Shown in pieces: positions 1 through 64,000 of a stretch of DNA of 64,000 nucleotides. Positions within the stretch are counted from its first letter, which is position 1, and every line of letters begins with the position of its first letter. Position numbers and translations under genes: made by a program. The notes beneath the pieces are model-generated. The model had not been told where the DNA came from. It did no database searches and saw only the letters and a list, made by a program, of their open reading frames with translations. Source of the stretch: Actinopolymorpha singaporensis (GTDB taxonomy: Bacteria > Actinomycetota > Actinomycetes > Propionibacteriales > Actinopolymorphaceae); assembly GCF_900104745.1 (NCBI RefSeq), contig NZ_LT629732.1, forward strand, positions 4,451,981-4,515,980, read 5' to 3'.

Positions 1-600
1 GTCATCGGCACCGCGATGGGCCTGCTGGCAGGCTTTCTGGGCGGACGGATCGACCGGGCCATCTCCTGGCTGATCGACCTGATGCTGTCGATGCCGCTGA
101 TTCTGTTCGTGTTCGCGATCGTCCCGGTCGTACAGGCACGGTTCCCCTCCGACGACGCCACCGTCTCGAAGGTGCGGCTGTGGTCGCTGGTGGCGATCTT
201 CGCGATCTTCGGCTGGACCGGCCTCGGCCGGCTGGTCCGGGCACAGGTGCTGTCGCTGCGCGAGCGGGAGTTCGTCCAGGCGGCCCGGGCGATCGGCGTA
301 CCGACGCACCAGATCCTGTTCCGCGAGCTCCTGCCCAACCTCACCGGCCAGATCATCGTGTTCCTGTCGCTGGCGGTGCCGAGCTACATCGCTTCCGAGG
401 CAGGGCTTTCCTACCTCGGAATCGGGCTGACCGAGCCGACACCCTCGTGGGGGCGCACCATCAACTCCGCGCTCACCTATTACCAGACGTACCCCATCTA
501 CTTCTGGCAACCGGCGCTGGCGATTCTCGTTCTGGTGCTGGCACTGAACCTTCTCGGCGACGCGATCCGCGACGCCTTCGACCCAACGACTCGTCGGTAG
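1..600 (+). CDS. Peptide ABC transporter permease, OppC/DppC type (5' truncated)
   Basis: This is the C-terminal part of an inner-membrane permease of an oligopeptide/dipeptide ABC importer. The frame is open from base 1, so the true start lies upstream of the window. About 199 residues are visible. They contain several hydrophobic segments and the cytoplasmic coupling loop typical of binding-protein-dependent permeases: REFVQAARAIG, then a conserved Gly and a Leu-Pro (ELLPNL), roughly at bases 268-345. The segment SYLGIGLTEPTPSWG is characteristic of the DppC/OppC half rather than DppB. The gene lies 36 nt upstream of the substrate-binding lipoprotein and must work with the DppB-like permease at 2537. 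The substrate (peptide or another hydrophilic solute) cannot be told from sequence. Confidence 0.93.
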   Translation, partial: VIGTAMGLLAGFLGGRIDRAISWLIDLMLSMPLILFVFAIVPVVQARFPSDDATVSKVRLWSLVAIFAIFGWTGLGRLVRAQVLSLREREFVQAARAIGVPTHQILFRELLPNLTGQIIVFLSLAVPSYIASEAGLSYLGIGLTEPTPSWGRTINSALTYYQTYPIYFWQPALAILVLVLALNLLGDAIRDAFDPTTRR

Positions 601-636
601 CACGTGCCGACGGCCCACTGCAAGGAAGGCAAGTAA

Positions 637-2448
637 GTGACTCGTATGCGATGGAGAAGGCTGGCTGCAGCCGCCGGCGTGCTCGCGCTCGGCGCGACGG
701 CCGCCTGTGGGGGAGGCGCCTCGCCTTCGGAGAAAGCGCAGGAGCAGCAGAAGAAGCAGCAGCAGGGTGGTTCTTCTGCCGAGGCGCCCAAGGGCGGCGG
801 TTTCGACGTCGTTCTCGACGCCCAGGCCAAGGCGCCGGCCAAGGACATCGCCGGTGCGCAGAAGGGCGGCACCGCGACCGTCCTCACCGCGGCGGCGCCG
901 GAGACCTTCGACCCGACCCGGGCCTACTACATCGACTCCCTCGCGGTGCTGCGGCTGACCGCGCGCACCCTTACCGCGCTGGAACTTCGCGCGGACGGGA
1001 AGTACTACCTGGTCCCCGACCTGGCCACCGACCTGGGCCAGCACAACGCGGACTACACCGAGTGGAAGTTCACCCTCAAGGACGGGCTGAAGTACGAGGA
1101 CGGCTCTCCGATCAAGGCCCAGGACGTCGCCTATGCGGTGAAGCGGTCCTTCGCGACGGAGGAGCTTCCCGGCGGCCCGACGTACCAGCAGAGCTACTTC
1201 CTGGACGGCACGAAGTACAAGGGCCCGTTCAAGTCCAAGGCCAACGGCGGCGGACTGGACTACCCGGGCGTGTCCACCCCTGACGACAAGACGGTCGTCC
1301 TGAAGATGGCCAAGCCGTTCCCGGACCTCGCCTACTACGCGACCTTCCCGGTGTTCAGCCCGATCCCGCAGGCCAAGGACACCAAGGACGCCTACGGGAA
1401 CAAGCCGCTGGCGGCGGGCCCGTACAAGTTCGACAGCTACCAGAAGGGCAAGCGCCTGGTCCTGGTCAAGAACGACCAGTGGGACCCCAACACCGACCCG
1501 GTGCGCCACCAGTACGTCGACAAGTACGACTTCAAGTTCAGCCAGAACCCGATCAAGCTGCAGGAGCAGCTGATCGCGGACAACGGCCCGGACCAGACCG
1601 CGATCACCTACGACGGTGTCGACTCCTCGCTGCTGCCGAAGATCCAGGGCAAGGAGCCGGAGAAGCGGATGCTGACCGGTGACGGCACCTGCACCGACTT
1701 CATCTACCTGGACACCCGGCGGATCCCGCTCGAGGTGCGCAAGGCGCTGGTCACGGCGTGGCCGTTCGACTCGATCCACAAGGCGGGCGGCGACAGCCCG
1801 TTCACCTACACCCCGGCGACGACGATCCTGCCGAAGGTGACGCCCGGGTTCGTGAAGTACGACCTGTTCGGCAACGGCGGCAAGGGTGACGGCGACCCGG
1901 CGAAGGCCAAGAAGATGCTGGAGAAGGCCGGAAAGCTCGGCTTCGACGTCGTGTGGGCCTACTCAAACGACAACGACATCGCCGCGCAGGTCTCCGCGGT
2001 GCGGTCGCAGAAGCTGAAGGCGGCGGGCTTCAAGACCACCGCGATCCCGATGCCGCGCGACCAGGTGCGGGCGGAGTTCGACAACCCGAAGTCGAAGATC
2101 AACATCAGGCCGCTGGGCTGGTGCCTGGACTGGCCGTCGGGCACGACGGTGTTCCCGGCCATCTTCGACGGACGCCTGATCGCGCTCAACCCGACCTCCG
2201 CGCCGAACAAGTCGTTCCTGAACGAGCCCGACATCAACGCCGAGATCGACCGGATCTCCTCGCTTCCGCTGGATAAGCAGGAGCCGGAGTGGGCCAAGCT
2301 CGACAAGACGATGATGCAGAAGTACGTGCCGGTCATCCCGGTCGACTACAACAAGACCAACTTCCTCTTCGGCTCCAAGCTCGGCGGTGTCGTCCTCGAC
2401 CCGTTCAGCGGCGGGCCCGACTTCACCAAGCTGTACGTGAAGCAGTAG
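637..2448 (+). CDS. Extracellular solute-binding lipoprotein, family 5 (peptide/nickel type)
   Basis: This 603-residue protein captures the transported solute outside the cell and delivers it to the permease pair. It begins with a lipoprotein signal: basic MTRMRWRR, a hydrophobic stretch, and a lipobox ending at Cys24 (ATAAC). Lipid attachment at Cys24 is therefore expected. Residues about 30-55 form a Gln/Lys/Gly-rich linker, and the remainder has the length and layout of family 5 binding proteins (DppA/OppA). The start is GTG at 637; ATG at 646 (Met4) is a close alternative. The position between the two permease genes, rather than before both, is unusual for this family. A strong hairpin directly follows the stop codon and probably stabilises this part of the message, so that the binding protein is made in excess. 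Confidence 0.93.
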   Translation: MTRMRWRRLAAAAGVLALGATAACGGGASPSEKAQEQQKKQQQGGSSAEAPKGGGFDVVLDAQAKAPAKDIAGAQKGGTATVLTAAAPETFDPTRAYYIDSLAVLRLTARTLTALELRADGKYYLVPDLATDLGQHNADYTEWKFTLKDGLKYEDGSPIKAQDVAYAVKRSFATEELPGGPTYQQSYFLDGTKYKGPFKSKANGGGLDYPGVSTPDDKTVVLKMAKPFPDLAYYATFPVFSPIPQAKDTKDAYGNKPLAAGPYKFDSYQKGKRLVLVKNDQWDPNTDPVRHQYVDKYDFKFSQNPIKLQEQLIADNGPDQTAITYDGVDSSLLPKIQGKEPEKRMLTGDGTCTDFIYLDTRRIPLEVRKALVTAWPFDSIHKAGGDSPFTYTPATTILPKVTPGFVKYDLFGNGGKGDGDPAKAKKMLEKAGKLGFDVVWAYSNDNDIAAQVSAVRSQKLKAAGFKTTAIPMPRDQVRAEFDNPKSKINIRPLGWCLDWPSGTTVFPAIFDGRLIALNPTSAPNKSFLNEPDINAEIDRISSLPLDKQEPEWAKLDKTMMQKYVPVIPVDYNKTNFLFGSKLGGVVLDPFSGGPDFTKLYVKQ

Positions 2449-2456
2449 GCAGTACC

Positions 2457-2493
2457 CGGCGGGTGGGAAGGGCGATCCCCTTCCCACCCGCCG
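2457..2493 (+). terminator. Intercistronic hairpin after the binding-protein gene
   Basis: A perfect 16-bp inverted repeat (CGGCGGGTGGGAAGGG, 2457-2472, with its complement at 2478-2493) surrounds a 5-nt loop. It starts 9 nt after the lipoprotein stop codon and lies 44 nt before the next start. There is no U-run. By analogy with other ABC import operons it most likely acts as a partial terminator or a 3'-end stabiliser that raises binding-protein expression relative to the membrane components. That role is inferred. Confidence 0.75.
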
Positions 2494-2536
2494 CTCGGTC
2501 AACAGTCTTTCGGGCCGCACCGCGAGGTTTGCCAAC

Positions 2537-3529
2537 ATGTTCGGATACATCGTGCGACGGATCGTCGCCGGCATCGCCGTGATCCTCGTGGTGATGGTCG
2601 CGTCGTTCTTCCTGTTCTTCCTCGGGCCTTCCCAGCCCGAGTACTCCATCTGCGGCAACCGCAACTGCACGCCCGACCGGCTCGCGGACATCCGGCGCAG
2701 CCTGTCGCTGGACAAGCCCGTGCCCGAACAGTTCGCGGAGTTCTTCACCGGCATCGTCACCGGCCGGGAGATTCACTCCGGCGGGTTCGTGAAGAAGTGC
2801 GACGTGCCCTGCCTGGGCTACTCGTTCGTGGCCGACCAGCCCGTCACGACGATGATCGTGCAGGGACTTCCCGTCACGATCTCGGTCGCGCTCGGTGCGA
2901 TGGTCATCTTCACCGTGTTCGGTGTCACCACCGGTGCCCTGGCGGCGATCCATCGCGGAACCCTGTGGGACAAGACCCTTGTCAGCGGGTCGATGGTGCT
3001 GACGTCGTTCCCGTACTACCTCGTCGCACTGCTCGCCGCCATCTACCTCACGATCCAGTACCAGGTACTTCCGCGCAGCGGGTACGAACCATTACTGCAG
3101 AATCCGCTCGGCTGGTTCAAGGGCCTGCTGCTGCCGTGGGTGGTGCTCGGTGCGGTGTACGCAACGAGCTACGCCCGCTACACCAGGGCCGCCATGGTGG
3201 AGGCGCTCGGTGAGGACTTCGTCCGTACCGCGCGGGCCAAGGGACTCACCGTACGCAAGGTCAACTTCAAGCACGCGCTCCGCGCCGGCCTGACGTCGGT
3301 GGTGACGATCCTCGGCCTCGACCTCGCCAACCTGCTCACCGGCACGGTGTTCACCGAGCAGATCTTCAACGTGCAGGGGCTCGGCCTGATCGCCCTCAAC
3401 GCCTTCGGCAACGGCGACCTGCCGGTCATCATGGGATCGGTGTTGTACGCGTCGTTCCTGCTGGTGGCGCTCAACATCGTCGTCGACATCGTCTACAGCT
3501 TCCTCGACCCGCGGGTGCGACTCGGATGA
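2537..3529 (+). CDS. Peptide ABC transporter permease, OppB/DppB type
   Basis: A 330-residue membrane permease that forms the second half of the peptide importer channel. The N-terminal helix is at about residues 9-31. It is followed by a long extracytoplasmic loop (about 35-105) containing four Cys (SICGNRNC and KKCDVPC), then further helices. The cytoplasmic coupling loop YTRAAMVEALGEDFVRTARAKG is visible near residues 215-238. The Cys pairs in the loop are notable and could form disulfides, an inference. ATG at 2537 was chosen because it gives the complete first helix. The stop overlaps the next start by 4 nt (ATGA), indicating translational coupling with the ATPase gene. Confidence 0.94.
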   Translation: MFGYIVRRIVAGIAVILVVMVASFFLFFLGPSQPEYSICGNRNCTPDRLADIRRSLSLDKPVPEQFAEFFTGIVTGREIHSGGFVKKCDVPCLGYSFVADQPVTTMIVQGLPVTISVALGAMVIFTVFGVTTGALAAIHRGTLWDKTLVSGSMVLTSFPYYLVALLAAIYLTIQYQVLPRSGYEPLLQNPLGWFKGLLLPWVVLGAVYATSYARYTRAAMVEALGEDFVRTARAKGLTVRKVNFKHALRAGLTSVVTILGLDLANLLTGTVFTEQIFNVQGLGLIALNAFGNGDLPVIMGSVLYASFLLVALNIVVDIVYSFLDPRVRLG

Positions 3530-4626
3530 CCACCAACGACAACTCCAGGACCACGGGGGCCCCCGGCTCCACCGGGACCTCCCGAACCTCCGCGGACGAC
3601 GGCACGCCGTTCCTCGCGGTGGACAACCTCTCCGTCCGCTTCCCGACCCCCGACGGCATCGTCAACGCCGTCACCGAACTCTCCTACGACGTGCACCTGG
3701 GCCGGACCCTCGGCATCGTCGGCGAGTCCGGGTCGGGCAAGAGTGTGTCCAGCATGGCGATCATGGGCCTGCACGACCGGCGCCGGGCGAGGATCACCGG
3801 CAGCATCCGCCTGCAGGGCACGGACCTGGTGGGTGTGGACGACGAGCGCATGCGGCGCATCCGGGGCAACGCCGTCTCGATGATCTTCCAGGACCCGCTG
3901 TCCAGCCTGCACCCGTTCTTCAGCATCGGCGACCAGATCGCCGAGGCGTACCTCGCCCACCACAAGGCGTCCAAGGGTCAGGCTCGCAGACGCGCGATCG
4001 AGATGCTGGACCGCGTGGGCATCCCGCAGGCCGCCCGCCGGGTCGACGACTACCCACACCAGTTCTCCGGCGGTATGCGCCAGCGGGCGATGATCGCGAT
4101 GGCGCTGGTCAACGACCCCAAGCTGCTGATCGCCGACGAGCCGACCACGGCCCTGGACGTGACGGTGCAGGCGCAGATCCTCGACCTGCTGCAGGACCTG
4201 CAGAAGGAGTTCGGTTCGGCGATCATCCTGATCACCCACGACCTGGGCGTGGTGGCCGAGGTCGCCGACGACGTGCTGGTGATGTACGGCGGCCGCTGTG
4301 TGGAGTACGGCACCGGCAGGCAGATCCTCACCCGGCCCGAACACCCCTACACCTGGGGGCTGCTGTCCAGCGCGCCACACCTGACCGGTGACCCGGACAA
4401 GCGGCTGAATCCCATCAAGGGGATGCCGCCCAGTCTGATCAACCTGCCGTCGGGGTGTTCGTTCCACCCGCGTTGCCCGTACGCGCCCCGGCTGCCCGAC
4501 GACCGGTGCGTCACCACCCTGCCCGAGCTGCGGCCGGGCGGGCGGGTGCAGAACCACCTGAAGGCGTGCCACCTACCGGATCCCGACGAGATCTTCGTCG
4601 AAGAGATCCTGCCGCGGATCGGGTGA
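3526..4626 (+). CDS. Peptide ABC transporter ATP-binding protein, OppD/DppD type
   Basis: A 366-residue cytoplasmic ATPase that powers peptide import. Walker A is GESGSGKS (66-73), the signature is SGGMRQR (181-187), and Walker B is LLIADEP (200-206). A conserved His follows in ILITHDLG. The C-terminal Opp/Dpp extension is present with its Cys motif ([12 protein letters not shown], then two further Cys), which in relatives can bind an iron-sulfur cluster. The first 25 residues form a Thr/Ser-rich tail. It overlaps the upstream permease by 4 nt and pairs with the OppF-like ATPase 14 nt downstream. Confidence 0.95.
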
Positions 4627-4639
4627 GGGAGAAGCTGCC

Positions 4640-5797
4640 ATGACCGAAAGCACCACCAGACCCACGTCCCCCGCGACCGGCACGGGACCGGCCTCCACCC
4701 GGCGGCCCGTGGGCGACCCCGCTGCTCCACTGCTGGAGGTACGCGACCTCGTCAAGCACTTCCCGGTCCGCTCCACCGGCGTGGTCCGGCGGGTGGTCGG
4801 CCAGGTCCAGGCGGTGGACGGGGTCTCCTTCACCGTGGGGCGCGGCGAGTCCCTCGGCCTGGTCGGCGAGTCCGGCTGCGGCAAGTCGACGACCGGCCGG
4901 CTGATCACCCGGCTGCTGGACCCGACCAGCGGCGAGGTCCGCTTCGAGGGCACCGACATCAGTACGCTGACCGGCCGGAAGCTGCTGCCGTACCGGCGCA
5001 AGATCCAGATCATCTTCCAGGACCCGTACTCCTCGCTGAACCCCCGGCACACCGTGGGCAGCATCATCGGCACGCCGCTGCGGGTGCACGACATCGTCCC
5101 CCGGAACAAGGTGCTGTCGAGGGTGCAGGAACTCCTCGAGGTGGTCGGTCTCAACCCCGAGCACTACAACCGTTATCCGGGGGAGTTCTCCGGCGGCCAG
5201 CGGCAGCGGATCGGGATCGCCCGGGCGCTCGCCGTGCGGCCCCAGCTGATCGTGGCCGACGAGCCGGTCAGTGCCCTGGACGTGTCGATCCAGGCCCAGG
5301 TCGTCAACCTGCTCGCGGACCTGCAGAAGGAGTTCGGCATCTCCTTCGTGTTCATCGCCCACGACCTGGCGGTGGTACGTCACTTCTGCCCCAGGGTCGC
5401 GGTGATGTACCTCGGGAAGGTCGTCGAGATCACCGACCGGGAGCGGCTGTACACCCAGCCGCACCACCCCTACACCCAGGCACTGCTGTCGGCGGTGCCC
5501 GACGTGGGACAGGCGGCGATCGGCGGCCGGCGGGAGCGGATCCGGTTGTTCGGCGACGTGCCCAGCCCGATCGACCCGCCGTCGGGATGCCGGTTCCGTA
5601 CGCGGTGCTGGAAGGCGCAGGAGATCTGCGCCACCCAGGAACCGCCGCTGATCCAGATCGCGGGCGGACACCGGGTGGCCTGCCACTTCGCGGCCCCGCC
5701 GACGGCGGCCGACGCCCAGGCGAGCCAGGTGGCCGCGGCCGCCGCGGCCGAGGGCGACGGCGAGGTCCACCCGGAGGACCTGACGTCGCTGCGCTGA
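4640..5797 (+). CDS. Peptide ABC transporter ATP-binding protein, OppF/DppF type
   Basis: A 385-residue ATPase, the partner of the preceding OppD-like subunit. Walker A is GESGCGKST (76-84), the signature is SGGQRQR (183-189), and Walker B is IVADEP (203-208). A conserved His lies in FIAHDLAVV. The C-terminal oligopeptide-transporter domain carries [12 protein letters not shown] and later Cys. The last 35 residues are Ala-rich and low in complexity. The gene ends the transporter operon, since the next gene has its own -10 element. Confidence 0.95.
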
Positions 5798-5833
5798 CCG
5801 CACGCGGGCCGGATGGAAGGGGGCGGCTCCGGA

Positions 5834-5839
5834 TAGTCT
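5834..5839 (+). promoter_or_regulatory. -10 element of a leaderless rarA promoter
   Basis: TAGTCT lies 7 nt before the GTG start of rarA. This spacing places transcription initiation at or next to the start codon, as in actinobacterial leaderless transcripts. No Shine-Dalgarno sequence is present. The assignment rests on pattern only. Confidence 0.55.
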
Positions 5840-5846
5840 CGGGGCC

Positions 5847-7250
5847 GTGACCGACGAGGCGTTGTTCGAGGTGTCCGGCCGGGCCGGCGGATCCGGCGGC
5901 CCGGGTGCCACCGGTGCCACTGGAGCCGGTGCGCCCCGTGGCTCCGGGAGCCTGGCCGACACCGACCACCAGGCGGCGCCGCTGGCCGTACGCATGCGCC
6001 CCCGGACCCTCGACGACCTGGTGGGCCAGCGTCAGCTGCTGGCACCGGGTGCGCCGCTGCGCCGCATGGTCGAGGGCGACCAGGCCATGTCGCTGCTGCT
6101 GTGGGGGCCGCCCGGCTCCGGCAAGACCACGATCGCCTCGATCGTGAGCCGCCAGACCAACCGCGCTTTCGTGGAGGTCTCGGCCGTTTCCGCCGGGGTG
6201 AAGGAGGTCCGCGCCGTCATCGACGCGGCCCGCCGCGACCTCGGGAGAGGCCGGGAGACGGTGCTGTTCGTCGACGAGGTGCACCGGTTCAACAAGGCCC
6301 AGCAGGACGCACTGTTGCCGGGCGTCGAGAATCGCTGGATCTCACTGGTCGCGGCCACCACCGAGAACCCCTTCTTCTCCGTCATCTCACCGCTGCTGTC
6401 GCGGTCGTTGCTGTTGCGGCTGGAGCCGCTGTCCGACGACGACATCGGCGAGCTGGTCGACCGGGCGCTCGCCGACGGGCGCGGACTGGCCGGCGCGGTG
6501 GAGCTGGCCCCGCAGGCCCGCGAGCACCTGGTCCGGATGGCCGGCGGCGACGCCCGGCGGGCGCTGACCTACCTCGAGGCCGCGGCCGGCGCCGCGCAGT
6601 CCAAGGACACCAGCGAGGTCGACCTGGCCACGCTGGAGACGGCGGTCGACCGGGCCGCGGTCCGCTACGACCGCGACGGCGACCAGCACTACGACGTCGC
6701 CAGCGCGTTGATCAAGTCGATCAGAGGCAGTGACGTGGACGCCGCGCTGCACTACCTCGCCCGGATGGTCGAGGCGGGGGAGGACCCCAGGTTCGTCGCC
6801 CGCCGCCTGGTGATCTCGGCCAGCGAGGACATCGGGATGGCCGACCCGACCGCGCTCGCTGTCGCGGTGGCCGCCCACCAGGCCACCCAGTTCGTCGGCC
6901 TGCCCGAGGCCGCGATCAACCTGGCCCAGGCGGTCATCCACCTCGCGCTGGCGCCGAAGTCCAACGCGGTGGTCACCGCGATCGGGGCGGCCCAGGCCGA
7001 CGTGCGGTCGGGCCGGATCGGCCGGGTGCCGGCGCACCTGCGTGACGCGCACTACAGCGGTGCCAGGAAGCTCGGCCACGGAGCCAGCTACCGCTACGCC
7101 CACGACGACCCGCGCGGCATCGTTGCCCAGCAGTACGCACCCGACGAGATAGCCGGCCGGACCTACTACCACCCCACCGGCCGGGGCGCCGAAGGAGCCG
7201 CGGCGCAGCGCCTGGAGCGAATCCGGCGCATCCTCGCCGGCGAGGAGTGA
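5847..7250 (+). CDS. rarA: Replication-associated recombination protein A (AAA+ ATPase)
   Basis: A 467-residue AAA+ ATPase of the RarA/MgsA/WRNIP1 family, which acts at stalled replication forks and is related to clamp-loader subunits. Walker A is GPPGSGKT (87-94) and Walker B is LFVDEVHRF (140-148). The segment RALTYLEAA and the C-terminal [20 protein letters not shown] region, involved in oligomerisation in this family, are present. The first 40 residues are a Gly/Ala-rich extension lacking from the core family. GTG at 5847 is preferred because of the -10 element at 5834. The gene stands alone between the peptide transporter and the DUF948-alaS operon. Confidence 0.95.
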
Positions 7251-7374
7251 GGGCCCGATGCGGCCCTTCCACCGGCGGCGGAATCCTTCGGGCAAACCGT
7301 GCCAGGTCGGCGCCGCGACACGGCACCCAGGGGCGGCGCGCGCCGCGCCGTCAACCGTTATAGGTTTGGTCGCC

Positions 7375-7794
7375 ATGACTGCCGGTGAAATCGCGGGCTT
7401 GATCGCGGCCGCGGCGCTGCTGCTGCTCGTGGGGCTTCTCGCCTACCCCATCCTCAAGCTCGGCAAGGTGCTGGACGAGACCCGCCTGCTCGTCCGGGGC
7501 GTCTCCGACGAGAGCGTACCGTTGCTGGGTGAGGTCACCACGACGGTGACGACCACCAACGCCCAGCTCGAACGCGTCGACGCGATCACGTCGCGGGTGC
7601 AGACCGTCTCCGACAACGTCGCCGGCCTGAGTTCGCTGTTCGCGGCCACGCTCGGTGGCCCGCTGGTGAAGGCGGCCGCCTTCTCCTACGGCGTTCGCCG
7701 GGCGATCACCGCGCGTAGCCGCCGTGACGTGGAGCGCGAGGTGCGTTCGCAGATGCGCGGTGGCCGCCGCCGTAAGGGGGCCGACGTCGCATGA
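7375..7794 (+). CDS. DUF948 family membrane-anchored protein
   Basis: A 139-residue protein starting at ATG 7375 (MTAGEIAGLIAA). One N-terminal transmembrane helix (about residues 5-25) is followed by a region rich in Val, Thr and Ser that resembles the methyl-accepting-protein-like coiled coil of DUF948 proteins. The C-terminus is basic (RSRRDVERE to GGRRRKG). The frame is open further upstream to 7258, but that extension reads as non-coding and a -10-like TAGGTT (7361-7366) lies 8 nt before ATG 7375. The gene overlaps the next start by 4 nt. No biochemical role is known to me; in actinobacteria such genes commonly precede alaS. Confidence 0.85.
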   Translation: MTAGEIAGLIAAAALLLLVGLLAYPILKLGKVLDETRLLVRGVSDESVPLLGEVTTTVTTTNAQLERVDAITSRVQTVSDNVAGLSSLFAATLGGPLVKAAAFSYGVRRAITARSRRDVEREVRSQMRGGRRRKGADVA

Positions 7795-8090
7795 GGCGAT
7801 TGGTGTGGGTCGTGGTGGGAGCCACCGTCGGTGTCGTGGTCGTCCGCAAGCTGTCCCAGCAGGCGGAGATCTTCAGCCCCCAGGGCCTGGCCAGGCAGCT
7901 GGGCGGGCTCGGCGAGGCGGTGCGTGCGTTCGGTGAGGAGATCCGGGCAGGCATGGACGCCCGCGAGCAGGAGCTGCGCAGCGCCCTCGCGCTGGACGCC
8001 CCCGAGCCGAACGGTCACACGGGTCTGGACGTCGAGGCCGCGACGCGCCTCGCCCGTGACCCGAACACGAGCTGGAGGGACGGTAACTGA
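7791..8090 (+). CDS. Small membrane protein, DUF6167-like
   Basis: A 99-residue protein with an N-terminal helix ([19 protein letters not shown]), then an amphipathic region with a predicted helix rich in Glu, Arg and Gln (about residues 35-70). It matches the pattern of a small conserved protein that sits between DUF948 genes and alaS in actinobacteria. Overlaps of 4 nt upstream and 1 nt downstream show that it is part of one translationally coupled operon. The function is unknown. Confidence 0.8.
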
Positions 8091-10768
8091 TGGACACGGC
8101 GGAGATTCGCCGGCGCTACCTGCGCTTCTTCGGGGAGCGCGGCCACACCGTCGTTCCGTCGGCCTCGCTGCTCCTCGACGACCCCAACCTGCTGTTCGTC
8201 AACGCCGGCATGGTGCCGTTCAAGCCCTACCTGCTGGGCCAGGAGACGCCGCCCTATCCCCGGGCGACCAGCGTGCAGAAGTGCGTACGCACCGGTGACA
8301 TCGAAGAGGTCGGCAAGACCACCCGGCACGGCACGTTCTTCCAGATGAACGGCAACTTCTCCTTCGGCGACTACTTCAAGGAACAGGCGATCGAGTCCGC
8401 CTGGGAGCTGGTCACCCGCCCGGTCGGCGAGGGCGGCTTCGGCCTGCCGGAGTCCCGCATCTGGGTGACCGTCTACCACGAGGACGACGAGGCCGCCCGG
8501 ATCTGGCAGCACCGCATCGGGCTGCCCGAGCACCGCATCGTGCGCCGCGGCATGGCCGACAACCTGTGGTCGATGGGCGTGCCCGGCCCGTGCGGACCGT
8601 GCAGCGAGCTCTACATCGACCGCGGCCCCGAGTACGGCTCCGAGGGGGGCCCGGAGGTCGACGAGGACCGCTACCTGGAGTTCTGGAACCTCGTCTTCAT
8701 GCAGTGGGTGCGCGGCGAGGGCCCGGCCAAGGAGGGCTACGAGCTGCTCGGCGACCTGCCGGCCAAGAACATCGACACCGGCATGGGCCTGGAGCGGATG
8801 GCCGCGCTGCTGCAGGGCGTGGACAACATCTACGAGAACGACGAGATCCGGCCGGTCCTCGACCGCGCGACCGAGCTGAGCGGGCGCGCGTACGGCGCAG
8901 ACCACCAGGCCGACGTACGCCTGCGGGTCGTCGCCGACCATGTGCGCTCGGCGCTGATGATCGTCAGCGACGGCATCTCGCCGGGCAACGAGGGACGCGG
9001 CTACGTACTGCGCCGGATCATCCGCCGGGCCGTCAACCAGATGCGGCTGCTCGGCGTCGACGAGGCCACCATGCCCGCGCTGCTGCCGGTCAGCCAGTCG
9101 CGGATGAAGCTGTCCTACCCCGAGCTGGAGCGGGACTGGCAGCGGATCAGCTCGGTCATCTACGCCGAGGAGGAGACGTTCCTCGGCACGCTGAAGACCG
9201 GTGCCCAGATCTTCGACCTCGCGGCCACCGAGACCAGGCAGTCCGGTGGGTCGGTGCTGCCCGGGGCCAAGGCGTTCCAGCTGCACGACACCTACGGCTT
9301 CCCGTTCGACCTGACCATGGAGATGGCTGCCGAGCGCGGCCTGTCGGTCGACGAGGAGGGCTTCCGCCGGCTGATGGCCGAGCAGCGCACCCGCGCCAAG
9401 CAGGACGCAGCCGCCCGCAAGACCGCACACGCCGACCTGTCCGCCTACCGTTCGGTCGCCGACACTCTCGGCCGCTCGGTGGAGTTCACCGGGTACGACG
9501 AGGTGGTGTCGGAGGCCCGCGTGGCCGGCCTGCTGGCCGGCGGGGAGCCGGTCACCTCCGCCCGTGAGGGCGAGACCGTCGAGCTGGTGCTGGACCGTAC
9601 GCCGTTCTACGCCGAGGCCGGTGGCCAGCTGGCCGACGAGGGCGTGGTCGAGCTGGCCAACGGCGCCCGGCTGGTCGTGCACGACGTCCAGTCACCGCTG
9701 TCCGGCCTGATCGTGCACCAGGCGAAGGTGCTCGAGGGTGAGGTCGTGCCGGGCGCCGCCGCGCAGGCCCTGGTCGACGTGGAGCGCCGGCGCGCGATCT
9801 CGCGCGCGCACACCGCGACCCACATGGTGCACAAGGCGTTCCGGGAGGCGCTCGGGGAGACCGCGGCGCAGGCGGGCTCGGAGAACGCCCCCGGCCGGTT
9901 CCGGTTCGACTTCACCGCCACCGGCCCGGTGCCGGAGAGCGTGCTGGCCGAGGCCGAGGAACGCGTCAACGACCTGCTGCTCGCCGACCTGCCGGTGACC
10001 GCGGAGGAGATGCCGCTGGTCGACGCGCGCCAGGCCGGCGCGATGGCGCTGTTCGGTGAGAAGTATCCCGACGTGGTGCGGGTGATCTCCGTCGGCGACT
10101 GGGCGCGGGAGCTGTGCGGAGGCACGCACGCCGGCCGTTCCGGCCAGCTGGGCGTGGTCAAGCTGCTCTCGGAGTCCTCGATCGGTGCCGGCATCCGCCG
10201 GGTGGAGGCGCTGGTCGGCGCGGACGCCTACCGCTTCCTCGCCCGCGAGCACGTGCTGCTCGGTCAGCTCGCCGAGGCGGTCAAGGCCCGTCCGGAGGAG
10301 CTCCCCGAGCGCGTGGCCGGCATCATCGACCGGCTACGCACCGCCGAGAAGGAGCTGGAACGCATCCGCGTGCAGCAGGTGCTCGCCGCGGCGGGCCAGC
10401 TCGCCGCCAGTCCCAAGGACGTGTTCGGGGTGTCGTTGGTCGCCCACCGGGTGGACGGCGCCTCGGCCGGTGACCTGCGCAAGCTGGCGCTCGACGTGCG
10501 CGGCCGGATGCCCGCCGACCGGCCGGCCGTGGTCGCCGTCGTCGGTACCAGCGGTGGCCGGCCCTCGGTGGTGGTGGCGGTCAACGACGAGGGCCGCAAC
10601 TGGCGGCTGTCGGCGGGTGCGCTGGTCAAGGTGGCCGCCGGGGTGCTCGGCGGCGGTGGCGGGGGCAAGGACGACGTCGCGCAGGGTGGCGGCACCGACC
10701 CCGGCAAGGCCGACGAGGCCCTTCGCGAGGTCGAGTACGCCGTCGGCACGCGGGTCACGAGCAGCTGA
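8090..10768 (+). CDS. alaS: Alanyl-tRNA synthetase
   Basis: An 892-residue class II synthetase that charges tRNA-Ala. The N-terminal catalytic domain begins [19 protein letters not shown] and contains the class II motif 1 region and the motif 2 segment [15 protein letters not shown]. The editing domain carries the zinc-binding pattern HTATH near residue 580 and CGGTH near residue 680. The C-terminal DHHA1 region has a Gly-rich turn ([16 protein letters not shown]). The length is normal for bacterial AlaS. ATG at 8090 overlaps the previous stop by 1 nt. Confidence 0.98.
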
Positions 10769-10783
10769 GCGCGGACGGCGACG

Positions 10784-11251
10784 ATGCGCGGCGGCGTACG
10801 GCTGGGTGTCGACGTGGGCGATGTCCGAATTGGGGTGGCCCGCTGCGACCCGTCCGGATATCTCGCGGTCCCGGTCGAGACGGTCCGGCGCGGCGCGGGT
10901 GACCTCGAGCGGCTGGCCGCGCTGACCGAGGAGTCCGAGGCGGTCGAGGTCGTCGTCGGGTTGCCGGTGTCGCTGTCGGGCCGGGAGGGGCCCGCCGCGG
11001 CGAAGGCCCGCGAGTTCGCCGGCGAGCTCGCCGAGCGACTCGCACCGGTCCCGGTGAGGCTGTTCGACGAACGTCTGTCGACGGTGGGTGCGCAGCAGGG
11101 GTTCCGGGCGCAGGGGCGGTCCACCAAGAGCACCAGGAACCGCATCGACCAGGCAGCGGCAGCGGTCATCCTGCAGAACGCGCTCGACACCGAGCGTTCC
11201 ACAGGAAAACCGCCGGGCTCGCCCGTAAGGAGAAGGTCCGCCAGTGAGTGA
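10784..11251 (+). CDS. ruvX: Putative pre-16S rRNA nuclease / Holliday junction resolvase-like (YqgF)
   Basis: A 155-residue RNase H-fold protein of the YqgF/RuvX family, involved in 5' maturation of pre-16S rRNA and possibly in recombination. Family motifs are visible: GVDVGDVRIGVA at residues 6-17 with the first catalytic Asp, VVVGLP near residue 60, DERLST near residue 92, and IDQAAAAVIL near residue 125. The order alaS-ruvX-mltG-aroE is typical of actinobacteria. The stop overlaps the mltG start by 8 nt. Confidence 0.95.
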   Translation: MRGGVRLGVDVGDVRIGVARCDPSGYLAVPVETVRRGAGDLERLAALTEESEAVEVVVGLPVSLSGREGPAAAKAREFAGELAERLAPVPVRLFDERLSTVGAQQGFRAQGRSTKSTRNRIDQAAAAVILQNALDTERSTGKPPGSPVRRRSASE

Positions 11252-12347
11252 GCTCGGGTTCCAGACCTCCGGCCGCGTACGCCACCGCCGCGGGCGCGGC
11301 TGTGTCGCCGTACTGGTCGCACTCGCCGTGATCGGCGGCCTGGGTGTGGTCGCGGTGATCAAGGGCCGTGCCCTGCTGTCGGACGCGTTCAGCGTCCCCG
11401 ACTACACCGGTTCCGGCCAGGGCCAGGTCGTGGTCCAGATCGAGCAGGGTGAGTCCAGCACCGACATCGCCGACACCCTCGAGCAGAAGGACGTGGTGAA
11501 GAGCGCGGAGGCGTTCACCCGCGCGGCCCGCAACGACTCCAGAGCGCTGTCGATCCAGCCCGGCTACTACCGGCTGCGGGAACAGATGGCCGCCAAGAAC
11601 GCACTGGGCCTGCTGCTCGACCCCGAGTCCAGGATCATGGACCGCGTGACCGTCCCGGAGGGCCGCCGCGTGTCCCAGATCGTCTCGATCCTGTCGGACA
11701 AGACCAAGATCCCCGAGTCGGAGTTCGAGCAGGCACTGAAGGACCCGTCCTCGCTGGGGCTGCCGAAGTACGCAAGGGGCAAGGCGGAGGGCATGTTGTT
11801 CCCCGCGACGTACGACGTCGACCCGGGGACCACCGCCGCCTCGCTGCTCGGCGACATGGTCAAGCGGCACAACCAGGTGAGCGCGCAGCTCGGCCTGACC
11901 GACGGCACCGCGCAGTCCGACTTCGACCCGCTGCAGGTGGTCACGGTGGCCAGCCTCGTCGAGGCGGAGGCCCGCCGACCCGCGGACTTCCCGAAGGTCG
12001 CCCGGGTGATCTACAACCGGGTGGCGAAGAACCAGCGGCTGCAGCTGGACTCGACCGTGCACTACGCGACCAACCGCTACGACACTCCTTCGACCACCCG
12101 GGCCGAACGCGCCAACCCTTCGCCCTACAACACCTACGTGCACCCGGGCCTGCCGCCGGGGCCGATCAACTCACCCGGTGAGCGTGCGCTGCGCGCGGCC
12201 ATCCGTCCCGCCGAGGGCTCGTGGATGTACTTCGTGACCGTCAATCCCGACACCGGCGAGACGAAGTTCGCCACCACGCTCCCCGAGCACGAGAGATACG
12301 TGCGGCAGTTCCAGAACTGGTGCCGTGCGCACTCCGACCGCTGCTGA
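11244..12347 (+). CDS. mltG: Endolytic murein transglycosylase MltG
   Basis: A 367-residue membrane-bound lytic transglycosylase (YceG family) that cuts nascent glycan strands and helps set their length. After a short basic cytoplasmic tail there is one transmembrane helix (about residues 20-38), a LysM-like region, and the catalytic domain. The catalytic Glu lies in VASLVEAEARRPADFPKVA. The segments IYNRV and LQLDSTVHYA and the C-terminal NTY-HPGLPPGPINSPG pattern are all family hallmarks. GTG at 11244 overlaps ruvX and is preceded by AAGGAGAAGG, a good ribosome binding site. Confidence 0.96.
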   Translation: MSELGFQTSGRVRHRRGRGCVAVLVALAVIGGLGVVAVIKGRALLSDAFSVPDYTGSGQGQVVVQIEQGESSTDIADTLEQKDVVKSAEAFTRAARNDSRALSIQPGYYRLREQMAAKNALGLLLDPESRIMDRVTVPEGRRVSQIVSILSDKTKIPESEFEQALKDPSSLGLPKYARGKAEGMLFPATYDVDPGTTAASLLGDMVKRHNQVSAQLGLTDGTAQSDFDPLQVVTVASLVEAEARRPADFPKVARVIYNRVAKNQRLQLDSTVHYATNRYDTPSTTRAERANPSPYNTYVHPGLPPGPINSPGERALRAAIRPAEGSWMYFVTVNPDTGETKFATTLPEHERYVRQFQNWCRAHSDRC

Positions 12348-12362
12348 CGGCCGGTCCACGAC

Positions 12363-13274
12363 GTGCCTGCTGACGAGGAGGGAAGGGAGCCGACGGTGGG
12401 GGCTGGGGCCGAACCCTGGAACCACACGGCGAAGCCGGGGGACAAGTACGTACGCCGGTGCGCGGTGCTCGGCTCTCCGATCGCACACTCCCTGTCGCCG
12501 GTACTCCACCGCGCGGCGTACGCGGAGCTGGGCCTGCCGTGGCGCTACGACGCGTTCGAGGTGGGCGAGGTGGGGCTGGCCGCCTTCCTCGACGGCCTCG
12601 ACCCGACCTGGCGCGGCCTGTCCCTGACCATGCCACTCAAGCGGGCCGTCATCCCGTTGTGTGACGAGGTGACCGAACCCGCCCGGCTGGTCGGCGCGGT
12701 CAACACTGTCCTGTTGGCCGGCGGCCGGCGTACGGGCACCAACACCGACGTACCCGGCCTGATCGAGGCGCTGCGCGAACGCGGCGTCGCAACCGTCCGT
12801 GAGGTCCTGCTGGTCGGTGTCGGGGCCACCGCCTCCTCCGCACTGGCCGCCTCGGCGGCGATGAACGCGAGCCGGGTGTGGGCGCTGGCCCGCGACCCGG
12901 CCCGCGCCCAGGACCTGCACAGGCTCGCGGCCGAACTCGGCGTCGACCTGCGCGTCGTGGCCTGGGGCGACGCCGCGGTCGACCTGCCGGCCCGGCTCGA
13001 CCTCGCGGTGTCCACCGTGCCCGACGCGGCGGCGGCACCGGTCGCCGACGGCATCGCCCAACGGGCCGAGGTGGTCTTCGACGTGCTGTACGACCCGTGG
13101 CCGACCCGGCTGGCCGAGGCTGCCGCCCTGGCCGGGCGGGTGGTGGTCGGCGGCCTCGACCTGCTGGTCCACCAGGCCGCGTTGCAGGTGGAGCAGATGA
13201 CCGGGAAGACCCCCGTGCCGGTGGCCGCGATGCGGACAGCCGGCGAGCGGGCCCTGCGCGCCCGGGCCGGATAG
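12363..13274 (+). CDS. aroE: Shikimate dehydrogenase
   Basis: A 303-residue NADP-dependent enzyme reducing 3-dehydroshikimate to shikimate. The substrate site is visible as GSPIAHSLSPVLH and the catalytic Lys as SLTMPLKRAV. GAVNTVL, TDVPGL and GLDLLVHQA follow in the expected order. The nucleotide-binding turn LVGVGATASSA is present. The first 30 residues are an extension with no family similarity, so a start further downstream is possible. The gene is coupled to mltG (15 nt gap) and belongs functionally with aroC, aroK, aroB and aroQ nearby. Confidence 0.94.
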   Translation: MPADEEGREPTVGAGAEPWNHTAKPGDKYVRRCAVLGSPIAHSLSPVLHRAAYAELGLPWRYDAFEVGEVGLAAFLDGLDPTWRGLSLTMPLKRAVIPLCDEVTEPARLVGAVNTVLLAGGRRTGTNTDVPGLIEALRERGVATVREVLLVGVGATASSALAASAAMNASRVWALARDPARAQDLHRLAAELGVDLRVVAWGDAAVDLPARLDLAVSTVPDAAAAPVADGIAQRAEVVFDVLYDPWPTRLAEAAALAGRVVVGGLDLLVHQAALQVEQMTGKTPVPVAAMRTAGERALRARAG

Positions 13275-13354
13275 CCCGCCGCGGTCCCGGCTGCCCTGGC
13301 CGGCCCTGTGGACAACCGGCCGCGACCCCGCGCCGGCCGCTAGGCTCCGTCACC

Positions 13355-14185
13355 GTGACGGCATGGAACATCGCGTTCGTGGCGGGTTGCGTCGCGGTCG
13401 GCGGTGTCGCCGGGACGCTGGTGCCGGCCTGGGTGGCGCGGCTGCCCGATCCGGTCCAGCCGGACAGTAATCCGAACGCCGGGCTCGACATGGAGCTCGA
13501 CCGGGATCTCGACAGGGAGAGCGCCGAGGCGGTCAGCGGCGAGGCCGACCACGGAATCGGCGGGACCGGCGACGACGGCCCGTCCCCGGACGACAGGCCC
13601 GTCTCCTATGCCGAGCTCGCCCGCTGGCCGTCCCTGCCCGCGGTGGCTGCCGTGGCGACCGCCCTGACCTGGGGTCTGCTGGCCTGGCGGCTGGGACCCG
13701 ACGCGGCCCTGCCGGCCGTCCTCTACCTCGCCCTGGCCGGGATCCTGCTCGGCTACGTCGACCTGCGGGTGCGGCTGTTGCCCAACGCCGTGGTCCTGCC
13801 GTCGTACGCCGTGGTGGTAGCGCTGCTCGGCGGTGCCGCGCTGGTCACCGGTGCCTGGACCAGGCTGGCCTGGGCGTTGGTCGGCGGGGCGGCCCTGTGG
13901 TCGTTCCTGGCGTTGCTGGGGCTGCTCGCCCCGTCCGGGCTCGGCTTCGGCGACGTCAAGCTGGCCGGGGTGCTCGGGGTCGGCCTGGGCTGGTTCGGCC
14001 TGCCGTACGTCCTGGTCGGCACGTTCGCGGCATTCGTGCTCGGCGGGGTGGTGAGCCTCGGTCTGGTCGTGGCCGGCCGCGCGCATCGCAAGACCGCGAT
14101 CCCGTTCGGGCCGTTCCTGCTGGCGGGATTCCTGCTCACGGTGATGTACGGCGAACAAGTGCTCGGCTGGTACCTCACGCGCTGA
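13355..14185 (+). CDS. Prepilin peptidase, A24 family
   Basis: A 276-residue polytopic membrane aspartic protease that would process type IV or Tad prepilins. The two catalytic Asp motifs are present: YVDLRVRLLPN, and GFGDVKLAG as the GxGD signature. GTG at 13355 (MTAWNIAFVAG) is preferred because a TAGGCT element (13341-13346) lies 8 nt upstream. The usual N-terminal Cys-rich methyltransferase region is replaced by a linker of about 60 residues rich in Asp, Glu and Gly, so only the peptidase half seems intact. No pilin genes are in the window. It is embedded in the aro cluster. Confidence 0.9.
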   Translation: MTAWNIAFVAGCVAVGGVAGTLVPAWVARLPDPVQPDSNPNAGLDMELDRDLDRESAEAVSGEADHGIGGTGDDGPSPDDRPVSYAELARWPSLPAVAAVATALTWGLLAWRLGPDAALPAVLYLALAGILLGYVDLRVRLLPNAVVLPSYAVVVALLGGAALVTGAWTRLAWALVGGAALWSFLALLGLLAPSGLGFGDVKLAGVLGVGLGWFGLPYVLVGTFAAFVLGGVVSLGLVVAGRAHRKTAIPFGPFLLAGFLLTVMYGEQVLGWYLTR

Positions 14186-14215
14186 GCCTGCGGGCGCCGT
14201 GAAAGACTTTCCGGC

Positions 14216-15390
14216 ATGCTTCGGTGGCTCACCGCGGGCGAGTCGCACGGCCCCGCCCTGGTCGCAATTCTCGAAGGACTGCCGGCCGGCGTCCAGATCA
14301 CCACTGACGACGTCAGCCGCCAGCTGGCTCGCCGGCGGCTGGGCTACGGCCGCGGCGCCCGGATGTCGTTCGAACGTGACGAGCTGGACTTCCTCGGCGG
14401 CGTCCGGCACGGCCGCACGCTCGGCGGGCCGGTCGCGGTGCGCGTCGGCAACAGCGAGTGGCCCAAGTGGGCGAAGGTGATGGCCGCCGACCCGGTGGAC
14501 CCGGACGAGCTCGCCAGCCTGGCCCGCAACGCCCCACTGACTCGGCCCCGCCCCGGGCACGCCGACCTGGTGGGCATGCAGAAGTACGGCTTCGACGAGG
14601 CCCGCCCGGTCCTGGAACGTGCCAGCGCCCGGGAGACCGCGGCCCGGGTCGCGCTCGGGTCGGTCGCCACGGCGTTCCTGAGCCAGGCGCTGGACGCGAC
14701 GGTCCTCAGCCACGTCGTGGAGCTGGGCACGGTGCGGGCACCGGCGGGCAGTGTCCCGTCGGCGGGTGACCTGGAGCGCATCGACGCCGACCCGGTGCGC
14801 TGCCTGGACCCCGCGACCAGCCAGGCGATGGTGGCCGAGGTGGACACCGCGCACAAGGAGGGCGACACCCTCGGCGGCGTCGTCGAGGTGGTCGTGTGGG
14901 GACTCCCACCCGGGCTCGGCAGCCACGTGCACTGGGACCGTCGGCTGGACGCCCGGCTCGCGGCGGCGCTGATGGGCATCCAGGCGATCAAGGGTGTCGA
15001 GGTCGGCGACGGGTTCGAGCTGGCCAGGACCCGAGGGTCGGCCGCCCAGGACGAGATCGAACGCCGCGAGGACGGCCTGCGCCGTACCTCGGGCCGTTCC
15101 GGCGGCACCGAGGGCGGCATGTCCACCGGTGAGCTGCTGCGGGTACGCGCGGCGATGAAACCGATCTCCACCGTGCCGCGCGCGCTGCGGACCGTGGACG
15201 TCGCCACCGGCGAGGAGGCCCGTGCCCACCACCAGCGTTCCGACGTGTGTGCGGTGCCGGCCGCGGGCGTGGTCGCCGAGGCGATGGTGGCGCTGGTCGT
15301 CGCCGACGCCGTACTCGAGAAGTTCGGCGGCGACTCGGTCCCGGAGACCCGGCGCAACGTCGCCGCCTACCTCGACCAGCTGAGCATCCG

Positions 15391-15394
<4 letters not shown>
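14216..15394 (+). CDS. aroC: Chorismate synthase
   Basis: A 392-residue FMN-dependent enzyme that makes chorismate from EPSP. The N-terminus [15 protein letters not shown], the segment [16 protein letters not shown] and the FMN-site signature [14 protein letters not shown] are typical. The length is as expected. It starts at ATG 14216 and its stop overlaps the aroK GTG (GTGA). It forms aroC-aroK-aroB, in tight coupling. Confidence 0.98.
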
Positions 15395-17055
<1,661 letters not shown>

Positions 17056-17061
<6 letters not shown>

Positions 17062-17316
17062 GGGGCGTACTCCGGCGGCGTCCTTGATCTCCTTGCCGTG
17101 CGCGGCACCGGAGCCACGGGCACAGTGGGCGCAGCAGAAGAACCTGCCGTCGACCTCCACCCCGTGTCCGATGATCCGGCAGCGGCACTGCTCGCACACC
17201 GGAGCCAGCCGCTGCACCGCGCACTCGAAGGAGTCGAACGTGTGCACCGCACCGCTTCCGGTGTGTACCTCGAACGACATCCAGTAGTCGTTGCCGCAGA
17301 CCTCGCAGGCGCTCAT
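17056..17316 (-). CDS. Small Cys-rich zinc-binding protein (annotated elsewhere as prokaryotic metallothionein-like)
   Basis: An 86-residue protein read from ATG at 17316 (MSACEVCGNDYW). It contains several Cys clusters: CEVC, FECA, CEQCRC and FCCAHC. These would suit one or two treble-clef zinc sites. The segments THTFDSFECA (nearly HTFDSFECA here) and CRIIGHGVE recall a small conserved actinobacterial family often labelled metallothionein. Unlike true metallothioneins it has aromatic and hydrophobic residues and looks like a folded zinc protein. The upstream extension to 17361 is unlikely to be translated. A role in metal binding is inferred from Cys content only. Confidence 0.8.
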
Positions 17317-17366
17317 GGCCTGAAGGCTTCCCGGCCGCGCACCCGGTAACACCCGGCACACCCGGC

Positions 17367-17810
17367 TCAGGCGTACCGGCCGGTCCCAGGCGTCGATTCC
17401 GGGGCCGGATCCGGGGCCGGATCCTGGGCCCGCTCCGGTGTCGAATCAGGGAGCGTCGCCGAGGGGGCTGCGGACAGCACGTGGTCCAGCATCTCCCGCG
17501 AGGTGGCGAGTTCGTCGATGGCGCGGCTGATGCGGTCGCGTTCCCGGCGAAGCTGCGCGACCAGATCGGGACAGGTGGGGACGAGCCGGTCGTCGTCGGT
17601 ACGTACGCACGGCAGCACCTGGGCGATCGTCGCGGTCGGCAGGCCGGCGGCCAGCAGGCAGCGGATCCGCCGGACGGCCTCCACGTCGGTCTCGCTGTAG
17701 ACGCGGTAGCCGCTCGGCAGCCGCTCCGGGGCGAGCAGCCCCTGCTGCTCGTAGTAGCGCAACAGACGCTCGTGCACCCCGGTCCGCGCCACCATCTCCT
17801 TCATCCGCAT
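17367..17810 (-). CDS. MerR family transcriptional regulator
   Basis: A 147-residue regulator. The N-terminal winged helix-turn-helix runs over MKEMVARTGVHERLLRYYEQ, followed by YRVYSETDVEAVRRIR and a dimerisation helix (about residues 75-110) with Arg/Glu heptads. A single Cys in RTDDDRLVPTCPDL and an earlier one in VLPCVRT resemble the CxxC-type sensing region of SoxR/CueR relatives, but the spacing is not that of a known metal sensor. The last 30 residues are Pro/Ala-rich. ATG at 17810 has GGAGG 8 nt upstream. The ligand is unknown. Confidence 0.88.
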   Translation of the reverse strand: MRMKEMVARTGVHERLLRYYEQQGLLAPERLPSGYRVYSETDVEAVRRIRCLLAAGLPTATIAQVLPCVRTDDDRLVPTCPDLVAQLRRERDRISRAIDELATSREMLDHVLSAAPSATLPDSTPERAQDPAPDPAPESTPGTGRYA

Positions 17811-17859
17811 CCGCGGAACCTCCGGTCGTGACTCGTGGGCCTGCGCCGAAACGCCGGGC

Positions 17860-18450
17860 TCAGCCGAGGGCGCGGACGAACCGCTGCGCGTCGGCCAGGC
17901 CCATCCCGGTCTCTGCCCGGACCAGCCGGACCGCCTCGATCTCGCGGCCCTGTGACCGCAGCGAGCGGGCCCGGGCGGCCAGGTCGGCGGGCGAGCCGTC
18001 CGCCGACTCGTGCGCCTCGTCCGGCTCGTCCGACTCGTACGACTCCGGAGCCGCGGTGGACGGGGTGACGTCGACCGCGTCGCCACGCAACACCACGGTC
18101 GGCGGGCGGTGCCCGGCAGCGATCGCCTCGACCAGGGCCTTGGCGTCGGCGAGGCCGAGCCGGGTCGACTCGCGCAGCTCCTTGATGGCCTGGATCTTCT
18201 TGTTCTGGCCGAGCAGCGCCACCACCACGGCCACCACCATCGGGTCGACCGGCTGGTTCAGGATCCGTGCGGTGCTCGTCCGGGCAGGCCGGCCGGACGG
18301 CCCAGGCCCCGACTGTCCGGGGAGGCCGGATCCTGCGTACGGCCGGCCGCCCGATACCGCGCGGTCGGCCCCGGGCCCGCGCCGCCGGAACAGCACCATC
18401 CCCACGAGGACGGCGAGTCCGGCGAGAATCACCACCAGGACGTCGGTCAC
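17860..18450 (-). CDS. Membrane-anchored protein with two ribosomal L7/L12 C-terminal-like modules
   Basis: A 196-residue protein. An N-terminal transmembrane helix (about residues 4-21, VLVVILAGLAVLVGMVLF) is followed by a Gly/Pro/Arg-rich linker. The first module (about 82-112) reads KKIQAIKELRESTRLGLADA then KALVEAI. The second (about 166-195) reads EIEAVRLVRAETGMGLADAQ. Both match the helix-turn-helix of the L7/L12 C-terminal domain (consensus K-I-x-V-I-K-x-V-R-x-x-T-x-L-G-L-K-E-A-K). An acidic Ser/Glu/Asp-rich segment separates them. The real L7/L12 has no membrane anchor and one such domain, so this is a paralogue with an unknown role. The start is GTG at 18450, with a -10 element 6 nt upstream. 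Confidence 0.85.
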   Translation of the reverse strand: MTDVLVVILAGLAVLVGMVLFRRRGPGADRAVSGGRPYAGSGLPGQSGPGPSGRPARTSTARILNQPVDPMVVAVVVALLGQNKKIQAIKELRESTRLGLADAKALVEAIAAGHRPPTVVLRGDAVDVTPSTAAPESYESDEPDEAHESADGSPADLAARARSLRSQGREIEAVRLVRAETGMGLADAQRFVRALG

Positions 18451-18456
18451 GTGAGG

Positions 18457-18462
18457 ATGCTA
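18457..18462 (-). promoter_or_regulatory. -10 element, leaderless promoter of the L7/L12-like gene
   Basis: On the minus strand TAGCAT stands 6 nt before GTG 18450. The spacing fits a leaderless transcript. No Shine-Dalgarno sequence is seen. Confidence 0.5.
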
Positions 18463-18538
18463 ATGCCGCAGGTACCGTCCGTCAGCTCTGGCCACCGAGG
18501 GCGCGGTGGGCGGGCGGGGAAACGGCCGCCGGATGCCC

Positions 18539-18544
18539 TAGCCT
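18539..18544 (+). promoter_or_regulatory. -10 element, leaderless promoter of aroQ
   Basis: TAGCCT lies 6 nt before GTG 18551. The gene upstream is divergent, so aroQ needs its own promoter here. Confidence 0.55.
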
Positions 18545-18550
18545 GGCGAG

Positions 18551-18985
18551 GTGCGTGTTCTCGTCCTGAACGGCCCCAACCTCGGCCGCCTCGGTTCGCG
18601 CGAGCCGGACGTCTACGGCTCCACGTCGTACGCCGACCTGGTGGCCTCCTGTGCCAAGACCGGCGCCGAGCTCGGCCTGGAGGTGGAGGTTCGCCAGACC
18701 GACCAGGAGGCGGAGCTGGTGGGCTGGCTGCACGAGGCCGCCGACACCTCGACCCCGGTGGTGCTGAACCCCGCCGCGTTCACCCACTACTCCTACGCCG
18801 TACGCGACGCGTGTGCGCAGCTCACGGCTCCGCTGATCGAGGTGCACCTGACCAACCCGGCGCGGCGGGAGGCGTTCCGGCACACCAGCGTGGTGGCCGG
18901 GGTGGCGACGGGGACGATCGCGGGCTTCGGTTTCGAGTCGTACCGCCTGGCGCTGTCGGCGGTGGCGGCCACCCACCGTCCCTGA
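18551..18985 (+). CDS. aroQ: 3-Dehydroquinate dehydratase, type II
   Basis: A 144-residue dodecameric dehydratase that converts 3-dehydroquinate to 3-dehydroshikimate. [18 protein letters not shown] contains the catalytic Arg and Tyr. [18 protein letters not shown] and the segment [17 protein letters not shown] follow, with the catalytic His. It is separated from aroCKB by three minus-strand genes. GTG at 18551 is set by the -10 element at 18539. Confidence 0.97.
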
Positions 18986-19040
18986 GCTGTGATCGTCTTC
19001 CGGGCTTGCCCCTGACGGGCCGGGGCGCAAGGGTGGAACG

Positions 19041-20141
19041 GTGCCTGACATCCACGCCGCCCGCCGGGCCCGGCTGCGCGACCTGCTCGCCGCCCGGGAC
19101 GTTCCCGCCGCACTGATCACCCACCTCGTCAACGTCCGGTACCTCTGCGGGTTCACCGGGTCCAACGCCGCCCTGCTGGTACGCGCCGACGGCACCGAGG
19201 GCGACGACGCCGCGGTGCTGGCCACCGACGGCCGGTACGCCGACCAGTCCGCGGCACAGTGCCCGGACCTGGAGATCGTCGTCGACCGGCAGTTGCTGGC
19301 GGCGCTGGCGCGGCGCGCGGCCGCGTGGGGCGTCTCCCGGCTCGGTGTGGAGACGCACTCACTGACCGTCGACGCGCTGGAGGCCCTCCGTTCGCTCGAA
19401 CCCGGCCTGGCGCCGGGCTCGCTGCACCGGGCCGTGGAGGGGCTGCGGGTCGACAAGGACCACGTGGAGCTCGACCACCTCCGGCAGGCCTGTGCGGTGT
19501 CGACGAAGGCGCTGGCCGGCCTGTTCGCCGGCCCGCTCGTGGGCCGGTCCGAGCGCGAGATCGCCCGCGACCTGGAGACGCGGATGTACGCCGCGGGTGC
19601 GGAGGCGGTGGCGTTCGCCACGATCGTCGCGGGTGGGGAGCATTCGGCGATTCCGCACCACCAGCCGACCGACCGGGCGCTCCGGCCGGGCGACTTCCTG
19701 AAGATCGACTTCGGTGCCCGCTACGAGGGATACCACGCCGACTGCACCCGCACCGTGGTCGTCGGGGCCGAACCGGCGGACTGGCAGCAGGAGATCCACG
19801 ACGTCGTCCGCGCCGCCCAGCGGGCCGGCCGGCACGCCCTGACGCCAGGCGCCGCCCTGTCGGACGTGGACGCGGCGGCCCGGGACGTGATCGACGCCGC
19901 GGGCTACGGCGAGCGGTTCACCCACGGCCTGGGGCACGGCGTCGGGTTGGAGATCCACGAGGACCCGTTCTTCGCCAGGACCGCGGAGGGTAAACTCGGC
20001 CCTCGCACTCCTGTCACCATCGAGCCTGGTGTCTACCTGCCGGGCCGCGGTGGTGTCCGCATCGAGGACACGCTGATCGTCCACGACAGCGAGGTGGAGG
20101 TGCTCACCAAGGCCGGCAGGGACCTCCTCGTCCTGGCCTGA
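19041..20141 (+). CDS. Xaa-Pro aminopeptidase / M24 family metallopeptidase
   Basis: A 366-residue creatinase-fold peptidase removing N-terminal residues before proline. The metal ligands of the M24 site are present: Asp in KIDFGARYEGYHADCTRT (two Asp), His in GLGHGVGLEIHEDP, Glu in VTIEPGVY and Glu in VRIEDTL. The N-terminal creatinase domain includes VRYLCGFTGSNAALLV. GTG at 19041 has AAGGGTGG upstream. It precedes efp, the usual actinobacterial order (aroQ-pepQ-efp-nusB). Confidence 0.94.
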   Translation: MPDIHAARRARLRDLLAARDVPAALITHLVNVRYLCGFTGSNAALLVRADGTEGDDAAVLATDGRYADQSAAQCPDLEIVVDRQLLAALARRAAAWGVSRLGVETHSLTVDALEALRSLEPGLAPGSLHRAVEGLRVDKDHVELDHLRQACAVSTKALAGLFAGPLVGRSEREIARDLETRMYAAGAEAVAFATIVAGGEHSAIPHHQPTDRALRPGDFLKIDFGARYEGYHADCTRTVVVGAEPADWQQEIHDVVRAAQRAGRHALTPGAALSDVDAAARDVIDAAGYGERFTHGLGHGVGLEIHEDPFFARTAEGKLGPRTPVTIEPGVYLPGRGGVRIEDTLIVHDSEVEVLTKAGRDLLVLA

Positions 20142-20240
20142 CGGAACCAGCTCCGGCCGGTTCCCGCCAGGCGCCGGCCCGCTTCCGCCCGAACGGGTCG
20201 AAGCGACACGAACCGCAGCAGCTGAGAGGCGAATACCGCA

Positions 20241-20798
20241 GTGGCAACCACGAACGACCTCAAGAACGGCATGGTGCTCAACCTCGACGGCCAGCTCTGG
20301 GGCGTGGTGTGGTTCCAGCACCACAAGCCGGGCAAGGGCGGTGCGGTCGTGCGCACCAAGCTGAAGAACGTGCTGTCGGGCAAGGTGGTCGACAAGACGT
20401 TCAACGCCGACGTGAAGGTCGACGTCGCCACGGTCGACAAGCGCGAGATGACCTACCTGTACAACGACGGCGAGTCGTTCGTCTTCATGGACGCGACCAC
20501 CTACGACCAGCTGCCGATCTCCGCGGAGACCGTCGGCGACGCGGCCCACTTCATGCTGGAGAACCAGAACGCCGTGGTCGCGGTGCACGAGGGCGTCCCG
20601 CTGTACGTCGAGCTTCCGGCGTCGGTCGAGCTGACCATCGAATACACCGAGCCGGGCCTGCAGGGCGACCGGTCGACCGGCGGCACCAAGCCCGCCCGGC
20701 TGGAGACCGGCTACGAGATCGCGGTGCCGTTGTTCATCACCACCGGCGAGAAGGTCAAGGTCGACACCCGCACCGGCGACTACCTCGGACGGGTGTAG
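20241..20798 (+). CDS. efp: Elongation factor P
   Basis: A 185-residue factor that rescues ribosomes stalled at polyproline. The N-terminal KOW-like domain has the tip loop [16 protein letters not shown], with a Lys at the usual active tip. The middle segment ([12 protein letters not shown]) and the C-terminal motif [14 protein letters not shown] are typical. GTG at 20241 follows GAGAGGCGAAT. The stop overlaps the nusB start by 1 nt. No modifying enzyme gene is in the window. Confidence 0.97.
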
Positions 20799-21208
20799 TG
20801 CCCGCACGATCGAAGGCACGCAAGCGGGCGGTCGACGTTCTCTACGAGTCCGAGCTGCGCGGCCGCCCGCCGCTGACCACGCTGGCCGACCGCATCGAGC
20901 TGGCCGACCCGCCGGTGCCCGACTACACCCGTCAGCTGGTGGAGGGCGTGGTGGAGCACGCCCAGCGGCTGGACGAGCTCCTCGCGGCGCACGCGCAGGG
21001 GTGGACCCTGGACCGGATGGCGCCGGTCGACCGCAACATTCTGCGGGTCGGTGCGTACGAACTCCTCTACGCCGACGACGTGCCTGACGCGGTGGCGATC
21101 AGCGAGGCGGTCCGGCTGGCCCGGGAGCTGGCGGGTGAGGAGTCCCCGGCCTTCGTCAACGGGCTGTTGGCGCATCTGCTGGAGCTGAAGCCGACCCTGC
21201 TGCCCTGA
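20798..21208 (+). CDS. nusB: Transcription antitermination factor NusB
   Basis: A 136-residue all-helical protein that binds boxA RNA with S10 in rRNA antitermination. SKARKRAVDVLYESE, RMAPVDRNILRVGAYELLY and VAISEAVRLARELAGEESPAFVNGLL are diagnostic. The start is GTG at 20798, overlapping the efp stop. In Streptomyces nusB is followed directly by bldD, whereas here a four-gene transporter lies between them. Confidence 0.97.
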   Translation: MPARSKARKRAVDVLYESELRGRPPLTTLADRIELADPPVPDYTRQLVEGVVEHAQRLDELLAAHAQGWTLDRMAPVDRNILRVGAYELLYADDVPDAVAISEAVRLARELAGEESPAFVNGLLAHLLELKPTLLP

Positions 21209-21312
21209 GCGCCGCCGTCGAGTGCTGACCGAGCGCCGCGCGGAGATCCGTACTGAGCGCGGCGCGCCCGTAACCGACCGCGGCGCCGCCGCGCGTCACG
21301 TGTCGCGGCCCA

Positions 21313-21330
21313 GAGTGAGAATTTGCACTC
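21313..21330. promoter_or_regulatory. Palindromic operator candidate upstream of the opu operon
   Basis: GAGTGAGAATTTGCACTC is an 18-bp inverted repeat with 7 of 9 pairs matched, centred on AATT. It overlaps the -35 candidate at 21323 and sits in an unusually AT-rich patch for this genome. It is a plausible site for a regulator of osmoprotectant uptake, but no such regulator gene is adjacent. Confidence 0.4.
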
Positions 21331-21484
21331 TTCGTCCGTTTTGGGTAGGAAAGACCCCCAACGCGCCGGACGTGTTGGTACCCGGGCCGTCCGCATCGCA
21401 GCCGTGCCGTACGCCACGACACCCGACACGCCGGGCACGCTGCCCGACCCCGCGGGACACAGTCCGCTTGCGGGCCGGGTGGCA

Positions 21485-21546
21485 AGGCCGGGTTGCCTGC
21501 CGCAGGTCCGGGTTGGCAGTCGCCAAGTCCGGGTTGGCAGCACCCA
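21485..21546 (+). repeat. Three degenerate 21-nt tandem repeats in the opu leader
   Basis: Copies at 21505-21525 and 21526-21546 share TCCGGGTTGGCAG and end in CCA. A more diverged copy precedes them (21485-21504). A partial fourth unit (GGTGGCAAGTCC) runs into the ribosome binding site region. No coding function is apparent. Confidence 0.6.
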
Positions 21547-21578
21547 GGTGGCAAGTCCAGCTAGGAGGAGACCGCCGC

Positions 21579-22226
21579 GTGAATCTGTGGGACTTCCTCG
21601 TCGACCGCCGCGAAGTGCTGGTGTTCCAAGGTTTCCAGCACGCCTCGATGGTGGCGCAGTGCGTGGTTGCGGCCACGCTGCTCGCCCTCGTGGTGGCGGT
21701 TCTGGTCCAGCACAACAAGCGAGCGGTCGGCCTGGCCACCGCCACCACCGCCGTCGGGCTGACGATTCCGGCGTTCGCCCTGCTCGGCCTGCTGATCGCA
21801 CCGCTCGGAATCGGGGTGGCGCCGGCGGTCACCGCGCTCGTCTTCTACGCCACCCTGCCCATCCTGCGCAACGCCGTCGTCGGCCTCGCCGGGGTCGACC
21901 CGGCGCTCGTCGACGCCGCCCGGGGCATGGGAATGAGCCGGTTGACCACCCTGGCCCGGGTCGAGATCCCGCTCGCCTGGCCGGTGATCCTGGCCGGCAT
22001 CCGAGTCTCCACCCAGATGGTGATGGGGATCGGCGCCATCGCGGCGTACGTCTCCGGCCCCGGCCTGGGCGGCCTGATCTTCACCGGCCTGGCGCGGCTG
22101 GGCGGCGCCAACTCCGTCAACTCCGCGTTGGCGGGCACGGTGTCCGTGGTCGTTCTGGCCCTGATCTTCGACGGCATCCTCGTGCTCGTCGGCAAGTACA
22201 CGACCTCGAGGGGTATCCGTGTCTGA
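21579..22226 (+). CDS. opuCB: Osmoprotectant (glycine betaine/choline-type) ABC transporter permease
   Basis: A 215-residue permease of the OpuC/OpuB class, with about five or six hydrophobic segments. The coupling-loop motif is visible as GVDPALVDAARGMGMSRL. The segment AYVSGPGLGGLIFTGL is typical of the family. GTG at 21579 is set by the AGGAGG 10 nt upstream; the frame is open for another 350 nt but without protein-like content. The stop codon lies inside the start region of the ATPase gene (8-nt overlap). Confidence 0.92.
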   Translation: MNLWDFLVDRREVLVFQGFQHASMVAQCVVAATLLALVVAVLVQHNKRAVGLATATTAVGLTIPAFALLGLLIAPLGIGVAPAVTALVFYATLPILRNAVVGLAGVDPALVDAARGMGMSRLTTLARVEIPLAWPVILAGIRVSTQMVMGIGAIAAYVSGPGLGGLIFTGLARLGGANSVNSALAGTVSVVVLALIFDGILVLVGKYTTSRGIRV

Positions 22227-23520
22227 GTCCACACAGCAGTCGTACCGGCCGAGCCGAGCCGGCGGCGCCGACCGCTCCGGCAACGGGCACGGCGTGCCGA
22301 TCGAGCTCGTCGGCGTCACCAAGCGCTATCCGGGCCAGCGCGCTGCCGCGGTGGACAACGTCAGCATGCACGTCCCCGCCGGCGAGATCGTCGTGTTCGT
22401 CGGACCGTCCGGCTGCGGCAAGACGACGACGATGAAGATGATCAACCGGCTGATCGAGCCCACCAGCGGGCAGATTCTGCTCGACGGCGACGACGTGGGC
22501 CGCCGCAACGCCGACGATCTGCGGCGGGGGATCGGGTACGTCATCCAGGCGGGCGGGCTGTTCCCGCACCTCACCGTGGGCGCCAACATCGGCCTGGTCC
22601 CGGGCCTGCTGAAGTGGAAGAGCTCCCGGACCGCCGAGCGCGTCGACGAGCTGCTGGACATGGTGGGCCTGGACCCGGCACAGTACCGCGACCGCTACCC
22701 GCGAGAGCTGTCCGGCGGGCAGCAGCAGCGGGTCGGCGTCGCGCGGGCACTGGCCGCCGACCCACCGGTGCTGCTGATGGACGAGCCGTTCGGCGCACTG
22801 GACCCGATCACCCGCCAGCACCTGCAGGACGAGCTGTTGCGGATCCAGGAGGAGCTGGGCAAGACGATCGTGTTCGTCACCCACGACTTCGACGAGGCGG
22901 TGAAGCTCGGCGACCGGATCGCGGTGCTGGCCGAGCGTTCCCGGATCGTGCAGTACGACACTCCAGCCGAGATCCTCTCCAACCCGGCGGACGAGTCGGT
23001 GGAGGGCTTCGTCGGTGCGGGCGCGGCGCTGAAGCAGCTCACCCTGCGCCGGGTCGGCGGCGTCGAGCTGGACGAGGCGGTGACCGCCACGGTGGGGGAG
23101 CAGGCGAACGAGGCCCTCGCGCGCACCCGCGCCGCGGGCCGCGAGAACTGCATCCTGCTCGACGAGCGCCGCCGCCCGGTGCGCTGGCTGTCCCTGCGCG
23201 AGCTCGGCCGCGAGCGGGGTTCGCTGGCCGCCCGGCGCCGCGACGAGGGCCTGGCCGTGGTCGGCACCCAGGCCACCCTCAACGACGCGCTGGACACGAT
23301 GCTCACCTCCAGCCACGGCGTGGTCGTGGTCACCGGGCGGCGCGACACCTACCAGGGCGTGATCCGGGTCGAGACGGTGATGAACGCCATCCAGGAGCTC
23401 CAGTCCGGCGCCCAGTCCGGCGCCCACCCGGCCGGACCCGGGGGAGAGCCCGCGGCCCGCCCGGACGACCCGTCGGCCGACGGATCCGGAACCGCCGGGA
23501 CTGCCGGGGTCGCGCGGTGA
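22219..23520 (+). CDS. opuCA: Osmoprotectant ABC transporter ATP-binding protein with CBS region
   Basis: A 433-residue ATPase of the OpuA/ProV type. Walker A is GPSGCGKTT near residue 59, the signature LSGGQQQRVGVA lies near residue 158, and Walker B is LLMDEPFGALDP near residue 180. The C-terminal part (about 275-400) resembles the CBS-domain pair of OpuCA, including GLAVVGTQATLNDALDTML and GVVVVTGRRDTYQGVI. In OpuA relatives these domains sense ionic strength. The extreme C-terminus is Gly/Pro-rich. GTG start, overlapping the upstream permease gene; GTGA overlap with the next gene. Confidence 0.95.
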   Translation: MSESTQQSYRPSRAGGADRSGNGHGVPIELVGVTKRYPGQRAAAVDNVSMHVPAGEIVVFVGPSGCGKTTTMKMINRLIEPTSGQILLDGDDVGRRNADDLRRGIGYVIQAGGLFPHLTVGANIGLVPGLLKWKSSRTAERVDELLDMVGLDPAQYRDRYPRELSGGQQQRVGVARALAADPPVLLMDEPFGALDPITRQHLQDELLRIQEELGKTIVFVTHDFDEAVKLGDRIAVLAERSRIVQYDTPAEILSNPADESVEGFVGAGAALKQLTLRRVGGVELDEAVTATVGEQANEALARTRAAGRENCILLDERRRPVRWLSLRELGRERGSLAARRRDEGLAVVGTQATLNDALDTMLTSSHGVVVVTGRRDTYQGVIRVETVMNAIQELQSGAQSGAHPAGPGGEPAARPDDPSADGSGTAGTAGVAR

Positions 23521-24296
23521 GCGCCGCCACGGCCAACCCCGACGCGCTCGAGCTCACCGAGGACGCACCTGGCCGGCCGGCACGCCTGCGCTGGATCGGC
23601 CAGCCGGTTGTCGTCGCGTTGATGGTCGGGGTCGTGGTGGCCTACGTCCAGTTCGCCCACCACGACGCGGTGACCGCCCGTCAACTCAACCTTGCGACGC
23701 TGGCGAACCGCACCTGGGAGCACATCGTGCTGGCCGCGGTGTCCACCGCGGTCGTACTGGTGATCGCGTTGCCGCTCGGGGTGATCCTCACGCGGCGGCG
23801 GACCCGCGCCGCCGCCCCGGTGATCGTCGCGCTCGCCAACATCGGGCAGTCCGCGCCGGCGATCGGTCTGCTCGTCCTGCTCGCGCTGTGGCTCGGCCTG
23901 GGCTTCAGCACCACCATCATCGCCCTTGCGGCGTACGCGATTCTCCCGGTGCTCCGCAACACGATCACCGGTATCCAGGGCGTGGATCCGAACCTGGTCG
24001 AGGCCGGCCGGGGGATGGGGATGTCCGCGACGAGGGTGCTGCTGCGCATCGAGGTCGTCCTCGCGGTGCCGGTGATCCTGGCCGGGATCCGGGTCGCCCT
24101 GGTGCTGCTGGTGGGCACCGCGACGCTCGCGACGTTCGTCGACGGCGGCGGTCTCGGCAGCCTGATCACCTCCGGCATCACGCTTCAGCGCACCAGCGTG
24201 CTGGTCGTCGGTGCGGTCCTCGTGGCCGCGCTGGCCCTGCTCATCGACTGGCTCGGCCGGGTCGTCGAGGAAGTCGCCCGCCCCAAGGGCATGTGA
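23517..24296 (+). CDS. opuCD: Osmoprotectant ABC transporter permease (second subunit)
   Basis: A 259-residue permease, paralogous to the protein encoded at 21579. Hydrophobic segments begin near residue 30. The coupling loop GVDPNLVEAGRGMGMSATRVL is nearly identical to its paralogue, and ATFVDGGGLGSLITSGI is the family C-terminal motif. GTG at 23517 overlaps the ATPase gene by 4 nt. OpuC-type importers use two different permease subunits, which agrees with this gene content. Confidence 0.93.
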   Translation: MSAATANPDALELTEDAPGRPARLRWIGQPVVVALMVGVVVAYVQFAHHDAVTARQLNLATLANRTWEHIVLAAVSTAVVLVIALPLGVILTRRRTRAAAPVIVALANIGQSAPAIGLLVLLALWLGLGFSTTIIALAAYAILPVLRNTITGIQGVDPNLVEAGRGMGMSATRVLLRIEVVLAVPVILAGIRVALVLLVGTATLATFVDGGGLGSLITSGITLQRTSVLVVGAVLVAALALLIDWLGRVVEEVARPKGM

Positions 24297-24311
24297 AGGG
24301 AGGCCGGTCAG

Positions 24312-25352
24312 ATGTCGCAGGAACACCCGCAGAACACCCATCCGGACCGCACCGGGCCTCGCCGGCCCCGCGCCGGGCGCCTGACAGCGGCGCGAGCGGT
24401 CGCGCTGGTCGTACTCGCCGGGCTGCTGCTGGCCAGCGGCTGCGGGCTCAAGGGCGCCTCGCAGTTCGCACCCGAGGCCGACCCCGGTTCGATCGAACCC
24501 GAACCCACGCTGAAGGACGCCCGCGTCGTGGTGGGCGGCAAGGACTTCACCGAGCAGCTGATCCTGGGCAAGATGGCGGTGATCGCCCTGCGGACAGCCG
24601 GAGCCGACGTCGTGGACCAGACCGGCATCTCCGGCAGCGTCGCGGTACGTCAGGCCCTGCTGCGCGGCGAGGTCGACGCCAACTGGGAGTACACCGGTAC
24701 CGCCTGGATCAGCTACCTCGGCAGGACAAAGCCGATCACCGGCCGGATGGCGCAGTGGAAGGCCGTACGTCAAGCAGACCTTGCCAAGCACCACCTCGAG
24801 TGGTTCGCGCCCGCGCCGATGAACAACACCTACGCGTTCGCGATCCGTTCGGAGGAAGCGAACAAGCTCGGCGTGTCGAAGCTTTCGGACCTGAGGAAGC
24901 TGCCGAAGAAGGACCTGACGTTCTGTGTGGAGTCGGAGTTCGCCAGCCGCGACGACGGTTTCGAGCCCATGCTCAAGACGTACGGCATTCCGCTCGGCTC
25001 CAAGGTTCCGCGCGGCAACATCCGCACGATGAGCACCGGCGTCGTCTACGACGCCACCGACAAGGGGCGCTGCAACTTCGGCGAGGTGTTCACCACCGAC
25101 GGCCGGATCAAGGCACTGGACCTGAAAGTGCTCGCCGACGACAAGCACTTCTTCCCCAACTACAACGTGGCTTTCAACGTGCGTGCGGACATGGCCCGCA
25201 AGTACCCGCGGCTGCGTGCGGTGATGGAGCCGCTGACGGCGAAGCTGACCACCGCCACGATGCTGGAGCTCAACGCGAAGGTCGACGTCGACGGTGAGGA
25301 CCCCGGACTCGTCGCCCGCGACTGGATGCGCGCCAAGGGTTTCGTCCGCTAG
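24312..25352 (+). CDS. opuCC: Osmoprotectant-binding lipoprotein (OpuCC/ProX type)
   Basis: A 346-residue lipoprotein binding glycine betaine, choline or a related quaternary amine. A hydrophobic signal follows an extended N-terminus of about 30 residues; the lipobox is LLASGC with the lipidated Cys near residue 44. The mature domain starts with VVVGGKDFTEQLILGKM. It contains DANWEYTGTAW and MNNTYAFAIR, segments with the aromatic residues typical of the quaternary-ammonium cage. It is the last gene of the operon and is followed by a bidirectional terminator at 25554. Confidence 0.94.
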   Translation: MSQEHPQNTHPDRTGPRRPRAGRLTAARAVALVVLAGLLLASGCGLKGASQFAPEADPGSIEPEPTLKDARVVVGGKDFTEQLILGKMAVIALRTAGADVVDQTGISGSVAVRQALLRGEVDANWEYTGTAWISYLGRTKPITGRMAQWKAVRQADLAKHHLEWFAPAPMNNTYAFAIRSEEANKLGVSKLSDLRKLPKKDLTFCVESEFASRDDGFEPMLKTYGIPLGSKVPRGNIRTMSTGVVYDATDKGRCNFGEVFTTDGRIKALDLKVLADDKHFFPNYNVAFNVRADMARKYPRLRAVMEPLTAKLTTATMLELNAKVDVDGEDPGLVARDWMRAKGFVR

Positions 25353-25398
25353 GGCAGGGATCCGCATCCCGGCCGGCCGGGGTACCTACTCCACGAAC

Positions 25399-25506
25399 GT
25401 GTGGACGTTGCGTACCCCGATGGGCGAATCCATGGCATTGGTGTTCCTGCCGGCCGCGATCGTGGCGGTCCGCGCGGTATTTCTCGGCGAGCACTGGGCG
25501 CGCTGA
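25399..25506 (+). CDS. Possible 35-residue small membrane protein
   Basis: A short frame from GTG 25399 (or ATG 25420/25432) encodes one hydrophobic segment (ALVFLPAAIVAVRAVFLG). There is no clear ribosome binding site. It lies between the osmoprotectant operon and the shared terminator. It may be chance coding in GC-rich DNA. Confidence 0.2.
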   Translation: MWTLRTPMGESMALVFLPAAIVAVRAVFLGEHWAR

Positions 25507-25553
25507 GCCTCAGGGGGTGTTGCCGTCCGAGACGACGCCGGGCCCAAGAGCCG

Positions 25554-25596
25554 TTCGGCCCGGCCGCGGGGCGAGGAGCCCCGCGACCGGGCCGAA
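25554..25596. terminator. Bidirectional hairpin terminator between opu and bldD
   Basis: A 10-bp outer stem (TTCGGCCCGG with CCGGGCCGAA), one C/A mismatch, then an 8-bp inner stem (CGCGGGGC with GCCCCGCG) surround the loop GAGGA. It lies between two convergent transcription units and has A and T at its base on both strands. It lacks a long U-run, as is common in actinobacteria. Confidence 0.85.
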
Positions 25597-25662
25597 CCGG
25601 ACGAGTTGCGGCGTGCGCCGCGAAAACACTGTCGAGCACCCGGGCGGTGTGTTCGACGGTGC

Positions 25663-26166
25663 TCAGGCCTCGTCGTCGGAGACCGCCTCGGCGGCCTCGG
25701 CGTTCAGGACACCCCAGGCGACCAGCCGGTCGGCGAGCACGCTGGGGCGCTCGTCGTAGATCACCGCGAGGGTCCGCATGTCCTCCTTGCGGATGGACAG
25801 GACCTTGCCGTTGTAGTCGCCACGCTGGGCCTGGATGGTCGCGGCGTACCGCGCCAGCGGCGCGACCTCGACGCCCTCCAGTTCGCCGAGGCGCTCCAGG
25901 TCGAGCACCAGCTTCGGCGGCGGCTCGGCGGCGGCACCGATCGGGCCCACTCCGGGGAGGAGCTCGGTGATCGGCACGCCGTAGAACTCGGCGAGCTCGG
26001 AGAGCTTCTGGACGGTGACGGCCCGGTCCCCGCGTTCGTATGAGCCAACGACCACCGCTTTCCAGCGGCCCTTCGACTTCTGCTCTACCCCGTGGAGAGA
26101 AAGCCCCTGCTGCTGCCTGATCGCGCGAAGTTTCGCGCCCAGGGACCGTGCATAGTCACTCGGCAT
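25663..26166 (-). CDS. bldD: Developmental master regulator BldD
   Basis: A 167-residue DNA-binding protein that in Streptomyces represses sporulation genes when dimerised by tetrameric c-di-GMP. The N-terminal helix-turn-helix (AKLRAIRQQQGLSLHGVE then GRWKAVVVGSYERGDR) is nearly canonical. The C-terminal domain carries the c-di-GMP signature RGD-x8-RxxD, seen here as RGDYNGKVLSIRKEDMRTL (about residues 114-132). Ligand binding is thus predicted to be retained. The C-terminus (LVAWGVLNAEAAEAV) also matches. ATG at 26166 follows AAGGATGG. A matching operator lies 57-71 nt upstream. Confidence 0.97.
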   Translation of the reverse strand: MPSDYARSLGAKLRAIRQQQGLSLHGVEQKSKGRWKAVVVGSYERGDRAVTVQKLSELAEFYGVPITELLPGVGPIGAAAEPPPKLVLDLERLGELEGVEVAPLARYAATIQAQRGDYNGKVLSIRKEDMRTLAVIYDERPSVLADRLVAWGVLNAEAAEAVSDDEA

Positions 26167-26216
26167 CCGTGCTCAACCATCCTTAGATCATCGAGGGACA
26201 CGGTAGTGCCGCGCCC

Positions 26217-26222
26217 AAAATA
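26217..26222 (-). promoter_or_regulatory. -10 candidate of bldD
   Basis: TATTTT on the minus strand lies 51 nt upstream of the bldD ATG and directly next to the BldD box, which would cover the spacer of this promoter. The hexamer is unusually AT-rich for the window. Confidence 0.45.
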
Positions 26223-26237
26223 GTCACGGAGCGTGAC
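26223..26237. promoter_or_regulatory. bldD: BldD-binding box (autoregulation)
   Basis: GTCACGGAGCGTGAC is a palindrome with perfect 6-bp arms and a GAG centre. It fits the BldD consensus as I recall it (nTnAC-N5-GTnAn): T-C-A-C, GGAGC, G-T-G-A. It lies 57-71 nt upstream of the bldD start and abuts the -10 candidate. Autorepression by BldD is established in Streptomyces; the same control here is inferred. Confidence 0.8.
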
Positions 26238-26427
26238 GGTAACCTGGAGCGACTCCCACGTCAAGCCAACCCGGCCCGGAGTTGGCGCCCTCCAAGATCA
26301 TTCCGGCTCGTCCACGCCGGAGGGAGCGCTTCGAAGTGACGTGCGGCACGTGGCCCGACCACCGGTCGCGACACGGGGCCGCGACACCGGCGGCGCTGCC
26401 CGCGTGGGTGCGGCCGGGGTGGGCTGC

Positions 26428-26433
26428 TAGTCT
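26428..26433 (+). promoter_or_regulatory. -10 candidate of the pyr operon
   Basis: TAGTCT stands 106 nt before the pyrR ATG and would give a leader of about 100 nt containing the PyrR hairpin. No good -35 hexamer is seen 16-18 nt upstream. Confidence 0.4.
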
Positions 26434-26490
26434 CGGCAGCGGTTGGGCCCGGTCCGCCGGCAGCGCGAGGTCAGGCCGACCACCCAGTAC

Positions 26491-26533
26491 GACGTCCTTT
26501 AACGGCCCGTCCAGAGAGGCGGGGAAGGAGGTC
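26491..26533 (+). promoter_or_regulatory. pyrR: PyrR-binding RNA hairpin that sequesters the pyrR ribosome binding site
   Basis: The inner hairpin (26506-26523) has the stem CCCG/CGGG, a bulged U, a CC/GG stem and the loop AGAGA. The stretch CGUCCAGAGAGGCG matches the PyrR target ARUCCNGNGAGGYU, with the closing A-U pair replaced by a compensating C-G. An outer stem pairs UCCUU (26495-26499) with AAGGA (26525-26529) and GAC (26491-26493) with GUC (26531-26533). That pairing buries the Shine-Dalgarno AAGGAGG (26525-26531). UMP/UTP-bound PyrR stabilising this fold would block translation, as described for mycobacteria. Confidence 0.82.
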
Positions 26534-26539
26534 ACATCG

Positions 26540-27157
26540 ATGCCTGCTGCCCGCGATCCGAACCCCCAGTCGGGCCCGGAGCATGATCGGGACCGGCACG
26601 ACGGCCACCGAGCGGTGCTCGACGAGGCCGACATCACCAGGGCGCTGACCCGGATCGCCCACGAGATTCTCGAACGCAACAAGGGCGCGGGCGATGTCGT
26701 CCTCCTCGGCGTTCCGACCCGCGGGGTCGAGCTCGCCCGGCGCATCGGCGAGCGGATCAGCTCCGTCGAGGGCGGTTTCGGCGGCGTCGGCGCGCTCGAC
26801 GTCACGATGTACCGCGACGACCTGCGGCTGCGCCCCACCCGCGCGCTCGGCCACACCGCCATCCCCGAGGGCGGCATCGACGGCCGGATCGTGGTTCTCG
26901 TCGACGACGTGCTCTTCTCCGGCCGCACCATCCGGGCCGCGCTCACCGCCCTGGACGACATCGGCCGCCCGCGCGCGGTCCAGCTCGCGGTCCTCGTCGA
27001 CCGCGGCCACCGCGAGCTGCCGATCCGGGCCGACTTCGTGGGCAAGAACCTCCCCACCGCGGCACACGAACGGGTCGCGGTCTACCTCAGGGGGTCCGAC
27101 GGCCGCGAGGCCGTGGTCATCACGAAGGAACCATCGACCGAGGGCGGTGTGTCGTGA
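26540..27157 (+). CDS. pyrR: Pyrimidine operon regulator PyrR / uracil phosphoribosyltransferase
   Basis: A 205-residue phosphoribosyltransferase-fold protein that senses UMP/UTP and binds pyr leader RNA. The PRPP loop is [18 protein letters not shown]. The N-terminal [16 protein letters not shown] and [12 protein letters not shown] segments and the basic RNA-binding surface region are family features. The first 25 residues are a His/Asp-rich extension. ATG at 26540 is fixed by AAGGAGG 8 nt upstream, which lies inside the regulatory hairpin. It overlaps pyrB by 4 nt. Confidence 0.96.
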
Positions 27158-28119
27158 AACACCTGTTGTCCGCGGGCGATCTCGACCGGGACGAGGCACT
27201 GCTCGTCCTGGACACCGCGGAGAAGCTGCGCGAGCTGGCCGACCGGCCGATCAAGAAGCTCCCCACGCTACGCGGGCGTACGGTCGTCAACCTCTTCTTC
27301 GAAGACTCCACCCGCACCCGCATCTCGTTCGAGGCGGCGGCGAAACGGCTGTCGGCCGACGTGATCAACTTCTCCGCCAAAGGGTCCAGCGTGGAGAAGG
27401 GCGAGAGCCTGAAGGACACCGCGCTGACCCTGGCCGCGATGGGCGCCGACGCGGTGGTCGTCCGGCACCCGGCCAGCGGCGCGCCCCACCGGCTGGCCGC
27501 CTCCGACTGGATCAGCGCCAGCGTCCTGAACGCCGGCGACGGCACCCACGAACACCCCACGCAAGCGCTGCTTGACGCGTTCACCATGCGCCGCCACCTC
27601 GGCGACCTGGATGGGCGCCGGGTGGCGATCGTCGGAGACGTCCTGCACAGCCGGGTGGCCCGCTCCAACGTGCTGCTGCTGCAGACGCTCGGCGCCGACA
27701 TCACGCTGGTGGCGCCCCCCACGCTGCTGCCGGTCGGGGTCGAGCAGTGGTCCTGCTCGACGTCGTACGACCTGGACGCGGTGCTGCCCAAGACCGACGT
27801 GGTGATGATGCTGCGGGTGCAGCGCGAACGCATGAACGCCGCGTTCTTCCCCAGCGCCCGCGAGTACAGCCGCCGCTACGGCCTGGACGCGTCGCGGATG
27901 GCGTCACTGCCCGAGCACGCGCTGGTGATGCACCCGGGCCCGATGAACCGCGGCATGGAGATCTCCGCCGACGTCGCCGACTCCACCCGGTCGGTGATCG
28001 TCGAGCAGGTCACCAACGGCGTGGCCGTCCGGATGGCCGCGTTGTACCTCCTTCTCGCCGGGGCCGGCCCGGCCATCGACGACACCGTGCCCGAGCAACG
28101 CAGCAGGGAGACGCCATGA
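27154..28119 (+). CDS. pyrB: Aspartate carbamoyltransferase catalytic subunit
   Basis: A 321-residue enzyme that joins carbamoyl phosphate and aspartate. The carbamoyl-phosphate loop [17 protein letters not shown] and the [10 protein letters not shown] motif are present, with [14 protein letters not shown] in between. No pyrI-like regulatory subunit is adjacent, as expected in actinobacteria. GTG at 27154 overlaps pyrR (GTGTCGTGA) and the stop overlaps the pyrC ATG. Confidence 0.98.
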
Positions 28120-29405
28120 ACGAGACCTACCTCCTGCGCGGGGCCGGCCCGCTCGGCGCGAAGCCGGTCGACGTCCTCGTCCGCGACGGGCACGTCGCCC
28201 AGGTCGGCAACCGCCCGTCGGCCAAGGGCGCCACCGTGGTCGACGCCGCCGGACTCGTGCTGCTCCCCGGGCTCGTCGACCTGCACACCCACCTGCGCGA
28301 GCCCGGCCGCGAGGACGCGGAGACCGTGGAGACCGGCACCGTCGCGGCCGCACTCGGCGGCTTCACCGCGGTGTGCGCGATGCCCAACACCCTCCCGGCC
28401 GCCGACACCGCCGGTGTCGTCGAGCAGGTCTACCGGCTCGGCCGGCAGTCCGGCCGCTGCGACGTCCAGCCCATCGGCGCGGTCACCGTGGGACGCGGCG
28501 GCACCCAGCTCGCCGAGCTCGGCGCGATGGCGGATTCCGCCGCCGGCGTACGCATGTTCAGCGACGACGGCGACTGCGTGTCCGACGCGGTGCTCATGCG
28601 GCGCGCACTGGAGTACGTCAAGGCGTTCGACGGCGTGATCGCCCAGCACGCGCAGGAGCCCCGCCTCACCGAAGGCGCACAGATGAACGAGGGCGCGCTG
28701 TCCGGCGTTCTCGGGCTGCGCGGCTGGCCCGCGGTCGCGGAGGAGGCAATCATCGCCCGTGACGTGCTGCTGGCCGCCCACGTCGGGTCCCGGGTCCACA
28801 TCTGTCACGTCTCCACCGCCGGCTCGGTGGAGATCCTGCGCTGGGCGAAGAGCCGCGGCTACCCCGTCACCGCGGAGGTGACGCCCCACCACCTGCTGCT
28901 CACCGAGGACCTGGTGGCGAGCTACGACCCGATCTACAAGGTCAACCCGCCCTTGCGCACGGGCGAGGACGTCGAGGCGCTTCGCGCGGCGCTCGCCGAC
29001 GGCACCATCGACGCGGTGGCCACCGACCACGCGCCGCACCCGGTGGAGGACAAGGAATGCGAGTGGCTCGCCGCGGCGATGGGGATGACCGGCCTGGAGA
29101 CCGCGCTTCCCGTCGTCCAGCAAGCCATGGTTGACACCGGCCTGCTCGACTGGGCAGGAGTGGCCGACCGGATGTCGGTCCGGCCCGCCCGGATCGGCCG
29201 GCTCGCGGGCCACGGCCACGACGTCGAGGTGGGCGCGCCCGCCAACCTCACGCTCTACGACCCGGCCGCGGCCTGGGAGGTCGACCCGGCCGAGTCCGCC
29301 AGCCGTTCGCGCAACACCCCGTACGCCGGCCGGACCCTGCCGGGCCGGGTGGTGGCAACCTTCCTGCGGGGGCGCGCGACGGTCCTGGACGGGAAGCCGC
29401 AGTGA
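28116..29405 (+). CDS. pyrC: Dihydroorotase
   Basis: A 429-residue zinc amidohydrolase closing carbamoyl-aspartate to dihydroorotate. The metal ligands occur in [10 protein letters not shown], in the His of [12 protein letters not shown]-like [14 protein letters not shown], and in ATDHAPHP with the catalytic Asp. ICHVST supplies another His. Class I dihydroorotase length. ATG at 28116 gives the ATGA overlap with pyrB. The frame is open further upstream inside pyrB but is not protein-like there. Confidence 0.97.
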
Positions 29406-29472
29406 GTGCCGGCCATCCGACCGGCGAGCCAACCGCCGGCGAACGACGTGCCGACGAACCAAGTACGAAGCC

Positions 29473-30749
29473 ATGCCCGTGAGTGGAGGACGGTTGTCGA
29501 GGAACACCCAGCCCAGTGCCCTGCTGGTCCTCGAGGACGGCCGCGTGTTTCGCGGCCGGTCCTACGGCGCCGAGGGTGAGACCTTCGGCGAGGCGGTCTT
29601 CTCCACGGGGATGACCGGCTACCAGGAGACCCTGACCGACCCGTCGTACCACCGCCAGGTGGTCGTCCAGACGGCCCCGCACATCGGCAACACCGGGATG
29701 AACGACGAGGACCCCGAGTCGCGCCGCATCTGGGTCGCGGGGTACGTCGTCCGCGATCCGGCCCGGCTGCCCTCCAACTGGCGGTCGCGCCGCAGCCTGG
29801 ACGACGCCCTGCGCGCCGACGGCGTGGTCGGCATCAGCGGCGTGGACACCCGCGCCCTCACCCGGCACCTGCGCGAACGCGGCGCGATGCGGGTCGGCAT
29901 CTCCAGCACCGAGACCGACCCGAACGCGCTGCTGGAACGCGTCCGCGCAACCCCACGTATGGAGGGGGCCGAGCTGGCCGCGGAGGTCACCGCCACCGAG
30001 CCCTACGTCGTACCCGCCATCGGCACGAAGCGGTACACCGTCGCCGCAGTCGACCTCGGCATCAAGTCGATGACCCCGCACCGGCTGGCCGAACGCGGTG
30101 TCGAGGTGCACGTGCTGCCCGCCACCACGGCGCTGGAGGACGTGCTCGCGCTCGGACCGGACGGGGTGTTCATGTCCAACGGCCCGGGCGACCCCGAGAC
30201 CGCCGACCACCCGGTCGAGGTACTGCGCGGCGTCCTCGCCCGCGGCATCCCGTTCTTCGGCATCTGCTTCGGCAACCAGGTGTTCGGCCGGGCGCTCGGC
30301 CTGGGCACGTACAAGCTGCGCTACGGGCACCGGGGCATCAACCAGCCGGTGCAGGACCTCACCACCGGCAAGGTGGAAGTCACCGCGCACAACCACGGTT
30401 TCGCGGTGGCCTGGCCGACGGGCAGTGACGACAGTCCCGATGGCGGCCCTGACGACGCCGCGGACACCTCGGCCACGGGAAGGTCACGGCGGCACGCACG
30501 CGCCGCGATCGAGACCGAGTTCGGGCCGGCCCGGGTCACCCACGTGTGCCTGAACGACGACGTGGTGGAGGGCCTTTCGCTGTCGGACCGGGAGGGCCGC
30601 CTGCGCGCCTTCTCCGTGCAGTACCACCCCGAGGCCGCCGCCGGGCCGCACGACGCGGCGTACCTCTTCGACCGGTTCGTCGGCCTGATGGCCGGCGCCG
30701 GACGGACCGACTCCACGGGGACGACCACTCACCCGGAAGGAGCCGCCTG

Positions 30750-30750
<1 letters not shown>
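29473..30750 (+). CDS. carA: Carbamoyl-phosphate synthase small (glutaminase) chain
   Basis: A 425-residue glutamine amidotransferase feeding ammonia to CarB. The N-terminal domain begins [17 protein letters not shown]. The class I GATase site has the nucleophile in [16 protein letters not shown], and the His/Glu pair in [13 protein letters not shown]. An insertion of about 25 residues rich in Asp/Gly/Ser/Arg (around 30421-30500) interrupts the GATase domain. ATG at 29473 is given, but TTG at 29494, with GGAGG 4-8 nt upstream, is a credible alternative start. Its stop overlaps the carB ATG by 1 nt. Confidence 0.93.
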
Positions 30751-34994
<4,244 letters not shown>

Positions 34995-35036
34995 GCGTCG
35001 GCGGCGGCACCCGACGGGTCTGCCACGATAGGCACC

Positions 35037-35876
35037 ATGCCTGCCAAGCGTGCCGACGCGACCGACTCCGCAGCCACCACCGACCCGACCGGCTCAGCCG
35101 GCACCGCCACGCTCGTGGACCGGATCCGCGCGCTCGCCGAGCGTGCCGGTGAGGAGATCCTCGCGGTCTACGCCGCCGCCGACCCCGGCGCCCGGGAGAA
35201 GGCCGACCGCACTCCGGTCACCGAGGCCGACCTGCGCGCGGAGGGGGTGATCGTGGCCGGGCTGGCCGAGCTCTCGCCGGACCTCCCGGTGGTGGCCGAG
35301 GAGGCCGTCGCCGCCGGTGACGCGCCGGACGTGGGCGGTACGCCGTTCTGGCTGGTCGACCCGCTCGACGGGACCAAGGAGTTCCTGTCCCGCAACGGCG
35401 AGTTCACCGTCAACATCGCCCTGGTCGAGGACGGCACGCCCGTGCTCGGTGTGGTCCACCTGCCCGCGATCGGCGTGACGTACGTCGGCGGCCCCGGGCG
35501 CGCCGAACGCCTCGAGGGCGGCCACGGCACGCCGCTCGGGGTCGTACCCACGCCCGACACCGGCGCGCGGGCCCTGGTCAGCCGCAGCCACCTCGATCCG
35601 GAGACGCAGCGGTGGCTGGAGGGGGTGGAGGTGGGCTCGTTCGTCCAGGCGGGCAGCTCGCTGAAGTTCTGCCGGATCGCCGAGGGCTCGGCAGACGTCT
35701 ACCCGCGGTTCGGCCGGACGATGGAGTGGGACACCGCCGCCGGCCACGCCGTCCTGCTGGCGGCCGGGGGAGCGGTGGTCACGCCAGACGGCGCGCCGCT
35801 GCGCTACGCAAAGCCCGGGTTCGCCAACTCTCCGTTCGTCGCGTTCGGCGGGACCCGGCCCGCTCCGTTGCACTGA
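35037..35876 (+). CDS. cysQ: 3'(2'),5'-bisphosphate nucleotidase CysQ / inositol monophosphatase family
   Basis: A 279-residue lithium-sensitive-type phosphatase likely removing the 3'-phosphate from PAP. Metal-site motifs are WLVDPLDGTKEFL and the C-terminal WDTAAGHAVLLAAGG. The Glu of VVAEEAV completes the first site. The phrase GTKEFLSRNGEFTVNIAL is closer to CysQ than to inositol monophosphatases. The first 25 residues are a low-complexity Ala/Thr extension. It follows the pyr operon after a 42-nt gap. Confidence 0.88.
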   Translation: MPAKRADATDSAATTDPTGSAGTATLVDRIRALAERAGEEILAVYAAADPGAREKADRTPVTEADLRAEGVIVAGLAELSPDLPVVAEEAVAAGDAPDVGGTPFWLVDPLDGTKEFLSRNGEFTVNIALVEDGTPVLGVVHLPAIGVTYVGGPGRAERLEGGHGTPLGVVPTPDTGARALVSRSHLDPETQRWLEGVEVGSFVQAGSSLKFCRIAEGSADVYPRFGRTMEWDTAAGHAVLLAAGGAVVTPDGAPLRYAKPGFANSPFVAFGGTRPAPLH

Positions 35877-35891
35877 GTGGGCGACCCCGGT

Positions 35892-35920
35892 TTGCCGCAC
35901 TCGCCCCCGCTGGGTAGGTT
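35892..35920 (+). promoter_or_regulatory. Promoter candidate of mihF
   Basis: TTGCCG (35892-35897) and TAGGTT (35915-35920) are separated by 17 nt. Initiation near 35927 would give a leader of about 117 nt for the mIHF gene. The hexamers match 4/6 and 3/6 of the housekeeping consensus, as is usual in actinobacteria. Confidence 0.5.
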
Positions 35921-36043
35921 CGCGTCCATCGTGGGTGTTCGCGATGCACGGACGGTTTCGGGACCCCGGCCGCCGAGCACGTGGACCACCGAGCAAGAAT
36001 CGCTGCACCCAAGACCCGTCGTACAGCCTCGAGGTGACCGTCC

Positions 36044-36364
36044 GTGCCGCTACCTCACCTGACCCCCGAAGCCCGGCAGGCCGCGCTGGAGAAGGCCGCA
36101 CAGGCCCGGCGTGAGCGTGCTGAGGTGAAGAACCGACTCAAAAACTCCGGCGCCTCGCTCGGCGAGGTCGTCAAGCTCGGGCGTGACTCCAACGAAGTGA
36201 TCGGCAAGATGCGGGTGTTCGACCTGCTCTGTTCCATGCCGGGCGTGGGCAAGGTCCGCGCCCAGCAGATCATGGAACGCATCGGAATCTCCGAGAGCCG
36301 CCGTGTGCGGGGGCTCGGAGACAACCAAGTGGCTGCGCTGAAGCGTGAGTTCGGCGAATCCTGA
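36044..36364 (+). CDS. mihF: Integration host factor, actinobacterial type
   Basis: A 106-residue nucleoid-associated protein (mIHF/sIHF), unrelated to enterobacterial IHF. A long N-terminal helix ([24 protein letters not shown]) is followed by a helix-two turns-helix DNA-binding unit with [18 protein letters not shown]. It is a structural DNA-binding protein linked to supercoiling and integration. GTG at 36044. Its position between the pyr operon and gmk matches Streptomyces. The 3' end overlaps the possible gmk start. Confidence 0.96.
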
Positions 36365-36977
36365 GACCGTGTACGACCGGACCGCGGCGGGGGAGACCCG
36401 ACGTCCGGTGGCTCGGTTGACCGTGCTCGCCGGCCCGACAGCCGTGGGCAAGGGCACCCTCGCCGCGGAGATCCGGCGTACGCACCCGGAGGTGTGGATC
36501 TCGGTCTCGGCCACCACCCGCCGCCCGCGGCCGGGAGAGATCCACGGAGTGCACTACTGGTTCGTCTCCGACGAGGAGTTCGACCGGATGGTCGCCGACG
36601 ACGCCCTGCTGGAGTGGGCGGTCGTGCACGGCACCCACCGCTACGGCACCCCGCGGGCCGCGGTCCAGGAGAAGCTCACCGAGGGGCGCCCGGCGCTGCT
36701 GGAGATCGATCTGCAGGGCGCCCGGCAGGTTCGCCAGACCATGCCGGACGCGCTGTTCGTGTTCCTGGCGCCGCCCAGCTGGGAGGAGCTCGTCCGCCGG
36801 CTGCTGGGCCGGGGCACCGAGTCGGCGGAGGAGCAGGAGCGCCGGCTGGAGACCGCCCGGGAGGAGCTGGCCGCCGAGAAGGAGTTCGACGTCACCGTCG
36901 TCAACACCGAGGTGGGCGTCGCCGCGGAGGAGTTGGTAACCTTGATGCGCTCCCATCCATATTCTCCGGAGGCCTGA
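36345..36977 (+). CDS. gmk: Guanylate kinase
   Basis: A 210-residue kinase converting GMP to GDP. The P-loop is [11 protein letters not shown]. The GMP-binding region [18 protein letters not shown] is intact, as is [20 protein letters not shown]. The GTG at 36345 overlaps mihF by 20 nt; GTG at 36369, just after the mihF stop, is equally possible and would remove 8 residues. Neither has a strong ribosome binding site. Confidence 0.96.
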
Positions 36978-36979
36978 GC

Positions 36980-37273
36980 TTGTCTGGTACCCAGCCTGCT
37001 GCCGAGGGCATCACGTACCCGCCCATCGACGACCTGCTCGAGAAGAGCGACTCGAAGTACAAGCTCGTCTTGTTCTCCGCCAAGCGCGCCCGGCAGATCA
37101 ACGCCTACTACGCCCAGCTGGGCGAGGGCCTGCTCGAGTACGTCGGCCCCCTCGTGGACACCCACGTCCAGGAGAAGCCGCTGTCCATCGCGCTGCGTGA
37201 GATCAACGAGGGCCTGCTCACCGTCGAGGACATCGAGCCCACCGACGAGGGCGGCCAGCCGGCGGCTTCCTGA
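36980..37273 (+). CDS. rpoZ: RNA polymerase omega subunit
   Basis: A 97-residue subunit that helps assemble beta' in RNA polymerase. [20 protein letters not shown] and [15 protein letters not shown] are diagnostic. The start is TTG at 36980, set by CGGAGG (36967-36972) 7 nt upstream and by the conserved N-terminal phase. The gap to gmk is 2 nt. The order gmk-rpoZ-coaBC is typical. Confidence 0.95.
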
Positions 37274-37349
37274 CCGCCGGCGGCGACGCACGGACCTCCC
37301 CCAGCGGCCATGACGACCGCGTTCTCCCGACCGCAGTTCGGAGCTGACG

Positions 37350-38609
37350 ATGCCGGGTGCCCCCAGACCTCGAGTGGTGCTCGGCGTCGCGGGCGGCATC
37401 GCCGCCTACAAGGCCTGCTCGTTGCTGCGCCTGCTGGTGGAGGTTCCCTACGACGTCCGGGTCGTGCCCACCGAGAGCGCCCTGCGCTTCGTCGGTGAGG
37501 CGACCTGGGCGGCGCTGTCGCACCAACCGGTGCACACCACCGTCTGGGACGACGTGCACGAGGTGCCCCACGTCCGGCTCGGCCAGCAGGCCGACCTGGT
37601 CGTCGTCGCACCGGCCACCGCCGACCTGCTCGCCAAGGCCGCGCACGGGCAGGCCGACGACCTGCTCACCTCCACCCTGCTGACCGCCCGCTGCCCGGTC
37701 GTGTTCGCGCCGGCCATGCACACCGAGATGTGGGAGCACCCGGCGACCCGGGCCAACGTGGCCACGCTGCGCGAGCGGGGTGCGCTCGTGCTGGAGCCGG
37801 CCGAGGGACGCCTGACGGGCGTCGACACCGGTAAGGGCCGGCTGCCGGAGCCGGAGCAGATCTTCGACGTCTGCCGCGGCGTGCTCGCCCGCGGCGACGA
37901 GCCGCTGGTTGCCGACCTCGCCGGCCGGCACGTCGTGGTGAGTGCCGGCGGAACCCGGGAGTACCTCGACCCGGTGCGCTACCTCGGCAACCGCTCGTCC
38001 GGTCGGCAGGGCTACGCGCTCGCCCGCACCGCAGCCCTGCGAGGCGCCTCGGTCACCCTGGTGGCGGCCAACGTCTCGCTGCCCGACCCGGCCGGGGTGA
38101 AGGTCACCCGGGTCGGCTCGACGCGGGAGCTTCGCGATGCCGTCCTCGCCGCCGCGCGCGACGCCGACGCCGTGGTGATGGCCGCCGCACCCGCCGACTT
38201 CCGTCCGGCCGGCTACGCCGACGCCAAGATCAAGAAAGCCGACGACGGTTCCGCCCCGACGGTGGAGCTGACCCAGAACCCCGACATCCTCGCCGAGCTC
38301 TCCCATGACCGACCGCGCCCCGGCCTGGTGGTGGCCGGCTTCGCCGCCGAGACCGGGGACGCCACCGCGGGTGTCCTCGACCACGGCCGGGCCAAGCTGG
38401 CTCGCAAGGGCTGCGACCTGCTCGTGGTCAACGAGGTGGGGGTGGACAAGGGGTTCGAGAGCCCCGACAACGAGGCGGTGATCCTGGGGGCGGACGGCTC
38501 GCAGACCGTTGTGCCGCGTGGCGCCAAGGAGGCGCTCGCCCACCGGATCTGGGACCTCGTAGCCGTCCGCTGGACCGCCACCGAACCCCCCTCGGTACCG
38601 CACCGCTGA
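37350..38609 (+). CDS. coaBC: Bifunctional phosphopantothenoylcysteine decarboxylase / phosphopantothenate-cysteine ligase
   Basis: A 419-residue two-domain enzyme making 4'-phosphopantetheine for coenzyme A. The N-terminal flavoprotein (CoaC) has VLGVAGGIAAYKACSLLR, HEVPHVRL with the catalytic His, VVAPATADLLAK and APAMHTEMW. The C-terminal ligase (CoaB) starts near residue 190 with VVVSAGGTREYLDPVRYL and contains NRSSGRQGYALA. DTGKGRLPEPEQI marks the domain junction. ATG at 37350. Confidence 0.96.
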   Translation: MPGAPRPRVVLGVAGGIAAYKACSLLRLLVEVPYDVRVVPTESALRFVGEATWAALSHQPVHTTVWDDVHEVPHVRLGQQADLVVVAPATADLLAKAAHGQADDLLTSTLLTARCPVVFAPAMHTEMWEHPATRANVATLRERGALVLEPAEGRLTGVDTGKGRLPEPEQIFDVCRGVLARGDEPLVADLAGRHVVVSAGGTREYLDPVRYLGNRSSGRQGYALARTAALRGASVTLVAANVSLPDPAGVKVTRVGSTRELRDAVLAAARDADAVVMAAAPADFRPAGYADAKIKKADDGSAPTVELTQNPDILAELSHDRPRPGLVVAGFAAETGDATAGVLDHGRAKLARKGCDLLVVNEVGVDKGFESPDNEAVILGADGSQTVVPRGAKEALAHRIWDLVAVRWTATEPPSVPHR

Positions 38610-38645
38610 CTCCCCGCGTTCGCCGGGCGCCACGCGCGGCGTGAC

Positions 38646-38681
38646 CTTCATGGGAGTTCTCTCATCCAGCGTGTCATGAAG
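38646..38681. repeat. Inverted repeat between coaBC and the small membrane protein gene
   Basis: CTTCATG (38646-38652) and CATGAAG (38675-38681) are perfect complements 22 nt apart. It lies 24-59 nt upstream of the leaderless promoter at 38705. It may be an operator or a weak terminator. Confidence 0.3.
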
Positions 38682-38704
38682 CGGACGGACCGGCAGACCG
38701 TGGC

Positions 38705-38710
38705 TAGTCT
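38705..38710 (+). promoter_or_regulatory. -10 element, leaderless promoter of the 73-residue membrane protein gene
   Basis: TAGTCT lies 6 nt before ATG 38717, with no ribosome binding site between them. Confidence 0.5.
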
Positions 38711-38716
38711 CCCGGA

Positions 38717-38938
38717 ATGGCCGAAATCGCTACCGTCCTGATCCTCGGTGCGGCGGTGATCGCATTCGTCGCCGGACGGCGTTACCAGCACTTCGTCCGT
38801 ACGGTGAACGACACCAAGGTCGCCCGAGCCAACGTCCGCCGCTACGGCGCCGCCCGCTGGCCCGCTCTGCGCGCCCTGGTGGTCATGCTGGCGTGCCTGG
38901 TCGTCTACCTGTTCGCGGCCAGGGCGTTCACCGGCTGA
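38717..38938 (+). CDS. Small two-helix membrane protein, unknown function
   Basis: A 73-residue protein with a hydrophobic N-terminal helix (VLILGAAVIAFVAG), a basic middle (RRYQHFVRTVNDTKVARANVRR split around Asn/Asp), and a C-terminal helix (LRALVVMLACLVVYLFAA). I do not recognise a family. The basic loop would be cytoplasmic by the positive-inside rule if both helices cross. A leaderless -10 element upstream supports that it is expressed. Confidence 0.7.
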   Translation: MAEIATVLILGAAVIAFVAGRRYQHFVRTVNDTKVARANVRRYGAARWPALRALVVMLACLVVYLFAARAFTG

Positions 38939-38968
38939 TCGGCCCGGGCGACCCCGGCAGGAAGCGTC

Positions 38969-38984
38969 TCGAACGCGCGTTCGA
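38969..38984. promoter_or_regulatory. LexA (SOS) box
   Basis: TCGAACGCGCGTTCGA is a perfect 16-bp palindrome matching the actinobacterial SOS box TCGAAC-N4-GTTCGA exactly. It ends immediately before the -10 of the radical SAM gene, so LexA would block RNA polymerase. The same type of gene (Rv2578c) is in the mycobacterial LexA regulon as I recall it. Confidence 0.88.
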
Positions 38985-38990
38985 TAGGCT
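38985..38990 (+). promoter_or_regulatory. -10 element of the SOS-controlled leaderless promoter
   Basis: TAGGCT directly follows the LexA box and lies 6 nt before GTG 38997. Transcription would start at the start codon. Confidence 0.65.
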
Positions 38991-38996
38991 GGTCCG

Positions 38997-40016
38997 GTGC
39001 GATGGGATCGTCAACGACTCACCGGCCGCTCCGGTGCCGACACAAGTGCCGACCAGCCGGCCGAGCTGGCGTTGTTCGGGCTGGACGCGTGCGCCCGCAC
39101 CTTCGACACCCCGGAGTTCCGGGGCATGACGTTCTACGAGATCCATGCCAAGTCACTGCTGAACAAGGTGCCCTCGGCCGCCCGGGTGCCGTTCGACTGG
39201 ACGATCAACCCCTACCGCGGTTGCGGGCACGCCTGCGTCTACTGCTTCGCCCGGCGCACGCACGAGTACCTCGACCTCGACGCCGGCCGCGACTTCGACA
39301 CCAAGGTGATCGTCAAGGTCAACGCCGCGGCCGTGCTGCGCCGGGAGCTGGCCCGGCCGAGTTGGCGCGGGGAGCCCGTGGCGATGGGCACCAACGTCGA
39401 CTGTTACCAGCGGGCCGAGGGCCGGTACGCCCTGATGCCCGAGATCATCACCGCGCTGCGCGACGCGGGCAACCCGTTCTCCATCCTCACCAAGGGCACA
39501 CTGCTGCTGCGTGATCTCGACCTGCTGCGCGAGGCGGCGCAGGTGACCGACGTGGGACTCAGCGTCTCGGTGGGTTCGGTCGACGCCGGGCTGTGGCGGC
39601 AGGTGGAGCCGGGGACCCCGAGCCCGCAGGCCAGGTTGCGGATGGTCCGGACGCTGACCGACGCGGGCTTTCGGGTCGGCGTGCTGATGGCGCCGATCCT
39701 CCCGCACCTCGGTGACGCACCCGACCAACTCGAGGAGACCGTACGCGCGATCGCCGCCTCCGGGGCGAGCAGCCTCACCCCGATCGTGCTGCACCTGCGG
39801 CCCGGCGCACGGGAGTGGTACCACCGGTGGCTGGCCCGGGAGCACCCCGAACTGGTGCCCGTCTACCGCGACCTGTACGGCTCCGGCTCCTACGCCCAGG
39901 CGGCCTACCGGAAGCGGATCTCGGCGACCGTCGCAATGCTCGCCCGGCGCCACGGAGTGGGCACAGACCGCGATTCTCACCGAAACGCCCCCCATAGCGA
40001 GCCTCCTCCCAGCTGA
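38997..40016 (+). CDS. Radical SAM protein, Rv2578c family
   Basis: A 339-residue protein with a CxxxCxxC 4Fe-4S motif (GCGHACVYCFARRTHEYLDL, near residues 72-91). The ensuing segments NPYRGCGHAC, GTNVDCYQRAEGRY and FSILTKGTLLLRD resemble the spore-photoproduct-lyase-like Rv2578c family. Members are DNA-damage-inducible, but I know of no proven reaction. Loss of the N-terminal 30 residues would not affect the core. A perfect LexA box upstream suggests induction with the SOS response. A repair function is an inference from regulation and family. Confidence 0.9.
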   Translation: MRWDRQRLTGRSGADTSADQPAELALFGLDACARTFDTPEFRGMTFYEIHAKSLLNKVPSAARVPFDWTINPYRGCGHACVYCFARRTHEYLDLDAGRDFDTKVIVKVNAAAVLRRELARPSWRGEPVAMGTNVDCYQRAEGRYALMPEIITALRDAGNPFSILTKGTLLLRDLDLLREAAQVTDVGLSVSVGSVDAGLWRQVEPGTPSPQARLRMVRTLTDAGFRVGVLMAPILPHLGDAPDQLEETVRAIAASGASSLTPIVLHLRPGAREWYHRWLAREHPELVPVYRDLYGSGSYAQAAYRKRISATVAMLARRHGVGTDRDSHRNAPHSEPPPS

Positions 40017-40127
40017 CCTGGCTAGGCTTGCGGGCACCGCACAACCGAGAGCGGCCGCTCGCGGCCTCCGCGCGCCCCGCTCACCCGCCCGTGCCTTGGC
40101 GCCCGAAGGCAGTGCCTAGAAGAAAGG

Positions 40128-41330
40128 ATGGCCGTGTCCCGACGACTGTTCACATCCGAGTCGGTTACCGAGGGCCACCCGGACAAGATCGCCGACCAGA
40201 TCAGCGACTCCGTACTCGACGCACTCCTCGCGGAGGACCCAGGCAGCCGGGTCGCGGTGGAGACGTTGCTGACGACCGGGCTCGTCGTGGTGGCCGGCGA
40301 GGTCACCACGAGTGCCTACGCCGACATCGCCTCGCTGGTGCGCGAACGCATCCTCGACATCGGCTACGACTCCTCGGCCAAGGGCTTCGACGGCGCTTCC
40401 TGTGGTGTCACGGTCTCCATCGGCTCCCAGTCGCCCGACATCGCCCAGGGGGTGGACACCGCCTACGAAGGACGCGCCGACGGCTCGGTCGACCCGATCG
40501 ACCTTCAGGGTGCGGGTGACCAGGGCATGATGTTCGGCTTCGCCTGCGACGAGACCCCCGAGCTGATGCCGCTGCCGATCACGCTCGCGCACCGGCTGGC
40601 CAAGCGGCTCACCGACGTCCGCAAGGACGGGACGCTGCCCTACCTCCGTCCCGACGGCAAGACGCAGGTGACGATCGAGTACGACGGCGACCGGCCCGCC
40701 CGGATCGACACGATCGTGCTGTCCACGCAGCACGCGGCCAACATCGACCTCGACAACATGCTGACCCCGGACATCCGCCAGCACGTGATCGAGCCGATCA
40801 TCGGCGAGCTCGACATCGAAAGCGCCGGCTACCGGCTCTACGTCAACCCGACCGGCCGGTTCGAGCTGGGTGGGCCGATGGGCGACGCGGGCCTGACCGG
40901 CCGGAAGATCATTGTCGACACCTACGGCGGGTACGCCCGGCACGGTGGCGGCGCCTTCAGCGGCAAGGACCCGACAAAGGTCGACCGGTCCGCGGCGTAC
41001 GCCATGCGCTGGGTGGCGAAGAACATCGTCGCTGCCGGGCTGGCGAAGAAGTGCGAGTGCCAGGTCGCCTACGCCATCGGCAAGGCGCAGCCGGTCGGCT
41101 TCTACGTCAACTGCTCCGGCACCGAGGCCGCACCGATCGACGTGATCGAGAAGGCCGTGCAGCAGGTGTTCGACCTGCGCCCGGCGGCGATCATCCGCGA
41201 CCTCGACCTGCGGCGGCCGATCTACGTCCAGACCGCCGCCTACGGTCACTTCGGCCGGGAGCTGCCCGACTTCACCTGGGAGCGGACCGACCGCGCCGAG
41301 GAACTGCGCAGCGCCGCGGGCCTCGGCTGA
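40128..41330 (+). CDS. metK: S-adenosylmethionine synthetase
   Basis: A 400-residue enzyme forming SAM from Met and [35 protein letters not shown] and [19 protein letters not shown] are the methionine, metal/K+ and phosphate motifs. ATG at 40128 has AGAAAGG 4-10 nt upstream. A TAGGCT (40023-40028) is a possible -10. A strong terminator follows at 41349. No SAM riboswitch was recognised in the 111-nt leader. Confidence 0.98.
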
Positions 41331-41348
41331 CCCACTGACCCACGAGAG

Positions 41349-41376
41349 GGGCAGGCCACCTGTCGGTGGCCTGCCC
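41349..41376 (+). terminator. Intrinsic terminator of metK
   Basis: A perfect 12-bp stem, GGGCAGGCCACC with GGTGGCCTGCCC, with the loop TGTC and a T-rich tail (TACTCTTT). Within 15 nt of the stem lies the start of priA. Confidence 0.9.
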
Positions 41377-41390
41377 TACTCTTTGCAGCC

Positions 41391-43454
41391 GTGACCGAGG
41401 ACGACGGGGGCCAGCTGGCGCTGGTGCGGGGCAAGGTGCGCAAGCCGCGCGCCGCGAGCCCGCAGCAGCCGGCTCCTGAGCTTCCGGTCGCACGCGTGCT
41501 GGTCGACGTGCCCTTGGCGCACCTCGACCGGCCCTTCGACTACCTCGTGCCCGAGCGGTTGCACGCCACCTGCGTGCCCGGGGCCCGGGTGCGCGTCCGG
41601 TTCGCCGGGCAGGACCTCGACGGCTTCGTGCTCGAGCGGGTGGCCGAGTCCGACCACCGCGGCCGGCTGGCGCCGCTGCGCCGGGTGGTGTCCGCCGAGC
41701 CGGTGCTCGCACCTGAGATCGCCCGGCTGGCCCGCCGGGTCGCCGACCGTTACGCCGGCACGCTCGCCGACGTTCTGCGGCTGGCGGTGCCGCCGCGTCA
41801 CGCACGGGTGGAGGGCGCCGCCCAGAAGCCCGCTTCGGATTCCACTCCGAAACCCGCCGACGGCGAAGTCCCCGACGCAAGCCCTGCCGACGCACTCCGG
41901 CCCGGACCCTGGGGGTCGTACCAGACCGGCGTCGCGTTCCTGGAGGCTCTGCGCCGCGGCGACGGACCGCGTGCGGTCTGGACCGCCGCACCCGGCGAGG
42001 ACTGGCCCGCCGCGCTCGCCCACGCCGCCGCTGCGACCCTCGCCGGTGGCAGGGGTGTACTCGTCGTCGTTCCCGACCAGCGTGACGTGGCCCGCTTGGA
42101 CGCCGCGTTCGGCGAGCTGCTCGGGCCCGACCGGCACGTGGTCCTGACCGCCGAGCTCGGCCCGGCCGAGCGCTACCGCCGATTCCTGGCCGTCCGGCGA
42201 GGCGGTGTGCGCTGCGTGGTCGGCACCCGGTCGGCGGCGTTCGCCCCGGTCGCCGACCTCGGCCTGGTCGCCTGCTGGGACGACGGCGACGACCTGCACG
42301 CCGAGCCGCGCGCCCCCTACCCGCACGTGCGCGAGGTCTTGTTGCTGCGGGCACACGAGTCCGGCTGCGCGGCGTTGCTCGGCGGGTTCGCGTGCACCGC
42401 CGAAGGAGCTCACCTGCTGGCCACGGGATGGGCGCGGCCGCTGGCCCCCGAGCGTGCGGTTGTCCGCGAGCGCGGCCCGCGGGTGGTGGTGGCCGGCGAC
42501 AACGACACCGACCTCGCCCGCGACCCGGCGGCCCGCGCGGTGCGGCTGCCGCACCGGGCGTTCGAACAGGCCCGGGCCGCCCTGGGCTCCGGGCCGGTGC
42601 TGGTGCAGGTGCCCCGGTCCGGCTATCTCCCGGCCCTGGCCTGCCAGACCTGCCGGGGCCCGGCGCGCTGCGCGGCCTGCGCCGGGCCGCTCCAGCTCGG
42701 CTCCGCCGGCGCACCGCCGAGCTGCGGATGGTGCGGCCGGCCCGCGGTGTCGTGGCGGTGCCCCAACTGCGGCGGCGGCCGGTTGCGCGCCCCTGTGGTC
42801 GGCGCCGGCCGGACCGCCGAGGAGCTCGGCCGGGCGTTCCCCAGGGTTCCGGTGCGCACGTCCGGCGGCCCGCGCGTGCTGTCCACTGTCGGCGCCGAAC
42901 CCGCCCTGGTGGTCGCCACCCCCGGCGCGGAGCCGGTGGCCGAGGGCGGATACGCAGGTGCGTTGCTGCTGGACTCCTGGCTGGCGCTGGCGCGCGCCGA
43001 CCTGCGGGCCGGGGAGGAGGCGCTGCGCCGTTGGCTCAACGCCGCGGCGTTGGTCCGGCCGGCACGCGCGGGCGGCTCGGTCGTCGTCGTGGGCGAGCCT
43101 GCGTCGCCGACGATCCAGGCCCTGCTCCGGTGGTCGCCGCAGGCCCAGGCCGAACGCGAGCTCGCCGAACGCGAGGCCGCCAGGTTCCCGCCGGCGGTTC
43201 GGCTGGCCACCCTGACCGGGGCGCCGGACGCCGTACGCGACCTGGCCGGGCTGGTCGAACTCCCGCCCGGCACCGAGGTGCTCGGCCCGGTGCCCCAGGC
43301 CGCCGAGGACGAGGTCGTCCGGCTCGTCCTGCGGGTGCGGTGGGCAGACGGCGCCCGCCTGTCCGCGGCGCTGAAGGCGGCACAGGCCGTACGCAGTGCC
43401 CGCAAGGCGCCGGGCCCGGTCCGGGTCCAGGTCGATCCCGCCGTGCTCGGGTAG
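41391..43454 (+). CDS. priA: Primosomal protein N' (PriA), helicase-degenerate actinobacterial form
   Basis: A 687-residue relative of the replication-restart protein PriA. The N-terminal DNA-binding domain (VARVLVDVPLAHLDRPFDYLV-type start) and the Cys zinc modules (CQTCRGPARCAACAGPL, CGWCG, CPNCGGG) are present. The helicase core is degenerate: the Walker A site reads TAAPGEDWPAAL without GxGKT, and the DEEH box reads CWDDGDD. ATP-driven unwinding is therefore unlikely, although structural loading of the restart complex may remain. GTG at 41391 lies 8 nt after TACTCT (41377-41382), a probable -10 within the metK terminator tail. Confidence 0.92.
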   Translation: MTEDDGGQLALVRGKVRKPRAASPQQPAPELPVARVLVDVPLAHLDRPFDYLVPERLHATCVPGARVRVRFAGQDLDGFVLERVAESDHRGRLAPLRRVVSAEPVLAPEIARLARRVADRYAGTLADVLRLAVPPRHARVEGAAQKPASDSTPKPADGEVPDASPADALRPGPWGSYQTGVAFLEALRRGDGPRAVWTAAPGEDWPAALAHAAAATLAGGRGVLVVVPDQRDVARLDAAFGELLGPDRHVVLTAELGPAERYRRFLAVRRGGVRCVVGTRSAAFAPVADLGLVACWDDGDDLHAEPRAPYPHVREVLLLRAHESGCAALLGGFACTAEGAHLLATGWARPLAPERAVVRERGPRVVVAGDNDTDLARDPAARAVRLPHRAFEQARAALGSGPVLVQVPRSGYLPALACQTCRGPARCAACAGPLQLGSAGAPPSCGWCGRPAVSWRCPNCGGGRLRAPVVGAGRTAEELGRAFPRVPVRTSGGPRVLSTVGAEPALVVATPGAEPVAEGGYAGALLLDSWLALARADLRAGEEALRRWLNAAALVRPARAGGSVVVVGEPASPTIQALLRWSPQAQAERELAEREAARFPPAVRLATLTGAPDAVRDLAGLVELPPGTEVLGPVPQAAEDEVVRLVLRVRWADGARLSAALKAAQAVRSARKAPGPVRVQVDPAVLG

Positions 43455-43494
43455 GCCCGCACCCACGTGACCACCGCGGGTAGGGTCGGCGTTC

Positions 43495-44142
43495 GTGACG
43501 CACGCTGACCTCCCACCGGCTTCGCCGTCCCGCACACCGCTCGAGGCGGTCGTGTTCGACGTGGGCGGGGTCCTGCTGGACTGGAACCCGCGCTACCTCT
43601 ACCGCTCGCTGCTGGCCGACGAGGCGGAGGTCGACCGGTTCCTCGCGCAGGTGTGCACGCCGGAGTGGAACGCCGCGCAGGACGCGGGCCGGACCTGGGC
43701 CGAGGGCGTGGCCGAGCTGACCGCCCGGTTCCCCGAGCACCGGGACCTGATCCGTGCCTACGACGAACGCTGGGCGGAGATGGTCGCCGGCACCCTGGAG
43801 GAGACCGTCGCGGTGCTGGACACGCTGCGGGCCGCCGGCGTACCGACGTACGCGCTGACGAACTTCTCCGCCGAGAAGTGGACGATCGCCTGCGAGAAGT
43901 GGCCGTTCCTCGCGGACCTGGACGGTGCGGTCGTGTCCGGGGTCGAGCGGGTCTCGAAGCCGGACCCCGCGATCTACCGGCTGCTCCTGGACCGGCACGA
44001 CCTGACCGCGGACACGACGTTCTACACCGACGATGTACCCGTCAACGTGCACGCCGCCCGCTCGGTGGGGCTGCGTGCGGAGGTCTTCGTGGACGGGTCG
44101 ACGCTCCGCGGCCAGTTGAAGGCGGCCGGCCTGCCGGTGTGA
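43495..44142 (+). CDS. HAD-superfamily hydrolase (YihX/haloacid dehalogenase-like)
   Basis: A 215-residue phosphatase-fold protein. Motif I reads FDVGGVLLDWNP with the nucleophilic Asp. The second Asp of the usual DxD is Gly here, as in the YihX/FDxGGVL subgroup. Motif II is ALTNFS, motif III is the Lys of SKPDPAIY, and motif IV is FYTDDVPVNV. The substrate may be a sugar phosphate, unproven. GTG at 43495 lies 8 nt after TAGGGT (43481-43486). Confidence 0.88.
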   Translation: MTHADLPPASPSRTPLEAVVFDVGGVLLDWNPRYLYRSLLADEAEVDRFLAQVCTPEWNAAQDAGRTWAEGVAELTARFPEHRDLIRAYDERWAEMVAGTLEETVAVLDTLRAAGVPTYALTNFSAEKWTIACEKWPFLADLDGAVVSGVERVSKPDPAIYRLLLDRHDLTADTTFYTDDVPVNVHAARSVGLRAEVFVDGSTLRGQLKAAGLPV

Positions 44143-44172
44143 TCTCGGGTTCGGCTCTTCCCACGGCCCGTG

Positions 44173-44754
44173 TCAGGGGAGTGGCGTCGGCGAGGACTCC
44201 TCGGCCGCGGACCGGCCGCCGCCGAGCTCGTCGAACGCGAGCGCGTACAGCACGGCGGTGAACGACAGCCCGTCCCGCATCCGCCCGTCGCGCACGATCC
44301 GGCGTACCTCCGGCAGCGGCACCCACTCGACCCGCTCCGCCTCGCTGGGATCGCTCGGCGTCCCCACCCTGGTGGCACCGTCGGCGAGGAAGAGGTGGAA
44401 ACACTGGTCGGCGATCCCGTTGCTCGGGTGGTACGCCGCCAGCTCGCGCAACGGCCCCGGCCGCCAGCCCGTCTCCTCCAGGACCTCGCGCTCGGCCGCC
44501 TGGGCCGGGCTCTCGCCCGCGTCGACGCCGCCGGCCGGGATCTCCCAGCCCCAGGTGTCGGTGATGAACCGGTGCCGGTGCAGCAGCAGCAGACCGCGTT
44601 CGGGGTCGTGGACCACCACGCCGGCGGCCGGGCGTGGCATGCGCAGGACGTGGTGGTCGAACCGGCGCAGTCCGGGCACCTCGACGTCGGCCAGGGTGAG
44701 CCGCACCCAGTCGCTGGAGTAGATCTCGCGTTCGCCGTGCACGGTCCATCGCAT
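44173..44754 (-). CDS. Nudix hydrolase
   Basis: A 193-residue pyrophosphohydrolase with an intact Nudix box: GGVDAGESPAQAAEREVLEE then TGW. The context WGWEIPAGG and the flanking layout recall ADP-ribose pyrophosphatases, but the substrate is not certain. ATG at 44754 is fixed by the -10 element 7 nt upstream. It is the only minus-strand gene between priA and def. Confidence 0.9.
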   Translation of the reverse strand: MRWTVHGEREIYSSDWVRLTLADVEVPGLRRFDHHVLRMPRPAAGVVVHDPERGLLLLHRHRFITDTWGWEIPAGGVDAGESPAQAAEREVLEETGWRPGPLRELAAYHPSNGIADQCFHLFLADGATRVGTPSDPSEAERVEWVPLPEVRRIVRDGRMRDGLSFTAVLYALAFDELGGGRSAAEESSPTPLP

Positions 44755-44761
44755 GGTCTCG

Positions 44762-44767
44762 ACCCTA
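44762..44767 (-). promoter_or_regulatory. -10 element, leaderless promoter of the Nudix gene
   Basis: TAGGGT on the minus strand ends 7 nt before ATG 44754. Confidence 0.5.
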
Positions 44768-44860
44768 GGGGGAGTTGCCCTGCAGGCGGAGCACAGCGGG
44801 CGGTGACGCCCGGTCCCGATGCCCCCGAATGGCCCGGTCGGTCCGGATCCGGGGCGTCCG

Positions 44861-44866
44861 TAGACT
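44861..44866 (+). promoter_or_regulatory. -10 candidate of the def-fmt-rsmB operon
   Basis: TAGACT lies 36 nt before the def GTG. It would give a leader of about 30 nt that includes GAGGAG near 44890. Confidence 0.4.
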
Positions 44867-44902
44867 GGCGGGGACGCCTGTGAGCTGATCGAGGAGACCT
44901 GC

Positions 44903-45448
44903 GTGGCTGTCCAGCCCATCCGACTGTTCGGTGACCCGGTGCTGCGGACCCCGGCCGAGCCCGTACGCGACTTCGACAAGGAGCTGCGCAAGCTGGTCGC
45001 GGACCTCACCGAGACCATGCTCGACGCGCCCGGGAGCGGCCTGGCCGCCCCGCAGATCGGCGTCGGCCTCCGGGTCTTCACCTATCACGTCGACGACGTC
45101 ATCGGTCACCTGATCAACCCCCAGCTCGACCTGTCCGAGGAGGAACAGTTCGGGCCGGAGGGGTGCCTGTCGATCCCCGGTTTCACCTTCGACTGCCGGC
45201 GCGCGCTGCGGGTCGTGGCCAAGGGCTACGACATGCACGGTGAGCCGGTGACCGTGGAGGGTTCGGATCTCCTCGCGCGGTGCGTCCAGCACGAGACCGA
45301 CCACCTCGACGGCGTGCTGTTCGTCGACCGGCTGGACCGGGAGGCGCGCAAGGCCGCCCTGCGGGCGATCCGGGAAGCGGAGTGGGCCGGCGCCACGCCG
45401 CCGCAGGTTCGGGTGTCGCCGCATCCGACACTGGGCCGGGCGCTGTAG
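44903..45448 (+). CDS. def: Peptide deformylase
   Basis: A 181-residue metalloenzyme removing N-formyl groups from new proteins. All three motifs are intact: [21 protein letters not shown] (Cys ligand) and [11 protein letters not shown] (HExxH). GTG at 44903 follows GAGGAG. The stop overlaps the fmt GTG by 1 nt, so the deformylase and the formyltransferase are translationally coupled. Confidence 0.97.
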
Positions 45449-46425
45449 TGCCGGCCGCGGTGGCGGGGGAGCCCGCGGCGCCGGGGCAGACCGCCCGGCT
45501 GCGGTTGCTGTTCGCGGGTACGCCGGAGGCGGCGGTGCCCGCCCTGGAGGCGATCCTGGTCGGCCGTCACGAGGTCGTCGCCGTGCTGACCCGTCCGGAC
45601 GCGCCCTCGGGTCGGGGTCGCAAGCTGCACCCGTCGCCGGTCGCCGAACGCGCGCGCGCCGCCGGGATCGAGGTGCTCACCCCGAAGTCCGCGAAGGACC
45701 CGGCGTTCGCCGACAGGCTGCGCGAGATCGCCCCCGACGCCTGCCCGGTCGTCGCGTACGGCGGACTGTTGCCGGCGAGCGTGCTGGAGGTTCCCCGGTA
45801 CGGCTGGATCAACCTGCACTTCTCCGTGCTGCCCGCCTGGCGCGGCGCGGCGCCGGTGCAGCACGCGATCCGCGCCGGTGACGACGTGACCGGCGCGTCG
45901 ACGTTCCAGATCGTGGAGGAGCTGGACGCCGGCCCGGTGTACGGCGTTCTCACCGAGCCGATCGGCCCCACCGACACCGCCGGCGACCTGCTCGACCGGC
46001 TGGCGCGCAGCGGCGCCCGGCTGCTGGCGGACACGCTGGACGGCATCGCCGCGGGCACCCTGGAGGCCCGGCCCCAGCCCACCGACGGCGTGACCTACGC
46101 GCGCAAGGTCGAGGTCGACGACGTACGCGTGGACTGGAAGGCGCCGGCCTTCGCCGTCGACCGGCTGGTCCGCTCGGCCACGCCCGCGCCCGGCGCGTGG
46201 ACGACGTTCCGCGGCGAACGCCTCAAGCTCGGCCCGGTCACCGTGGTCCCGGACGCCGAAGTGCTGCCACCGGGGCGGCTGCGGGCGGAGAAGTCCGGGG
46301 TCCTCGTGGGCACCGGCAGCGTTCCGGTCGCCCTCGGCGAGGTACGCCCGCCGGGCAAGCAGGCGATGCCGGCGCCCGACTGGGCACGCGGCGCGCGGCC
46401 CGGTGACGAGGAGCCCCTCTCCTGA
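45448..46425 (+). CDS. fmt: Methionyl-tRNA formyltransferase
   Basis: A 325-residue enzyme that formylates initiator Met-t[22 protein letters not shown] at the N-terminus and the catalytic segment [20 protein letters not shown], with Asn and His, are present. The C-terminal OB-fold region is visible. A 20-residue Ala/Pro/Gly N-terminal extension results from the GTG at 45448. The stop overlaps the rsmB ATG (TGATG). Confidence 0.96.
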
Positions 46426-47930
46426 TGGCCTCCGAGCCCGGCAGGGCGGGCAGTGCGGGCAGTGCGGGGCGGCGGCGGCCGGGCCCGGCCGGTGGATCCG
46501 GCGGGCGGCGGCGCGGCGGAGTGGACTCCGCCCGGCTGGCCGCCTACGACGTGGTGCACGCGGTGTCGGTCCGGAACGCCTACGCCAACCTCGTGTTGCC
46601 CTCGGTCCTGCGGGAGCGCGGCCTGTCCGGACGGGACGCCGCCTTCGCCACCGAACTCGCGCACGGCACCCTGCGGCGCGGCGGCTACGACGACGTGCTC
46701 GCCCGCTGTGTCAACCGTCCCTTGACGAAGCTGGACCCCGAGGTACGCGACGTCCTCCGCCTTGGCGCACACCAGATTCTCGGCATGCGGGTACCCTCGC
46801 ACGCGGCGGTGGCGACCAGTGTCGACCTGGCCCGCAGGGTGGCCGGGATCGGCCCGTCGAAGTTCGTCAACGCCGTCCTGCGCAAGGTGGCGGCCCACGA
46901 CCTGCCCGGTTGGCAGGCTGAACTCGCCCCGGCGTACGAGCAGGATCCGATCGGCAACCTCGCCGCGGTCCACGCGCACCCGCGGTGGGTGGTCGAGGCA
47001 TTCGCGGACGCGCTCGGCGGGTCGCTCGCGGAGACGGCCGCCGTGCTCGCGGCCGACAACGAGCCTGCCCGGGTCACGCTCGCGGCCTGGCCGGGGCGGT
47101 CGAGCGTGGCGGACCTTCGTGCCGAGGGTGCCGAACCCGGCCGGTGGTCGCCGTACGCCGTCGTGCTGACAGAGGGTGGTGACCCGCACCGGGTCCAGGC
47201 GGTGGCCCAGGGCCGCGCCGGCGTCCAGGACGAGGGCAGCCAACTCGTCGCGGCGGCACTGGCGGAGGCACCGCTGACCGGTGACGGCGGCGACGATCGC
47301 TGGCTCGACCTGTGCGCCGGACCCGGCGGAAAGTCCGCGCTGCTCGCGAGCCTGGCTGGGCGGCGGTCTGCGGCGTTGCTGGCCACCGAACTCCAGCCGC
47401 ACCGCGCGGAGCTGGTCGCCCGCACCCTCACTCCGCGGGGCCGGCGGTCCCGCGGAGTCCTCGGCACCGTGGTCGCCGACGGCACCGTGCCGGCCTGGCG
47501 GCCCGGCGCCTTCGACCGGGTACTGGCCGACGTACCGTGCACCGGACTGGGCGCGCTGCGCCGCCGGCCGGAGGCACGCTGGCGGCGGGCGGCAGGCGAC
47601 GTCGCCGGGCTCACCCCGCTGCAGGGAAAGCTCCTGACCACCGCGCTTGACTCGGTGCGGGTGGGCGGCGTCGTCGCGTACGTCACCTGCTCTCCGCACC
47701 TGGCCGAGACCCGGGACGTCGTGGCCGGCGTACTGGCCGACCGTACCGACGTCGAACGCGTGGACGCGCGCCCGCTGCTGCCCGGCGTGCCCGATCTCGG
47801 CGACGGCCCGGAGGTCCAGCTGTGGCCGCACCGGCACGGCACCGACGCGATGTTCCTCGCCCTCCTGCGCCGTACCGGCATCCGCACCGACTCAGGCACC
47901 CGCACCGGGACCGGCGCCCCGTCCCAGTAG
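46425..47930 (+). CDS. rsmB: 16S rRNA (cytosine-967-C5)-methyltransferase with NusB domain
   Basis: A 501-residue protein. The N-terminal NusB-like RNA-binding domain spans about residues 30-165 ([28 protein letters not shown]). The C-terminal SAM-dependent methyltransferase domain has [15 protein letters not shown], the catalytic-loop Cys in [16 protein letters not shown], and the second Cys in [12 protein letters not shown]. The first 30 residues are Gly/Arg-rich and could contact RNA. The C-terminal 15 residues are a Thr/Gly-rich tail. Confidence 0.95.
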
Positions 47931-47943
47931 AGTCGCGACCACC

Positions 47944-48615
47944 ATGGGCGTACAGATAGCACCGAGCATCCTGTCGGCCGACTTCGCGCGGCTGGCCCAG
48001 GCGGCCGAGTCGGTTCAGGCGGCCGACTGGCTGCACGTCGACGTGATGGACAACCACTTCGTCCCCAACCTCACGCTGGGGCTCCCGGTGGTGGAGTCCC
48101 TGCTCGCGGCGACGGACCTGCCGATCGACTGCCACCTGATGATCGAGGACCCCGACCGGTGGGCACCCGCCTACGCCGAGGCCGGGGCGGGCAGCGTGAC
48201 GTTCCATGTGGAGGCCGCGCACGCGCCGGTACGCCTGGCGCGCGAGCTGCGCGCGCTGGGCACCCGCGCCGGGATGGCGCTGAAACCAGCCACGCCGGTC
48301 GAGCCGTACGCCGACCTGCTGGACGAGCTGGACATGCTGCTGGTGATGACGGTCGAGCCGGGGTTCGGCGGGCAGAAGTTCCTCGACCTGTGCCTGCCGA
48401 AGGTCCGGCGCGCGCGGGAGCTCGTGAGCGGGCGGGGCCTCGATCTGTGGCTGCAGGTGGACGGGGGAGTGTCGGCGGAGACCATCGAACGCTGTGCGGA
48501 GGCCGGCGCCGACGTGTTCGTCGCGGGCTCGGCGGTCTTCGGCGCCGACGATCCCGACCGAGCGGTCGCACACCTGCGGGCGCTGGCCGAGGAAGCCTCC
48601 AAGCCGACCGGGTAG
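47944..48615 (+). CDS. rpe: Ribulose-phosphate 3-epimerase
   Basis: A 223-residue TIM-barrel enzyme of the pentose phosphate pathway. [49 protein letters not shown] and the phosphate-binding VDGGVS are in order, with the metal-binding His and Asp. The start is ATG 47944; the overlapping upstream frame is the end of rsmB. A TAGAGT that includes the rsmB stop may serve as a -10. Confidence 0.97.
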
Positions 48616-48624
48616 GAATCTCCC

Positions 48625-49134
48625 ATGAGCTTTCCCGAGTACGACTACTCCGCCGTGCAGTACCCCAGCCCGCGCTACACCGGCACCGACGGCGAGGTCA
48701 GCGCGACCTACCGGCCGGCCGGCCACCCGCCGGAGTTCACCTATCGTTCCGGCGGCAGCGTCCACTACCTGTCCACCGGTGCGTCCACCAACGGCGAGTT
48801 CGGCCTGTACCGCTGGGAGATGGGCCCGGAGCCGTCCGGGCCGAGCGAGCACTTTCACCGGTCCATCTCGGAGTCGTTCTACATCCTCACCGGCACGGTG
48901 CGGATCTTCGACGGCTCCCGCTGGATCGACACCGAACCCGGCGACTACGTGCACGTACCCGAAGGCGGGATCCACGCGTTCCGCAACGAGTCCGGCGAAC
49001 CGGCCAGCATGTTGTTGCACTTCGCGCCCGGCGCTCCGCGCGAGGGCTACTTCGAGGGCCTGCCCGACCTGTCGAAGACCGACGAGGCCGAGCGCGCGGA
49101 GTTCTTCCTCCGGCACGACACGTTCTGGATCTGA
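48625..49134 (+). CDS. Cupin-domain protein, function unknown
   Basis: A 169-residue single-cupin protein. Motif 1 (EHFHRSISESFYILTGTVRI) has the HxH and Glu ligands, and motif 2 (GDYVHVPEGGIHAFRNES) the His. A mononuclear metal site is predicted. It is not similar to a named pathway enzyme that I recognise. It ends 75 nt before the FMN riboswitch and starts 9 nt after rpe. Confidence 0.87.
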   Translation: MSFPEYDYSAVQYPSPRYTGTDGEVSATYRPAGHPPEFTYRSGGSVHYLSTGASTNGEFGLYRWEMGPEPSGPSEHFHRSISESFYILTGTVRIFDGSRWIDTEPGDYVHVPEGGIHAFRNESGEPASMLLHFAPGAPREGYFEGLPDLSKTDEAERAEFFLRHDTFWI

Positions 49135-49209
49135 GGCCGGAGCCCGGACTGCCGCGCCCGGACTTGCCGGGCCGTGCAAGACTGAACGTCGTACGAGCAA
49201 AGCTCGCAG

Positions 49210-49346
49210 CGTGCTCCGGGGTCGGTGAAAGTCCGAACCGGCGGTGACAGTCCGCGACCCGTGCGAAGTCGTTCCGACGGCCTCGCCCGGTTGACCAGGT
49301 GGAACTCCTGGACCGACGGTTAAAGTCCGGATGGGAGGCAGCACGC
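49210..49346 (+). ncRNA. FMN riboswitch aptamer (RFN element)
   Basis: P1 is closed by GCGTGCT (49210-49216) with AGCACGC (49340-49346). Between them lie the family sequences CCGGGGTCGGTGAAAGTCC, CCGGCGGT, GACAGTCCGCGACCC, GGTGGAACTCCTGGACCGAC, TTAAAGTCCGGATGGGAGGC. These correspond to the conserved J and P regions of the FMN aptamer. It controls ribE-ribM-ribBA-ribH downstream. Confidence 0.97.
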
Positions 49347-49373
49347 GGGCCACGGCTCCGTACCCGCTGTGCA

Positions 49374-49466
49374 GGCGAGGGCACCCCTCGTCCGCGTCGA
49401 CGGGTCGGCGCGTGCCGTGACCCTCGCCTTCCCCGGTGCCCGCTCGGGCGGACCGGAAGGCGAGGG
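49374..49466 (+). promoter_or_regulatory. Expression platform of the FMN riboswitch: alternative stems over the ribE ribosome binding site
   Basis: CCCTCGCCTTCC (49421-49432) can pair perfectly with GGAAGGCGAGGG (49455-49466), which contains part of the Shine-Dalgarno region (GAGGGAG) of ribE. The same CCCTCGCC can instead pair with GGCGAGGG at 49374-49381. The two stems are mutually exclusive. FMN binding could favour the sequestering stem. Which state FMN stabilises is an inference. Confidence 0.75.
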
Positions 49467-49474
49467 AGTAGCCG

Positions 49475-50125
49475 GTGTTCACCGGAATTGTCGAAGAACG
49501 CGGCGAGGTCGTCGACCTCGTGCGCCTGGGGGACTCCGCGCGGTTGACCGTACGCGGACCCGTGGTGACCAGTGACGCGCGTCACGGCGACTCGATCGCC
49601 GTCGACGGTTGCTGTCTCACCGTGGTCGAGGTCGAGCCCGGCGAGGGCCGGTTCACCGCCGACGTGATGGCCGAGTCGCTGTCGCGCACCAGCCTCGGCG
49701 CCCTCGCGCCCGGCCACCTGGTCAACCTCGAGCGTTCCGTACCCGCCGGCGGCCGGCTCGGCGGCCACATCGTCCAGGGCCACGTGGACGGCACCGGCCA
49801 CATACTGTCCCGCCGGCCCACTCCCCGCTGGGACCTGGTCGAGATCGCCCTTCCGCCGCCGCTGGCCCGCTACGTCGCGGAGAAGGGCTCCGTCGCCGTG
49901 GACGGGGTGTCCCTCACCGTCGTCGAGGTCCGCGACCTTCCCGAGCCGGCGTTCACCGTCGCGCTCATCCCCACCACTCTCGACGTCACCACCTTGGGTG
50001 CCAAGCAGCCGGGTGCTGCGGTCAACCTCGAGGTGGACGTCATCGCGAAGTACGTCGAACGACTCACCCTCACCAGCGCCGCCCAGTCCGCCGAGCGGTC
50101 GCAGACCCAAGGAGCACACGCATGA
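49475..50125 (+). CDS. ribE: Riboflavin synthase alpha chain
   Basis: A 216-residue enzyme that dismutates two lumazines into riboflavin. It has two tandem lumazine-binding repeats, each with a start like MFTGIVEERGEV and the repeated IAVDGCCLTVVEV / VAVDGVSLTVVEV. GTG at 49475 is preceded by GAGGGAG, masked by the riboswitch platform. The stop overlaps the ribM ATG. Confidence 0.97.
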   Translation: MFTGIVEERGEVVDLVRLGDSARLTVRGPVVTSDARHGDSIAVDGCCLTVVEVEPGEGRFTADVMAESLSRTSLGALAPGHLVNLERSVPAGGRLGGHIVQGHVDGTGHILSRRPTPRWDLVEIALPPPLARYVAEKGSVAVDGVSLTVVEVRDLPEPAFTVALIPTTLDVTTLGAKQPGAAVNLEVDVIAKYVERLTLTSAAQSAERSQTQGAHA

Positions 50126-50817
50126 CCTGGTTGACCTGGCTGGTCGACGCCAAGCTGCACATCGGCGGCTCGGAGATCCTCTGGCGCGAGATCGTCGGCA
50201 ACGGCTTCGGCCTGGCCAGCGCGCTGTTCGGGATGCGCCGCCGGGTGGCGGCCTGGCCGGTCGGCATGATCGGCAACATCCTGTTGTTCACCGTCTTCCT
50301 CGGCGGCGTGTTCCACGCTCCGCAGGACAAGGACCTGTGGGGCCAGGCCGGTCGGCAGGTGTTCTTCTTCGCGGTGAGCGCCTACGGCTGGTGGCGGTGG
50401 CGCCAGCAGTCTCGCGCCGACGCCGGTGACGGTGGCGCGGTCGCGCCACGGTGGGCGACCTGGCGCGAACGCGTCGGCATGCTGGTCGGCGCTGCGGTCG
50501 GCGTGGCGGTCTTCACCTACGTCCTCGGCCTGCTGGGCTCGTGGGGCCCGCTCGCCGACGCCTGGATCCTCACCGGCAGCATCCTCGCCACCTACGGCAT
50601 GGCCCGTGGGTGGGTGGAGTTCTGGCTGATCTGGATCGCGGTGGACGCGGTCGGGGTGCCGCTGCTGCTGGCGGCGGGGTACTACCCGTCGGCGATCCTC
50701 TACCTCGTCTACGGCGGGTTCTGCGTGCTGGGCTTCGTCACCTGGGTCCGGGTCCGGGCGCGGATCGCGGCGACGCCCCAGCCGGCGGACACGGTGGCGG
50801 CGGGTGACCCCGCATGA
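50122..50817 (+). CDS. ribM: Riboflavin transporter, PnuC family (RibM/PnuX)
   Basis: A 231-residue membrane protein of the PnuC family with about six or seven hydrophobic segments. [16 protein letters not shown] and [19 protein letters not shown] are family features, including the conserved Trp residues. PnuC proper carries nicotinamide riboside, but location in an FMN-riboswitch rib operon (ribE-ribM-ribBA-ribH) matches RibM of Streptomyces davawensis, a riboflavin transporter. ATG at 50122 overlaps ribE by 4 nt; it overlaps ribBA by 4 nt. Confidence 0.9.
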
Positions 50818-52079
50818 GCACGCCGCGGGATCCGGTCGAGCGCGCGCTGGCCGACCTGGCCGCCGGCCGGGCGGTGGTCGTGGTCGACGACGAGGACCGC
50901 GAGAACGAGGGCGACATCATCTTCGCCGCGTCCGCCGCGACCCCGGAACTGGTGGCGTTCACCGTGCGGCACACCAGCGGCGTGCTGTGCGTACCGATGG
51001 AGGGCGCCGACCTGGACAGGCTCGCCGTCGGGCCGATGACCGCGGACAACCAGGACACCATGCGGACGGCGTTCTGTGTGACCGTGGACGCGGCCGCCGG
51101 GATCACCACCGGGATCAGCGCCGAGGACCGCACGCGGACCATCCGGCTGCTGGCCGACCCCGGCACCGGCCCGGACGATGTCGTACGGCCGGGCCACGTG
51201 TTCCCGCTGCGCTACCGACCGGGCGGTGTCCTGGCCCGGCGGGGCCACACCGAGGCCGCGGTGGATCTGGTCCGGCTCGCCGGACTCCCGCCGGTGGGCG
51301 TACTCGCCGAGCTGGTCGAGAACGACGGCACGATGATGCGCGGGGACGCGCTGCGCCGGTTCGCCGGCGAACACGACCTCGCGCTGCTCACGATCGAGGA
51401 CCTCGTACGCCACCGCCGCCGGCACGAGCGGCTGGTGGAGCGGGTGGCCGAGACCCGGATACCGACGCGGCACGGTGACTTCCGCGCCGTCGGGTACCGC
51501 TGCACGGTCGACGGGTCCGAGCACGTCGCCCTGGTCCGCGGCGACCTCGCCATTGCCGAACGCACCGCCGACGGCGGTGGCCCGTTGGTCCGGCTGCACT
51601 CCGAATGCCTCACCGGTGACGCGTTCGGTTCGCTGCGCTGCGACTGCGGCCCCCAACTGGACCGCGCACTCGCGGCGGTCGCGGCCGACGGAGCGGGGGT
51701 GGTCGTCTACCTGCGCGGCCACGAGGGACGCGGCATCGGCCTGCTGGCCAAGCTGTCCGCGTACGCCCTGCAGGACACCGGCCACGACACGGTGGAGGCC
51801 AACCTCGCGCTCGGGCTGCCGGTCGACGCCCGCGACTACTGGATCGGCGCGCAGATCCTCGCCGACCTCGGCGTGGGACGGATGCGCCTGCTCACCAACA
51901 ATCCGGCCAAACGCGCCGGGCTGGAGGCGTACGGCCTGACCGTCACCGCCACCACACCGCTGACGATTCCACCGAACGGCGACAACGCCCACTACCTCGC
52001 GACCAAGCGGGACCGGCTCGGGCACATACTTCCGGCCGAGGCCGGCGTCGTTCGGCAGACCACCGGGAGGGCGTCATGA
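50814..52079 (+). CDS. ribBA: Bifunctional 3,4-dihydroxy-2-butanone 4-phosphate synthase / GTP cyclohydrolase II
   Basis: A 421-residue fusion. The N-terminal DHBP synthase domain has [17 protein letters not shown] and [13 protein letters not shown]. The C-terminal GTP cyclohydrolase II domain has the zinc Cys residues in [20 protein letters not shown] and the following [10 protein letters not shown] and LTNNPAK. Both halves look complete, so both branch reactions of riboflavin synthesis are covered. It overlaps ribM and ribH by 4 nt each. Confidence 0.97.
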
Positions 52080-52597
52080 GTGGAACGGGCGCACCGGGCG
52101 CCACCCGGATCGACGGCTCCGGCCTGCGGGTCGGCGTCGTCGCCGCGTCGTGGCACGACCAGGTGATGGGCGGGCTGCTGGACGGCGCGCTGCGGGCCCT
52201 GTCGGAAGCCGGGGTGAACGACCCGGTCGTGGTGCGAGTACCGGGTTCGTTCGAGCTCCCGGTGGTGGCCGCGCGGCTCGCCCGGTCCGGCCTGGACGCC
52301 GTGGTGGCTCTGGGCACCGTCGTACGCGGCGGCACACCGCACTTCGACTACGTGTGCCAGGCGGCGACGGCCGGGCTCACCGAGGTGAGCGTCCAGACCG
52401 GCGTGCCGATCGGCTTCGGGCTCCTCACCTGCGACACGGCCGAACAGGCGCTGGACCGCGCCGGGCTGCCCGGCTCCCACGAGGACCGCGGGTACGAGTC
52501 CACCCAGGCGGCGCTGCGGACGGCGCTGACCCTGCGCGACCTGGCAGGCGTCCTCCCGCCGGGTGGTGGCCACCGTGTCATCCCCGTGACCGGCTGA
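52076..52597 (+). CDS. ribH: 6,7-Dimethyl-8-ribityllumazine synthase
   Basis: A 173-residue icosahedral enzyme condensing the two pathway branches. [30 protein letters not shown] and the [17 protein letters not shown] segment are diagnostic. The N-terminus is 15 residues longer than the core. ATG at 52076 gives an ATGA overlap with ribBA. It is the last rib gene. Confidence 0.97.
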
Positions 52598-52626
52598 GAG
52601 TTGACGGGCTGAGGGAGGTGGACCTG

Positions 52627-53199
52627 GTGAGAGGACTCCGGACGAACCGGCGGTTGTTGCTCCTGCGCCACGGCAAGGCCGAGTCGCCGCTGGGACTGGC
52701 CGACGCCGACCGCCCCCTGGCCGACCGCGGCCGGGCGCAGGCCGGCTACGCCGGACGGCAGGCAAGAGAACGCGGCATCGTGCCCGACCTGGCGATCGTG
52801 TCTCCCGCACTGCGTACACGGCAGACGTGGTCGGAGTTCGCCGATGCGATGGGCGCCTCCGCCAAGCCTCAACCTGAAGTTGAGGTGGACATGGCTGGAC
52901 CTGAAGTCGAGGTAGAGGTCGACGTCGACCGGCGGGTCTACGACAACACCGTGGACGACCTGCTCGACGTCCTGACCGAGGCGCCGGACGAGGTGCGGAC
53001 CCTGCTGGTGGTGGGGCACAACCCGTCGATCGCGAGCCTCGCCGCCGTACTCGACGACGGATCGCCCGGCGCGGACCGGCACGGCCTGGCCGACGGATAC
53101 CCCACCGGCACGCTGACGGTGTTCGACGTGGCGGGCTCGTGGAAGGCGGTGGGCCCGGGGTCGGGCCGGCTCCGGGCGGTGATCCGCCGGCCGTCCTGA
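52627..53199 (+). CDS. SixA-type histidine phosphatase family protein
   Basis: A 190-residue phosphohistidine phosphatase-like protein. The RHG motif is in LLLRHGKAES, and the second catalytic His is in LLVVGHNPSIASLA. In the middle (about residues 80-105) there is an acidic repeat, PEVEVDMAG then PEVEVEVDVD, encoded by two copies of a 14-nt repeat and not normal for the family. GTG at 52627 is preferred because GAGGGAGG lies 8 nt upstream; GTG 52618 is an alternative. It is coupled loosely to ribH (29 nt). Confidence 0.87.
   Translation: MRGLRTNRRLLLLRHGKAESPLGLADADRPLADRGRAQAGYAGRQARERGIVPDLAIVSPALRTRQTWSEFADAMGASAKPQPEVEVDMAGPEVEVEVDVDRRVYDNTVDDLLDVLTEAPDEVRTLLVVGHNPSIASLAAVLDDGSPGADRHGLADGYPTGTLTVFDVAGSWKAVGPGSGRLRAVIRRPS
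52873..52913 (+). repeat. Direct repeat encoding an acidic PEVEV insert
   Basis: CCTGAAGTTGAGGT (52873-52886) and CCTGAAGTCGAGGT (52900-52913) are 27 nt apart. The local codon use (GAA, GTT, GTA, CCT) differs from the strongly G/C-ending codons around it. Confidence 0.75.
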
Positions 53200-53210
53200 C
53201 GCCGGGCCCC

Positions 53211-53267
53211 GAGCAGGTCCCGAGCAGGTCCCGGCCTGGGCCTGACCTGGGCCTGAGCTGGACCTGA
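53211..53267. repeat. 11-nt tandem repeats between convergent genes, able to form a hairpin
   Basis: GAGCAGGTCCC occurs twice (53211-53221, 53222-53232). CCTGGGCCTGA then occurs twice (53235, 53246), followed by GCTGGACCTGA (53257). CAGGTCC (53225-53231) pairs with GGACCTG (53260-53266), so the array may act as a terminator for the two converging genes. Confidence 0.7.
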
Positions 53268-53292
53268 CCGCGAGCGCGCTGTGGTCTCCGTC

Positions 53293-54135
53293 TCAGACCG
53301 AGCGCTGGTAGGTGCGGAACGCCCGCGCCGCCAGCCAGCCCATGACGGCCACGAGCGCCACCAGCAGCCCGAGCCGGCCACCGACCAGCCCCCAGTCCGG
53401 CGTCGCGGAGACCGCCGAGCGCGCGGCGACGGCCGCCCAGTCCACCGGATTGAACCGCGCCACACTGCCCACCCAGCCCGGCATCAGCGTGGGCGCCATC
53501 ATCACCGAGGACAGGAACGACAGCGGCAGGATCAGGAACTGCGAGATGGCGATCAGCGCCTCCTGCTGGTGAACCAACAGCGCGATCGCGTCCGACAGCG
53601 CGGCGAAGACGACCGCCAGCAGCACCGCGCACACCAGTACGACCAGCAAGCCCGGCACTGCGCCGGCGAAGCGCGCGCCGGCCGCGAGCCCGACGCCGAG
53701 GACGATCAGCGACTGGATCACCGTCGTCACCGCCTGGAAGACCAGCGACCCGGTGATCAGCGCGCCGCGGCTGACCGGGGAGGTGAGGTTGCGGTCCATC
53801 ACGCCGCGCTCCATGTCCTGGATGAACGACGTGCCCGCCCAGCCGGCGGAGAACATCGCCGTCATCACCACCACGCCGGGGGTGAGGTACTCCAGGTAGG
53901 AGCCGGTGCCGAAGCCCGGGAGCCGGGCGACGTTCCTGAACAGCTGACCGAACAACAGCAGCCAGATCATCGGCTGGATCAGCGTGAACGCGAGGTACGC
54001 CGGCTGCCTGGTCAGGGTGCGCAACGACCGTCCGGTCAGGTACGCCGAGTGGGCCAGGAACGTACCGGCCGAGCCGGCGCGTCCGTCGGTACGACCGTCG
54101 GCGAAGGTGTCTGTGGTGTCGGGGACAGTCGTCAT
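53293..54135 (-). CDS. ABC-2 type transporter permease (DrrB-like)
   Basis: A 280-residue membrane subunit of a drug or lipid exporter. A 40-residue N-terminal tail is followed by about six helices. The segment PMIWLLLFGQLF and the MERGVMDRNLTSPVSRGALITG coupling region are typical of DrrB-type ABC-2 permeases. ATG at 54135 overlaps the ATPase gene by 4 nt. The frame is open upstream through the ATPase gene, but that extension is antisense-like and not protein. Confidence 0.93.
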   Translation of the reverse strand: MTTVPDTTDTFADGRTDGRAGSAGTFLAHSAYLTGRSLRTLTRQPAYLAFTLIQPMIWLLLFGQLFRNVARLPGFGTGSYLEYLTPGVVVMTAMFSAGWAGTSFIQDMERGVMDRNLTSPVSRGALITGSLVFQAVTTVIQSLIVLGVGLAAGARFAGAVPGLLVVLVCAVLLAVVFAALSDAIALLVHQQEALIAISQFLILPLSFLSSVMMAPTLMPGWVGSVARFNPVDWAAVAARSAVSATPDWGLVGGRLGLLVALVAVMGWLAARAFRTYQRSV

Positions 54136-55181
54136 CGGTTCTTCTCCTGCCGCGGGAAGGACGCCGCGTCGGCGCGGTCGAAGGACCGGCCGGCGTGGCG
54201 CAGGTACACGTCGTCGAGGGAGGGGCGGGCGACGGTCACCGCGGTCAGGCCGACCCGGGCTCCGTCGAGGGCGGCCAGAACGGCGGGCAGCGTGGCCGCG
54301 CCATTGGTCACCCGGGCCCGCACGGTCGTTTCCTCGACGGAGACGTCGTGCACGCCCGGCACGCCGGCCAGCACCGACCGGGCCGCTTCGGCCTGCTCGG
54401 CACCGACGATCTCCGCCTGAACGGTGTCGCCGTCCAGCTGCGCCTTGAGCTCGTCCGGTGTACCGGCTGCGACCACTCGGCCGCGGTCGATGATCACCAG
54501 CCGGTCGGCCAGCCGGTCCGCCTCCTCCAGGTAGTGGGTGGTGAGCAGCACAGTCAGGCCGTCCTCGCGGGCCAGCCGGGAGATCTCGGCCCACATCTCC
54601 GCCCGGGCCTGCGGGTCCAGTCCGGTGGTGGGCTCGTCCATGAACAGCACCGACGGCCGGTGCACCAGACCGGTGGCGACGTCGAGCTTGCGCTGCATGC
54701 CGCCCGACCACTTGCCGGCCAGGCGGTTGCCGGCCTCGGCGAGACCGAACCGGCCGAGCAGCTCGTCGGCTCGGGCCCGAGCCGACGGCCCGGACAGCCC
54801 GTGGATGCGGCCGGCCAGGACGAGGTTCTCCCGGCCGGTGCCCATCGGGTCGAACGCCGGCTTCTGCGAGACGTAGCCGATCGCCCGGCGCACCCACGCC
54901 GGCCGGCGGTGCACGTCGATGCCGGCGACGCTCGCCGTGCCGGCGTCGGCACGGGACAGCGTGGTGAGGATCTTCACCGTGGTGGACTTGCCGGCGCCGT
55001 TGGGCCCGAGCAGCCCGAACACCGACCCGGCGGGCACGGCGAAGCTGATGCCGGCCAGGGCGCGAACGGCCTTGTCGCCGCTGCCGTAGGTCTTGGTCAG
55101 GCCGGCGGCCTCGATGGCGGGCCGGCCGTAGGGGAGTGGTCCGGGGTCGTCGAGGACTCCGGACGCCGCGTACACGGACAT
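54132..55181 (-). CDS. ABC transporter ATP-binding protein, daunorubicin-resistance type
   Basis: A 349-residue ATPase. Walker A is GPNGAGKST (59-67), the signature is KWSGGMQRKLD, and Walker B is VLFMDEPTTGLDP. The C-terminal 80 residues form the DrrA-type extension ending in PSLDDVYLRHAGRSF. With the permease it forms a two-gene exporter under the adjacent PadR regulator. ATG at 55181 has GAAGGAGC upstream. The substrate is unknown. Confidence 0.94.
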   Translation of the reverse strand: MSVYAASGVLDDPGPLPYGRPAIEAAGLTKTYGSGDKAVRALAGISFAVPAGSVFGLLGPNGAGKSTTVKILTTLSRADAGTASVAGIDVHRRPAWVRRAIGYVSQKPAFDPMGTGRENLVLAGRIHGLSGPSARARADELLGRFGLAEAGNRLAGKWSGGMQRKLDVATGLVHRPSVLFMDEPTTGLDPQARAEMWAEISRLAREDGLTVLLTTHYLEEADRLADRLVIIDRGRVVAAGTPDELKAQLDGDTVQAEIVGAEQAEAARSVLAGVPGVHDVSVEETTVRARVTNGAATLPAVLAALDGARVGLTAVTVARPSLDDVYLRHAGRSFDRADAASFPRQEKNR

Positions 55182-55418
55182 GGTGCTCCTTCGCGTGGTG
55201 CCCGCCGGACGATCGCCGGCCGGGCGGTGTTGCCCCGGGGTGAACCCAGGGGTGAAGGAGTCGAGTGGTCGCGGTACGCGGATATCCTGAGCGGTGGAGG
55301 CCTTGGGATCCGCGCCCGGCGACGGGCTCGACTCGAGGTTGTGCCGCCGGCCCCTGACCCTGGTGTTGCCGCACCTGGTCGGGGGCCGCGTGCTTGTCGG
55401 CGCGGGGCGCCGAGCCGG

Positions 55419-56102
55419 CTAGATCGTGCGGCGGTCCTCCGTCCAGCTCAGTTCCTCGCGGAACTCCTCGTGCAGGATCGCCGAGGCCTCCTCCGAGGAG
55501 AGGTCACTCGCACGGAGTTCGTGCATCCGCTGCCAGAGCCGGTAGCCGCCAAGCTCGTGCGTGCGGATGTCGGCGACGAGGGAACGGACGAACGCGATCT
55601 CCGCGTCCAGGAGGGCGGAGGTGAAGTCGTACTCGATCATGAAGATCCGCGGGAAGTTGGGTGGCGCGGCCGCCCTGACCGCCTCACCCGCCGTCCGCTG
55701 CATCTCCAGGGCGCTCAGCCGCAGCTCCAGCAGCCGGAGCACCTCCTCGGGATCGAGCGCACCCATCAGCGACAGCGCGGCCTCGAAGTTGGTGAACTCC
55801 TTCTTCGGCACGCTGACCAGTTCGCTCAGCCAGTCGGTCATCCGGGCCTTGCCGGGCTCGGTGATCGCGTAGATCGTCCGCTCGGGCCGGTTGCCCTCCC
55901 GCAGCGTCTCCCGCGCCTCGATCAGGCCGGACTTCTGCAGCGAGGCGACGACCGAGTACAGCGAGCCGTAGTTGAGCTTGATGCTGTCCTCCTTGCGCCG
56001 CTCGCGCAGCGTGGTGGACATCTCGTACGGGTGCATCGGCCGCTCGTAGAGCAGGACGAGCACGGCCAGCGCCAGCGGGTTCGTCAGACGCGGCGTGGCC
56101 AT
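55419..56102 (-). CDS. PadR family transcriptional regulator
   Basis: A 227-residue regulator. The N-terminal winged helix (PLALAVLVLLYERPMHPYEM, then YGSLYSVVASLQKSGLIE) is the PadR DNA-binding domain. The C-terminal helical part (about 100-220) is of the longer Vir-like PadR type. PadR proteins often repress adjacent exporters in response to a drug, which fits the DrrAB-like pair 237 nt downstream. ATG at 56102 follows GGAGCG. An inverted repeat lies at 56146-56173. Confidence 0.93.
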   Translation of the reverse strand: MATPRLTNPLALAVLVLLYERPMHPYEMSTTLRERRKEDSIKLNYGSLYSVVASLQKSGLIEARETLREGNRPERTIYAITEPGKARMTDWLSELVSVPKKEFTNFEAALSLMGALDPEEVLRLLELRLSALEMQRTAGEAVRAAAPPNFPRIFMIEYDFTSALLDAEIAFVRSLVADIRTHELGGYRLWQRMHELRASDLSSEEASAILHEEFREELSWTEDRRTI

Positions 56103-56145
56103 CGCTCCTCCGTCGGTCCCGCCACCGGCTCGGGCAGCGATCTTT

Positions 56146-56173
56146 ACTCCGGCTCGTTTACTCGAACCAGAGT
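56146..56173. promoter_or_regulatory. Candidate PadR operator
   Basis: ACTCCGGCTCG (56146-56156) and CGAACCAGAGT (56163-56173) are complementary at 9 of 11 positions around a 6-nt centre. It lies 44-71 nt upstream of the padR start and in an AT-richer stretch that includes possible promoter sequence. Autoregulation is inferred. Confidence 0.5.
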
Positions 56174-56227
56174 ATTCGCCCTCGGGTGGCTGTGCGTCAA
56201 GCGGTTTCGGAGGACATCCTTGCGGTC

Positions 56228-57439
56228 CTAGGCGGTCTCCGCGTCCGCCGCGTCGACCTCGTCCCGGGTGATGCCGAGCAGGTAGATGATCGCGTCCAGA
56301 TAGGGAACGCTGACCGCGGTGTCGGCCGCCTCACGGACCACCGGCTTGGCGTTGAACGCCACCCCGAGCCCGGCCGCGGCGAGCATGTCCAGGTCGTTGG
56401 CGCCGTCGCCGATCGCCACCGTCTGCGACAACGGGACGCCGGCCGCCGCGGCGAACCCACGCAGCGCTTCCGCCTTTCCGGGGCGGTCCACGATCGGCCC
56501 CTCGACCCGGCCGGTGAGCCGCCCGTCGGCGACCTCCAGCCGGTTGGCGGCCACGAAGTCGATGCCGAGTTCGGCGGCGAGCGGCTCCACCACCTGGGTG
56601 AACCCGCCGCTGACCACGCCGATCTGGTAGCCCAGCCGGCGGAGGGTACGGGTGAGCGTGCGGGCGCCGGGGGTGAGCCGGACCTCGCGGCGTACCTCCG
56701 CCAGTGCTCCGGCGTCCACTCCGGCGAGCAGGGCGACCCGCCGGCGCAGCGACTCGGCGAAGTCGAGTTCTCCTCGCATCGCCTCGGCGGTGACCCGGGT
56801 GACCTCCTCCTCACAGCCGGCGTGCGCGGCGAGCATCTCGATAACCTCGCCCTGGATCAGGGTCGAGTCCACGTCCAGGACGACCAGCCGCTTGGCCCGG
56901 CGGTACAGGCCCGCCGGCTGGACGGCCACGTCCACGTGCGTGGCGGCGGCCTCGATGGCCAGCGCCTGGCGAAGCAGGTCGGGATCCACACCGGACACGT
57001 CCATCTCGATGGCGACCACCGGATAGCGGGCGATCCGGACGATGCGGTCGATGTTGGCGCCGGTGTCGGAGATCCGCCCGGCGATCGCCGCGACCGCCTT
57101 CGGCCGCAGCGGCTGGCCGAGCACCGTGACGTGGCTGCGGCCACTGCGGCGCGGCCGGTTGTCGCCGGCTCCGTCCTCGGTCTCGACGTACATCCCGAGG
57201 CCCCGGCCGACCTTCTCCACCGCCTGCCGCAGCCGGCCCACGTCACGCGGCGCGGTCACCAGGATGCCGAGGACCAGCCGGCCGCGCAGGACGACCTGTT
57301 CGACGTCGAGCACCTCGACCGGGTACCTCGCGAGGGTGTCGAACACCGCGGAGGTGACGCCGGGGCGGTCCCGGCCGGTGAGGGTGACGAGCAGGGTGGA
57401 GACGGGCGGCTTCGACGCGGGTGGATCGGTCGCGGGCAC
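56228..57439 (-). CDS. serB: Phosphoserine phosphatase
   Basis: A 403-residue enzyme for the last step of serine synthesis. Two ACT-like domains (about 15-90 and 100-175) may sense serine. The HAD phosphatase domain has VVLDVDSTLIQGEV (DxDST), VSGGFTQVV and GDGANDLDML. GTG at 57439 is fixed by a -10 element 7 nt upstream. A longer open frame reading into the neighbouring SDR gene is not coding. Confidence 0.96.
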   Translation of the reverse strand: MPATDPPASKPPVSTLLVTLTGRDRPGVTSAVFDTLARYPVEVLDVEQVVLRGRLVLGILVTAPRDVGRLRQAVEKVGRGLGMYVETEDGAGDNRPRRSGRSHVTVLGQPLRPKAVAAIAGRISDTGANIDRIVRIARYPVVAIEMDVSGVDPDLLRQALAIEAAATHVDVAVQPAGLYRRAKRLVVLDVDSTLIQGEVIEMLAAHAGCEEEVTRVTAEAMRGELDFAESLRRRVALLAGVDAGALAEVRREVRLTPGARTLTRTLRRLGYQIGVVSGGFTQVVEPLAAELGIDFVAANRLEVADGRLTGRVEGPIVDRPGKAEALRGFAAAAGVPLSQTVAIGDGANDLDMLAAAGLGVAFNAKPVVREAADTAVSVPYLDAIIYLLGITRDEVDAADAETA

Positions 57440-57446
57440 GTCGGCA

Positions 57447-57452
57447 ACGTTA
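57447..57452 (-). promoter_or_regulatory. -10 element, leaderless promoter of serB
   Basis: TAACGT on the minus strand ends 7 nt before GTG 57439, with no ribosome binding site. Confidence 0.55.
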
Positions 57453-57492
57453 GTGGGGCCACCGCGGTGGTCCGGCGTCGGGCAGGTCCGGC

Positions 57493-58359
57493 TCAGCCGC
57501 GGCCGACGTAGGGCATCCGGGTCGCCATCACCGTCAACGTCGGCACGTTCGCCGAGAGCGGCAGGCTCGCCATGTAGACCACCGCGCGGGCGACGTGGGC
57601 GACGTCGATCGTCGGCTCGGGCCGTACCGAACCGTCCGGCTGTGCCACGCCCTCGGCCATCCGGGCGGTCATGTCGGTCGCGGCGTTGCCGATGTCGATC
57701 TGCCCACAGGCGATGTCGTACGGGCGGCCGTCCAGCGCGGTGGCCTTGGTGAGCCCGCTGATCGCATGCTTGGTGGCGGTGTAGGCGGCCGAGTGCGGGC
57801 GCGGCGTGTGCGCGGAAAGGGAACCGTTGTTGATGATCCGGCCTCCCCGGGGGCGCTGCGCCTTCATCAGCCGGACGGCGTGCTGGGTGCACAGGAACGC
57901 GCCCGTCAGGTTGACGTCCACCACCGCGCGCCAGTCGGCCAGCGCGACGTCCTCGACCGAGGTGGCGGGGGCGTTGCGCCCGGCGTTGTTGACCAGGACG
58001 TCCAGCCGGCCGTGGTGGGTGCGTACCGCGTCGAACAACGCGGCCACCGAGTCGGGGTCGGCGACGTCGGTGGGTACGGCGAGCGCCGGTTCGCCCGACG
58101 TGCTGGAGACGCCGGCCGACCGGACGGCATCCCGCCACGCCCGCGTACACTCCGCCGCCACCTCCGCCAGCGGCTCGGGCCGCCGCCCGGCGAGCACCAC
58201 CGCGTAGCCGTCGGCGGCCAGGGCGATCGCGACCGCCCGGCCGACGCCGGACCCGGCCCCGGTGACCACGGCGACCGGAGCGGCCCTGCCCGTCTCGCCG
58301 GGACCGCCCGCGCCGGTGCTGCCGTCCTCGGCGTTCCTGCCAACTGCGTCGTCCGCCAT
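57493..58359 (-). CDS. SDR family NAD(P)-dependent oxidoreductase
   Basis: A 288-residue short-chain dehydrogenase. The cofactor turn is [20 protein letters not shown], the catalytic Ser in [13 protein letters not shown], and the YxxxK pair in [10 protein letters not shown] complete the site. ARG in LAGRRPEP after the second strand suggests NADP, an inference. ATG at 58359 is preferred; GTG at 58377 would add 6 residues. The substrate is unknown. Confidence 0.9.
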
Positions 58360-58482
58360 CCCGCCAGGATGCCGCACCGTACGCCGTCACCCGGACACGC
58401 GGCGAGGAACGGGCTGACCGCTATGGGACGAGTGGGCGCGGCTGGGTTGTCGAGACATCAGATCTCTATCGACGCTGGTCGC

Positions 58483-60036
58483 ATGACAACCCGAATCGCG
58501 ATGCTCGGCGCCGGATCGCTCGGCTTCACCCGCCGCCTGGTGCGGGACATCCTGTCCGTACCCGAACTCGCCGACACGACGTTCGCGTTCCACGACATCA
58601 ACGAACGCAACCTCGACATGGTGACCAGGCTGATCCGCCGCGACATCGAGGCCAGCGGACTGCCGGCCACGATCGAGCCGAGCCTGGAACGCCGCCGGGC
58701 CATCGCCGACGCCGACTACGTGTTCTCGGTGATCCGGCAAGGTGGGCTTGACGCCTTCCGGACCGACATCGAGATCCCGCTGAAGTACGGCGTCGACCAG
58801 TGCGTCGGTGACACGTTGTGCGCGGGCGGCGTCATGTACGGACAGCGCACGATCCCCGCGCTGCTGGACTTCTGCACCGACATCCGCGAGGTCGCCAAGC
58901 CGGACGTGCTGTTCCTCAACTACTCCAATCCGATGGCCATGAACACCTGGGCCTGCAACGAGTACGGCGGTGTGCGGACCGTCGGCCTGTGCCATGGCGT
59001 CCAGGGCGGCCACTGGCAGATCACCCGGTGCATCGAGCACTGGGCGAAGCGGGAGGGCCTGATCGGCCAGGACGAGACGCTGCACCGCAGCGAGGTCGAC
59101 ATCGTGGCCGCCGGCATCAACCACCAGACGTGGTACATCAAGGCTCAGTGGCGCGGCATCGACATGATCCCGAAGATGCTGGAGCTGTTCGAGGGGCACC
59201 CGACGTACCCGCAGACGGAGAAGGTCCGCATCGACGTGCTGCGCCGCTTCGGCTACTACAGCACCGAGTCCAACGGCCACCTGTCGGAGTACGTCCCGTG
59301 GTACCGCAAGCGGACCGACGAGATCTCGCGGTGGATCGATCTGTCCAGCTGGATCAACGGCGAGACCGGCGGCTACCTCCGGGTGTGCACCGAGGGGCGG
59401 AACTGGTTCGAGACCGACTTCCCGAACTGGATGAAGGAGGACCCCAAGCCGATCACCGCCCAGGACCGCAGCGAGGAGCACGGCTCGTACATCATCGAGG
59501 CGCTGGAGACCGGACGCGTCTACCGCGGCCACTTCAACGTGCCGAACGACGGCGTGATCACCAACCTGCCGCAGGGCAGCGTGGTGGAGGTGCCGGGCTA
59601 CGTCGACCGCAACGGCATCAACATCCCCGTCGTCGGTGACCTGCCGATGGCATGTGCGGCCACCTGCGCGGCCAGCATCCGGGTGCAGGAGATGGCCAAG
59701 GAGGCGGCGGTGCACGCCGACACCACCCTGCTCAAGCAGGCGATGCTGCACGACCCGCTGGTCGGCGCGGTCTGCGACCCCGAGGAGGTGTGGCAGATGA
59801 CCGACGAGATGCTCGTGGAGCAGGCGCGGTGGCTGCCGCAGTTCGCCGAGGAGATCCCGGCGGCCCGGGAACGCCTGGCCACCGCCGAACGCGACGGCAC
59901 GCGGGTCAAGACCGTCACCACCGAGGGCGCGGCCCGGCTGCACACCAAGACCGTGGAGGAGATGGCCGCGGACCGGGAGGCCGCGCGGTCCAACGCCGCC
60001 GCCGCCGACAAGGCGGGCATGACGAAGACCGGCTGA
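58483..60036 (+). CDS. Glycoside hydrolase family 4 (alpha-galactosidase/alpha-glucosidase-like)
   Basis: A 517-residue GH4 enzyme. GH4 members cleave alpha- or beta-glycosides by an NAD- and Mn-dependent oxidation/elimination. The N-terminal NAD-binding turn is MLGAGSLGFTRRL. The metal-binding Cys/His are visible in LCHGVQGGHW and the His in AAGINHQTWYIK. The pattern is nearer to MelA/AglA-type than to 6-phospho-beta-glucosidases. The C-terminal 60 residues are helical and Ala/Glu-rich. ATG at 58483 has no strong ribosome binding site. No PTS or sugar ABC genes are adjacent. Confidence 0.92.
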   Translation: MTTRIAMLGAGSLGFTRRLVRDILSVPELADTTFAFHDINERNLDMVTRLIRRDIEASGLPATIEPSLERRRAIADADYVFSVIRQGGLDAFRTDIEIPLKYGVDQCVGDTLCAGGVMYGQRTIPALLDFCTDIREVAKPDVLFLNYSNPMAMNTWACNEYGGVRTVGLCHGVQGGHWQITRCIEHWAKREGLIGQDETLHRSEVDIVAAGINHQTWYIKAQWRGIDMIPKMLELFEGHPTYPQTEKVRIDVLRRFGYYSTESNGHLSEYVPWYRKRTDEISRWIDLSSWINGETGGYLRVCTEGRNWFETDFPNWMKEDPKPITAQDRSEEHGSYIIEALETGRVYRGHFNVPNDGVITNLPQGSVVEVPGYVDRNGINIPVVGDLPMACAATCAASIRVQEMAKEAAVHADTTLLKQAMLHDPLVGAVCDPEEVWQMTDEMLVEQARWLPQFAEEIPAARERLATAERDGTRVKTVTTEGAARLHTKTVEEMAADREAARSNAAAADKAGMTKTG

Positions 60037-60091
60037 CCTCGCCGGTCGGGCGTCGGGACCTCGGGTGAGGCGGGAGAGGTTACGGCGACTC

Positions 60092-60137
60092 CCGGCCGGT
60101 TGTCGGTGCTGACCTCTAGGGTCAGCCCAACGGCCGG
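60092..60137 (+). terminator. Hairpin between the GH4 gene and the propeller operon
   Basis: An upper stem GCTGACC/GGTCAGC (60108-60114 with 60120-60126, loop TCTAG) is extended by TTG/CAA and CCGGCCG/CGGCCGG (60092-60102 with 60128-60137). It probably terminates the GH4 transcript; it could alternatively regulate the downstream operon. Confidence 0.7.
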
Positions 60138-60183
60138 CCGGGAGTTGCGACGGCGGCTTCCGACAGATTCTCTGGAGGCATCC

Positions 60184-61359
60184 ATGCCCGACGTTCACCC
60201 TGGCGCGGCACGCCGCGTGGTTCTGCTGGTTGGCACGACCAAGGGGGCCTTCTTCCTGCACTCCGACGAGCACCGTCAGGACTGGACGCTCACCGGCCCA
60301 CACCTGGGCGGCTGGGAGGTCTTCAGCCTGCTCGGCGACTCCCGACAGGGCCGCCGGCGGATCTTCGCGGGCACCCACCACCAGTCCGGAGGCGCCACGA
60401 TCCAGGTGAGCGACGATCTGGGCGCCTCCTGGCGCCCGGTCGAGGAGGGGCCGCGGTTCACCCCGCTGGGCGACTTCGACTGGGAGAAGGGACGGTGGAT
60501 CCCCAACCAGCCGGGCACGCAGCGGGAGTGGCGGCTCAACCGCTTCTGGCAGCTCGTCCAGGGTCACGACTCCCAGCCGGACACGGTGTTCGCCGGGTCG
60601 GAGGAGGCGGCGTTGTTCGTCAGTCACGACGCCGGCGAGCACTGGAAGGAGCTGTCCGGGCTGACCGCACACCCCACCCGGCCCGACTGGGGACCCGGTG
60701 CGGCCGGCATGGGCCTGCACACGATCCTGGTCCACCCCGACAACCCCGACCGGATGTGGGTGGCGGCATCGGCGGTCGGGGTGTTCCGAACCGACGACGC
60801 CGGCGCGACCTGGCAGACCTGCAACGCGGGGCTGGACCGCCAGCCGGTGGCCGGCAGATCTGCGGAGATCGGCTACTGCGCCCACAAGATCGTGCTCGAC
60901 CCCGACGATCCGGAGGTCCTCTACATGCAGGACCACGGCGGCGTCAACAAGTCGGTCGACGGTGGCGACAGCTGGTTCCCCATCGAAAAGGGCCTCGGCG
61001 CCGAGGGAGACGAGCGGTTCGGCTTCCCGATGGCCGTCGCCCGCAGCGGGGAGCTCTACATCTTCCCGTTGAAGAACAGCGAGCACCGGGTCGCTCGGGA
61101 CGGCCGGATGATGGTCTACCGCTCCGACGACCGAGGCGAGTCCTGGCAACCGGTCCCGGGCGACTTCGCGGCCACCACCAGCTATGTCAACGTCCTGCGT
61201 GACGGCATGGCCGTCGACTCGCTGGAGCCGCACGGCCTCTACTTCGGCACCAGCTCCGGCGACCTCTTCTACTCCCTCGACCGCGGCACCAGCTGGTCCG
61301 CGATCGAAGGGCGCTTCCCCCGCATCACCTGTGTCAAGACCTGGTTGCTGCCGGCATGA
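60184..61359 (+). CDS. Asp-box (BNR) beta-propeller protein, sialidase-like fold
   Basis: A 391-residue protein with six Asp-boxes (S/T-x-D-x-G-x-x-W): SDDLGASW, SHDAGEHW, TDDAGATW, SVDGGDSW, SDDRGESW and SLDRGTSW. A six-bladed propeller is expected. There is no signal peptide, and I see no sialidase FRIP motif or Arg triad, so glycosidase activity is not supported. The N-terminus (VVLLVGTTKGAFF) is shared with the paralogue at 61681. ATG at 60184 follows TGGAGG. The stop overlaps the MoaD-like gene by 4 nt. Confidence 0.88.
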   Translation: MPDVHPGAARRVVLLVGTTKGAFFLHSDEHRQDWTLTGPHLGGWEVFSLLGDSRQGRRRIFAGTHHQSGGATIQVSDDLGASWRPVEEGPRFTPLGDFDWEKGRWIPNQPGTQREWRLNRFWQLVQGHDSQPDTVFAGSEEAALFVSHDAGEHWKELSGLTAHPTRPDWGPGAAGMGLHTILVHPDNPDRMWVAASAVGVFRTDDAGATWQTCNAGLDRQPVAGRSAEIGYCAHKIVLDPDDPEVLYMQDHGGVNKSVDGGDSWFPIEKGLGAEGDERFGFPMAVARSGELYIFPLKNSEHRVARDGRMMVYRSDDRGESWQPVPGDFAATTSYVNVLRDGMAVDSLEPHGLYFGTSSGDLFYSLDRGTSWSAIEGRFPRITCVKTWLLPA

Positions 61360-61679
61360 CGACCACCGAGCAGCCAACCCGGCGCGACGCATCGGCCGGA
61401 GGGGCCGAGATCACGGTGCGAGTGCCGTCCCTTCTGCGCGACTGTACCGGCGACCGGACGCGGTTTCCGCTCACCGCCGGCACGCTCGCGGAGGCGGTCG
61501 AGGCGCTGCTGACCACCTTCCCTCTTCTGCGCCTGCACCTCGTGGACGAGCAACACCGCCTGCGTCCGCACGTACTCATCTACTTCAACGGCGACAACAT
61601 CGCCTTCCTCGACCAGTCGGACGTCCGGCTCGCACCTGGTGACGAGCTGACCGTGCTGCAGAACGTCTCCGGGGGCTGA
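61356..61679 (+). CDS. Ubiquitin-like MoaD/ThiS family protein
   Basis: A 107-residue beta-grasp protein. After a 17-residue tail, ITVRVPSLLRDCTG starts the fold; LRPHVLIYFNGDNI, LAPGDELTVLQNVSGG end it. The C-terminal Gly-Gly is at the exact end, as required for adenylation and thiocarboxylation or conjugation by an E1-like enzyme. No MoeB/ThiF, MoaE or thiazole genes are near, so a role in molybdopterin or thiamine is not indicated. It overlaps the upstream propeller gene (ATGA) and lies 1 nt before the downstream one. Confidence 0.9.
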   Translation: MTTTEQPTRRDASAGGAEITVRVPSLLRDCTGDRTRFPLTAGTLAEAVEALLTTFPLLRLHLVDEQHRLRPHVLIYFNGDNIAFLDQSDVRLAPGDELTVLQNVSGG

Positions 61680-61680
61680 C

Positions 61681-62880
61681 ATGGCAGGCGTGCCGTCCAG
61701 TTCCCCGGTCAACACCGACGCCGCCCCGGTCCCTGACCAGGGCGGCACGGTCGTGCTGCTGGTGGGGACCACCAAGGGTGCCTTCGTGTTCTGCGCCGAC
61801 CGCGGCCGGATGTCGTGGCGGTGCCTGGGGCCGCTCCTGCCCGGGTGGCAAATCTACGACCTGACGATGCTGCCCACCACCGGCCGGCTGTTGGCCGCGA
61901 CCAACCACCAGGCCTACGGACCCACCGTGCGGGTGAGCGACGACTTCGGCGCCGGCTGGCGTCCGGTGCAGGAGAGCCCGCGATTTCCGGACGGAGGTGG
62001 GCGTAGCGTCCGGGAGATTTGGCGGTTCGGCGGCCCGGAGCGCGGCCCGGGCACGCGCTTGTACGCCGGCACCGCAGACGCCGGGCTGTTCACCTCCGGC
62101 GACGAAGGCGAGTCCTGGACGCTCGTGGAGAGCCTGGACGCGCACCCGACGCGGCCCTTCTGGGACGTGCCCGCCACCGCCGGCAGTCTGCACAGCGTGG
62201 TGCTGGACCCCGCCGATCCCCGTCGGATGTGGGTGGGTGTCGCCGGCGCAGGCGTGTTCGGCTCCGTGGACGGCGGCGCCACCTGGGAGCCGCGCAACTA
62301 CGGCCTGCCACCCGCACCGCCCGGACACCCCCATCCGGAGGTGGGCCGGCACGTGCACAAGCTCGCGATCGACCCGACGCCGCCGCACCCGCTCTACCTC
62401 CAGCACCGCGGCGCCGTCTCGACGTCGACCGACGGTGGGCATTCCTGGCGGCCCGTGCCCGGGAGACTCCCTGGCGCGTTCGGCTTCCCGCTCGCCGTCG
62501 ACCGACACGGAGCCCTCTACGTCGCGCCGCTGGCGGGTCCGGCCGAACGCTACATGCCAGACGGCCGGCTCGGGCTGTACCGCTCGACCGATGCCGGGAC
62601 GACCTGGACCGAATGCCGGCAGGGGCTTCCGGCGACACCGCAGTACGTTTCCGTCCTCCGCGACGCGGTCGCGGTCGACGACCTCGACCCGGTGGGGGTC
62701 TACTTCGGCACCACGTCAGGAGAGCTCTACGCCTCCGCCGACGGTGGCGACACCTGGCGGCGGACACCCGGACAGTTCACCCGGGTCACCAGTGTGCGAG
62801 CCCGTGTGCTCGACCCCGGTGCCGCCACGTGGTTCGACGCCGAGGCCCTCACCGACCGGCTCGGCGCCGGCACGCCCTGA
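61681..62880 (+). CDS. Second Asp-box (BNR) beta-propeller protein
   Basis: A 399-residue paralogue of the protein at 60184. Six Asp-boxes: SDDFGAGW, SGDEGESW, SVDGGATW, STDGGHSW, STDAGTTW, SADGGDTW. Shared anchors with the first paralogue are VVLLVGTTKGAF, AHPTRP-W, YVSVLRDA/YVNVLRDG and GVYFGTTSGELY. There is no signal peptide, so it is probably cytoplasmic. Start ATG 61681, 1 nt after the MoaD stop. The three genes clearly form one unit. Confidence 0.88.
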   Translation: MAGVPSSSPVNTDAAPVPDQGGTVVLLVGTTKGAFVFCADRGRMSWRCLGPLLPGWQIYDLTMLPTTGRLLAATNHQAYGPTVRVSDDFGAGWRPVQESPRFPDGGGRSVREIWRFGGPERGPGTRLYAGTADAGLFTSGDEGESWTLVESLDAHPTRPFWDVPATAGSLHSVVLDPADPRRMWVGVAGAGVFGSVDGGATWEPRNYGLPPAPPGHPHPEVGRHVHKLAIDPTPPHPLYLQHRGAVSTSTDGGHSWRPVPGRLPGAFGFPLAVDRHGALYVAPLAGPAERYMPDGRLGLYRSTDAGTTWTECRQGLPATPQYVSVLRDAVAVDDLDPVGVYFGTTSGELYASADGGDTWRRTPGQFTRVTSVRARVLDPGAATWFDAEALTDRLGAGTP

Positions 62881-62894
62881 GCGGGCATGGAGCA

Positions 62895-62938
62895 ACCACC
62901 CACCCGGGGGGCTCCCACCACCCACCCAGGGGGCTCCC
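62895..62938. repeat. Tandem 22-nt duplication between convergent genes
   Basis: Two directly adjacent 22-nt copies (62895-62916 and 62917-62938) differ at one base. Each contains CCACCC and GGGGGCTCCC. It may affect termination of the propeller operon. It is not a CRISPR, since there is no spacer. Confidence 0.75.
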
Positions 62939-62948
62939 ACCAAGCCGG

Positions 62949-63710
62949 CTAGGGACCGTCCGGGCCAGCTGCGGGGCGGGGCCGGGCACACGCGGCGACA
63001 AGGGCGCGCCGCGCGGCGTGCTCGAGCCGGCGCAGCGCCCGCCGCCGGGAGTCGGCTTCGTACGCCGACGCCGAGCCGCCCTCATCGACCAAAGCGAGCT
63101 CGCAGACCAGCAGGCACCGCCGGGCCCGGGTGGCCAGCGCCTCCGCGCGCGGGGCGTATCCGGGCGGCAGCCCGTCGCGGGAACGGCTGCCCACCTCGCG
63201 CAGGTCTGTCAGCGCCTCGGCCATCTCCGGCCGCCACCGGGCGACGTCGAGGTCGGCGAGGGTGTCAATCACCTCTTGCAGGGTGTGCGCGAGCTCCAGG
63301 GAGGCGTCGCCGAATCCCTCCGGAGGCGCGGGCGTCGCGGCGTACACGCGCCACTGGACGCCGGCCCCGATCACATGCGGCACCAGGCCGAGGCCCGCGC
63401 CCTCGCACACGACCGCCTCGCCCGCCTCGATCGCCGCCTCGGTGAACGCGGGCGGGCCGGCCAGCCCGAGCGGGTCGCCGGGCACCGGCAGGGCGGGGGA
63501 GACGGCCCGGGTGCCGAGGTTGCGCAGCGTGCCCAGCGACAGCAACAGCGGCACCGGCTCGTCCTGACCCGGCAGGCCGATGACGTGGTGGGCGGCGTCG
63601 TCGGCCCGGACGGCCTCGTCGGCCTCGTCCAGGCTGGTCGCGCCGAGCAACCAGGAGTTGGCCCAGGTCGCCAGCCGGACCGCGCGGGGCACCATCGACA
63701 TGGTCGACAT
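62949..63710 (-). CDS. Conserved hypothetical protein
   Basis: A 253-residue protein starting at ATG 63710 (MSTMSMVPRAVRLATWANSW). I do not recognise a characterised family. It has a globular, Ala/Leu/Asp-rich composition, contains VCEGAGLGLVPHVIGAG and VQWRVYAA, and ends in an Arg/Ala-rich helix. No signal or transmembrane helix. It is divergent from the ABC ATPase at 63821. Translation start is supported by a -10 element 7 nt upstream. Confidence 0.75.
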   Translation of the reverse strand: MSTMSMVPRAVRLATWANSWLLGATSLDEADEAVRADDAAHHVIGLPGQDEPVPLLLSLGTLRNLGTRAVSPALPVPGDPLGLAGPPAFTEAAIEAGEAVVCEGAGLGLVPHVIGAGVQWRVYAATPAPPEGFGDASLELAHTLQEVIDTLADLDVARWRPEMAEALTDLREVGSRSRDGLPPGYAPRAEALATRARRCLLVCELALVDEGGSASAYEADSRRRALRRLEHAARRALVAACARPRPAAGPDGP

Positions 63711-63717
63711 GGGTTCC

Positions 63718-63723
63718 AGCGTA
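63718..63723 (-). promoter_or_regulatory. -10 element, leaderless promoter of the hypothetical gene
   Basis: TACGCT on the minus strand ends 7 nt before ATG 63710. Confidence 0.5.
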
Positions 63724-63820
63724 GGGTCCCGCTCCGACAGGCGCGGACCGGTGGAGGCCGGGCGGTGACGCCCTGATCCGCACGCGAGCACGGCGGCGTC
63801 GTGCCGTAGGTTGTGCACCC

Positions 63821-64000
63821 ATGGGGTCTGTACTCGAGCTCACCGACGTCACGATCACCCGTAACGGCACCAAGCTTCTCGACGCGGTGACCTGGTCCGT
63901 CGAGGACACCGACCGGTGGGTGGTGCTCGGTCCCAACGGTGCCGGCAAGACGACTCTGCTGCAGATCGCCTCCGCCCGGATGCACCCCACCAGCGGCACC
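63821..64000 (+). CDS. ABC transporter ATP-binding protein (3' truncated by window end)
   Basis: The first 60 residues of an ABC ATPase. The N-terminal beta-strand region LELTDVTITRNGTKLLD is followed by Walker A GPNGAGKTT (residues 38-46). The gene continues beyond the window. A TAGGTT (63807-63812) lies 8 nt before the ATG and suggests a leaderless or very short leader. The transported substrate cannot be told. Confidence 0.93.
   Translation, partial: MGSVLELTDVTITRNGTKLLDAVTWSVEDTDRWVVLGPNGAGKTTLLQIASARMHPTSGT

Follow-up and report, generated by a model that had tools for sequence, protein, structure and literature searches.

A ubiquitin-like protein gene between two Asp-box propeller genes of Actinopolymorpha singaporensis, a probable lineage-specific expansion of a widespread two-gene module

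The window, a stretch of 64,000 nucleotides from contig NZ_LT629732.1 of Actinopolymorpha singaporensis, carries three closely packed genes (Table 1). The ATG of the ubiquitin-like (UbL) gene overlaps the stop codon of prop1 by 4 nt (ATGA, 61356-61359), and a single base (61680) lies between the UbL stop and the ATG of prop2. Pfam matched BNR in both flanking products (52.1 for prop1 and 34.5 for prop2, cut-off 27) and ThiS (PF02597) in the UbL (37.1 bits, above the gathering cut-off of 22.5), so that coordinates and Pfam bear out the original prediction of a MoaD/ThiS-type Gly-Gly protein translated between two propellers. The propellers had also been described as six-Asp-box paralogues, and they are: a pattern count gave six boxes in each, and the two are 43-46% identical. 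No signal peptide was seen by eye on the N-termini. The gene upstream of prop1 matches family 4 glycosidases and ends 147 nt before it; on account of this distance the operon proper was taken as prop1, UbL and prop2. A simple scan found neither a sigma-70-like promoter nor a plus-strand terminator-like site. The window held no match to PF00899 (ThiF-type E1) or PF14464 (JAB), in accord with the claim that no E1 is encoded nearby; the companion claim, that cofactor-synthesis genes are absent, stands for the ThiS, ThiF and JAB families that were searched.

Table 1. Positions within the window of the three genes and of the codons at the UbL tail
Feature	Position	Strand	Description
prop1	60184..61359	+	391-aa Asp-box (BNR) propeller, 3B7F family
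UbL	61356..61679	+	107-aa MoaD/ThiS/SAMP1-type beta-grasp protein, ends Ser-Gly-Gly
Terminal Gly-Gly codons GGGGGC	61671..61676	+	Expected Shine-Dalgarno position for prop2; putative ribosome site
prop2	61681..62880	+	399-aa propeller, paralogue of prop1, altered at invariant site

We examined pairing of the two gene types across the phylum. A propeller scoring E 1e-15 or better was present in 92 of 396 genomes scanned (source genome included), and the survey set comprised 92 loci from 91 other genomes, one genome giving two; a locus was scored as paired when a UbL lay on the same strand within 400 nt of the propeller or was fused to it in frame. A UbL was beside or fused to the propeller at 73 of the 92 loci (43 downstream, 17 upstream, 13 fused), and the genes are therefore far from rare companions. 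Relatives of the UbL at large occur in 228 of the 396 genomes, so that the signal lies in adjacency and not in presence as such. The 19 unpaired loci include 11 in family f4 and five in f46 (L105, L146, L149, L159, L160); three of the 19 are uninformative: contig ends cut L157 and L170, and L171 is a partial match in a different protein. UbL and propeller distances were correlated over 113 pairs (Mantel r 0.84, against a top value of 0.07 among 1000 permutations, shared ancestry being uncorrected). A recurrent third gene family was looked for and not found: the largest cluster of neighbours spans 10 of 94 loci, the largest one in a second locus set (15 loci) holds no paired locus, and the larger clusters of that second set reflect Streptomyces or Streptosporangiaceae synteny. 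Neighbour genes were called as longest-ORF guesses in GC-rich DNA, and a small conserved gene could escape such calls. The association of UbL with propeller thus extends beyond the genus, in both gene orders, as fusions and with correlated divergence, and the two proteins very probably work together.

Beyond the phylum, we considered the best 80 of 579 relatives found with the propeller profile, a set rich in Streptomyces and in no sense a phylum census; a scan of genome contigs with the window UbL as sole query gave no relatives. By the same script, 42 of these 80 were paired and 38 were not; in one locus scored as unpaired (L185) a Gly-Gly UbL lies farther off, about 520 nt downstream of the propeller, and eight of the 80 propellers are identical to others already surveyed. 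This set contains at least three pairs in Acidobacteriota, all three fused, and at least two in archaeal MAGs (L203 and L250; Thermoplasmatota, Euryarchaeota). Among the matches listed there are Alphaproteobacteria pairs (e.g., Rhizobium sp., Roseomonas, Hyphomicrobium) and at least one pair each in Chloroflexota and Eremiobacterota. All Streptomyces loci examined lacked a UbL beside the propeller, and so did three Rhodobacterales records, a Nitrososphaerales MAG, the MAGs of Pedosphaera and Chthoniobacter, and three further Chloroflexota MAGs, one of them ending immediately past the propeller. A propeller occurs in 22 plasmid records, all of 169 kb or larger; of the 10 opened, six lacked the pair and four had it (Mitsuaria, Pseudomonas aeruginosa, Cupriavidus metallidurans and Burkholderia stagnalis), labelled, where annotated, as "MoaD/ThiS family protein" by "exo-alpha-sialidase" or "hypothetical protein". 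Phage records gave no match at E 1e-8, PHROGs gave one weak match (prop1), and padloc gave no match to defence systems.

The best NCBIfam match of the window UbL was SAMP1 (NF041918, 45.3 bits, below the equivalog cut-off of 60). Its closest solved relatives by sequence were 4n6e, a ThiS/MoaD protein, and 3dwg, which we take to be CysO; SAMP1 structures were among the weaker matches. Its tail reads NVSGG*, and the C-terminal Gly-Gly is shared by the UbLs of two congeners with a prop-UbL-prop operon. The source genome, a single contig of 6.4 Mb, has five PF02597 matches, the window UbL being one; of the four other carriers, one is flanked by a JAB protease and a PALP enzyme (CysO-like), one adjoins another PALP enzyme, one adjoins ThiG and one lies near a sigma factor. 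A second propeller-UbL pair lies in the same genome at C1:842466, where a single propeller accompanies a UbL with the tail GAMAGG; this UbL is outside the five Pfam matches and came to light through a custom profile. PF00899 matched five times in the genome (two under the cut-off), always outside the window, the best E1 being a 640-aa ThiF-rhodanese frame at C1:6210735; the sole JAB match adjoins the CysO-like carrier. When 80 of the 91 surveyed propeller genomes were tested, 76 had a ThiF-type E1 (E 1e-30) and 77 had JAB, including all 13 fused genomes; with E1 and JAB in nearly every genome tested, their presence does not discriminate. JAB was considered as a marker of fusions and rejected, since it is as common overall and the three exceptions are too few. 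These are G008 and G085 (both 100% complete, their UbLs with exact Gly-Gly ends) and the fragmentary G245, in whose UbL a single residue follows Gly-Gly. ThiF was missing at the E 1e-30 threshold from one fused genome (G138, 87% complete).

The tail itself is well kept: of 116 distinct paired UbLs, 109 have Gly-Gly. The possibility raised with the original prediction, that the tail might not be conserved as Gly-Gly, did not materialize. The 116 comprise 74 that end exactly in Gly-Gly, 17 with 1-5 extra residues, one with 25 (L156), a frame-split fusion (L182), 16 fusions with internal Gly-Gly, and seven that lack it. These seven are one UbL cut by a contig end (L095) and those of six Nonomuraea species, which stop just before the Gly-Gly position. 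The Nonomuraea UbLs are nevertheless under constraint (pairwise dN/dS 0.04-0.29), so that in these species the UbL must act without tail chemistry. How far codons explain the tail depends on gene order. A Shine-Dalgarno-like GGAGG coincides with the Gly-Gly codons in 14 of 24 distinct UbL-then-propeller genes, and conservation there is not independent evidence. In propeller-then-UbL genes, which as a rule no propeller follows, 63 of 76 distinct UbLs have an exact C-terminal Gly-Gly. All 16 distinct fusions keep it internally with varied codons (GGAGG in only 2 of 16), which places the constraint on the protein; a leftover ribosome site was accordingly rejected as the source of the internal Gly-Gly.

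A profile that included both window propellers matched 3b7f at 3.5e-106 over positions 1-351 of 354. 3B7F (Reut_B4987 of Ralstonia eutropha JMP134, "putative glycosyl hydrolase with BNR repeats") is a full-length homologue of the propeller; superposed on a related fusion model it gave Z 49.4 and 1.8 Å over 351 residues at 36% identity, the next solved match had Z 27.6, and no other chain came near its score among the Foldseek and VIA matches listed. As tabulated in PMC2716378, 3B7F has 7 blades and 5 Asp boxes, and its function is entered there as "Not known". Six Asp boxes consequently do not mean six blades, and the window propellers are by sequence members of the seven-bladed Asp-box 3B7F family.

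Besides the Asp boxes, the conserved propeller columns (prop1 numbering) are K20, W122, W169, H179, S196, C232, H234, Q249, H251, R256, F279, F281, P295 and R339. Conservation of these 14 site residues is 95-100% across 113 paired propellers and 93-100% across 55 propellers without an adjacent UbL, mostly from Streptomyces (the count leaves out L255, partial rows and duplicates, with the window rows set apart); because the site is kept equally in the latter, a UbL next door is not required for the core activity. By strand assignment on a model, H179, S196, C232, H234, Q249, H251, R256 and R339 fall mostly at the starts of innermost strands or in B-C turns, and by strand register they would lie mostly on one face of the ring. 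An alignment of 3B7F with the Cupriavidus metallidurans propeller, read by eye, keeps the H, H, QxH, R and R positions of the site; at the position of the family's Cys, 3B7F differs in having another residue. The (F/Y)RIP motif is a mark of GH33 exo-sialidases, and no RIP was seen by eye in the prop1 or prop2 translations. Both match only BNR-type, Vps10, Ycf48-like and F510_1955 models, the F510_1955 glycosylhydrolase (NF045728) at 71.4 and 69.1 bits, below its cut-off of 175; a MoaE partner is absent from the operon. The labels "sialidase" and "glycosyl hydrolase" on these propeller genes are unsupported.

The two window propellers differ at the site. Only R256K distinguishes prop1, whereas prop2 has S196A, C232H, H251R and R256T (prop1 numbering); both also carry substitutions at several further columns of high conservation, most of them Gly, Pro or hydrophobic. 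None of the four prop2 sequences of the genus retains C232; the other changes vary, with G412 prop2 keeping S196, H251 and R256 and having Gln at 234. Within the genus, dN/dS was 0.10-0.21 for prop1, 0.24-0.35 for prop2 and 0.35-0.57 for the UbL (a short alignment); prop2 is, as judged from these substitutions, a site-altered paralogue still evolving under constraint. The UbL frame of G412 opens late and may be truncated or mis-sequenced. An order-level scan found a prop2-like propeller (E 1e-20) in 88 of 147 genomes, source genome included, and 16 of these loci were opened: two, G402 and G412, both of the window's genus, have prop-UbL-prop; G420 of the same genus has a lone prop2-like gene; in eight a lone propeller is accompanied by a Gly-Gly UbL; and in five it has no UbL. 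We saw prop-UbL-prop in three species only, all of the window's genus. Two propellers per UbL, as the original prediction had it, is therefore not how the module is generally built. A single propeller with a single UbL is usual, and the window locus is most likely a lineage-specific expansion of this widespread module, which joins a seven-bladed Asp-box propeller, bearing a conserved polar site, to a dedicated MoaD/SAMP1-type UbL. In a propeller tree built quickly, prop1 and prop2 join through long branches, and duplication within the locus is accordingly likely, not secure.

Fusions account for 13 of the 92 phylum loci, besides the Acidobacteriota cases, and on the propeller tree the fusion label requires 5 parsimony changes, at least 2 of them forced by well supported branches. 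Two natural UbL-propeller fusions were modelled as single chains with AlphaFold2; mean pLDDT was 92.9 and 93.6, with both domains confident, and pTM was 0.78 and 0.83. The hinge fell below pLDDT 50 at residues 83-100 of one model (Gly-Gly 85-86) and at residues 81-83 of the other (Ile-Ser and the first Gly). In the alignment for the first model most UbL-only rows had their final residues placed wrongly in the propeller part and some rows were misaligned, so that a line of it marked as "nearly invariant" is an artefact; that for the second was built without UbL-only rows. A Gly-Gly tail docked in the propeller was not seen in either fusion model, and we read the predicted structures as two folded domains on a flexible hinge. 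Within a fusion the tail can be activated only after cutting.

Our tentatively preferred reading, possible rather than probable, is that the UbL is activated in trans and serves the propeller enzyme via its activated tail. The housekeeping ThiF-rhodanese enzyme would activate the tail; activation in trans has a precedent in one MoeZ-type enzyme that serves several carriers. The activated tail (thiocarboxylate or acyl-adenylate) would be presented to the propeller, or to a substrate in its site, and the propeller would be the acceptor enzyme, as ThiG, MoaE or BexX are in known sulfur-carrier systems. In fused forms a protease would expose the Gly-Gly of the poorly ordered hinge; a JAMM enzyme can trim a carrier C-terminus to expose Gly-Gly, and a JAMM-type enzyme would be the obvious candidate. 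Within the window operon the competent propeller would probably be prop1, with prop2, its site-altered paralogue, in a binding or regulatory role. The propellers without an adjacent UbL, together with the Nonomuraea UbLs, speak against a strict tail-chemistry model and in favour of a propeller active in its own right, the UbL being a donor or regulator which some lineages have replaced or reduced.

The same Nonomuraea UbLs, which keep gene order and constraint, favour a somewhat doubtful alternative in which the UbL is a non-covalent structural or regulatory subunit of the propeller and Gly-Gly is not activated; fusions that tie the two together, and the lack of any E1 recurring beside the pair, point the same way. 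Retention of Gly-Gly in nearly all paired UbLs and in every fusion, with varied codons, is however hard to explain by binding alone, and the fusion models give a loose hinge and no clear complex. The SAMP1 matches and the archaeal pairs would suit a SAMP-like lysine modifier, with the propeller as substrate adaptor, ligase-like factor or main target, but the SAMP1 equivalog cut-off was not reached, no third gene recurs beside the pair and padloc is silent, and we regard a modifier as unlikely. Coincidental adjacency, or a housekeeping carrier beside an unrelated propeller, could draw on the unpaired phylum loci, concentrated in f4 and f46, and on the 38 unpaired propellers of the wider set; pairing across phyla in both orders, repeated fusion and correlated divergence contradict it, and it is highly improbable. 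We would rank an activated-tail donor (sulfur carrier) ahead of a structural subunit, and a subunit ahead of a modifier.

A more speculative and rather unlikely proposal is a prokaryotic analogue of ubiquitin-fusion genes, in which a UbL encoded beside the propeller enzyme or as its N-terminal part would be released by a protease that cuts after the internal Gly-Gly of the flexible hinge; the free tail, once activated, would then serve the propeller, the UbL being its dedicated sulfur carrier or modifier. If true, this would be a new two-component UbL pathway across bacteria and archaea, hidden under the labels "exo-alpha-sialidase" and "MoaD/ThiS family protein". Natural fusions that keep an internal Gly-Gly permit a direct test of cleavage and tail activation. 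The recurrent UbL partner is, moreover, a propeller family with a crystal structure since 2007 and a function still entered as "Not known". Ubiquitin-like modifiers are held to derive from sulfur-transfer proteins (PMC5654768), and each new partner therefore shows another use of a Gly-Gly tail.

A full-text search of the open-licence PMC literature found no paper on the propeller-UbL pair. The words propeller, sialidase and BNR are absent from an archaeal Ubl survey (PMC2948915) and from the main text of Iyer et al. 2006 (PMC1779556), a study of the same UbL superfamily that argues in like manner from gene neighbourhoods, with E1 and JAB genes. PMC1949818 has one beta-propeller mention, in a figure abbreviation list. 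Bacterial ubiquitin-like conjugation and defence operons carry E1 or JAB in the unit, whereas the window unit has neither; separate carriers of the same genome sit in JAB-carrier-PALP and carrier-ThiG loci. The window UbL matches the NCBIfam SAMP1 profile, below its curated cut-off. CysO, MoaD and ThiS are of the same beta-grasp family (Pfam) as the window UbL and like it end in Gly-Gly; their partners are CysM, MoaE or ThiG, whereas that of the window UbL is a propeller.

The genome that holds the window also carries an additional propeller-UbL pair of canonical form (UbL, ubiquitin-like protein), whose UbL ends in GAMAGG and is missed by a Pfam ThiS search at E 0.001.

Coordinates of two loci of the window's own genome
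Feature	Locus	Locus positions	Contig position
Propeller-UbL pair	L014	6467-7866	C1:842466
PALP-family enzyme and ThiS-family frame	L016	5737-7634	

Propeller-adjoining UbLs of Nonomuraea (L183, L190, L195, L200, L212, L223) stop just short of the expected Gly-Gly position, and conservation is maintained in them despite its absence. At L138, L162, L165, L166 and L169 the UbL and the propeller share one frame, and nothing but a stop codon and a single further codon precedes the next ATG, a possible intermediate on the way to the fusions. No UbL adjoins the propeller at four loci of one genus, g96 of family f46 (L146, L149, L159, L160); because these propellers are nested within the fused/UbL-first clade, secondary loss of the neighbouring UbL is suggested.

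The ThiS-family frame immediately adjoining the PALP-family enzyme, at a locus separate from the CysO-like L015, is possibly another carrier-enzyme pair.
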